Source of the DNA: Thermoanaerobaculia bacterium
Lineage (GTDB): Bacteria > Acidobacteriota > Thermoanaerobaculia > UBA5066
DNA length: 36,709 nt
Reading direction: 5' to 3'
Assembly (NCBI GenBank): GCA_022071945.1
Contig: JAJVIN010000063.1
Coordinates: 1-36,709 of the forward strand
In this document: one piece after another, positions 1-36,709 of the stretch
Numbering within the stretch: the stretch's first letter is position 1
Layout of the letters: each line of letters opens with the position of its first letter
Notes under the pieces: model-generated
What the model was told of the DNA's origin: nothing
The model's database searches: none
What the model saw: the letters and a program-made list of their open reading frames with translations, nothing else
Made by a program: the position numbers and the translations under genes

Positions 1-126
1 AATGTACCGGGCGCAAGAGCGTGCAAGCGGCCCCAGGATCGGGAGAGACGCCGGCCGGCGAATTCCGGCCACGAGCAGGCGGACCGAGAAATCCTACTGC
101 TTACACAGAGCTCCTGATACCCCCCG

Positions 127-471
127 ATGGGAGTGGCACTCGTCTACAACTGGTGGTCGATCTTCGTCCGGCTCGTCCACCCCGAAGCTCGTCTGGAGGC
201 CATCACGTCGCGGCCGTTGCTCCTCTCTGCGGTCGCGCGCCAGACCAGCCATGCCGGCCAGAAGCTCATCCGAGTGACGCCCATGCACGCCGAGGCTCCG
301 AGGGCCCAGGGAATGCTGATGCGAGCCAGCCAGCTCTTGAGTTCGTGGAAACACGGTGCGGAGCAGTTGGCCGTCCCCTCTGTCCTCCAACGCCTTTGCG
401 ACTATTTGATCAGACTGATTGCGGGCTCACCTGCATCGAGAAGACTCCATCTGCTTCCCTGTTACGTCTGA
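127..471 (+). pseudogene. Truncated transposase C-terminus (IS1380/DDE-like)
   Basis: The 114-residue reading frame begins with the segment ALVYNWWSIFVRL and continues with EAITSRPLLL and RQTSHAGQ. These blocks resemble the C-terminal end of IS1380-type DDE transposases as I remember them. The frame is closed by a stop at about position 112, and the preceding bases do not continue the family in any frame, so the catalytic core is missing. It sits 69 bp before an ExeA-like ATPase gene that also belongs to transposons. I read it as debris of an insertion sequence. The family assignment is from memory of the motif pattern and is not certain. Confidence 0.45.
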
Positions 472-540
472 CCTACGCCCAATCCGGCACAGACCCATCC
501 CTTCAGGACCCTCCAACTGCCGTTTCTAGGGTGATCCACC

Positions 541-1347
541 ATGACCGACTGGCGGAGCCGCTTCGGTTTCCACACCGCACCCTTCACCCGAGAGCTGTCC
601 GTCGCCCACCGCTTCTCGTTGCCGATGTTCGACGAGGTGCTCATGGCGCTCTTTCGCGCCGTCGATCAGCGCGGCTCGGCCGCTCTGGTCGCGCCTGCCG
701 GCACCGGTAAGACCGCTCTGCTGCGCGCTCTCTTGGACCAGCTCCCCGAGGCCCGCTACCGAGTCCACTACGTCAAGGTCACCGATCTGTCCAACTGTGA
801 CCTCTGCCGCGAGATCGCCGTGGCCTGCGGGGCGCAGCCCGCTGGCTCCTATCCGATGCTCGTCAGACGTCTGCAGGAGCGCTTCCTCTCCACCATGTCC
901 GATGACGGCGTCAGGCCCGTCCTCCTCTTGGACGAAGCCCAAGGCCTTCGTCCCGAGGTCTTCAGCCTCGTGAAGATCCTCACCAACTTCGAGATGGACA
1001 GCCGCCTCGTCCTCTCCGTCATCCTCGCCGGCCAGATGTCCCTTCGTGATCTGCTGCGACAGCCCGCCCACGAAGCCGTGACCCGCCGTCTCGTCCACCT
1101 GGCCAGCCTCAGGACTCTCTCGCGCCCGGAATCCCACCGCTACCTCGCGCACCGCTGCTCCATCGCCGGAGCCACAACCTTCCCCTTCGATACAGGCGCC
1201 TGCGATGCCGTCTTCGAGGTCGCCTGCGGCAACCTGCGCGCCACGGATCAGCTCGCAGCCAAGGCTCTCGAGGTGGCTCACGATGCCGGCGCCGCGATCG
1301 TCGACTCCGGTCATCTCGCAATCGCCCGCCGCCTCCTCTGGCCGTGA
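541..1347 (+). CDS. ExeA/TniB-type AAA ATPase of a transposable element
   Basis: This 268-residue protein has a Walker A motif (APAGTGKT, about residues 51-58) and a Walker B motif (VLLLDEAQ, about residues 122-129). It opens with the typical FGFHTAPFTRE start of the ExeA/TniB/IstB-like ATPases that accompany DDE integrases. Proteins of this family act as transposition helpers that bind DNA and select targets. The length is normal for the family. The partner integrase is not in the window: only a short unrelated transposase remnant lies upstream, so the gene may be stranded or its integrase may lie further left. A small ORF typical of such cassettes follows after 64 bp. Confidence 0.8.
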   Translation: MTDWRSRFGFHTAPFTRELSVAHRFSLPMFDEVLMALFRAVDQRGSAALVAPAGTGKTALLRALLDQLPEARYRVHYVKVTDLSNCDLCREIAVACGAQPAGSYPMLVRRLQERFLSTMSDDGVRPVLLLDEAQGLRPEVFSLVKILTNFEMDSRLVLSVILAGQMSLRDLLRQPAHEAVTRRLVHLASLRTLSRPESHRYLAHRCSIAGATTFPFDTGACDAVFEVACGNLRATDQLAAKALEVAHDAGAAIVDSGHLAIARRLLWP

Positions 1348-1411
1348 GCGCCTGCCCTCCATACGCGACCGCCACGCCCGCGCCTAGCAGCTTCTCGGGA
1401 GCGAGGACGAG

Positions 1412-1855
1412 ATGCCACGCCACTCCCTCCTCCCGGGAGCAGCGCTCGGCGGCTTGACACTCGTGCCTGCTTCCGTGATTCCCGATCCCTCGCCCACCCC
1501 CGATCCCGCGGGCTTTGTGCGCGCCGTGCTCGACGCCTACAGAACGACCCCGGGCACCGCCGGTCGCACACGGCCCGCCGACCGGCGCCTCGCCTACGAT
1601 CTCTGCGCTCGCGGAACCCAGCTCCAAACGGTCTTCGACGCCCTCCTGCTCGCCTCCGCTCGCCGCTTCGCCTCCGCCTCTCCATCCAATCCTCCTCCCA
1701 CCGTCCGCTCCCTCGCCTACTTTCAGGGCGCCATCGACGAACTCCTGCACGCCCCGCTCCAACCCGGCTACAGGTGCTACCTCGAACGCACTCTCGCCCG
1801 ATCGCTCGCGGCGCTCCCGCCCCGCCCGCCGTCGCCCCCACCTGACCGCACTTGA
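1412..1855 (+). CDS. Small hypothetical protein of the transposon cassette
   Basis: This is a 147-residue ORF starting with ATG after a purine-rich stretch (GAGCGAGGACGAG). I see no known catalytic motif. The sequence is Arg/Pro/Ala-rich, predicted soluble, and ends in a proline-rich tail. It follows the ExeA-like ATPase in the same orientation and probably belongs to the same mobile cassette, since small accessory ORFs downstream of the ATPase are common in these elements. Its function is unknown. The frame is long in very GC-rich DNA, so a spurious ORF cannot be excluded, but the coherent position and start support a real gene. Confidence 0.5.
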   Translation: MPRHSLLPGAALGGLTLVPASVIPDPSPTPDPAGFVRAVLDAYRTTPGTAGRTRPADRRLAYDLCARGTQLQTVFDALLLASARRFASASPSNPPPTVRSLAYFQGAIDELLHAPLQPGYRCYLERTLARSLAALPPRPPSPPPDRT

Positions 1856-2245
1856 TCAAAACTCCAACGACCTCTCCAGCTGCCGCTGGGGCCTGACGCC
1901 CTCGCGCACCGTCGCGAATGCCCCTCGAAACATCCGTATCCTGTGACATCCACCGCGCAACGGACCGAGTCCTTGGTCATGCAACGCAACAACCCCTCAC
2001 CCGCCTGCCGGCACCCTCTCCCCGCTGCCGCGGGGCGAGGGAATGAGAGGGGGCGGATCTTAGTCTCGACCGCCGGGACGCGAGGAAGAGAGCAGGTCGG
2101 GGGCACAGCTTCCTTAGCCCGGTGAATGATCACCGGACTACTTAGCGTCCGGCACTCGGGAACAGACACGACTTCACGGAATCCCTCCACCAGGAGAAAG
2201 TGTGTCCACCTGATTCGTGGCAACGCGACCCAACCCCCGGCTCGC
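1856..2245. other. Intergenic region between mobile cassette and selB
   Basis: No convincing gene lies in these 390 bases. They hold a long GC-rich palindrome (2014-2041) and a second perfect stem (2119-2125 with 2130-2136, loop ATGA) that could sit in the 3' end of the selB transcript but lacks a T-run. The right end of the mobile cassette probably lies here, but I could not define terminal inverted repeats. Confidence 0.5.
2014..2041. repeat. REP-like long palindrome
   Basis: A 12-bp stem (CCCTCTCCCCGC with GCGGGGCGAGGG, one mismatch) has a 4-base TGCC loop. An outer CCCCTC (about 1993-1998) faces GAGGGG downstream (about 2046-2051). CCCTCTCCCC/GGGGAGAGGG palindromes of this kind are dispersed in many high-GC genomes as intergenic repeats. 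Only one copy is in this window. Confidence 0.55.
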
Positions 2246-4165
2246 CTACAGCACGACCCGGTTGTCTCCCGCTCTCCGGGTCTTCTTCTGCCGGTCGAAG
2301 TACTCGAGGAGCGGGATCAGGGTCTTTCTCGAGAGCCCCCAGAGGTCGCGAAAGGCCGCGACGTTCATCTCGCGGCCGGAGAGAGGCGCGAGCTTGGCCG
2401 CCGCCGCCTCGACGGGCTCGCGGTGGACGACCACGTCCGGGGACAGGCGAATGAAGACTCCGAGCCGCAAGAGATGCGAGACCAGTCCGTCCACCACCTG
2501 GGGCTTCGTCCGGAGCGAGGCCGCCAGGTCGACGTGTTTCGGCGGGTCGAAGCCCGCGACCCGGTAGGCCTCCGCGATCTGGGCCGCGAACCCCGTCAGC
2601 TCTTCCTTGACGGCTGCGGTCGCGGTGCCCGGAGGTCCGACCAGATCCTTGTCGGGCACGACGGTCCGCTCTTCGATCAGGACGGCGAGCCACGCCTCTG
2701 CCGTCGCGGCGGAGAGGCCGAGACCGAATTTCTGGAGAAAGGCGCTGCGGGCCATGAACGGAGACGGAGCCCCGCTTCTCCGATGCTCCGCGAGGATCGC
2801 CTGCGCCCGGATCCGCAGGTCCTTTTCTGGCGCGGTCGCGGCCAAGAGACCCGGGGCCAGTTGCCTCACCGACTTCTCCTCGACGAGAGGTTTCACCGCT
2901 GCCTCGGTCCGGTGCAGCGGCAGGCCGAGCCGGGAGGCGAGGGAAGTCAGTGTGATCCCCTGCGCGCCAGTGTTTTCGAGGAAGAGCCTGGCAGCTTCTG
3001 TTGGGCTCCCCGCCACCAGGATGGAGACCGCTTCCGGCGAGAGCGGCTCCCGCTTCGTGATCCGCCTCGGAGCGGTGTCGAGAACGCGTCCTCCGCCGAG
3101 GGTTTCCATGGGGGACGGCCGCCTGAGGATGAACCGGTCGTTGCGCAGGACCGCCGCGGGGGACTCCAGCAGGATCTGGACGACTGCCCTCGTCCCCGGC
3201 TTGACGTCTTTCGCCTCCTGGCTCTCTCGTGACGGAACGAGCAGCCGTCCGCCGATCTCGGCCGTGCCGTGGTGGAACCGGACGCGCATCCCGTTCGAGA
3301 GTGGCCGCGGCTGTGACGGCAATATGAGGATCTCCGCCGTGAGGAACCGTGAGGGTTCGATGGCCGACGGTGAGTAGACACACTGGCCCCGCTCGAGTTC
3401 CTCCAGCTCCACACCCGTCAAGTTGAGGCTCGTCCGGGCTCCCTCGCTCGCTCCTTTCCGCTCCTTGCCGTGCGACTCGATTCGCCGGATCCGGACTTCC
3501 CGGCCGGGAGGCCAGAGTGTCAGCCGGTCCTCGGCGGCGATCGCGCCTCCGGTGAGCGTTCCCGTGACGACCGGCCCGAAGCCCTTTATCGCGAAGACGC
3601 GGTCGACGAAGAGCCGGGTCACGTGGTTCTCCGGATGCCGCTCGGCAACTCCGCGGGCCGCCACGGCGAGCGCGGCCTTCAACTCGGGAAGCCCCGCTCC
3701 CGTGACCGCCGAGACCGGAATCACCGGCGCGTTCTCGAGGAACGTCCCCTTCACCGCCATCCGGATGTCCTCTTCCACGAGTTCGCCCGTCTCCGCGTCC
3801 ACGAGATCGGCCTTCGTCCGGACGACCAGGCCGTGCCGGACGTCGAGGAGCGAAAGGATGTCCAAGTGCTCGCGTGTCTGTGGCATGACCCCGTCATCGG
3901 AGGCGACCGTCAGGATCGCGACGTCGATCCCGGTGGCGCCCGCGACCATGGTCCTGACGAACTTCTCGTGCCCGGGAACGTCCACGAAAGAGAAGGTGAT
4001 GCCGTCCCAGCTCGCGTGGGCGAACCCGAGTTCGATCGTGATGCCCCGTGACTTCTCCTCCGGCAACCGGTCCGGGTCGGTTCCGGTGAGCGCCAAAACG
4101 AGCGAACTCTTCCCGTGATCGATGTGTCCGGCGGTCCCCACGATGACGCGGTCGGGCGCTTTCAT
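2246..4165 (-). CDS. selB: Selenocysteine-specific elongation factor SelB
   Basis: SelB is a 639-residue GTPase that delivers Sec-tRNA(Sec) to UGA codons followed by a SECIS hairpin. The N-terminal G domain has G1 GHIDHGKSS (about residues 13-21), the switch-I segment [11 protein letters not shown]3 DVPGHE (62-67) and a TKAD G4 (117-120). The GHIDHGKSS and ELGFA signatures separate SelB from EF-Tu. Beta-barrel domains and about 200 residues of C-terminal winged helices for SECIS binding complete the usual length. The gene starts 9 bp after the FAD dehydrogenase stop, so the two are cotranscribed. No selA, selC, selD or evident selenoprotein is in the window, but SelB itself implies that the organism makes selenoproteins. 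Confidence 0.95.
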
Positions 4166-4174
4166 CAGTCCCCC

Positions 4175-5833
4175 TCAGTATTCCGGTGACGTCGACGTTC
4201 GGCTGTCGTCGACGGGAGCGCTCTCGCCGGAGAGCCTCGCGGCAATGGCCCGCGCCACCCTCAACCCGTCGAGCGCCGCCGACACGATACCCCCCGCGAA
4301 GCCCGCCCCCTCGCCCGCCGGGTAGAGCCCCGGCAGCGATGTCGACTCGCAGAACTCGTTTCGCTCGATCCGGACCGGCGACGAGGTGCGTGACTCCGGT
4401 GCGATCAGGACCGCCTCCGAGGAGATGAAGCCCTTCATCTTCCGGTCGAAGGCGGAGATCCCCTCGGTGAGCGCCGCCAGATACGGCTCCGGGTAGATGC
4501 CTTCCAGGCGCCTCGGGACAACGGCAGGCCCGTAGGTCCCGCGCGGGAGGTCCCGTGGCTCCCTCTTCGTCTTTTCGCGTGAGAGAAAGTCAGTCACCCG
4601 GATGGCCGGGGCCGCGTAGGTGCCGCCACCGAGTTCGAACGCCTTCCGCTCGATCTCCCTCTGGAACCGCATCCCCGCAAGGAGAGGCGCCGCTTCCAGG
4701 GGAGCGAAGTCCTCGGGACGGGTCTGGACGACGAGCCCCGAGTTGGCAAAGCCGCTGACCCGCTTGTAGCGGGACATCCCGTTCGTGACGACGCCACCGG
4801 CCTCGGAGGAGCAGGCGATCACCTCGCCACCGGGACACATGCAGAACGTGTAGACGCCCCTTCCGTTCGACGCCATGTGCGTCTGCTTGTAATCGGCCGG
4901 GGCCACGCCGCACGCGGCCGCGATCTGGCCGTACTGGATGAGATCGATGGCGTCCTGCGGGTGCTCGATCCGAACGCCCATCGCGAAGGCCTTCGGCGAC
5001 ATCGCAACGCCGCGCGTCAGGAGGGCCTCGACGGTGTCTCGCGCCGAGTGCCCCAGGGCAAAGACGGCCAGGTCGACCGGAATCTCCTCGCCGGTCGAAA
5101 GGACCAGGGACCGCAACTTCCCCTCCGGACCGTCGCGGACGACGTCGGCGACCTTCGCCCGGTAGCGCAGAGTGGCTCCGGATTCCTGGAGATGTCTGCG
5201 GATGTTGCGGAGAACGACGACCAGCCGGTCGGTCCCGATGTGGGGCTTGGCGTCGTAGAGGATTGTGTCGGGCGCACCGAAGCGGTGGAGGGTGTCGAGG
5301 ACGACGGCGATCTTGTCGTGCCTCTTGCCGCAGGTGAGCTTGCCGTCACTGAAGGTCCCGGCTCCGCCTTCCCCGAACTGTACGTTCGACTCGGAGTCGA
5401 AGGTGCCCGTCTTCCAGAAACGCATGACGGTCCGGTACCTTTCCTCGGCGGCGTCACCCCGCTCGAGGACGAGAGGGCGAAGGCCGGCGTCCGCGAGGGC
5501 CAGCGCCGCGAAGAGCCCGGCGGGGCCGGTCCCGACCACCGCGACCCGGACCGTCCGGTCGATCTTCGGAAGGAGGAGTTCGTGGGCACGAGGAGGCGGG
5601 ATCTCCTGCAGCACCACGGGTGGAGCGGCTTCGTACCGGAGTTCCCTGTCACTCTCGAATTCGACCGTCCACTCGTAGTAGAGGTCAGGCTTCTTTCGAG
5701 CGTCGAGGGACCGGCGCACGACCGAGAAATCCGTCAGGACTTCGGGCGCCGTCTGGAGCATTCGGGCGACGGAGGCGAGGTCGATCGTCTTGGGGGCCCG
5801 GGTGCGGAGTCCGGAGAGCCGGTACCGTGGCAT
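4175..5833 (-). CDS. FAD-dependent dehydrogenase (COG2509 family)
   Basis: A 552-residue predicted NAD(P)/FAD-dependent oxidoreductase. After an N-terminal domain of about 95 residues comes the Rossmann motif VVGTGPAGLFAALAL (about 99-113), with an acidic residue (LVLERG) at the end of beta-2. The C-terminal LYPAGEGAGFAGGI block is the typical second FAD-binding motif. Family members are poorly characterised and the substrate is unknown. The frame stays open to 6193, but that extension is antisense to the CYTH gene. I therefore place the start at MPRYRLSG (5833). A TAGAAT hexamer lies 8 nt upstream and there is no ribosome binding site, which suggests a nearly leaderless mRNA. The alternative start at 5854 would overlap the divergent gene. 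It is the first gene of a two-gene unit with selB. Confidence 0.88.
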   Translation of the reverse strand: MPRYRLSGLRTRAPKTIDLASVARMLQTAPEVLTDFSVVRRSLDARKKPDLYYEWTVEFESDRELRYEAAPPVVLQEIPPPRAHELLLPKIDRTVRVAVVGTGPAGLFAALALADAGLRPLVLERGDAAEERYRTVMRFWKTGTFDSESNVQFGEGGAGTFSDGKLTCGKRHDKIAVVLDTLHRFGAPDTILYDAKPHIGTDRLVVVLRNIRRHLQESGATLRYRAKVADVVRDGPEGKLRSLVLSTGEEIPVDLAVFALGHSARDTVEALLTRGVAMSPKAFAMGVRIEHPQDAIDLIQYGQIAAACGVAPADYKQTHMASNGRGVYTFCMCPGGEVIACSSEAGGVVTNGMSRYKRVSGFANSGLVVQTRPEDFAPLEAAPLLAGMRFQREIERKAFELGGGTYAAPAIRVTDFLSREKTKREPRDLPRGTYGPAVVPRRLEGIYPEPYLAALTEGISAFDRKMKGFISSEAVLIAPESRTSSPVRIERNEFCESTSLPGLYPAGEGAGFAGGIVSAALDGLRVARAIAARLSGESAPVDDSRTSTSPEY

Positions 5834-5840
5834 ACGCCGG

Positions 5841-5847
5841 TATTCTA
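5841..5847. promoter_or_regulatory. Symmetric -10 element of a bidirectional promoter
   Basis: The heptamer TATTCTA reads TATTCT on the plus strand and TAGAAT on the minus strand. TATTCT ends 6 nt before the CYTH ATG (5853). TAGAAT ends 8 nt before the FAD-dehydrogenase ATG (5833). Transcription starts placed 7 nt downstream of each box fall at about 5853 and 5835, some 18 bp apart, as expected when one symmetric -10 box drives both directions. No good -35 boxes are seen. Confidence 0.5.
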
Positions 5848-5852
5848 GGAAC

Positions 5853-6422
5853 ATGAGTGCCGCTGCCCTGCCAAAAGAGACCGAGGTGAAGTTCGAGCTT
5901 GGCGACCGGGAGGCATTCGAGGGCCGGCTCCTGGCCCGCGGAGCGACTCGGGGTCCCAGGGAATTCGAGTCGAACACGCTCTTTGACAGTCCGGCCGGTT
6001 CCCTCCTGGCGGCCGGGACGGTGCTGAGGGTTCGTGAGACCGAGGGTCGCGGACTCCTGACCCTGAAGGGGCCAAAGGAAATCCGGGATGGCGTCAAGAC
6101 CCGGCTCGAGATCGAGACGGGAGTCGATTCAGCCTCCTCGCTCAGGGCGATCTTCGAGAAGCTGGGGTTCTTCCCGGGATTCCGGTACGACAAGTACCGG
6201 ACGGTCTGGACGTTTTCCGATCCGGGCCGTCCGATCGTGGTCGTGGACGAGACGCCGCTGGGTCTTTACGCCGAGATCGAGGGAGAGGAGCCGGCGATTC
6301 GCGAGCTGGCCCGAGATCTCGGGATCGCCGAGACGGACTTCATCGCGGAGTCCTATCCCGCGCTGTGGAACCTCGCCCGTCTCGTCGATCCGTCACGGCC
6401 GCGGGACATGGTCTTTTCGTGA
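5853..6422 (+). CDS. CYTH-domain protein (class IV adenylate cyclase / thiamine-triphosphatase-like)
   Basis: This 189-residue protein begins with the ExExK signature (ETEVKFEL, about residues 8-15), the metal and triphosphate-binding hallmark of the CYTH superfamily. Later charged strands fit the triphosphate tunnel: TLKGPKE, KTRLEIET, RYDKYRTVW and YAEIEGEE. CYTH enzymes act on triphosphorylated substrates (ATP to cAMP, thiamine triphosphate, or inorganic triphosphate), and which one applies here cannot be told from sequence. The start is set at MSAAALPKE because the longer frame (from 5790) overlaps the divergent gene. The -10-like TATTCT lies 6 nt upstream, so translation may be leaderless. 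AGGAAC directly before ATG is too close to be a normal ribosome binding site. Confidence 0.88.
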   Translation: MSAAALPKETEVKFELGDREAFEGRLLARGATRGPREFESNTLFDSPAGSLLAAGTVLRVRETEGRGLLTLKGPKEIRDGVKTRLEIETGVDSASSLRAIFEKLGFFPGFRYDKYRTVWTFSDPGRPIVVVDETPLGLYAEIEGEEPAIRELARDLGIAETDFIAESYPALWNLARLVDPSRPRDMVFS

Positions 6423-6713
6423 TCGCCTGGGCGGCCGGTTGCCTGCGGGTGCGGTTGGCTTGTTCCCGCCCACCCCTGGAGAACCTGCCGGTTGGAGTTG
6501 GCCGGAGCGGGGGAAGGACCTCCAAGTACGAGCTTCGCCTGATCTTCGGCTCGTCCTCCCGCAGTGACACCTTGGAGCGTGATTGCACTCCCATCCAAGC
6601 GAATCGGCACGCCATGCGCGGCCATGACCCACGTTAACGATCCGATTTGGCTGCCAGGACCCACTCGCATTCCCGTTCGTGAGGGACTTGGCCGCGCCAC
6701 CCCGGCTAGGCGC

Positions 6714-7221
6714 AAGCATGGCGGAAAGACCTACGAGTCCGTCCTCCTCTGCGGGTCCATCCGTGGCGGCAAGGCGGCCCGGCCCACCACCCTCGGCGGC
6801 ATTTCCCATCTGCCCGCCCCGATCGTCGAGATGATCCGGCGCGCCCTCAAGGGCGAGGCCTTCACCCCGCTCGTCTCGGGCCCCTCCTCTCCCGAAACCC
6901 TCCCCTGCGAACACGTCTAGGCCATCCTGGCCTCGATCTGAAAATTCGGCTTCGAACCCCCGATCAGCTCCAAGAAAGAGAAGCCGAAAGCGGGACCTCG
7001 TCATCGGGATCGTCGCGGCACATCTGCTCTTCGGCGTTTCGAACTCCTCGACAGTCAACGCCTGGTAGACGACGACGCTCGCCCGGGACTTGGGTGCAGC
7101 AGCTCCTGATGAGAACGAGCTGTCGGCCGCCATGGCCTGGCCTCTCTCCCGGCGGGAAGCCATCGTGATGAAGCTAGCGGGAAAACACCTGAGAGACGGA
7201 AGGTTCGCCCCGTTCGATTGA
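6714..7221 (+). pseudogene. Decayed IS1634-type (IS4 superfamily) transposase, N-terminal part
   Basis: Fragments in different frames line up in order with the N-terminal third of IS1634-type transposases. KHGGKTYESVLLCGSIRGGK and the following IRRALKGE lie in one frame. After a stop (6918-6920) come AILASI and FGFEPPISSKK. Then, in a shifted frame, comes DLVIGIVAAHLLFGVSNSST, and in another frame DENELSAAMAWPLSRRE and KLAGKHLRDGRFAPFD, ending in a stop at 7219-7221. Intact relatives, as I recall them, read SVREGKRVR, LVVAMIAARLLDPRSKLAT and DEDELYAAMDWLLERQ in the same order. At least two stops and two frameshifts show decay, and the catalytic DDE region is missing. The 290 bases before it (6423-6713) show nothing I recognise. 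Confidence 0.65.
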
Positions 7222-7620
7222 TGACAGGGAGGGGGCCGGAGGTCTCCCGACCCTTCAGGCCCTTCGACGTCCTTCTCCGAGCGTCCGGCGCACGCTCCCG
7301 CCAGGCCGTCACAATCGCGGCCACCGTAGCCCGCTTCATGATTGTCGCCCCGCCCACCCCACTGCGGGCCCGAGCGCTCTGCCGCCTCGGATCGTAGCCA
7401 GACGCCACGGACATGGCCTCACACGATCCCGGGGAATGCAGCGACTCACGCCACTGTTCGCTGGAAGTCCGGACAGCAGCACCTTTCCGGGCCCGGCGCC
7501 GTTTCCTGGTTCCCTGCCGCGTAGCGGTTTCGTTCAAGATGAACTAGAGTTAGGGTCGTGCTTCCGAATCTGCTGCGTCTTGGTATCAACGGAAGCCATG
7601 GAAAGCGAGGTATCAGTCGA
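7222..7620. other. Gene-free stretch between transposase remnant and secreted-protein gene
   Basis: No supported gene is seen here. Open frames exist on both strands, but none resembles a known family or has a convincing start. A minus-strand frame contains a segment SEQWRESL that faintly recalls IS66 Orf1 proteins, too weak to call. The stretch probably continues the transposon debris and holds the promoter of the next gene. Confidence 0.4.
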
Positions 7621-8493
7621 GTGAGCAGAATTCTGACCTTCCGTGTCCGCGCTAGCCTACTACTGTTGTTCGTGTTTCCCATTTCTCTCGTCGCCCTCGG
7701 CATGCCCCCCGACCCGAACCCCGGCGACTATGTAGACTTTCTCTCGTATTTCGCGACTACGGTGCCAGGCGCATGTGTGTCCAGCAATCCCACCTCTCCC
7801 AGCGGCGACCGCATTAGCATTGAGTCTCCCAGCGGATGCGGCAGGGATATGTATCATTACACTAAGGGGGTGAATTCCAACAACTACCCCTTCGCCATAG
7901 AGACGTTCTTCGTGGAAGGCTCGTTTGTCAAGCTTATCGAGGAGATCAGCATTAACAACACCAACCCGTGGTGTCTCAGTCAGTCGGAGGGTTACCGATC
8001 TTTCGTTGACCTGCAAACCTACCACAAGGGCTTTCGCTGGGCCCTTACCGGATTCCGAGGCGATTATGCCTCGTTCCCGGTGCCGACATACCTAGAACAC
8101 TATTGGGTTTACGACAGCACCAATCCTCCTCAGGGCATGTATGGCTCCTGTGCTCCACCCGGCACTGGCCCATACTACGGATGCTACCTTGGCTCATATC
8201 CCATCTGCCCTCCCGGCCACGGCGATTGCACCGCCAGTAGCTACGTCTATATGTGGACCGAATCATGGCCCGGCTGGCTGACCAATCGGCTGAAGTCCGA
8301 TGCTGTATTCGACGTCAGCGTTGTTGCGGTGATGGGCTGTGCGGGTTACTGCGAGACGTACTACTACGGGAAGTTCTGGGATCCGGATCTAGCGGCCTGG
8401 CAAGGTCTTGGCCAGATCGCCTATCAGCAGCAGCCGAACGGCGGCTATCTCGTCAGTTGCGACCCACAGATCAGTTGCGTAAGCTGCCCGTAG
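7621..8493 (+). CDS. Hypothetical secreted cysteine-rich protein
   Basis: I do not recognise this family. With a GTG start at 7621 (AAGCGAGG about 10 nt upstream) the product is 290 residues. It opens VSRILTFRVRASLLLLFVFPISLVALG, a good Sec signal peptide, with export expected near residue 25. The mature part holds 12 cysteines, many in close pairs such as CPPGHGDC, GCAGYC and the C-terminal CDPQISCVSC. It is rich in Tyr, Trp, Gly and Pro, typical of a disulfide-stabilised extracellular or periplasmic protein. An ATG at 7558 would put 21 extra residues before the signal peptide and is less likely. The gene looks less GC-rich than its neighbours and lies beside a transposase remnant, suggesting horizontal acquisition. 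Confidence 0.65.
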   Translation: MSRILTFRVRASLLLLFVFPISLVALGMPPDPNPGDYVDFLSYFATTVPGACVSSNPTSPSGDRISIESPSGCGRDMYHYTKGVNSNNYPFAIETFFVEGSFVKLIEEISINNTNPWCLSQSEGYRSFVDLQTYHKGFRWALTGFRGDYASFPVPTYLEHYWVYDSTNPPQGMYGSCAPPGTGPYYGCYLGSYPICPPGHGDCTASSYVYMWTESWPGWLTNRLKSDAVFDVSVVAVMGCAGYCETYYYGKFWDPDLAAWQGLGQIAYQQQPNGGYLVSCDPQISCVSCP

Positions 8494-8615
8494 TGCCTTT
8501 CCGGCGTGCGCGTGTCGCGACTGGATTCGCTCTTGGAGACCATCCCCCCTATACGACGGGCCGATGAGGCAAGAAGATCCGAGCGCTCCGCCGGACGGAA
8601 GTGGGAAGGGGTGCC

Positions 8616-8756
8616 ATGACGAGTAACCAGGGCAGGCGCTGCTCATCTTGCGGCCGGTCGGGAGGCCATGGCTCGTGTGTCTGGCCTGTGACAATCACGG
8701 GGAGGCATCCTGCTTCATCAGCATTCACGCAGTTTCACGCGGCTCGCTGCCAGTGA
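8616..8756 (+). CDS. Possible small ORF (46 residues, CxxC)
   Basis: The ATG at 8616 follows a good ribosome binding site (GGGAAGGGG, about 5 nt spacing). It opens a 46-codon frame, MTSNQGRRCSSCGRSGGHGS and onward, ending at TGA 8754-8756, 8 bp before the methyltransferase start. It has Cys9, Cys12, Cys21 and Cys45. No family is recognised. It could be a genuine small leader or upstream gene, or a remnant. Support is the ribosome binding site and position only. Confidence 0.25.
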   Translation: MTSNQGRRCSSCGRSGGHGSCVWPVTITGRHPASSAFTQFHAARCQ

Positions 8757-8764
8757 GGGACGAC

Positions 8765-10375
8765 ATGCACCCAACGCCGAGGCAAGACGACACGCAGGAG
8801 CGGATGCGCCGCGACTGGGATTCCCGCGCCACGAAGGACTATCGTTTCTTCATAGCAAGCGGACACGCTGGATCTGACGAAGCCTTCCTGGAATCCGGCA
8901 GACAAGAAGTAGAGCACGTCATTCTTGACGGCATCGTGCTGAGCCCACAGGCGGTGGTTCTCGAGATCGGCTGTGGCGCCGGAAGGCTCTTACTCCCGTT
9001 CGCGGAACGCGTCGCCCATGTCTTTGGCGTGGACATATCACCGCGCATGATCTCCAGAGCGAGGGAACTCTGCAGCTCCGCACGGAACATCACCGTTAGC
9101 GTTACCGATGGCACGCTTGCAGAGTTTCAGGACGCGTCGATCGACCTCGTCTTTTCGTACATCGTTTTCCAGCACATCCCAGAAGAAAGGTCCATTGCCG
9201 AGTACCTTCGCGAGGCTGCTCGTGTACTGCGACCCGGGGGGATCTTCCGATTCCAAGTCGATGGCCGAACGCACGTGATGGAACGGTCTGGGTGGGCACC
9301 AAACACGTATGACGGCATCAAGTTCGCCGCAAGCGGAATAAGGAAACTCGTTGCGGATGCCAGGCTTGAAATCCTGGAGGAATGGGGAATGGACACCCAC
9401 TACTACTGGATCACCGCACGCTCGCCGGGCGCCGGCGGCCATGCACGTCTACTGGTTCGCGACTTCGATCGAACACTACTTGAAGAAGTCCTTCGGAGAG
9501 TCGGGGCGGACAGACCGGCGGAGCGTAGCGAACGGATCATCGCCGGCAACGAGAGCATTCGCCGGGCGGTGGCCTGCCTGGAGGTATCGAAGATGCCGTC
9601 GGACTCGGAGGCCTTTGTCAGAGATGTCTATTTGAGGGTCTTGGGGAGACATCCTGACGCCGCCGCCCTAAGCTTTCACGTCGGAAATCTGAGTTCCAAG
9701 AGACTCCAAGAGGATCGCGGCGAGTTCCTGGATAGCTTTTTCATGGGCCGTGTCGTCCGCGATCTCGTCTTTCCCGTCGTTCCCTCGATCCCCTGGTACC
9801 GGCGGGAGCAGATTACCGAAAGGCTTGCGCGCCGGGGAGCGCATACCTCCTCCTCTGCCACGTTTCTGGAGTACGTGGATCTCATCTCGCAACGAATCTC
9901 CACGATGGGGACGGCGGACGCCGTGGACGAGTGCTTCGACATCATCCTATGCCGGCAGCCCGATGCGGAAGCTGCAAACCACTATAGGCACATGCTCGAA
10001 GCGAGCCCCTTCGGACGGCGTCTACTCGTTCGCGAAGTGCTCGCAGCGCAGCCTGACAGACTGACTCCAGCACCGCCTCGTCAGGAGAACGTCCTCCGCC
10101 TCACTGAAAGGCTCTCCAAAGAACTGCTGGCTACGTCCAAACCTCCAGCGCAGGGCGAGTCGTTCCCAGGCGAAGCCCATATCGCCAGTTGTCTGCTCAA
10201 GGCTGGGATCACGGACGACGAGCCGGGCTTCGTTCAGCAGGCTTACATGGCTATTCTCGGGCGGTCGGCAGACACCGAGGGCGAAGGGCACTATTCCGGT
10301 TTGCTGAAGTCTCGTGCCCTCAGTCGCTCATACTTCCTGCGGGAACTCCTTTGGTGCGAAGAACTCAGGCGTTAG
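8765..10375 (+). CDS. SAM-dependent methyltransferase with three DUF4214-like repeats
   Basis: A 536-residue two-part protein. Residues about 60-165 are a class I methyltransferase: motif I VLEIGCGAG (65-73), acidic FGVD (87-90), and the LRPGG post-motif (155-159). Residues about 284-533 hold three copies of a repeat with the pattern YLRVLGRHPDAAAL...HVGNL (284-326), CFDIILCRQPDAEAANHY (390-427) and QAYMAILGRSADTEGEGHY (490-533). These resemble the DUF4214 domains found in exopolysaccharide and glycan enzymes. The substrate may be a glycan or cell-surface molecule, which is inference. The start is at MHPTPRQ (8765), with GTGAGGGA just upstream; the frame opens earlier (8648) without support. 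It is probably part of the accessory patch with the secreted protein. Confidence 0.8.
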   Translation: MHPTPRQDDTQERMRRDWDSRATKDYRFFIASGHAGSDEAFLESGRQEVEHVILDGIVLSPQAVVLEIGCGAGRLLLPFAERVAHVFGVDISPRMISRARELCSSARNITVSVTDGTLAEFQDASIDLVFSYIVFQHIPEERSIAEYLREAARVLRPGGIFRFQVDGRTHVMERSGWAPNTYDGIKFAASGIRKLVADARLEILEEWGMDTHYYWITARSPGAGGHARLLVRDFDRTLLEEVLRRVGADRPAERSERIIAGNESIRRAVACLEVSKMPSDSEAFVRDVYLRVLGRHPDAAALSFHVGNLSSKRLQEDRGEFLDSFFMGRVVRDLVFPVVPSIPWYRREQITERLARRGAHTSSSATFLEYVDLISQRISTMGTADAVDECFDIILCRQPDAEAANHYRHMLEASPFGRRLLVREVLAAQPDRLTPAPPRQENVLRLTERLSKELLATSKPPAQGESFPGEAHIASCLLKAGITDDEPGFVQQAYMAILGRSADTEGEGHYSGLLKSRALSRSYFLRELLWCEELRR

Positions 10376-10508
10376 CCGGAGCCGAAGGCCCGGGGACCTC
10401 GCACGCGACCGGGTCCGGTCCTGCTCAGGAACGGGCGGAACCGGTTGAAGGAGAAGCGATGACGTTCCGCGACGGACGATTTCCGACACGGGAGGCGGGT
10501 GGGCCTGG

Positions 10509-11264
10509 ATGATCGCCCTCGTTCTCGCGGCCGGCTTCGGCACGCGCTTCCGTCCCGCGACGCTGACGACTCCGAAGCCACTCCTTCCCTTCCTCGGGCG
10601 GCCGATCCTGCACCACGTCTTCGACCACCTGATCGCCGCCGGAGTCGATTCGTTCACCGTGAACGCTCACCACCTGGCCGAGACCTTGATTCGCACGGTC
10701 GGGAAGAGCTACAGGGAAAGGCCGGTTTTCTTCTCGATCGAGGCCGAGATCCTCGGCACGGCGGGCGGGATCCGCATGGCCTGGACGCGCGGACTCCTCG
10801 GGGGCGAACCCTTCGCCGTCGCCAACGGGGACGTCTACACGACGCTTCCGGTGGCACCCCTTCAGGACGCACTGGCGGCGCCGGGAGTCGTCACGGCGCT
10901 CGGCGTGATCCCGAACGCCAACCCGGACAAGGAGACACCTCTCTGGGCGGATTCGAACGGCCGGCTGTGCGCGCTCGGCGCCCGTCCCGGCGCCGCCGTC
11001 ACGGGTCCATGGCTCTTCACGGGTCTCCAGGTGGCGAAGCCGGAACTGGTGGAGCGAATCCCGGAGGGCTTCTCCGAGCTGGCTCGCGACGTCCTGCGGC
11101 CCTCTTGCGAGAACGGGGACGGAGCGATCGCGCTCGTCCCGTTCCGGGTTCCGGCCGAGGGCGTCTGGTTCGACCTCGGCTCTCCCGAACGACTCGCCAC
11201 GGCGGAGAGATCCGTCTCGGGCATGCTCGAGACCGCTGTCCCTTCCGATCCCGCGCGGGAGTAG
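10509..11264 (+). CDS. Sugar-1-phosphate nucleotidyltransferase (MurU/ManC-like)
   Basis: A 251-residue nucleotidyltransferase that joins a sugar-1-phosphate to an NTP. The N-terminus carries the complete signature LAAGFGTRFRPAT followed by PKPLLPFLGRPIL (about 5-32), with the GTAGGI segment near 83 and VANGD (about 99-103) for metal binding. The compact size matches MurU or short mannose-1-phosphate guanylyltransferases rather than GlmU or GalU. In many bacteria the partner upstream is an AmgK-type sugar kinase. None is seen here, because the methyltransferase ends 133 bp upstream. Which sugar it uses is unknown. It ends 6 bp from the convergent solute-binding protein gene, leaving no room for separate terminators. 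Confidence 0.85.
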   Translation: MIALVLAAGFGTRFRPATLTTPKPLLPFLGRPILHHVFDHLIAAGVDSFTVNAHHLAETLIRTVGKSYRERPVFFSIEAEILGTAGGIRMAWTRGLLGGEPFAVANGDVYTTLPVAPLQDALAAPGVVTALGVIPNANPDKETPLWADSNGRLCALGARPGAAVTGPWLFTGLQVAKPELVERIPEGFSELARDVLRPSCENGDGAIALVPFRVPAEGVWFDLGSPERLATAERSVSGMLETAVPSDPARE

Positions 11265-11270
11265 CTGTCG

Positions 11271-12845
11271 TTACGGGCTAACCGCGATTTCCGACAGGAG
11301 GAGCACGCTGTCGGCCCGGGGCCGGAGCGAGTACCGCTTCTCGGTCACGAAGACGTCCTCCTGGAAGTAGAGCGGCACCCACAGCATCTCGTCCATCACC
11401 CGGGTCATGATGTTGTGGAGCATCACCCTGCGGCTGGGAGCTTCGAGCAGTTCGGAACTCTTCTCGATGAGTTCGTCGATGTCACGGTTCGAGTAGCCGG
11501 AGACGTTGCTGGCGCCGTAGTTCTCGTCGCGGGTGTGGAAACCAGCGTCCCACAGATCGCTGGCGTCGCCCGTGGTGCAGCCGAATCGGTTGACGAAAAA
11601 CGCCGGTCCGCCGTTCTCCCGGAGGCGGAAGAACTCCGAGTCGGGCAGCTCCACGATCTGGGCCCTGACTCCGATCTCCGCCAGCATCGGCTGGACGCCT
11701 CGTGCGGCGTCCGCGAGGATCTTCCGGGTGTGAAGCGCCACGACGAAGCCCTCCGCGTGGCCCGCCTTCGCGAGCAGGGCCTTCGCCTCGGCCGGATCGA
11801 ACGGCAGTTCGGGCAAGGACGGGTTGTGCCCGAAGATGAAAGTCGGGACGAGCTGGGAGGCGGGAACGGCAAAGGACGGGAGGGCGGCGGCCAGCCGGGG
11901 GCGATCGATGGCCAGGGAGACGGCTTTGCGGACATCCCTCTTTCGGAAGGGGTTGGCCTCGGAGGAGCTGGCGGAGATCCGGTCGCTCGAGAGGTTGAAT
12001 GCCGCGTGGACCAGGAAGTTCCCCGTCCTCCTGAAGAGGGACAGGTTCGAATTGCGCGCCACCTCGCCCTCGCGGGAGCGCGACGGGTTCTGCGCGATCT
12101 GGGCACGGCCAGTGACGATGTCCGTGGTGGCCTCGTCCGGGGACCGCCCGAGGAGAAAGGTGGCCTCCTCGATCTTCGGTTTTTCCCCCCAGTAGCCCTC
12201 GAAGCGCGTGAGCCGGATCGACGTCCCGGGAGTCCAGCTCGAGAGTTTGTAGGGCCCCGTCCCGACCGGTGCGCTGGCGAGGGTCTGGGCAGAGCCTGCC
12301 GGCACGATGTGCACGAGCGAGAGCTTGTTGAGCAGGAGGCTCATCGGGTGCGTCGTCTTGATCTCGACGGTCAGGTCGTCGAGGGCCTTGACCGACGTGA
12401 TTCGGAGGGCGTAGACGGAGTTCTCGAGTTCGGGGTGCTGGCGAAGACGGTCGATCGAGTAGACGACGTCGGCGGCGGTCAGCGGCCGGCCGTCATGGAA
12501 CTTCACCGACGGGCGGAGATGGAAGATCCACGTCAGGAGGTCGGGGTTGACCCATCGGGCAGCCAGACTCGGGGCAATCCCCATGTCGGCATCCGTCTTG
12601 ACGAGCGGCTCGAAGAGCTGGCTCGAGAATACGAACTCGGCGAGGCGGTCGTGGGAATGGGGATCGAGCGTCTCGGGATCATGGGGAACCGACACGGTGA
12701 TGCGGGCCTGCGTGCCGCCGGACGGATTCGGGCCATCAGGACCGCGCCGGCAGGCACTCAGGAGAAGGGCGAAGCCGGTCCCCACCAAGAGCAGGCTGGA
12801 GACAAGAGACCGCCACCGCGCCGGATTTCGGCTCCCGGCGTTCAC
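11271..12845 (-). CDS. Family 5 solute-binding lipoprotein (peptide/nickel ABC type)
   Basis: A 524-residue substrate-binding protein of the SBP_bac_5 family, which captures peptides, nickel chelates or other small molecules in the periplasm. The N-terminus has a hydrophobic stretch ending in a lipobox (LLSAC, Cys near residue 32), so it should be membrane-anchored. Family hallmarks are DPETLDPHSH, VKFHDGRPLTAADVVYS, GTGPYKLSSWTPG and the RKAVSLAIDR segment. It starts at GTG, 3 bp after the CBS-ACT gene stop, as the last gene of the Liv-type operon. No matching dipeptide permease or ATPase is present, so it is an orphan binding protein. Whether it feeds the Liv permease is unknown. Confidence 0.88.
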   Translation of the reverse strand: MNAGSRNPARWRSLVSSLLLVGTGFALLLSACRRGPDGPNPSGGTQARITVSVPHDPETLDPHSHDRLAEFVFSSQLFEPLVKTDADMGIAPSLAARWVNPDLLTWIFHLRPSVKFHDGRPLTAADVVYSIDRLRQHPELENSVYALRITSVKALDDLTVEIKTTHPMSLLLNKLSLVHIVPAGSAQTLASAPVGTGPYKLSSWTPGTSIRLTRFEGYWGEKPKIEEATFLLGRSPDEATTDIVTGRAQIAQNPSRSREGEVARNSNLSLFRRTGNFLVHAAFNLSSDRISASSSEANPFRKRDVRKAVSLAIDRPRLAAALPSFAVPASQLVPTFIFGHNPSLPELPFDPAEAKALLAKAGHAEGFVVALHTRKILADAARGVQPMLAEIGVRAQIVELPDSEFFRLRENGGPAFFVNRFGCTTGDASDLWDAGFHTRDENYGASNVSGYSNRDIDELIEKSSELLEAPSRRVMLHNIMTRVMDEMLWVPLYFQEDVFVTEKRYSLRPRADSVLLLSEIAVSP

Positions 12846-12848
12846 AGG

Positions 12849-13496
12849 TCAGTCGTCGTCGCGAACGAGGACGCCCTCGTACCGGGCGCCAAGGGCGGCC
12901 TTGAGACCGGGCGTATCGGGACAGTTGACCCTCATGATCAGCTCGCGTTGCCCTTCCGGCACCTTTGCGTAGGAGACCAGGATGGAGAGGATCGTGCCGC
13001 CCATCTCGCGGCAGACGTCGGCGATCTCCCGGATGGAGCCGGGCTGGTCGGGCACGAGGACGCTGATCCGTGTCTTGAGCCGGTTGGCTCCCGTCACCTC
13101 GACGAGCGCCCGGAAGACGTCGGCCTCGGTGAGGATTCCGGCCAGATCGCCGTCCGCATCGAGGACGGGCAGGCCGCCGATCTTCTTTTCGAGCATGAGG
13201 CGAGCGGCCTTCTCGATCGTGTCGTCCGGCCTGATCGTGACGAGAGCGGTGGACATGATGTCCCGGATCTTCAGCTTCTCGATCAGGACATGAAGCTCCC
13301 AGATGTCCAGGGAAGTTGCCCGGGAGGGCGACGCCGCCTTCAGGTCGCGGTCCGTCACGATCCCGACGAGCTTGCCGTCCTTCAAGACCGGGAGGCGCCT
13401 GATCTTCCGTTCCTTCAGGATCCGAAGGGCGGTTCCGAGCGAGTCGTCCTCCGAGATGGTGGCCGGAATCCGGGACATCCACTTTTCCACGAGCAT
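12849..13496 (-). CDS. CBS-CBS-ACT domain protein (AcuB-like)
   Basis: A 215-residue cytoplasmic ligand-sensing protein with two CBS domains and an ACT-like domain. CBS1 covers about residues 1-60 (ending LVGIVTDRDLK), CBS2 about 76-135 (LAGILTEADVF), and the ACT-like domain about 140-205 (RISVLVPDQPGSIREIADVC). This order matches AcuB-type proteins. CBS pairs bind adenine nucleotides and ACT domains bind amino acids. It has a strong ribosome binding site (AAGGAGAG) and lies 12 bp after livF. Its place inside an amino-acid-type ABC operon suggests that it senses energy state and substrate for this uptake system. That role is inference; it lacks any catalytic or DNA-binding domain. Confidence 0.85.
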   Translation of the reverse strand: MLVEKWMSRIPATISEDDSLGTALRILKERKIRRLPVLKDGKLVGIVTDRDLKAASPSRATSLDIWELHVLIEKLKIRDIMSTALVTIRPDDTIEKAARLMLEKKIGGLPVLDADGDLAGILTEADVFRALVEVTGANRLKTRISVLVPDQPGSIREIADVCREMGGTILSILVSYAKVPEGQRELIMRVNCPDTPGLKAALGARYEGVLVRDDD

Positions 13497-13508
13497 CGCG
13501 ACTCTCCT

Positions 13509-14213
13509 TCAGAGCCCCAGATAGGCTTTCTTGACGTGTTCGTCGTTCAGGAGGTCCTTGCCGGTGCCGGTCAGGACCACGCGGCCATTCTCGAGAACGT
13601 AGGCGCGGTCCGCGACGCCGAGACTCTTGAAAACGTTCTGCTCGACGATCAGGACCGTGACGCCCTGCTTGTGAACGTCCTCGATGACCCGGAAGATCTC
13701 CGCGACGAGAAGAGGGGAGAGGCCAAGGGAGGGCTCGTCGAGCATCAGGAGCCTGGGCTTGGACATGAGCCCCCGCGCGATGGCGCACATCTGCTGCTCG
13801 CCCCCGCTCAAGGTCCCGGCCGCCTGCTTGGCGCGCTCCTTCAGCCTTGGGAACAGGGTGAACGCGTGGTCGAGCATCTCGGCCCGGGTCTTTTTCGCCT
13901 CCGGGGTCAGGGCCCCGAGGAGAAGGTTCTCCCTGACCGTCATTTCAGGGAACAGACGCCGTCCTTCGGGCACGTGCGAGATCCCGAGCGTGATGATCTC
14001 GTGCGGGGGGCGCGTGTGGAGCGGCTTCCCTTCGTAGGTGACGGATCCCTTGCGGGGCCTTATGAGACTCGAGATGGTCAACAGAGTCGTGCTCTTGCCC
14101 GCGCCGTTTGCCCCGATCAGGGCCACGATCTCGCCCTTCTTCACCTCGAGGGAGACGTCCCACAAGACCTGGACATCGCCGTAGGCCACGTCGATTCCAG
14201 AGATCTCAAGCAT
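13509..14213 (-). CDS. livF: Branched-chain amino acid ABC transporter ATPase LivF
   Basis: A 234-residue ABC ATPase. It has Walker A (GANGAGKST, about 34-42), the signature motif LSGGEQQM (about 135-142) and Walker B (LLMLDEPS, about 156-163). The signature and the Y-L-G-L C-terminus fit LivF. Its start overlaps the livG stop by 8 bp, showing translational coupling. With LivG it energises the LivH/LivM permease. It is followed by the CBS-ACT gene. Confidence 0.92.
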   Translation of the reverse strand: MLEISGIDVAYGDVQVLWDVSLEVKKGEIVALIGANGAGKSTTLLTISSLIRPRKGSVTYEGKPLHTRPPHEIITLGISHVPEGRRLFPEMTVRENLLLGALTPEAKKTRAEMLDHAFTLFPRLKERAKQAAGTLSGGEQQMCAIARGLMSKPRLLMLDEPSLGLSPLLVAEIFRVIEDVHKQGVTVLIVEQNVFKSLGVADRAYVLENGRVVLTGTGKDLLNDEHVKKAYLGL

Positions 14214-14925
14214 GGGCGCCTCCCAGATAGGCCTCGATGACCTGAGGGTCGTTCGCGACCTCCTCGGGCTTGCCCTCGGCGATTCTCTCCCCGTAGCAGA
14301 TGGCCAGAACCCGCTGCGAGAGCGACATGATGACCTTCATGTTGTGCTCGATGATCAGGATCGTGACCCCGCTCTGGTGGATCTTGCGGACGATCTCGAG
14401 GGTGGACTGGACCTCCGATGGGTTGAGACCGGCGAAGTTCTCGTCCAGAAGGAGGAGATCGGGTTTCGTCGCCAGCGCCCGCGCCATCTCGAGGCGCTTG
14501 CGCATCCCGAGCGGGAGACTCTTGGCGAGACGGTCTTTCCAGGGCTCCATGTCGGTGAACGAGATCGAGCGCATCGCCAGCTCTTTCGCCTCGTTGAGAC
14601 GCGAGGTGTGAACGAAGGCCGAGGCCATCACGTTCTCGAGGACGGTCAACCGCTGGAGCGGCTTGACGACCTGGAAGGTGCGGGCGAGACCGCGCTGGCA
14701 GATCTTGTGGGGCTTGAGGCCGTCGATCCGCTCGGACTTGAATGTCACCGTGCCCTTCGTCGGCGGAAAGTAGCCGTTGATGAGATTGAAGATCGTGGTC
14801 TTTCCGGCGCCGTTGGGGCCGATCAGTCCGAGGATCTCGCCCTTCTCGAGCGAGAACGACATGTTCGAGACCGCCATCAGGCCGCCGAACTGCCGCGAGA
14901 CGCCGGAGAGCTCGAGCAGGCTCAT
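14206..14925 (-). CDS. livG: Branched-chain amino acid ABC transporter ATPase LivG
   Basis: A 239-residue ABC ATPase with Walker A (GPNGAGKTT, about 36-44), a signature region [17 protein letters not shown] (LivG proteins commonly have LPYGxQRRLEIARAL here) and Walker B ([15 protein letters not shown]). The longer open frame upstream is antisense-like extension. The start at MSLLELSG (14925) overlaps the livM stop in an ATGA arrangement. Together with LivF it forms the nucleotide-binding pair of the importer. Confidence 0.92.
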
Positions 14926-15878
14926 GCGGCACCTCCCTCTTCCTTCAGCCGTTGGGCGCGGCGAGAACGGAACTCGTTGATCGATCCGACGACCCCGTTG
15001 GGGAAGAAGATGATGATGGCGATGATCAGCGCTCCGAAGAAGACCAGATGGCCGGACTTCACCCAGACCCTGAGGGCCTCGGAGAGCAGGATGTAGATCA
15101 GGGCGCCCGCGGCCGGGCCCGTGTGGGTCGCCGCTCCGCCGAGCATCGTGACCAGGATCATCATCACCGATATGTGCTCGATGCCGAAGACGATCCCGGG
15201 ATCGATGAAGCCCATGTAGTTCGTGTAAAACGCCCCGCCCACCCCGGTGAAGAAGGCACTGATGAGCAGGGAATAGAGCTTGTACCGGGTCGTGTCGATC
15301 CCGAGTGACTCGGCCGCGTCCTGGTCCTCCCGGATGGCGAGGAAGTAGTAGCCGAGCTTGCTCTTCATCACGGTGTGGATGACCCAGAAGCAGAGCGCCG
15401 CGATCGCCAGGATGATGTAGTAGTAGGCGGCCTTCGAAGTGAACGGCGGGATGTAGAGGATCCCCTCGGCGCCGTTCGTCAGCTCCTTCCAGTTCAACGC
15501 AACGAGGCGGAGAACCTCGGAGAGAGCGAGGACGGAAAGGGCGAAGAAGGGGCCGCGAAGCCGGAAGCAGATCCAGCCGATGAAGGTGGCCACGATGCAG
15601 GCCGCGATCCCGCCGAGGAGGATTCCCGTCCAGGCGAGAGGAGCCTTTTCCGTCACCTTGAAGATGATGCCCGCGGTGTAGGCGCCGACCCCGAAGAACG
15701 CCGCGTGCCCGAAGGAGACCTGCCCCGTGTAGCCGCCCAGGAGATTCCAGCTCTGGGCGAGCAGAGTCCACAGGAGGACGAGGATGAGCATGTGGAGGAT
15801 GTAGGGGTTTTTCAGGACGAGGGGGATCAGGAGGAGGACGGCGGCGGGCACGCCTACCTGGAGAAGCGTCTTCTGCAC
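14922..15878 (-). CDS. livM: Branched-chain amino acid ABC permease LivM
   Basis: A 318-residue inner-membrane permease with multiple hydrophobic segments. It carries the LivM block [20 protein letters not shown] (about 43-62) and the conserved [15 protein letters not shown] loop (about 182-196). It starts at GTG after a good ribosome binding site (GAGGTGAG) and only 4 bp after livH. It forms the channel with LivH. The Liv family imports leucine, isoleucine and valine, but related systems take up amides, urea or aromatic acids, so the exact substrate is open. Confidence 0.92.
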
Positions 15879-15882
15879 CGCC

Positions 15883-16809
15883 TCACCTCGCCGTCGACTT
15901 TCCGAGGAGACCCTTGGGCATGAAGATCAGGACGGCAACGAAGATGATGAATCCGATGGCGTCCTTGTACCCGAGAGAGACGTAGACGGACCCGAGGGAT
16001 TCGGCCAGTCCCAGAACGACGCCTCCCAGAACGGCACCGGCGATGTTCCCCATCCCGCCCAGAACCGTGATGATGAAGGCCTTCAGGGTGAACGGGCCCC
16101 CGATCTGCGGGAAGAGGTAGAAGATCGGGGCGAGGAGGGCTCCGGCGGCTCCCACGAGGGCGGAGCCGAGACCGAACGTGACCCACGTCATCCGCTCGGT
16201 GTTGATGCCCATGAGGGCGGCCGCCCTCTTGTCCTGGGCCGTGGCGCGGATCATGCGGCCCATGTCCGTTCGGCCCAGGAAGAGGAAGAGGGCGGTGCCG
16301 ATCACGATGGCGATCCCGAACGCGATCAGCATGGGAACGCTGAAGGAAAGGGAGAGGGTCTGCCCGCCGAGCGAGAGGTCCCAGTAGATGGTCTTGTCTT
16401 TGTACTCGACGGGGACCGAACGGTAGTCAGCCGAGAAGAGGAGGAGAGCCAGGTTCGACAGCACGAGGCCGATGCCGACCGTGAGAAGAACCTGGTTCTC
16501 CGGCAGGATCGACTCGACCTTGATCACCGGAGCGATCAGGAACTTCTGGATCGCCGCTCCCAGGACGAAGAGGACGATCAGGACGAGGGGAAGCGAGACG
16601 TAGGGGTCCAGATGCATCAGGGTGAACGCCCAGAACGTCACGTACATTCCGATCATCATCAGCTCGCCGTGAGCGAGGTTGATGATGCCCATGACGCCCA
16701 TGATCAAAGACATCCCGAGCCCGATGAGGGCGTAGAGCCCTCCGAGCAGGATGCCGGAGATCAGGACTTGGAACAGGAGTTCGAGTTGCCCGGCGAGCTG
16801 CGCTGACAT
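15883..16809 (-). CDS. livH: Branched-chain amino acid ABC permease LivH
   Basis: A 308-residue inner-membrane permease. It has the LivH N-terminal blocks [20 protein letters not shown] followed by [13 protein letters not shown] (about 25-57), a [21 protein letters not shown] loop in the middle, and several transmembrane helices. It pairs with LivM. It follows the periplasmic binding protein by 27 bp in the same operon. Confidence 0.93.
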
Positions 16810-16836
16810 GCTCCCTTCCTCGTACTCCGCCCGGGC

Positions 16837-18024
16837 CTATTTGCGTTCGCGCCAGCGCGGGACGGGGAAGACGTATTTGGCGGAGGCGAGGTTCTCCGGC
16901 CAGACGGTCTCGAACTTCTTGTTCAGCCACTGGCCGAGCAGGGTCTCCATCTTGTTTTGATTGGTGAATTTGTCCCACGAGATGAACTTCACGGGGCCGA
17001 AGGCCGTCATCATGTCGGTGGCGGCCAGGGCGTCGCGCAGGTCATCGGCGGACCAGCTCTTCGCCCGCTTCAGAACGTCCTCGAGAACGTAGGCCGTGGC
17101 GTAGGCCTCGGCCGCGTGGTAGCTCGGGGCCTTCTTGGCGCGGGCGATGAACTTCTCGTTGAACTCCTTGGCGCCGGGGTACTTCACCTGGGGCGTCCAG
17201 AGCGTTGCCGACATGGCAAAGGCGGACGCGTCGCCCGCGTTCTCGATGAACTCGGGAAGCGTGTGGCCGGCGGCTCCGCCGATGAAGGCCTTGGGGTTGA
17301 TGTCGAGCTCCTTGCTCTGACGCATCAGGAGCGAGGCGTCCATCAGGTACGACACCATGTAGATGATGTCGGGCCGCAGCGACTTGACCTTCTGCAGGAT
17401 CGGCTTGAAGTCGACGGCTCCCTGCTGATAGCCCTCGTGGAGCACGACCTTGATGTTCTTGCCCTCGCAGTAGCCCTTGATGGCGTTGGAAGTCGAGGTC
17501 CCGAAGTCGGTGTTCTCGTAGAGGATCGCGATCGACTCCGGCTTGGCGACCGTCTCGAAGAAGTTCTGGACGGCCTTGGCATAGAGGCTGGACGGGGTGT
17601 TGAGGCGGAAGACGTACTTGTAGCCCTGCTGGGTGATCTTGTCGGCGGCGCCGGTGTCGACGAGGTAGGGGACCTTGTATTTCTCGGCGGTGGCGGCCAC
17701 GACCGAACTGCACGCGCTCGAGTACTCACCGGCGATCATGGGGTACTTGTTGACGGTGATGAACTTCTCGACGATGGCGGCCGACGTGTCTTGCTTGGCG
17801 CCGCTGTCCTGGATGTCGAACACGAGCTTGGTGCCCTTGGCGCCGGCTCTCGCGTTGATCTCCTCGGCGGCCATCTCGTAGGCGATCTTCTTCATCTCGC
17901 CGAACTTGGCCTCGGCACCGGTCAGGGGAAGGGGAATGCCGACCTTGAACTCCTTCTGCTGCGCGAGAGCGGGGAAGGACGCCGCGGCGAGGACAGCGGC
18001 GATCAGGGCAGACGTCTTCTTCAT
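16837..18024 (-). CDS. Branched-chain amino acid-type periplasmic binding protein (LivJ/LivK family)
   Basis: A 395-residue type I periplasmic binding protein (Peripla_BP_6). The N-terminus MKKTSALIAAVLAAASFPALAQ is a Sec signal peptide cut after ALA. The mature protein begins KEFKVGIPLPLTGAEAKFGE, with the usual IPLPLTG opening of the LivJ/K/amide-binding family, and has IAGEYSSACSS in the ligand cleft region. The ATG at 18024 has AGGAG 8 nt upstream; a TTG one codon earlier is less likely. It lies 11 bp after the porin gene and 27 bp before livH, so it supplies the substrate to LivHMGF. Substrate identity cannot be decided from sequence. Confidence 0.9.
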   Translation of the reverse strand: MKKTSALIAAVLAAASFPALAQQKEFKVGIPLPLTGAEAKFGEMKKIAYEMAAEEINARAGAKGTKLVFDIQDSGAKQDTSAAIVEKFITVNKYPMIAGEYSSACSSVVAATAEKYKVPYLVDTGAADKITQQGYKYVFRLNTPSSLYAKAVQNFFETVAKPESIAILYENTDFGTSTSNAIKGYCEGKNIKVVLHEGYQQGAVDFKPILQKVKSLRPDIIYMVSYLMDASLLMRQSKELDINPKAFIGGAAGHTLPEFIENAGDASAFAMSATLWTPQVKYPGAKEFNEKFIARAKKAPSYHAAEAYATAYVLEDVLKRAKSWSADDLRDALAATDMMTAFGPVKFISWDKFTNQNKMETLLGQWLNKKFETVWPENLASAKYVFPVPRWRERK

Positions 18025-18035
18025 CAACTGCTCTC

Positions 18036-19199
18036 CTAGAAGTAGGAAGCCTGGAGTTGGAGAACGAACTGGTTCGTTCCCTTGACCGTCGCGGTCTCGG
18101 TATCGATGTCGAAACGCTGGTACATCCCCTTGAGATTCAGGTTGTTGCCCTTGATGTAGTAGTTCAGTCCGGTCTGGAACCGCGTCTCGTCCTTCTTGCT
18201 GTCATCGAACGTCCGCTGCTCGTAGCGGCCCCAGACACCGATCTTGGATTTCTTGAAGTAGGCGCCCACCTCGGCCTGCAGGATCTCCTGCGCGGGAAGG
18301 GCCGCCAGAGTCTTTCCACCGTCCAGGTTGTGATAGCCAAGGTAGCCCTGAACGGCTCCGAATCCGACAGGGAAGTCGACCTGGACGTCCCCCGTGTACC
18401 CCTTGTAGTCGCGCTGGAAGTCGCACGCGGCGCCGATGGCGAGGATCTTCTTGGCGCCCAGGTTCGAGCTGGCATACGCGGGGAGGTTGTAGACCTCGGT
18501 GTCGAAGAAGTTGTACTGCAGCCGGCTCACGCTCCGGAACGCGTTGCGGCCGCCGCTCTCGCGGAGTCCCTGGAACACGCCCACGCGGTACTCGAGCCGG
18601 TCCTTGGCGAAGTACCCGCGAGCCAAAAAGCCGGTGTCACGACCGCCCGTTCCCGTGAGAGCCGTCGTGGCCGTGAACGCATAGGTGCCCGTGTCGAGCA
18701 TGAACTCCGAGGAGCTGCTCTTGAGAGCCTCGCGGCTCGTCGGGACGTAGATGAGACCGCTCCAGAGGTTGAACGCCTTGTGGAGCCGCCACTCCACGAC
18801 CGCGTCGAGGAGTTGGAAGCCCGTCGATATCGTCTTGGTCGTGCCGGTGTACTTGCCGAGGTTCGAGTTCTCCGTGTCGACAAAGAAGTAGAGCTGCTTC
18901 GTGATCTGTCCGCCAAACAGGAGCCGGGCCCGCCTGAGATAGAGATCTTGCTGGTAGCCCGTGTTCGTGGCGTTCTCTTGCCACTCGGCCCGGCCCTGCA
19001 GGAGCAAGCCGAACTTGATGCTTGTCTCTTCGCCGAGCTTGATCTGCAGCCCCGAGGGTGCCGCGGGCTTGGCGGCGGGCTTGGCTTCCGCGGCGGGTTT
19101 GGCGGCCTCGCCTGCCTTCGGATCGGCGGCGGGCGTTTGCGCGAAGGCCGTGGAAGCAAGGGACAGTCCAACGAAGGCTGCGATGACGGAACGTTTCAT
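18036..19199 (-). CDS. Outer-membrane porin (OprO/OprP-like)
   Basis: A 387-residue predicted beta-barrel porin. MKRSVIAAFVGLSLASTAFA is a clear signal peptide. It is followed by an Ala/Lys/Pro-rich linker (about residues 21-47) and then a chain of amphipathic strands ending in aromatic FVLQLQASYF, the usual C-terminal Phe of outer-membrane barrels. Features such as SIKFGLLLQGRAEW, LRRARLLFGGQITKQLYFFV and RLEYRVGVFQG match phosphate-selective/OprO-type porins. The start at 19199 has a strong ribosome binding site (GGGAGGTGGA); the longer frame to 19355 is unsupported. It heads the operon ahead of the binding protein and permeases, so it probably lets the operon's substrate through the outer membrane. 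Confidence 0.85.
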   Translation of the reverse strand: MKRSVIAAFVGLSLASTAFAQTPAADPKAGEAAKPAAEAKPAAKPAAPSGLQIKLGEETSIKFGLLLQGRAEWQENATNTGYQQDLYLRRARLLFGGQITKQLYFFVDTENSNLGKYTGTTKTISTGFQLLDAVVEWRLHKAFNLWSGLIYVPTSREALKSSSSEFMLDTGTYAFTATTALTGTGGRDTGFLARGYFAKDRLEYRVGVFQGLRESGGRNAFRSVSRLQYNFFDTEVYNLPAYASSNLGAKKILAIGAACDFQRDYKGYTGDVQVDFPVGFGAVQGYLGYHNLDGGKTLAALPAQEILQAEVGAYFKKSKIGVWGRYEQRTFDDSKKDETRFQTGLNYYIKGNNLNLKGMYQRFDIDTETATVKGTNQFVLQLQASYF

Positions 19200-19436
19200 T
19201 CCACCTCCCGGATGGGTCTCCTCGAAAAGAGCCCGAAGAAGTGAGGGCGATGGCCCTCGTTGTCCAGAACTTGTGATGACGAAGGTCGGGAACGCCAGGG
19301 CCGTGTTGAAACGGAAATTCTTTGAGGCCAGTATTTTCAGCTTTCGGCCCTTCAAATGCCATCAGGGATTCGAAAAAGTCGAGAGGGGGGCGGGAAATGC
19401 GGGACGCCGCCCGCGGCAGCCGGCGCAACTAGGGCG

Positions 19437-19466
19437 AAAACGCCTCGCCGGGGGAACGGCGAGGCG
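19437..19466 (-). terminator. Intrinsic terminator of the pseudopilin/comEA unit
   Basis: On the minus strand a perfect 10-bp GC-rich stem (CGCCTCGCCG with CGGCGAGGCG, 6-base loop) is followed by TTTTCG. It lies about 50 bp after the pseudopilin stop and before the porin promoter region, so it separates the two minus-strand transcription units. Confidence 0.8.
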
Positions 19467-19517
19467 CTTGTACGGGGATTGCCCATTCTTTGCGACACGA
19501 ACCGGGAAGAAACTGGG

Positions 19518-20117
19518 TCACCTCACCACCCATTCCCGCCGGGCCGGGAGCCACTCGTAGATCCGGATCTGCCCGGAGACCGGGCTGATTCGAACAACTC
19601 CCTGCCGGCTCCTCGTGTTCGAGAGGTAGATCGAGCCCGGCGACGCCCGGCCGGTCGCCGAGAACGTCGAGATGTTGGACCGCCCGAACCGGATCGGGTC
19701 CGACAAGTCTCCCATCGGCTCGTCGTTGGGGTCGAGGCCCGTGAATCCGGTGATGAAGGAGAACGTGATCGAGGGGTGCCTTCCCTTCAGCGAGACCGGT
19801 CCGAACACCCGTTCGTCGAGACCGGACACGATGTCCTTCGAGAGGACACCGTTGCCATTGCCATCCACGTAGCCCGTGACCGTCAGGTCCCCGCCGGCCA
19901 GGATCCAGCGGAGCCCGACGTCCCGGCGCTCCACCGCCGCCAGCGCTTGAGCCTTCAGACAGAGGACCGCCACGTCCTGACAGGCCTGCCGGAGCATGAA
20001 CTGAGACAGGATTTCTTGATACGCGGGGGCGGCAAGGGAAAAGACAAAGGCGATGACGAGGGTCGCCGTCGAGGCTTCGAATAGGGTCAGACCCCGGCAA
20101 GAGTGACCGCGTCTCAT
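19518..20117 (-). CDS. GspH/FimT-like pseudopilin
   Basis: A 199-residue prepilin-like protein. The leader MRRGHSCRG is followed by LTLFEASTATLVIAFVFSLA, a class III signal: cleavage after Gly9, Glu at +5 and a hydrophobic helix of about 20 residues. The C-terminal part (GRASPGSIYLSN, GVVRISPVSGQIRIYEW) resembles the GspH/FimT minor-pilin domain. Such proteins join type IV pilus or type II secretion pseudopilus tips, and some bind DNA during uptake. It has AAGGAAG as ribosome binding site and lies 73 bp after a ComEA-like gene in the same orientation. Confidence 0.8.
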   Translation of the reverse strand: MRRGHSCRGLTLFEASTATLVIAFVFSLAAPAYQEILSQFMLRQACQDVAVLCLKAQALAAVERRDVGLRWILAGGDLTVTGYVDGNGNGVLSKDIVSGLDERVFGPVSLKGRHPSITFSFITGFTGLDPNDEPMGDLSDPIRFGRSNISTFSATGRASPGSIYLSNTRSRQGVVRISPVSGQIRIYEWLPARREWVVR

Positions 20118-20190
20118 GGTCGTCTTCCTTCTGGGCGCGAGGGCCGGGGGAGACCCGAAGAGAGGGCTCCTCCCCCGGCCACCGGCCCGA

Positions 20191-20595
20191 TCACGAAGCT
20201 GCCTTCTCGGGCTTGCCAGCAGAAGCGTCCGGGTTCTTGGCCTTGGAGGACTTCTTCGAGCTCGAGGACGACACCTTCTCCGTCAGGGTCGTGGGCCCCG
20301 ACGTCGCCACGTACGGCTTGAGGAGCGCGAACATCTTCTCGCCGATTCCCTTCACTTCCATGAGGTCCTCGGGCCTCTTGAACGGGCCGTTCTTCGTCCG
20401 GTGGTCGACGATCCGCCCGGCCAGCGCCTCGCCGACGCGCGGGAGCTTCGTCAGCTCCGAGACCGAGGCCTGGTTGACGTTGACGGTCTTTTTCGCGGGC
20501 TCGTTGGCGGCGAGCGCGGGCGCCGCCAGAACGCCGGAGAGAACGAGCGCGAGGACGGGAAGGCCGAGGGCGGAAACGATCGGTTTCGTCTGCAT
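20191..20595 (-). CDS. comEA: ComEA-like helix-hairpin-helix DNA-binding protein
   Basis: A 134-residue exported protein. The N-terminal 29 residues form a signal peptide ending APALAA. Residues about 36-95 contain the ComEA HhH pair: VNVNQASVSELTKLPRVGEALAGRIVDHR, then FKRPEDLMEVKGIGEKMFALLKPY. These helix-hairpin-helix motifs bind double-stranded DNA without sequence specificity in the periplasm during natural transformation. The C-terminal 35 residues are a Ser/Lys-rich tail. The start has AAAGGAAC 5 nt upstream. The neighbouring pseudopilin gene supports a role in DNA uptake or pilus function. Confidence 0.82.
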   Translation of the reverse strand: MQTKPIVSALGLPVLALVLSGVLAAPALAANEPAKKTVNVNQASVSELTKLPRVGEALAGRIVDHRTKNGPFKRPEDLMEVKGIGEKMFALLKPYVATSGPTTLTEKVSSSSSKKSSKAKNPDASAGKPEKAAS

Positions 20596-21016
20596 GGTGG
20601 TTCCTTTCTTGTGTGCGGTTGGGCGGAGTTGGAGGGTTTCAGGGCACGGGTGGGGTGCGAGGTTCTTGTGGAGGGCTCCCCTGGGGGACCGATGAGGTCA
20701 GGTTCCGCTCATGTCCGGGCTCCTTCTCGTTTCTTTCGGGCGACTGCCCCGAGAGGAGCACGGTCCGGACCAGGAGGTGTCCACGTCGATAACTCAGCCG
20801 TTTTCAATGTTTTGTGGTCTGGGTGCGTCCCGGCTGCCGGGCGGGTCTGTCAAAATCTCTTGTCAGTCGCGAGGCCCCGCGAAAGGCAAGGCCGCCTCCC
20901 GCGCGGCTTTGTTGGTCTGCCCGGAATCGTCGACTGGTGACAAGACTTTTTGTCGGTCTCGAGCCGGCCGAGGTGTCCAGACCGGAAGGTATGATGGGCG
21001 CACACGGAGGAGGACT
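20596..21016. other. Divergent intergenic region between comEA and ubiX
   Basis: No gene is supported in these 421 bases. An imperfect direct repeat (TTGTCAGTCGCGAG at 20860-20873 and TTGTCGGTCTCGAG at 20950-20963) lies 90 bp apart, with a related inverted copy (GTCGACTGGTGACAAG, about 20929-20944) between them. TATGAT at 20990-20995 is a good -10 candidate for ubiX and would give a leader of about 15 nt that carries the ribosome binding site. Confidence 0.4.
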
Positions 21017-21637
21017 GTGCCGGGGCATCTGATCCTCGGGATATCGGGAGCGAGCGGGGCTCGACTCGGTCTGCGGGCGCTGGACCTTTTTTCCGGCTCG
21101 CCGGACGTCGAGGCCTTGCATCTCGTCGTTTCTCCCCGGGCGATCCGGGTCGCCCAGGACGAGATCTCGCCCGGAATCCGCACCGTGGAGGATCTCGCCG
21201 GCACCCTGAAGCTCTCCGTTCGGCAGCGGGAGACCCTTGTGATCCACGGGGACGGGATGATCGACGCTCCTATTTCCTCGGGGTCGTTCAAGACCTGCGG
21301 AATGGCCGTGCTGCCCTGTTCCGCCGGGACGCTCGGAGCGATCGCGAACGGCATCTCGAGGGGTCTTCTCCAGAGGGCCGCCGACGTCTGTCTGAAGGAA
21401 CGCAGAAGGCTCGTTCTCGGCCTGCGGGAGACCCCCCTTTCCGAGATCCACGCCGAGAACATCCTGCGCGTCACCCGGGCGGGAGCGATCGTGGCCCCGC
21501 CCGTCCCGGCGTTTTACGCGGCCCGCACCGCGGAGGAGATGCTCGACGCCTACCTGCTGCGCGTGGCCGACCTTCTGGATCTCAGGATCGAGACGAGGGA
21601 CTACAGGTGGAGAGGCGGGATTTCGGAAACGGCCTGA
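21017..21637 (+). CDS. ubiX: Flavin prenyltransferase UbiX
   Basis: A 206-residue member of the UbiX/Pad1 family, which makes prenylated FMN for UbiD-type decarboxylases. Seen motifs are the N-terminal LGISGASGARLG (FMN phosphate region), SSGSFKTCGMAVLPCSAGTL (about 91-110), RAADVCLKERRRLVLGLRETPL (about 120-141) and PPVPAFYAARTAEEM. The GTG start at 21017 has a strong ribosome binding site (GGAGGAGG). In quinone synthesis UbiX supports removal of a carboxyl group from the prenylated ring, and a UbiA prenyltransferase gene lies just downstream. No UbiD is in the window. Its 3' end overlaps the next gene by 31 bp. Confidence 0.93.
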   Translation: MPGHLILGISGASGARLGLRALDLFSGSPDVEALHLVVSPRAIRVAQDEISPGIRTVEDLAGTLKLSVRQRETLVIHGDGMIDAPISSGSFKTCGMAVLPCSAGTLGAIANGISRGLLQRAADVCLKERRRLVLGLRETPLSEIHAENILRVTRAGAIVAPPVPAFYAARTAEEMLDAYLLRVADLLDLRIETRDYRWRGGISETA

Positions 21638-22251
21638 AGGTGGCGCCGGGGACGCCTCTGCTTCTTCTCGAGCCCGACTCGTGGCGGGCCTCGAGCCTGG
21701 TCGCGTTCCTCTCGGAGGCGGGTTTCCGGGTGGAGGGGCAGCTGTCGGATAAGGTCCGGCCGGCGATCGTGCTGGCGAACCTGGCCTGGCCCGGGACCGA
21801 GGTCAGGGACCGTCTCGAGATCGTCAAGCGCGACGTTCCCGAGCCTCGCATCGTGGCGTTCGTCTCGAGTCTGGCGTCCGAGACAGTCTTCCCCTCTCTG
21901 AAGCTCGGGGTGAAGGGAGTCCTGTCCCTGAATGCGAGCGCGGAAGAGCTCCGCTCTGCCCTGGTTTGTGTCATGACCGGCTCCATCTGGGCACCCCGGG
22001 CGATCCTGTCGCAGTGGATCGACAGGGTGACGAGGCTCGGCTGGAACGATGCGGTCGAGCGGGTCTTCACCCCCGCCGAGAGACGCGTCCTCGCTGGCCT
22101 CGAGGACAACCTCTCGAACAAGGAGATCGGCCAGCGGCTCGGTGTCACCGAGGCGACGGTGAAGTTCCACATCGGCAAGCTCCTGAAGAAAACGGGAGCC
22201 TCGGGACGGCGGGACCTCGTGAAGTTCGCGGCTGACTCGACTCTGGTCTAG
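21607..22251 (+). CDS. LuxR-type DNA-binding regulator with degenerate receiver
   Basis: A 214-residue protein. Its C-terminus (about 149-205) is a typical LuxR/NarL helix-turn-helix: FTPAERRVLAGLEDNLSNKE, then IGQRLGVTEATVKFHIGKLL. The N-terminal about 120 residues align with a response-regulator receiver, but the phospho-acceptor Asp is replaced by Asn (AIVLANLAWPG where families have xVVLLDIxMPG), so ordinary phosphorylation is unlikely. The GTG start at 21607 lies inside ubiX (GAGGG upstream), giving a 31-bp overlap that suggests coupled translation. A later GTG at 21640 is possible. It may regulate the ubiX/ubiA region. No sensor kinase gene is adjacent. Confidence 0.8.
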   Translation: MERRDFGNGLKVAPGTPLLLLEPDSWRASSLVAFLSEAGFRVEGQLSDKVRPAIVLANLAWPGTEVRDRLEIVKRDVPEPRIVAFVSSLASETVFPSLKLGVKGVLSLNASAEELRSALVCVMTGSIWAPRAILSQWIDRVTRLGWNDAVERVFTPAERRVLAGLEDNLSNKEIGQRLGVTEATVKFHIGKLLKKTGASGRRDLVKFAADSTLV

Positions 22252-22255
22252 CCCG

Positions 22256-22275
22256 GACTCGACCTCCGTCGAGTC
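22256..22275 (+). terminator. Weak hairpin after the LuxR-type gene
   Basis: A perfect 8-bp stem (GACTCGAC with GTCGAGTC, loop CTCC) begins 4 bases after the stop codon. It is followed only by GATTTGCT, so the T-run is poor. It may stabilise the 3' end or terminate weakly. Confidence 0.35.
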
Positions 22276-22413
22276 GATTTGCTCGACCAAAAACAAAACG
22301 AACCTCGACCAGGGGAGCGTGGCGTCGAGGGGGTGAGTGGCCCAATATTTTGTTCGGCCCCGGAGAACGATCCTCCTCCTACCGATCCCTCCGAGGCCTT
22401 CACTCCTCCGCAT

Positions 22414-22453
22414 GGGGCAGAGACGCGGGCCGGCGCTCTGCCCCAACTTTTTT
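22414..22453 (+). terminator. Strong terminator-like hairpin just upstream of ubiA
   Basis: A 9-bp perfect stem (GGGGCAGAG with CTCTGCCCC) has a GC-rich 13-base loop and is followed by AAC and six Ts, the form of an intrinsic terminator. Only 19 bp separate it from the ubiA GTG. It either ends the ubiX/regulator transcript or acts as an attenuator in the ubiA leader. Confidence 0.75.
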
Positions 22454-22460
22454 CTCGAAC

Positions 22461-22466
22461 TACACT
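22461..22466 (+). promoter_or_regulatory. ubiA: Candidate -10 box for leaderless ubiA mRNA
   Basis: TACACT ends 6 nt before the GTG start, so transcription would begin at the start codon. No ribosome binding site is visible before the GTG. No clear -35 box is present, because the terminator stem occupies that place. Confidence 0.35.
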
Positions 22467-22472
22467 CCCGCC

Positions 22473-23351
22473 GTGCCGTCCGTCTCTCCCCCCCTCCTCG
22501 GCCGGATCCCGCTCCTCTTCTCCTTCGTCAAGTTCGCTCACACGCTCTTCGCTCTGCCGTTCGCCCTCCTAGCGGCCGTTCTGGCGGCGCGCCGGATCCC
22601 GCCGGCCGGGACCCTCGGATGGATTCTCATCGCCATGGTGGGGGCGCGGTCGGCGGCGATGGCGTTCAACCGGATCGCGGACCGGCACGTCGATGCGAAG
22701 AACCCGCGGACGGCGACGAGAGAGCTGCCGTCCGGGCGGCTCTCGCTCGGGGCGGCCTGGGCGTTTTGCCTCGTCTCGATCGGGGTCTTCGAGGTGGCGG
22801 CGTGGCGGCTGAATCCCCTGGCCTTTCTCCTGTCGCCCGTGGCCCTGACCGTCGTGCTCGGCTACTCGCTGACGAAGAGGTTCACGTGGGCCGCGCATTT
22901 CGTGCTCGGCCTGGCGCTGGCGATCGCTCCCGTTGGGGCCTGGATCGCGGTTGCCGGCGCGTTCGCGTTCTTGCCAGCCGTCCTCGGCCTCGGGGTCCTG
23001 TTCTGGGTGGCCGGCTTTGACATTCTCTACAGCCTCCAAGACGAGGAGTTCGACAGGCGGGAGGGGCTCTTTTCGGTGCCGGTGTGGCTCGGCGCGAGGC
23101 GGGCGATGCTCGTTTCGAGCGTCTGCCACGCTCTCGCGCTGGCCTTCTTCTACGGGGCCTTCGTCCTGGCCCGGGGGGGCTGGATTTTCGGGTTCGGGGT
23201 GGTCGTGGCCGGGGTCTTCCTGGTGAGGCAGCACACGCTCGTCGTGCCCGGAGACCTCAGCCGGATCGACGCGGCCTTTTTCACGGCCAACGGGTGGCTC
23301 TCGGCCGTCTTCTTCCTCTGCGGGGCGGCTGACGTGCTCCTCGCGAGGTGA
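22473..23351 (+). CDS. ubiA: UbiA-family polyprenyltransferase
   Basis: A 292-residue membrane prenyltransferase that attaches a polyprenyl chain to an aromatic acid in quinone synthesis. It has the two Asp-rich Mg-diphosphate sites of the family: NRIADRHVDAKNPRTATREL (about 70-89) and DILYSLQDEEFDRREGLFSV (about 187-206), within about eight hydrophobic segments. The GTG at 22473 gives the usual family length; the open frame before it crosses a terminator and is rejected. The adjacent UbiX suggests ubiquinone-type or futalosine-pathway menaquinone synthesis. The second (MqnP-like) use is possible because no other ubi genes are seen. Confidence 0.9.
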   Translation: MPSVSPPLLGRIPLLFSFVKFAHTLFALPFALLAAVLAARRIPPAGTLGWILIAMVGARSAAMAFNRIADRHVDAKNPRTATRELPSGRLSLGAAWAFCLVSIGVFEVAAWRLNPLAFLLSPVALTVVLGYSLTKRFTWAAHFVLGLALAIAPVGAWIAVAGAFAFLPAVLGLGVLFWVAGFDILYSLQDEEFDRREGLFSVPVWLGARRAMLVSSVCHALALAFFYGAFVLARGGWIFGFGVVVAGVFLVRQHTLVVPGDLSRIDAAFFTANGWLSAVFFLCGAADVLLAR

Positions 23352-23667
23352 GAACGCCGGGCGGCTGCCCGGGGCCTCCTGGACGTCCTCGACATCGAAA
23401 GGCACTTGCGCGGAGGATCTCGAGAGACAATATTAAGGTGGCCGCAGGGTTTCCCTGACGGCGAATGAACTTCAGCCCGCGGTGATCCCAGTGGGACAGC
23501 GACGGGCTGCGAACGAAGGCGCCGCTGGCAAGCCGGCGGGCCGGGCGGCGATCCTGCGCGGACGTTGACTCGGCCAGACGACCGGGGCGATCAGCAGGTG
23601 ACACGGCGGACGGAACCCTCCGGACTGCCGATTCGCCGTGGCGCCTCTCGGAAACGGGAGGTGTGAC
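23352..23667 (+). other. Long structured leader region of panBCD
   Basis: No protein gene is supported here. A possible promoter is TTGCGC (23406-23411) with AATATT (23429-23434) at 17-bp spacing, leaving a leader of about 225 nt. Stems seen in it are CAGCCCG (23473-23479) with CGGGCTG (23503-23509), enclosing a small TCCCA/TGGGA hairpin, and CCGCTGGC (23522-23529) with GCCGGCGG (23532-23539). It matches no riboswitch class I can recall. Confidence 0.4.
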
Positions 23668-24552
23668 ATGACCCAGCTCTACGGGGGAACCGGGCCCATT
23701 CCACGCATGACGGCCCCGCAGTTTCGGGCCCTGAAGGGCGTCCGGAAGCTGGCGGCCCTGACGGCCTACGACGCTCCGACGGCCGCCCTTCTCGATTCCG
23801 CCGGGGTGGATCTCCTGCTCGTCGGCGACTCGATCGAGATGGTTGTCTACGGGGCGGCCGACACCCTGGGTGCGAGCCTCGACCGGATGGTCGGGCATGC
23901 CCGCGCGGTTTCGGGGGCGTCCCGCCGGGCCCTCGTGGTGGGGGACATGCCCTACCTGACGTATCACACGACACCGGCCGAAGCCGTCCGAAACGCGTCG
24001 CGGTTCGTCGTCGAGGGAGGCTGCCGGGCGGTCAAGCTCGAGGGCGGGGCTCAGCGGCTCGTGATGATCGAGGCCATCCTGAACGCCGAGATCCCCGTGA
24101 TGGGGCACATCGGGCTGACGCCGCAGTCGATTCACGCGCTCGGCGGGTTCAAGGTCCAGGGCCGCTCCCGGACCGAGGCCGAGAGGCTCCTCGATGATGC
24201 CCAGCGGCTCGCGGAGGCGGGCGTGTTCGCCCTCGTTCTCGAATGCGTCCCGGCCGATCTCGCCGCGCAGATCACCGAATCCGTCCCCGTCCCCACGATC
24301 GGCATCGGCGCCGGTCCGTACTGTGACGGGCAGATCCTCGTCCTTCACGACCTCGTGGGCTTGACGGCCCCCGGGGCGAGGATCCCGAAGTTCGTCAAGC
24401 GATACGCGGACGTCGGATCGATCATCGCGGAGGCGGCGCGGGAGTACGTGAAGGACGTGACCGAGGGCGCCTTCCCCGCGTCGGAAGACGGCGACAGGGC
24501 GGTGAGAAAGCCGGCCGGCGAGGTCGTGCCGTTCGCCGCGCATCACGGCTGA
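23668..24552 (+). CDS. panB: 3-methyl-2-oxobutanoate hydroxymethyltransferase PanB
   Basis: A 294-residue enzyme that makes ketopantoate from alpha-ketoisovalerate and 5,10-methylene-THF, the first step of pantothenate synthesis. Visible family blocks are LTAYDAPTAALLD, LLLVGDSIEM (metal-binding Asp), GDMPYLTYH (second Asp), VKLEGG (Glu), GHIGLTPQS and ALVLECVP (catalytic Glu). The start at MTQLYGG has a strong ribosome binding site (GGGAGGTGTG). The stop overlaps the panC start (TGATG). A tail of about 25 residues exceeds the E. coli length. It is the first gene of a panB-panC-panD operon. Confidence 0.96.
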   Translation: MTQLYGGTGPIPRMTAPQFRALKGVRKLAALTAYDAPTAALLDSAGVDLLLVGDSIEMVVYGAADTLGASLDRMVGHARAVSGASRRALVVGDMPYLTYHTTPAEAVRNASRFVVEGGCRAVKLEGGAQRLVMIEAILNAEIPVMGHIGLTPQSIHALGGFKVQGRSRTEAERLLDDAQRLAEAGVFALVLECVPADLAAQITESVPVPTIGIGAGPYCDGQILVLHDLVGLTAPGARIPKFVKRYADVGSIIAEAAREYVKDVTEGAFPASEDGDRAVRKPAGEVVPFAAHHG

Positions 24553-25394
24553 TGAAGATCATCTCGACGATCTCCGACCTGCGGCGGGAACTTGCCGCGT
24601 TCCGCTCCCGCGGCGAACGGATCGGCCTCGTGCCGACGATGGGGGCTCTGCACGAGGGGCACCTGACCCTCGTGAGGCGATCGCTCGCGCAAACCGATCG
24701 AACCGTCGTCAGCATCTTCGTCAATCCCAAGCAGTTCGGTCCGGGCGAGGACTTCGCGCGCTACCCGCGAAACCTGAAGGCCGATTCCGAGCTCCTTTCG
24801 GCCTCCGGAGCCGACATCGTCTTCGCTCCCGAGGTGGACGAGATGTATCCGGCTGGCTTTTCGCTCTCGGTGACGGTCGCCGGCGTCTCGAACGGTATGG
24901 AGGGGGCCCGCCGGCCCGGCCACTTCACGGGGGTGGCCACGGTCGTGACCCGTCTCTTTTGTCTCGTCCTGCCAGACGCGGCCTTCTTCGGCGAGAAGGA
25001 CGGTCAGCAACTCGCCGTGATTCAGCGGCTTGCAACGGATCTCGGCCTGCCGCTCACAATCGTCCCCGTCCCGACCGTCCGCGAGGCCGACGGGCTCGCG
25101 CTTTCTTCTCGCAACCTCTATCTCTCGCCCGGGGAGAGGGAAAAAGCGCCCCACCTGTACCGGTCGCTTCTGACCGGGGCCGAGCTCTTCGCGAAGGGAT
25201 GCCGGGAGGCCTCGGAGATCCTCGTGGCGGTCCGGGCGTCCCTCGAAAATGAACCGAGCTTCAGACTCGACGCTCTCGATCTCGTCGATCTCGAAACCAT
25301 GGAACCCCTCACCCTTCTGGACCGGCCCGCGATGCTGGCGATGGCCGCGTTCTTGGGCAAGACCCGACTCATCGACAACGTGAGGCTCAGATGA
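24552..25394 (+). CDS. panC: Pantothenate synthetase PanC
   Basis: A 280-residue ligase that joins pantoate and beta-alanine using ATP. Motifs are [11 protein letters not shown] (about 28-38, the HIGH-like ATP site), [18 protein letters not shown] (about 56-73), [10 protein letters not shown] (about 146-155) and [16 protein letters not shown] (about 180-195). The order and length match the family. It overlaps panB by one base and panD by four (ATGA), indicating tight translational coupling. Confidence 0.97.
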
Positions 25395-25777
25395 CGATCA
25401 CGATGCTGAAGGCCAAGATCCACCGCGCCACGGTCACCGGAGCGCACCTCGACTACGAGGGCTCGGTGACGATCGACTCGGACCTCCTCTCGGCGGCGGG
25501 GATCCTCCCGTACGAGAGGGTCGAGATCTACAACGTCACCCGGGGGACTCGCCTGGCGACCTACGCCATCCAGGGCCCCGCGGGTTCGGGCGCCATCGAG
25601 ATCAACGGAGCCGCCGCCCACCTGGCCGGGACCGGGGACCTCGTGATCCTTGCGGCCTACGTGGACATGACGCCCGTCGAGGCCGCCTCGCACAAACCTT
25701 CGCTCGTCTTCGTCGACCAGAGGAACCGGATCAAGGCCCTCCGGGAGGTCGAGACTCCCGCGACCGTCACGGTGTGA
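25391..25777 (+). CDS. panD: Aspartate 1-decarboxylase PanD
   Basis: A 128-residue pyruvoyl enzyme that makes beta-alanine from aspartate, the second PanC substrate. It carries [24 protein letters not shown] (from Leu6), where self-cleavage occurs between Gly and Ser of EGSVTID (about 23/24), and the [16 protein letters not shown] block (about 72-87). The ATG at 25391 overlaps the panC stop; a second ATG at 25403 (MLKAKIH) would give the shorter form seen in many species. As the last gene it completes a panBCD operon. Confidence 0.96.
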
Positions 25778-26211
25778 CCGTTGCTCTCTGTCCGCCTCCA
25801 TCTGCCCGTCACCGTGTGAGAACGGGCCCGCCCGAACGGTCCGAATCCCGCCGGGAATTCTCCCGGAGGTGTCTCCTCGCGGCCAAAAAGGCCCGAAATG
25901 GTCCGGACCTGACCGCTTCATTCATTTTTCTCTTGAATCCGGGCCCGAGTTAGGTTTTCATTACACGAGCAATAGAGCCGGTGGAATTCCGTGGTCCCAA
26001 CCCAGGATGCCTCGCGCGGCTGATGGCCAATTTTTAGGAGGTCCCTTCCCAGTTTCCAGTCAGCGGGGTTTCAGCCTGGAGTCAACCCCTCCGGATCCCT
26101 CAGCTCCCCCCCACCACATCGCTATTGTTTTTCCATCATCCCAGAGCAAGGGCGTTGGAGCCCTGTGCGCAAATCACCCAACAGGTCGTAGGACGGCCAC
26201 GGAGTTCATTG
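25778..26211. other. Intergenic region between panD and the zinc-ribbon gene
   Basis: I see no gene in these 434 bases. A CCGGGA-ATTC-TCCCGG hairpin (25851-25866) and a GGCC-AAAAA-GGCC stem (about 25882-25894) follow the pan operon but lack good T-runs. The rest is less GC-rich than the surroundings and includes an isolated AGGAGG (about 26036) with no start codon at the right distance. Confidence 0.4.
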
Positions 26212-26502
26212 ATGTTTACGGATAAGAGCCTTTCTTGCGTGGATTGCGGATCCTCCTTCATCTTCACGGCCAACGAGCAGGCCTTCTACTCTCAGAAGGG
26301 CTTCTCGAACGAGCCGAAGCGCTGCAAGAACTGCCGCGACAAGAGGAAGACCTCGTCGTTCAGCGACGGCGGGTCCCGCAGTCTCTACTCGGTCACGTGC
26401 GACGGATGCGGAAAGCCGGCGCAGGTTCCGTTCAACCCGACGAACGGAAAGCCTGTTTACTGCCGCGAGTGCTTCAGCGGCCGCCGCGCTTCGGCCCGGT
26501 AA
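26212..26502 (+). CDS. Small double zinc-ribbon protein
   Basis: A 96-residue protein with three CxxC pairs: CVDC (9-12), CKNC (38-41) and CDGC (64-67), plus CREC (83-86), that is four pairs forming two zinc ribbons. The first ribbon (LSCVDCGSSFIFTANEQAFY, then SQKGFSNEPKRCKNC) matches a widespread small zinc-binding family whose role is not established. The second (YSVTCDGCGKPAQVPF) is its usual partner. Between them is a basic, Ser-rich linker. The start MFTDKSLSC has GGAG about 7 nt upstream; the longer frame from 26125 has no support. It is monocistronic, with its own terminator. Confidence 0.8.
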   Translation: MFTDKSLSCVDCGSSFIFTANEQAFYSQKGFSNEPKRCKNCRDKRKTSSFSDGGSRSLYSVTCDGCGKPAQVPFNPTNGKPVYCRECFSGRRASAR

Positions 26503-26525
26503 GCAGTTACCCGAGGCTTCGTACT

Positions 26526-26560
26526 CCGGGCCAGAGCGCCGCTCTGGCCCGGTTTTCTAT
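26526..26560 (+). terminator. Intrinsic terminator after the zinc-ribbon gene
   Basis: A perfect 12-bp stem (CCGGGCCAGAGC with GCTCTGGCCCGG, 3-base loop) is followed by TTTTCTATTTT. It starts 23 bp after the stop codon and precedes the PLP-enzyme gene. Confidence 0.92.
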
Positions 26561-26589
26561 TTTCGGGTGTTCTCGAGAGAGGAAGCAAC

Positions 26590-27807
26590 ATGAGTGACCC
26601 CAGAGATCTCCGGCCGGAAGGGCCGGCCGCGCTGCCCCGGCCCGCGGGCCTCGCGACCCGCTGCCTCCACGTCGGGCAGGAGCCCGAGGCCACGACGGGA
26701 GCCGTCACGCCTCCCATCTTCCAGACCTCGACTTACGTACAGGAGGCCTTCGGAAAGCCCCGCAACGGCTTCGAGTACGCGCGGACGCAGAACCCGACCC
26801 GCTTCGCGCTCGAAGCCCTTCTCGCCTCGCTCGAGGAAGGGGCCGCCGCTCACGCGTTCGCATCCGGCATGGCCGCGACGACGACGGCCATGCTCGCGTT
26901 CGTTTCGGCCGGCGACCGCGTCCTCGTCAGCCGGAACACCTACGGCGGGACCTACCGGTTCTTCTCGAAGGTCCTGGCCAACTTCGGGGTCGGCTTCGAC
27001 TATGTCGACACGACGGATCTCGAGGCGGTCCGAGGCGCCCTCCACCCGTCCACCCGGATGCTCTTCGTCGAAACCCCGACGAACCCCGTGATGGAGATCT
27101 CGGACCTCTCTGCCCTGGCCGCCCTCACCCGGGAGCACGAGGCGAGAATCAGGAGCCGGGTCAGGCTCGTCGTCGACAACACCTTCGCCACGCCCGTCTT
27201 CCAGAGGCCTCTCGCTCTCGGTGCCGACATCGTCGTCCACTCGACGACGAAGTACCTCAACGGCCACTCCGACTCCGTCGGCGGAGCCGTGATCTCGAGG
27301 CTCGCGGAAGACGGCGAGAAGGTCCGGTTCACCCAGAACGCCGCGGGAGCGATCCTCTCGCCCTTCGATTCCTTCCTCGTGACTCGGGGTCTGAAGACGC
27401 TGCCTCTGCGCATGAAGATGCACGACGAGAACGGCCGGATCGTCGCCGCCTTCCTCGAGGCTCATCCGAAGGTCGAGAAGGTCTTCTACCCGGGTCTCCC
27501 CGGGCATCCCCAGCACGCCCTCGCGAGCCGGCAGATGGCGGGGTTCGGAGGGATGATCTCGTTCGAGACCGGCTCGATCGAGGCGGCCGAACGGCTCCTG
27601 AACCGCGTCCGGATCTGCGCTCTGGCCGAGTCCCTGGGAGGGGTCGAGAGCCTGATGTGCCACCCGGCCTCGATGACTCACGCCTCCATCGATCCCGAGG
27701 AGAGGCTCTTGCGGGGGATCACTCCCGGGCTGGTCCGGCTCTCGGCCGGGATCGAGGACGTCGCGGACATCCTCGAGGATCTCGAGTACGCGCTGAAGGC
27801 GGTGTAG
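26590..27807 (+). CDS. Cys/Met-metabolism PLP-dependent enzyme (cystathionine gamma-synthase/lyase type)
   Basis: A 405-residue PLP enzyme of the gamma family used in trans-sulfuration or methionine synthesis. Key segments are YARTQNPT (63-70, phosphate-binding Tyr/Arg), ASGMAATTTAML (91-102), ETPTNPVMEI, DNTFATPVFQRPLALGAD (Asp196 at the pyridine nitrogen) and VVHSTTKYLNGHSD with Lys221 as the Schiff-base lysine. The C-terminal SLGGVESLMCHPASMTH is typical. Whether it is cystathionine gamma-synthase, cystathionine gamma-lyase, O-acetylhomoserine sulfhydrylase or methionine gamma-lyase cannot be decided by eye. GAGGAAG precedes the ATG. A 20-residue N-terminal extension is proline-rich. Confidence 0.9.
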   Translation: MSDPRDLRPEGPAALPRPAGLATRCLHVGQEPEATTGAVTPPIFQTSTYVQEAFGKPRNGFEYARTQNPTRFALEALLASLEEGAAAHAFASGMAATTTAMLAFVSAGDRVLVSRNTYGGTYRFFSKVLANFGVGFDYVDTTDLEAVRGALHPSTRMLFVETPTNPVMEISDLSALAALTREHEARIRSRVRLVVDNTFATPVFQRPLALGADIVVHSTTKYLNGHSDSVGGAVISRLAEDGEKVRFTQNAAGAILSPFDSFLVTRGLKTLPLRMKMHDENGRIVAAFLEAHPKVEKVFYPGLPGHPQHALASRQMAGFGGMISFETGSIEAAERLLNRVRICALAESLGGVESLMCHPASMTHASIDPEERLLRGITPGLVRLSAGIEDVADILEDLEYALKAV

Positions 27808-27980
27808 ACGGCGCCGGAAGAAGTTCTGACCCGCGGGGCCCTGCCTGGATCCACCCTCTGCCCCTGAGGGGCCGCGGGGAGTCTCGCCTTCACCGCCGGG
27901 GGCGGCGCCACGCGGAGCGGTGCTGGGCCCCGGCGAGCCTGCCCGCACTCCTCCGGCGCGCCGCCGTGGGTTTCCCGCGA

Positions 27981-29486
27981 TCAGGGCCGGGAGCGAGCGG
28001 CCTTCTTCCTCGGGGCGCGCGGCTTCTTGGCTTTCGTCTCCTCGGGTGCCGCAGGCAAGAGGCGAACGGACGCGGGGCGGGTTCCCGCCCACTCTTGAAG
28101 CGAGCGGAACTCGTCCTCGAAGGCCTGGGCGATCGCTTCCGGGTCGGGAACGAGTCCCGCGTCGGTGGCGAATCCGACGACGACGCTGCCCTCATAGCTG
28201 AAGATGCTGATTCCCATTCCCATGCGGCCCGACTGGGGGACCCAGAACATGGCCGTCCTGACCCTCTGGCCGGAGAAGTAGATCGGCGCCTTCGGTCCGA
28301 TGACGTTCGTCATCACCGCCGTGGATTTGGCGCCGAAGAGCTTGACCGACATGTCCGCGACCTCGACCGGCGCCAGGCCGAGGGCGTTGAGGATCTGGAA
28401 CGTGACGACGGGCTCGGCGGATTTCTTGATCGCGTCCATCCGCTTCTTGATGAGCCTCAGCCGGTCTCCCGGGTCCCCGAGGCCGATCGGGAGCGCGAGA
28501 TAGATGAGGCCGAACCGGTTGCCGAGCTGGTCCGCCTCGCTCAGCGGCCGCAGGTTGACCGGAACCATGGCGTTGATCTCGAGCTTCTCCGACGGCCTCT
28601 CGGCCCGGGACAGCAGGTACCGGCGCAGCGCCCCGCAGACGGCGGTCAGGAGGACATCGTTGACGGTCCCCCCGGTCGCCTGACCGACCGCCTTCACGTC
28701 CGGAACCGCGATCGGATTCGACCAGGCGGCCCTCTTGGCGACGCCGAGGCGGCCCTTGAAGACGGTCTTCGGATCGGCGGGCTTCAGGAGCAGGCGGGTG
28801 AGGACCGACGCCCCCTCGAGGACGTTCTGGGCCGCTTCCATGACGTGAGACGGGTGCAGAAGCGACTCCACGCTCTGGTTGATGAGGTTGCCCGTGGCCT
28901 TTCTCGTCGCGCTCACCACCTTGCCCGCCCTGAACAGGAGGAAGGTGATCCTCTCGAGGACCCCGTGCTGCTTCGACTTCCTGGGCGGCGGAAGCAGCGG
29001 AATCGGCGCGTCGGACGTGAAATCCGAGGCGGAGAGAAGGACGTGCACGAGGGCGATCCCATCTCCGATGCAGTGGTGAATGCGCAAGAGGAGGACGGAG
29101 CCCTTGCCGTAGCCCTCGACGACGTGCATCTGCCAGAGGGGCTTGGAGAAGTCGAGCGGCGTGCTCATCATGTCGCTGACGAACTCCTGCAGCTGCCTCT
29201 GGTCGGCCGGCGCCGGCAGGGCGACCCGGTGGACGTGGGAGCGGATGTCGAAGTTCCGGTCCAAAACCCAGCGGGCTTTCGATCCGTCCCGTTCGACGCA
29301 GCGAGAGAACCGTCCGAAGCGGTTGATGATCCGCGCCTGGACGGTGTGACACAGCCGGTCGTAGTCGAGGGGTTTGTCGAAGATGTAGATCCCCGTCACC
29401 ATCATCAGGTTCGTGGGGTCTTCCATGTGGAGCCACGCCGTGTCGACCGGCGTGAGGGACGCGCCCTCGGAGAGTCGTTCAGCCAT
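27981..29486 (-). CDS. Wax ester synthase/diacylglycerol acyltransferase (WS/DGAT) family
   Basis: A 501-residue acyl-CoA-dependent acyltransferase that makes wax esters or triacylglycerols. The active-site HHxxxDG motif is HHCIGDG (137-143). Other family segments are LTPVDTAWLHME near the N-terminus, PLWQMHVVEGYG, and the C-terminal PIYFSGQRV and FSYEGSVVVGFATDAGLVPD. The last about 25 residues are Lys/Arg/Ala/Pro-rich, a basic tail. A TAGAGT hexamer 12 nt before the ATG and the lack of a ribosome binding site suggest a very short leader. It is monocistronic and convergent with the PLP enzyme gene. It indicates possible storage-lipid synthesis. Confidence 0.9.
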   Translation of the reverse strand: MAERLSEGASLTPVDTAWLHMEDPTNLMMVTGIYIFDKPLDYDRLCHTVQARIINRFGRFSRCVERDGSKARWVLDRNFDIRSHVHRVALPAPADQRQLQEFVSDMMSTPLDFSKPLWQMHVVEGYGKGSVLLLRIHHCIGDGIALVHVLLSASDFTSDAPIPLLPPPRKSKQHGVLERITFLLFRAGKVVSATRKATGNLINQSVESLLHPSHVMEAAQNVLEGASVLTRLLLKPADPKTVFKGRLGVAKRAAWSNPIAVPDVKAVGQATGGTVNDVLLTAVCGALRRYLLSRAERPSEKLEINAMVPVNLRPLSEADQLGNRFGLIYLALPIGLGDPGDRLRLIKKRMDAIKKSAEPVVTFQILNALGLAPVEVADMSVKLFGAKSTAVMTNVIGPKAPIYFSGQRVRTAMFWVPQSGRMGMGISIFSYEGSVVVGFATDAGLVPDPEAIAQAFEDEFRSLQEWAGTRPASVRLLPAAPEETKAKKPRAPRKKAARSRP

Positions 29487-29560
29487 AGCTGACGAAGGAC
29501 TCTAGCACCCTGCCGGGCGGTGTTTACGCTCCGGGCAAGGGAGCTCCTTCGCCCGCCGGG

Positions 29561-29950
29561 TCAGTCGCTGACGATCGGCTTGGCGTATTCCTCTTCGTCC
29601 TCGGCAACCTCGCCCGTGGTCGAATCGATGATCCACTGGTTGAAGCGCTCATCTCCGAACACCGTGTCGTACGCGAGGATCTCGGGGAGCTCGTACGAGT
29701 GGAGCTCCTGGATCGCCTTCTTGACGGCTTCGAACTTGTCCCGGGTCGTCTTGGCGAGCAGCAGGAGTTCCGTGTCGTCGTGGATCTTTCCTTTCCACCG
29801 GAAGATCGACCGGATGCCGGGCACGATGTTCACGCAGGCGGCCAGCTTGCGATGAACGAGGAGATGTGCGATGTCCAGGGCTTGCTCCTGGGTCCCGACG
29901 GACGTGACGACGACGATGACGGAAGAGCCTCTGGCGGACTTGGTGCTCAC
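29561..29950 (-). CDS. cutA: Divalent-cation tolerance protein CutA
   Basis: A 129-residue CutA1 protein, usually a trimer with a ferredoxin-like fold, linked to copper tolerance but of unsettled function. It has the block RKLAACVNIVPGIRSIFRWK (about 34-53), ELLLLAKTTRDKF (about 60-72) and LHSYELPEILAYD (about 83-95). It starts at GTG. The C-terminal about 20 residues are acidic and longer than in typical members. The -10 box of its promoter lies 8 nt before the start, so the leader is only about 2 nt. Confidence 0.92.
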   Translation of the reverse strand: MSTKSARGSSVIVVVTSVGTQEQALDIAHLLVHRKLAACVNIVPGIRSIFRWKGKIHDDTELLLLAKTTRDKFEAVKKAIQELHSYELPEILAYDTVFGDERFNQWIIDSTTGEVAEDEEEYAKPIVSD

Positions 29951-29958
29951 GGTCCTTC

Positions 29959-29987
29959 AAGGTACCGAACCGGGCGGGCCCGGTCAA
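29959..29987 (-). promoter_or_regulatory. cutA: cutA promoter
   Basis: On the minus strand TTGACC (29987-29982) and TACCTT (29964-29959) are separated by 17 bp, close to the sigma-70 pattern. The predicted start of transcription (about 29952) is 2 nt before the GTG codon. Confidence 0.55.
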
Positions 29988-30028
29988 GAAATCCCGAGGG
30001 TGATAACATCTCCTCCGGGTTTTCGCCT

Positions 30029-30388
30029 GGGGGCGCACCGGTTTCGACGGGGCATCCAGCGATCGAGGAGCACGCCGAGCATGCCGTCAGTCTCGTAAAA
30101 ACAACGGCAACACACAGCTGCCAACGACAGCGAACTCGCACTCGCGGCCTAATTAGCGCCGTGACGGGGTCCAGGAAGCCCGCCCGGGGCGTTTTGGACC
30201 TTGCCGAGAAAGCCGGGCTGGAGAGCGGCCGCCGCCTGAAGCCGTGACTCGAGATGTTCAGGCTCGTTGTGGCGTCCGGCCGTCCGGACCCGTAGGCGTC
30301 ACGATTAAACAATAAGTCTGGACTGAGCGTGGAGAGCCTGGACGTGAGGGTACTTCGGACGGGGGTTCGACTCCCCCCGCCTCCACCA
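30029..30388 (+). ncRNA. ssrA: Transfer-messenger RNA (tmRNA)
   Basis: This 360-nt tmRNA rescues stalled ribosomes. The 5' end GGGGGCGCACCGGTTTCGACGGGG and the 3' end GTTCGACTCCCCCCGCCTCCACCA form the tRNA-like acceptor and T arms (GGGGGCG pairs with CGCCTCC; CCA is encoded). The reading frame near 30117-30152 encodes AANDSELALAA followed by TAA. The last ALAA residues match the conserved protease-recognition end, and the resume codon is GCT (30117) or GCC (30120). A TAACAT hexamer at 30004-30009 may be its -10 box, giving a short 5' precursor. It ends one base before the convergent tag gene stop. Confidence 0.95.
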
Positions 30389-30389
30389 T

Positions 30390-31031
30390 TCACCCCGGCG
30401 GGAGACCCATCACAGCGCGAGCCGCCCGTGCCGGCTCTCGTACGGGGCACGTCTCGACGTGGTCGTTCACGAGCCCCATGGCCTGCATGAACGCGTAGAC
30501 CGTGGTGGGGCCGACGAAGGTCCATCCCCGCCTCTTCAGGTCCTTGGACAGGCGGCGGGCCTCTTCGCACGTCGTCATCTGGCGGACAGCCTCCTCCGTC
30601 ATGCGCGCCGGACGCGCCGAGGCGGGCGGCTCGAAACTCCAGAAGTAAGCCGCGAGAGATCCGAATTCTCGCGAAAGCTCGATGGCGCGGGCTGCGTTGT
30701 TGAGGACCGACACGATCTTCCCCCGGTGCCGGATGATGGCGGGTTCCAGGACGAGGCGTTCGACGTCCTCGGTGCCGAATTGCGCCACGGTTCGAAAATC
30801 GAAGCCCGCGAACGCCGCCCGGAATCCCTCCCGTCGCTTGAGGATCGTCAGCCAGGAGAGCCCGGCCTGAAAGCCCTCGAGGCAGAGCTTCTCGAAGAGC
30901 CTCACGTCGTCTCTCACCGGGAATCCCCACTCCGTGTCGTGGTACGCGCCGAGGACGGGATCGGACCGGCTCCAGAAGCAGGGTTCTGCCGCGGGCATCT
31001 GGGGAGAGAAGCGTGCGGGGGTGGGAGGCAT
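30390..31031 (-). CDS. tag: DNA-3-methyladenine glycosylase I
   Basis: A 213-residue base-excision repair enzyme that removes 3-methyladenine from alkylated DNA. The zinc ligands of the Tag family are present: Cys18 in EPCFW, His31 in AYHDTEWG, and His191 and Cys195 in GLVNDHVETC. Other blocks are LCLEGFQAGLSWLTILKRRE and AIIRHRGKI. The ATG at 31031 lies 6 nt after a CAGAAT hexamer and has no ribosome binding site, suggesting leaderless translation. A later ATG (30998, MPAAEPCFW) would still keep all zinc ligands. It is divergent from the amidase gene and convergent with tmRNA, ending one base from its 3' end. Confidence 0.94.
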   Translation of the reverse strand: MPPTPARFSPQMPAAEPCFWSRSDPVLGAYHDTEWGFPVRDDVRLFEKLCLEGFQAGLSWLTILKRREGFRAAFAGFDFRTVAQFGTEDVERLVLEPAIIRHRGKIVSVLNNAARAIELSREFGSLAAYFWSFEPPASARPARMTEEAVRQMTTCEEARRLSKDLKRRGWTFVGPTTVYAFMQAMGLVNDHVETCPVREPARAARAVMGLPPG

Positions 31032-31037
31032 CGCGCG

Positions 31038-31080
31038 ATTCTGCCAGGTCTCCGCGCTCGGAACCCGCCTCGTCGATAAT
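31038..31080. promoter_or_regulatory. Divergent -10 candidates for tag and the amidase operon
   Basis: On the minus strand CAGAAT (31043-31038) ends 6 nt before the tag ATG. On the plus strand GATAAT (31075-31080) ends 7 nt before an in-frame GTG of the amidase gene (31088). Both would give leaderless mRNAs. No clear -35 boxes are seen. Confidence 0.4.
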
Positions 31081-32695
31081 GCGCGGCGTGAGGCGTTCCG
31101 GGCTCATCTTCCTCTTGCTCCTGTCCCTGACGCTGCCGTTTGGCGCGGACCTGGCGCCCCAGACTTCGCCCGGCACGGCGGCGCCCGTCGTCTTCGTGCC
31201 TTCTGGCGCGCCTCCTGGCGCGCCCCCAGGCGCGCCCACCGTGGCGGTGCGGGCTTTCGAGACCGACGGCCGGACCCACATCTGCGTGAACGACATCGCG
31301 GCTGCGATCGGCGGAACGCTGGAATTCGACAGGAACACGAACTCCTACGAGATCAAGGTCGGGCCGCATTCGATCGCGTTCGGGCCAGAGGCGCCCCTGG
31401 CCGTCGTCGACACCAAGCTCGTTTCGCTCTCCTATGCGGTGAAGGGCGACGGACCGCTGGTCTACGCGGACCCGGAGTTCTTTCAAAAAGTCCTGTCCCT
31501 CGTTCTCGAGGCCGCGATCACGTGGGAGAAGGCCGAGCGGCGCCTCTCCGTCAAGAAAGTCGAGGTCCCGGAGGTCACGGTCGAGGCGTCCGTGGCGGAT
31601 TTCGAGGGAACCACGAAGGTTGTCTTGCGGTTTTCCAAGCTGCCGCCGTACAAGTCCGAGCGGACCGACGACCAGCTTCTCCTGCGCTTCCCCGGGTGGA
31701 AGCTCCTGGCGAGTCCGGTCGAGCAACTCCTGCCCGACAAGAAGGTCAGCAGGCTCCTGATCCGGGGGAGCGACGCGGCGGTCTACTTCCGGGAGAAGGG
31801 GCTAACGGCCAACGTCTATGCCCTGGCGAATCCTCCGCGGCTCGTCGTCGACGTCAGCCGTCCCGCGCCAGCCCTCGCGCCGCTCCCGGCGAGTCCCTCG
31901 GCCCCTCTCGCGAACGTACCCCCTCCGGTTCCCTCTCCGGGGCCGCCTTCCGTCCCCCCCAAGACCATCGTGGTCGATCCGGGACATGGCGGGTCCGAGA
32001 ACGGCGCGCGCGGCCCTGGCGGTCTCCTCGAGAAGGACGCCACGCTCGCCCTGGCCAAAGTCCTGCGAGACACCCTGGTGAAGCGGGGCTACAAGGTCAT
32101 CCTGACCCGCGAGACGGACACCACGCTGCTCCTGGACGAGCGCGCCTCGATCGCCAACGCCGCCAAGGCGGACCTCTTTCTCTCGCTTCACGCCAACGCC
32201 TCCCGCTCGGCCTCGGCGCACGGCACGGAGGTTTATTACCTTTCCCTGGACGCGAGCGACAGGGCCGCCGCGGCTCTCGCCGACAGCGAGAACCGGCAGC
32301 AGGAGCCGGCGCCGACGCCCGACGCCGAGACGAACGCGGCGCTTCGAGATCTCGATCTGATCCTCTGGGACCTCGCCCAGAATCAGCACCTCGGAGCATC
32401 GGCCCGCCTTGCTGAGATCATCCAGGCCGATTTCAACCGGCTGCTCGGTGTGGCGACGCGCGGCGTCAAGCAGGCCCCGTTCCGGGTGCTCATCGGCGTG
32501 AATGCGCCAGCCGTCCTGGTCGAGGTCGCGTTCATCACGAACCCGGAGGAAGAAAAGAAGCTCGCGTCAGAGGAGTTCAGGAACGAGGTCGCGGAAACCC
32601 TCGCGGGGAGCCTCGAGACGTACTACAAGGTCGCCGACGGGGCGCCTCCGGTGCCGATCCTCTCCGTCGCTCCCGCTCCTGGCCGCGGAAACTGA
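31079..32695 (+). CDS. N-acetylmuramoyl-L-alanine amidase (AMIN + Amidase_3)
   Basis: A 538-residue periplasmic enzyme that cleaves the amide bond between MurNAc and the stem peptide. Order: a signal peptide (GLIFLLLLSLTLPFG); a GAPPGAPPGAP repeat (about 42-52); a copper-amine-oxidase-N-like domain (about 55-160); an AMIN-like domain (about 165-260) that may bind murein; a Pro-rich linker; and Amidase_3 (about 295-525). The latter has zinc ligands in VDPGHGG, LLEKD and SLHAN, and the catalytic Glu in VEVAFITN. The ATG at 31079 is used here; an in-frame GTG at 31088, 7 nt after GATAAT, is an equally good leaderless start. It heads a four-gene plus-strand cluster with a GerMN protein, murI and rph. 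Confidence 0.92.
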   Translation: MRGVRRSGLIFLLLLSLTLPFGADLAPQTSPGTAAPVVFVPSGAPPGAPPGAPTVAVRAFETDGRTHICVNDIAAAIGGTLEFDRNTNSYEIKVGPHSIAFGPEAPLAVVDTKLVSLSYAVKGDGPLVYADPEFFQKVLSLVLEAAITWEKAERRLSVKKVEVPEVTVEASVADFEGTTKVVLRFSKLPPYKSERTDDQLLLRFPGWKLLASPVEQLLPDKKVSRLLIRGSDAAVYFREKGLTANVYALANPPRLVVDVSRPAPALAPLPASPSAPLANVPPPVPSPGPPSVPPKTIVVDPGHGGSENGARGPGGLLEKDATLALAKVLRDTLVKRGYKVILTRETDTTLLLDERASIANAAKADLFLSLHANASRSASAHGTEVYYLSLDASDRAAAALADSENRQQEPAPTPDAETNAALRDLDLILWDLAQNQHLGASARLAEIIQADFNRLLGVATRGVKQAPFRVLIGVNAPAVLVEVAFITNPEEEKKLASEEFRNEVAETLAGSLETYYKVADGAPPVPILSVAPAPGRGN

Positions 32696-32714
32696 AGACC
32701 CAGGTAGAGGCCGA

Positions 32715-33593
32715 ATGCCACGCCGCTTCGCGATCGTCCTGCTCTCGGTCCTTCTGTTCCTCCTGATCGGTCTGGTCCTCGTGCGCTGGCTGGACCGCCG
32801 GCAGGAAGGGGTGAAGGGGATGGAGGGGGCCGTCCGGCGGCAGCTCCCGCCGCCCGAGCCTCCCGCGGAGATCCCCGAGCGCCGGTTCCTCCTCTATTTC
32901 GAATCCCCTGATGACGCGCGGCTCCACCCCGAGGCGAGAGACCTCCGCGTCGTTCCGGACGATCTCGCCACCATTCGGGCCGTTGTCTCGGCTGTCCTCG
33001 AAGGGCCGTACGACCCGAAGCTCCTGAGGCCCTTTCCCGAGGGTTGGAAGCTGAGGTCCGTTTTCCGGCTGAGAGAGGGGCTCGTCGTTCTGGACCTCTC
33101 CCCGCCGGTCTCCGAGAAGCCCACGCCTCCTCCGGGAAGCCTGGAGCCCGAGATCCGCCAGGCGTGGCAGGCCGGCACTCACGAGGAGTGGATCGCCGTG
33201 CAGTCCCTTCTCGTCACGGTCGTCAGGAACGTGGAGGGGGCGGAGCGCTTCGTCCTCCTCATCGGGGGCGAACCAGCGGAGACGCTCGCGGGACACATCG
33301 ACCTTTCACATCCACTGAAACCCGATCCGTCGACCGCCGCCGACGACCCGCCGCCGACCCCGCCCGCGACTCCGACTCCGGTACCGACGAGCACCCCGGT
33401 GCCCACGGGCACGTCGGACGCCGGGCCGTCACCGGCCCAGACGGCGTCCGTGAGAACTCCGAAACCCTCGCCGGAGCCCACCCGCTCCCCGGTTCCGTCG
33501 AGAACCCCGGGGCCTCCTCGTCCGTCTCCCACGCGATCCGAGGTCCCGAAGGCGACCTCCCCGCTGGCCGCGGTCCCGAGTCCCGTCGATTGA
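32715..33593 (+). CDS. GerMN-domain membrane-anchored protein
   Basis: A 292-residue protein with an uncleaved N-terminal membrane segment (FAIVLLSVLLFLLIGLVLVRWL, about 5-26) and one GerMN domain (about 58-200). The domain includes RRFLLYFESPDDARL, ATIRAVVSAVLEGP, the short LVVLDLS strand and the EEWIAVQSLLVTVV helix. GerMN domains occur in spore-germination and cell-envelope proteins and are thought to bind murein or help its remodelling. The last about 85 residues are rich in Pro, Thr and Ser, likely a flexible cell-wall-spanning tail. It has AGAGG 4 nt before the ATG, lies 19 bp after the amidase gene, and its TGA overlaps the murI TTG start. Sporulation is not implied. Confidence 0.83.
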   Translation: MPRRFAIVLLSVLLFLLIGLVLVRWLDRRQEGVKGMEGAVRRQLPPPEPPAEIPERRFLLYFESPDDARLHPEARDLRVVPDDLATIRAVVSAVLEGPYDPKLLRPFPEGWKLRSVFRLREGLVVLDLSPPVSEKPTPPPGSLEPEIRQAWQAGTHEEWIAVQSLLVTVVRNVEGAERFVLLIGGEPAETLAGHIDLSHPLKPDPSTAADDPPPTPPATPTPVPTSTPVPTGTSDAGPSPAQTASVRTPKPSPEPTRSPVPSRTPGPPRPSPTRSEVPKATSPLAAVPSPVD

Positions 33594-34408
33594 GCGACTC
33601 GCGTCCCATCGCCTTGTTCGACTCGGGCGTCGGGGGTCTGACGGTCCTCAATGCGGTCGCCAGGAGGCTGCCTCACGAGAACCTGCTCTATCTGGGCGAC
33701 ACCGCCCGGCTTCCCTACGGGACCAAGTCCCCGCTGACGGTTCAGCGGTATGCGATCAAGGCCGTGTCGTTCCTCCTGGAGCGGGACGCGAAGGCCCTCG
33801 TGATTGCGTGCAACACCGCCACGGCGCTCGCGCTCCCGGCCATCCGGGACCAAGTGGGCGTTCCCCTTCTCGGAGTGATCGAGCCCGGCGCCCGGGCCGC
33901 CGTGGAAGCGCTGGGCCGGTTGAAGGGGCGCCGGGAAGGGCCCATCGCTGTTCTGGCGACGGAGGCAACGGTTGCCTCCAACGCTTACGGTCTGGCGATC
34001 TCGGCACTCGCCCCGAGCGTCCCGGTCATGAACGTGGCGTGTCCGCTCTTCGTTCCCCTGGCCGAGGAGGGCTGGACGGAAAACGAGGTTGCCGCGGCGG
34101 CGGCGGAGCGCTATCTCGAGGCGGTCCGCCGGGCGGGAGCGCCGGTGGCCGTCCTCGGCTGCACCCATTACCCGCTCCTGAAGCGGACGATCGCCCACTC
34201 GCTGGGGCCCCAGACCGTCCTCGTCGACTCGGCCGACTCCACGGCCGCCGCGCTCGACAGGATGCTCCCGGAGAAGCTCCGCCGCCTTGGGCCTGCGGCG
34301 GGAGAAACTCGCTTGCTCGTTACGGATGCCTCGGAGAGGATCCGGAAGGTGGCGGGCCGGTTTCTGGGCCGCGAGGCCACGAGCCTGGAGCTCGTCGACC
34401 TGCCCTGA
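33590..34408 (+). CDS. murI: Glutamate racemase
   Basis: A 272-residue cofactor-independent racemase that makes D-glutamate for peptidoglycan. The two catalytic cysteines are Cys74 (IACNTATA) and Cys191 (LGCTHYPLL), with the ALFDSGVGGLTVL motif (8-20) at the start and the GDTARLPYG block near 36-44. The frame is open far upstream inside the GerMN gene. The only sensible start is TTG at 33590, sharing bases with the GerMN stop (TTGA overlap), which gives the normal family length and suggests translational coupling. It is followed by rph after 25 bp. Confidence 0.94.
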   Translation: MSDSRPIALFDSGVGGLTVLNAVARRLPHENLLYLGDTARLPYGTKSPLTVQRYAIKAVSFLLERDAKALVIACNTATALALPAIRDQVGVPLLGVIEPGARAAVEALGRLKGRREGPIAVLATEATVASNAYGLAISALAPSVPVMNVACPLFVPLAEEGWTENEVAAAAAERYLEAVRRAGAPVAVLGCTHYPLLKRTIAHSLGPQTVLVDSADSTAAALDRMLPEKLRRLGPAAGETRLLVTDASERIRKVAGRFLGREATSLELVDLP

Positions 34409-34433
34409 GTTCTGAAGAAGAAAGAGGTTTGCC

Positions 34434-35195
34434 ATGTCACGGAAGGATTCACGGGGCTTTCTGGAGCTGAGGCCGGTCTCGATCGAGTGTGACGCCGTCC
34501 CGCATGCGGAAGGATCCTGTCTGATCCAGGAGGGGCAAACGCGCGTCCTCGTCACGGCAAGCGTGGAGAACCGGGTTCCGTCGTTTCTGAGGGACTCCGG
34601 GGAGGGGTGGGTGACGGCCGAGTACGGCATGCTTCCCCGCGCCACGCACGAGAGGTCGCCGCGCGAGGCGGCCAAGGGGAAGCAGTCGGGCCGGACCCTC
34701 GAGATCCAGCGTCTCATCGGCCGTGCGCTCCGGTCCGTCACGGACCGCACCCTTTTTCCCGATATCACGATCACCCTCGACTGCGATGTCCTTGTGGCGG
34801 ATGCCGGGACGCGCTGCGCGTCGATCACAGGGGCCTACGTCGCCCTGGTGCTCGCGTTGTCCCGGCTCGCCGCGGAGGGGAAGATCGCGAAAAACCCGTT
34901 GAAGGAGCCCGTGGCCGCGGTCTCGATTGGCCTCGTGCCGGCGGAGCCCGGGAGCCCCGGAATCGTGGCCCTCGATCTCGACTATGCCGAGGATTCGACC
35001 GCCCTCGTGGATCTGAACCTCATCGGGACGGCCTCTCGCCGTCTCGTCGAGATCCAGGGAACGGCCGAGCGGGAGCCGTTCGGCCAGGACGTATTGATGG
35101 AGATGCTGTCGGCTGGCTGGTCGGGGCTGGAGCGCCTCTTCGCGCTGCAGCGAGCCGTCCTGAAAGGGAGGGTTCCGGAGGGGTTCACCGTCTGA
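34434..35195 (+). CDS. rph: Ribonuclease PH
   Basis: A 253-residue phosphate-dependent 3'-exonuclease that trims tRNA precursors. It starts SRKDSRGFLELRPVSIE where the family has RxDGRxxxELRPV. Other signatures are TRVLVTASVENRVPSF, GWVTAEYGMLPRATHER, GRTLEIQRLIGRALRS (phosphate-binding Arg) and DAGTRCASITGAYVAL. The family usually has QADGGTRTAS at the last site, so VADAGTRCAS is a mild variation. AGAGG precedes the ATG. It is the last gene of the amidase-GerMN-murI-rph cluster. The rdgB gene that often follows rph is absent. Confidence 0.94.
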   Translation: MSRKDSRGFLELRPVSIECDAVPHAEGSCLIQEGQTRVLVTASVENRVPSFLRDSGEGWVTAEYGMLPRATHERSPREAAKGKQSGRTLEIQRLIGRALRSVTDRTLFPDITITLDCDVLVADAGTRCASITGAYVALVLALSRLAAEGKIAKNPLKEPVAAVSIGLVPAEPGSPGIVALDLDYAEDSTALVDLNLIGTASRRLVEIQGTAEREPFGQDVLMEMLSAGWSGLERLFALQRAVLKGRVPEGFTV

Positions 35196-35249
35196 GGCCT
35201 TCCCCGGACGGGCAGGCAAGACCCCTGCGCCCTGGGGAGCGCTCCCGGG

Positions 35250-36023
35250 CTAACCGCCCTCGATGAATGTCGAGACCAGTGAGGCCAGCCTGGCCGGATC
35301 CTCGAGCATCGGATAGTGGCCGCCCGGGATCTCGACGAACCTCGATCCCCTCACGGCCTGGTGGAGCTTCTTGACCTCCGATGGGGGGGAGAGGGGGTCG
35401 TCCTCACCGGCGACGAGGAGCGTCCGGACCTTGCTCTTTTCGAGCTGCCGGATCAGAGGAGGCGCTTCCAGCACGCCGTCCACGTACTTCTCCAGAGTCC
35501 TCAGGGCATCGGCGGCGCGCGGGCCCGTGCGCGACGCCATGGCTCGCTCGATGAAGGCCGTCTTGGCTTTTCCGGTCCCCGTGAACCCGTAGGCGAGGGC
35601 CCGGCGCATCTGATCGTCGGCGACGGACTTCAGGACGGCGTAGCGCGACATCGCCTTCCATTTCATGCGCTCGGTGAAGCCGTATCCGCTGGCCCCGAGC
35701 GGGCCCACGAGACAGAGGGAGGCCGCCGCGTCCGGATGGGTGGCGGCGATCTCGCCGGCGATGCGGGCCCCCAGGGAGTGTCCGCAGAGGTGATAGGGAG
35801 GCGCGTGGTGGTGGCGCAGGCTGGTGAGGACTTGGGAGGCGAGCTCGAGGGGATCGAGGCGTGGCTCCGGCTTGTGGCCGGTGAGGCCCGGAAGGTCGAC
35901 GGCGAGGGCGTCCTTCTTCTGAGGAAGGTGTTTGATGACGTCGTCCCAGTCCTGCCTCGACCCGCCGAGTCCGTGCAGGAAGACGATGGGATGAGCGTTA
36001 CTGCGGGAAGCCTTGGCCGTCAA
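35250..36023 (-). CDS. Alpha/beta-hydrolase fold protein
   Basis: A 257-residue predicted hydrolase. The oxyanion-hole segment HGLGGS (17-22), the nucleophile elbow GHSLGA with Ser83, an acidic residue in VAGEDDPLSP (about 209-218) and a C-terminal His in PGGHYPML give a complete catalytic triad. The substrate cannot be predicted; esterases, haloperoxidase-like enzymes and MenH-like proteins share this layout. The only upstream start is TTG at 36023, with GAGGAT about 6 nt before it and a stop codon close upstream. It is convergent with rph and faces away from the tRNA-Pro gene. Confidence 0.82.
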   Translation of the reverse strand: MTAKASRSNAHPIVFLHGLGGSRQDWDDVIKHLPQKKDALAVDLPGLTGHKPEPRLDPLELASQVLTSLRHHHAPPYHLCGHSLGARIAGEIAATHPDAAASLCLVGPLGASGYGFTERMKWKAMSRYAVLKSVADDQMRRALAYGFTGTGKAKTAFIERAMASRTGPRAADALRTLEKYVDGVLEAPPLIRQLEKSKVRTLLVAGEDDPLSPPSEVKKLHQAVRGSRFVEIPGGHYPMLEDPARLASLVSTFIEGG

Positions 36024-36123
36024 AAGAAATCCTCACCTGCCGAGATCGAGATGCGGAATGATGCGGGAAGGGGGCAGGTTGCATCAACGGGAATTCGCAA
36101 GCAGAATCACGGACTCGCCGTCG

Positions 36124-36199
36124 CGGGGCGTAGCGCAGGTGGTAGCGCGGTTGCTTTGGGAGCAACAGGTCCCCGGTTCGAATCCGGGCGCCCCGACCA
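36124..36199 (+). tRNA. tRNA-Pro (anticodon TGG)
   Basis: A 76-nt cloverleaf: acceptor CGGGGCG pairs with CGCCCCG, followed by A and an encoded CCA. The anticodon stem GTTGC/GCAAC encloses the loop TTTGGGA with anticodon TGG, and the T-arm has GGTTCGAATCC. The gene stands alone, with a possible integrated element downstream. Confidence 0.96.
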
Positions 36200-36371
36200 T
36201 TCATTCTGAAGGACTTACGACGCTACGGTGAGGTTGAGAGACACCCGCCGGGGCGTTCTCGTTCCACCGTCGTTCTTTCGCGGGGGAATTTCGTCCGATG
36301 TCGTGACGGGCGTGATTCAAGCAGCGCCACGTCGGCCCCCCCTCTCCTGCTTTGGAGATCGGCCATCCTAT

Positions 36372-36394
36372 GAACTGACAAAACTGACAAAAGG
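36372..36394. repeat. Iteron-like direct repeat, copy 1
   Basis: This 23-bp unit is itself a tandem of two 9-bp AACTGACAA repeats followed by AAGG. An identical copy starts 87 bp downstream. Confidence 0.8.
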
Positions 36395-36458
36395 GGTCCA
36401 AACCTTCCCTTTCGGCGCCCGCGTAGAGGAACGCGTTTTCCCGGACGCGTAGGGGTAC

Positions 36459-36481
36459 GAACTGACAAAACTGACAAAAGG
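36459..36481. repeat. Iteron-like direct repeat, copy 2
   Basis: Identical over 23 bp to the copy at 36372-36394: two AACTGACAA units in tandem followed by AAGG. Confidence 0.8.
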
Positions 36482-36582
36482 TCGGACTCGCGCCATTCTC
36501 GCGCCCCGTAGAAGTGCGAAGCGTCCAAGGAATGAACGTTACCGCCTGTGTGACGCAGGGGGTATGACGCCCGCCGTTGGTC

Positions 36583-36709
36583 TCAGTACGGAACATCGAA
36601 GTCGTCATCCGGGTCGCCGGGCGGTAGGGGATCTCGAGGGATGTTGGATTCCGCCCCGAAGGCTTCATTGAAGTCCACCTTCAATCGCATCAGGGTGACG
36701 AGCTTCCCC
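36583..36709 (-). CDS. Partial protein C-terminus with acidic tail
   Basis: The minus strand from the window edge encodes at least 41 residues ending at a TGA (36585-36583): GKLVTLMRLKVDFNEAFGAE, then SNIPRDPLPPGDPDDDFDVPY. I do not recognise the family. The acidic end DPDDDFDVPY resembles the C-terminal tip of single-stranded DNA-binding proteins (DDDIPF-like), but the preceding sequence is not the usual Gly/Gln linker. The gene start lies outside the window. Position behind tRNA-Pro and iteron-like repeats makes a replication or recombination protein of a mobile element plausible, which is inference. Confidence 0.4.
   Translation of the reverse strand, partial: GKLVTLMRLKVDFNEAFGAESNIPRDPLPPGDPDDDFDVPY

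Follow-up and report, generated by a model that had tools for sequence, protein, structure and literature searches.

Repeats beside a tRNA-Pro gene in a Thermoanaerobaculia genome are likely replication-origin iterons of an integrated element carrying a DUF3987 gene

SaPIs encode a self-loading initiator helicase whose C-terminal domain recognizes iterons, and the gene for this helicase is directly followed by their origin (PMC7581432). The SaPI Rep proteins were compared in the same work with DUF927 or Primase_Cterm helicases. In the Gram-negative PICIs, the origin likewise follows the initiator gene directly, and an AT-rich region is framed by sets of iterons (PMC6092414). SCCmec Cch is an MCM-like mobile-element helicase, and Cch2 binds direct repeats between the cch2 gene and the recombinase gene (PMC7581432). 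In Sulfolobus pRN1, the 166 bp that follow the replication gene contain the origin (PMC4234260). The PICMI satellites of Vibrio are small integrative elements; DUF3987/DUF5906 is the model used for their primase gene (PMC10803314). Satellite replication of phage P4 depends on one alpha protein and its cognate origin site (PMC6092414), with a primase of the Toprim type (PMC4234260). DUF3987 itself had previously only been predicted to be a helicase (PMC5862659).

We investigated the right end of a 36,709-bp stretch of DNA (the window, which is contig C52 in full) from the 6.17-Mb genome of a Thermoanaerobaculia bacterium. This end carries AACTGACAA repeats that are likely the replication-origin iterons of an element integrated in tRNA-Pro, read by the element's own DUF3987 protein. 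We give this reading as a whole a probability of about 0.8; binding and origin function are inferred, in the absence of binding or replication data. Such a system resembles the SaPI and PICI replication modules, in that an initiator helicase is paired with iterons and the putative origin lies 3' of the helicase gene in most DUF3987 loci. It differs from them in that the helicase is DUF3987, in that a 9-bp repeat frame with a variable triplet is found across phyla, and in that the arrays of the window's element are not adjacent to the helicase gene. With SCCmec Cch/Cch2 it has in common a (here predicted) MCM-like mobile-element helicase and repeats near the helicase's own gene, whereas the SCCmec proteins belong to the DUF927 and Primase_Cterm families with CCPol, the repeats are different, and a serine Ccr takes the place of the tyrosine integrase found here. 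pRN1 is likewise a Prim-Pol replicon with a C-terminal winged helix on its replication protein, but it has an SF3 helicase fused to the primase and an origin that consists of a long stem-loop and lacks iterons. PICMIs integrate at fis and carry alpA; in contrast, the present element sits in tRNA-Pro, does not meet the PICMI criterion of integration next to fis, and showed no AlpA match. P4 is comparable in that a satellite is replicated by an initiator and a cognate site, but the element has a Prim-Pol instead of a Toprim primase, and no P4 structural-control genes were found in it.

Joined across contigs C52 and C40 (locus L157), the element measures 11,856 bp from core to core in tRNA-Pro(TGG) (Table 1). 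Sequence identity between attL and attR stops exactly at both borders of the 49-bp core, and ARAGORN called no tRNA at the attR copy. The locus meets the criteria for tRNA targeting, with an integrase beside one end and a direct repeat of the tRNA 3' end at both, as well as the phage-satellite criterion of an integrase plus a replication module (primase and initiator). Small genes without known function are also present between the MazE/PIN pair and the Prim-Pol gene. No virion genes were found, and none of the scanned proteins matched a capsid, terminase or relaxase. There was also no Pfam or PHROGs match to AlpA/Xis among the scanned proteins; small unclassified ribbon-helix-helix-like ORFs are present. 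The GC content of the element is 64.9%, versus 65.6% to its left. In 11 relatives' loci the hydrolase gene adjoins tRNA-Pro, and relatives keep this order on the left while the sequence after tRNA-Pro differs in each. A search for the joined flanks in 40 relatives did not reveal an empty site.

Table 1. Features of the tRNA-Pro element and its left flank (C52 is the window)
Feature	Position	Strand	Remarks
Alpha/beta hydrolase gene	C52:35250-36023	-	Abhydrolase_6, E=7.5e-22; chromosomal left flank, outside the element
tRNA-Pro (anticodon TGG)	C52:36124-36199	+	ARAGORN; integration target, stays intact
attL core	C52:36151-36199	+	49 bp, identical to the tRNA 3' half
Left end of integrated element	C52:36200-36709		Continues on C40
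Double repeat 1 (putative double iteron)	C52:36373-36390	+	AACTGACAAAACTGACAA, 2 x AACTGACAA
Double repeat 2 (putative double iteron)	C52:36460-36477	+	AACTGACAAAACTGACAA, 2 x AACTGACAA
C52/C40 join	C52:36583-36709 = C40:1-127		127-bp perfect overlap
173-aa element protein	C40:1-522; C-terminal part C52:36583-36709	-	Stop codon C52:36583-36585
Sigma-70-like gene	C40:1026-1562	-	Regions 2 and 4
DUF3987 gene	C40:3304-4914		E=1.5e-78
Prim-Pol gene with PriCT_1	C40:4880-5677		Prim-Pol E=1e-33
MazE-like/PIN-like pair	C40:9365-9884	-	PIN match weak, E=0.04
AACTGACAA double repeats	C40:9972, 10048 (degenerate), 10102	-	Inward of the integrase
Tyrosine integrase gene	C40:10155-11369		Arm-DNA-bind_3 and Phage_integrase domains; 55 bp from attR
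attR core	C40:11425-11473		Exact 49-bp copy of the tRNA-Pro 3' half, without the 5' half

The att duplication, the integrase and the gene content are thus shown, and the contig end is very probably one edge of an 11.9-kb satellite-like or IME-like element in tRNA-Pro, the adjacency of C52 and C40 being inferred from the assembly overlap. The sequence-only reading had placed the likely edge of an integrated element here and proposed that extension to the right should uncover an integrase, a repeat of the tRNA 3' end and more AACTGACAA copies. This claim held, since all three were found on C40. Its description of an acidic C-terminus at the contig end also held, on the - strand (the 173-aa protein ends in PPGDPDDDFDVPY). 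The SSB-tip-like part of that description was not supported, and an SSB-like protein was rejected, because the complete 173-aa protein has no Pfam or PHROG match. An IS or transposon end was rejected as well: the repeats are confined to the element, and att duplication and integrase account for the edge.

One might object that C52 and C40 are the ends of two different elements, or that their overlap is an assembly artefact, in which case a single 11.9-kb element would be wrong. Indeed, the draft assembly breaks exactly here and no reads stand behind the join. However, the 127-bp overlap is found at these two contig ends and at no other place in the genome, the reading frame of the 173-aa protein runs on unbroken through it, the same repeats occur on C52 and C40 and face each other, and both 49-bp att copies are identical. 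We consider this alternative very unlikely and interpret the overlap as the signature of a broken assembly graph within one element.

Several observations on the element and the genome were made in passing. A small sigma-70-like protein is unusual cargo for a small integrative element, and the overlap of the MazE-like and PIN-like frames suggests a frameshifted or degenerate toxin-antitoxin pair. Elsewhere in the genome, C60:658-706 (- strand) matches the tRNA-Pro 3' half at 80%, over positions 27-75 only, and could be the end of a different tRNA or what is left of an old att site. Adjacent integrase gene pairs are located at C31:69437-70932 and C54:26410-28391, and the window contains a tmRNA gene (30029-30388) with the tag ANDSELALAA.

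The two repeats of the window lie 87 bp apart and share an identical stretch of 23 bp, GAACTGACAAAACTGACAAAAGG. Four AACTGACAA 9-mers were counted in the window versus 0.06 expected from dinucleotide shuffles, and two 18-mers versus 0.01 expected, even with 3 mismatches allowed. Genome-wide there are four exact AACTGACAAAACTGACAA 18-mers, two in the window and two on C40, all inside the element, and 8 of the 9 AACTGACAA 9-mers of the genome fall within its arrays. The sequence-only reading of a tRNA-Pro followed by two identical 23-bp tandem repeats at this spacing was thus confirmed by coordinates and shuffles, and the possibility it had named as refuting, a repeat dispersed throughout the genome, does not apply. 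Its statement that the repeats come directly after the tRNA needs correction, as they begin 174 bp beyond it. The three C40 double repeats face the two of the window, with one orientation per cluster. We infer that excision would yield a circle in which the two repeat clusters, in opposite orientations, lie on either side of the int-attP module.

The same 18-mer is present in genomes of many phyla. Where it shares a locus with DUF3987, it is mostly found 12-200 bp 3' of the DUF3987 gene; in some loci it lies 3' of an integrase (L022, L058, L081; also L025, L272). DUF3987 genes without the 18-mer are followed at the corresponding position by different 9-bp doubles, for example ACCCGAAAA, ACCCCCAAA and AGTGCCAAA. 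For an unbiased test, DUF3987 loci were fetched by protein only and not by repeat (n=32, 250-bp 3' flank). Within 250 bp past the stop codon, the best tandem match reached 11.6/14 at period 9; scores of 7.4-8.4 were obtained with every remaining period between 5 and 15, and also in control stretches taken from coding sequence and from 1 kb downstream. A site over threshold was detected in 25 of these 32 loci, a threshold that shuffles almost never reach. This class-wide position behind DUF3987 is a direct observation. Most sites share the frame AAC-NNN-CAA on one strand, and copies within one element mostly share their NNN (TGA, CGA, TGC, CTA, CCC, CCT or CCG). Inverted double iterons were spaced by 25/26 bp (16 cases), 35/36 bp (19) or 46/47 bp (2), that is, one helical turn apart. 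In the element's own phylum, co-occurrence of repeat and DUF3987 is moderate (5 of 14 genomes versus about 1 expected, p=0.0014; 4/13 without the element's own genome, p=0.007), because other DUF3987 elements have other triplets.

The repeats of the present element fit this class as 9-bp-period doubles in the frame AAC-NNN-CAA. Their arrays lack the usual inverted pair and are at the operon end and behind the integrase gene, whereas the arrays of most relatives follow the DUF3987 stop within about 300 bp; we conclude that the present arrays were displaced, one cluster to the element end and the other to a position behind int. No further AACTGACAA copy was found near the element's DUF3987 gene, and an operator near this gene was rejected for that reason. 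As the arrays are not directly 3' of DUF3987 and have no inverted pair, origin function is proposed here by analogy.

The class has limits. No period-9 repeat was found 3' of YfjI in E. coli CP4-57 or in an E. coli plasmid, and such repeats are absent from several branches of DUF3987, that of E. coli YfjI among them. We therefore restrict our claim to the subfamily with an RDVYxK-type winged helix. Several 18-mer matches in Bacteroidales and viral contigs were set aside, being coding or simple arrays with no DUF3987 nearby. Uncultured Bacteroidales (L059, L074, L107, L123, L145) have many facing AACTGACAA..TTGTCAGTT arrays within one genome; without DUF3987 nearby, these reflect another use of this repeat, for which we have no explanation. 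Long arrays, with 3 to 9 AACTGACAA units, were observed in L139, L147, L092 (Psychrobacter), L040 (Alteromonas), L055 and L132, those of Psychrobacter lying about 1.25 kb behind DUF3987. Neither the 18-mer in print nor a pairing of "iteron" with "prim-pol" was encountered in the literature searched; this was a partial collection, and novelty is therefore provisional.

We then asked which residues of DUF3987 covary with the triplet. Mutual information was calculated between the middle base of NNN and each of 474 protein columns in 68 DUF3987 proteins with a scored repeat, a set that takes in the element's own protein, with its triplet read from the displaced arrays. One winged-helix column ranked first of the 474, with an excess of 0.84 bits compared to 0.29 for the next. 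This column is the X in the C-terminal motif F-T-x-R-D-V-Y-X-K. Arg occupied X in 50 of 51 proteins with middle base G and in 0 of 17 with C or T. Middle base C went with Lys (4), Gln (5), Asp (1) and Glu (1), and middle base T with Leu (4), Val (1) and Gln (1). When loci found through the repeat were excluded, Arg was present with G in 23/24 and with other bases in 0/17 (p=1.2e-10). Arg-G and acidic-C pairings are chemically usual. On a tree made from the helicase part of DUF3987 alone, winged helix excluded, 9 of 9 independent pairs on well-supported branches agreed with the base-residue rule (p=0.004). On this tree, the element's own protein (TGA/Arg; motif REIYRNEW, in agreement with the G-Arg rule) has as its sister the family relative L214 (CCC/Gln), which shows the opposite state. 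The close environmental pair L283 (TGA/Arg) and L278 (CCC/Lys) likewise differs in both triplet and residue. The only exception was L267 (CGA with Val), which has a longer array with six scored sites. On weaker evidence, the third base of NGN repeats is best matched by the column of the adjacent residue, X-1; for the first base, no clear covarying column emerged among the 474.

Ten held-out plasmid and phage loci were also inspected, and a repeat was detectable in four. An Acinetobacter plasmid (Arg/TGA), phage NatCom_43819 (Arg/TGA) and a Bartonella plasmid (Gln/CTT) fit the set frame, and a Tsukamurella locus (Arg/GGA) fits only with a shifted frame. In the six remaining, more distant loci no repeat was detected. 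The covariation is shown, and it indicates recognition, not the purpose of recognition.

These results bear on the possibility that the repeats are arm-type integrase binding sites flanking the attP core in the excised circle. In favour of it, they are short direct repeats in inverted orientation that flank the int-attP module, the integrase carries an arm-binding domain, and the repeat also occurs 3' of int in the other elements named above. However, about 1.3 kb including the int gene separates the right-hand cluster from the core, the sites are 3' of DUF3987 in most related loci and 3' of the integrase in only 3 of 21 integrase loci, and the repeat base covaries with a DUF3987 residue. Arm-type sites thus appear unlikely, and we favour iterons read by DUF3987.

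No solved structure has a DUF3987-like sequence. The predicted fold of the Phycisphaerae DUF3987 protein L105 (about 43% identical to the element's own; pLDDT 87) has a core that matches MCM helicases (Z 18.3, 272 residues, rmsd 3.6), and its top Foldseek matches were nearly all MCM. DUF3987 is thus predicted to be an MCM-like helicase by the model of this relative only; helicase activity and a hexamer are inferred. The C-terminus of the model is a winged helix, in which X is R473, just after a short second helix (H469-472). This position lies outside the helix to which DNA reading is normally ascribed, which counts against base reading.

Under the iteron reading, the element would have entered the 3' half of tRNA-Pro(TGG) by means of its own tyrosine integrase, without disrupting the tRNA. 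The element would excise, a step for which there are no data, and the winged helix of DUF3987 would then bind the iterons. DUF3987 may load on the origin as a hexameric MCM-like helicase ring, and primers on the opened DNA would be made by the Prim-Pol. All of these steps, from excision and binding to helicase loading, are inferences, as is origin function.

The sequence-only reading had left replication iterons and operator arrays side by side. As operators, the repeats would serve DUF3987 or another winged-helix protein in the regulation of transcription, without any origin. This would be consistent with sites that are intergenic and often inverted pairs on one helix face, and with covariation that demonstrates recognition but not what it serves. 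Against it, the sites are behind and not before the DUF3987 gene in most loci, recognition is attributed to a predicted MCM-like replicative helicase whose elements also encode a primase, and both SaPI islands (PMC7581432) and pRN1 (PMC4234260) place their origins directly 3' of the initiator gene. Iterons are the better option and operators seem improbable, given that repeats of this class follow DUF3987 genes in many phyla and that their sequence covaries with a DUF3987 residue.

A bolder reading, toward which we lean without strong confidence, is that of a large cross-phylum family of mobile replicons with MCM-like DUF3987 initiators and a modular origin code. In this code, a constant A-rich frame (CAAAAC) would be combined with a variable triplet, and one winged-helix residue would read the middle base of that triplet (G-Arg, T-Leu, C-Lys/Gln/Asp/Glu). 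The C-terminal domain of the element's own DUF3987 would then bind AACTGACAAAACTGACAA and not AACCCCCAAAACCCCCAA, for which there are no binding data. If the code is true, a replicon could change its origin specificity through one base substitution matched by one residue substitution, and would presumably thereby escape cross-replication. DUF3987 is an uncharacterized domain of mobile-element replication proteins, and the covariation points to a partner site, to origin recognition and to the position of the reader. The approach offers a way to find origins and to predict their specificity from sequence alone in many unclassified satellites and integrative elements.
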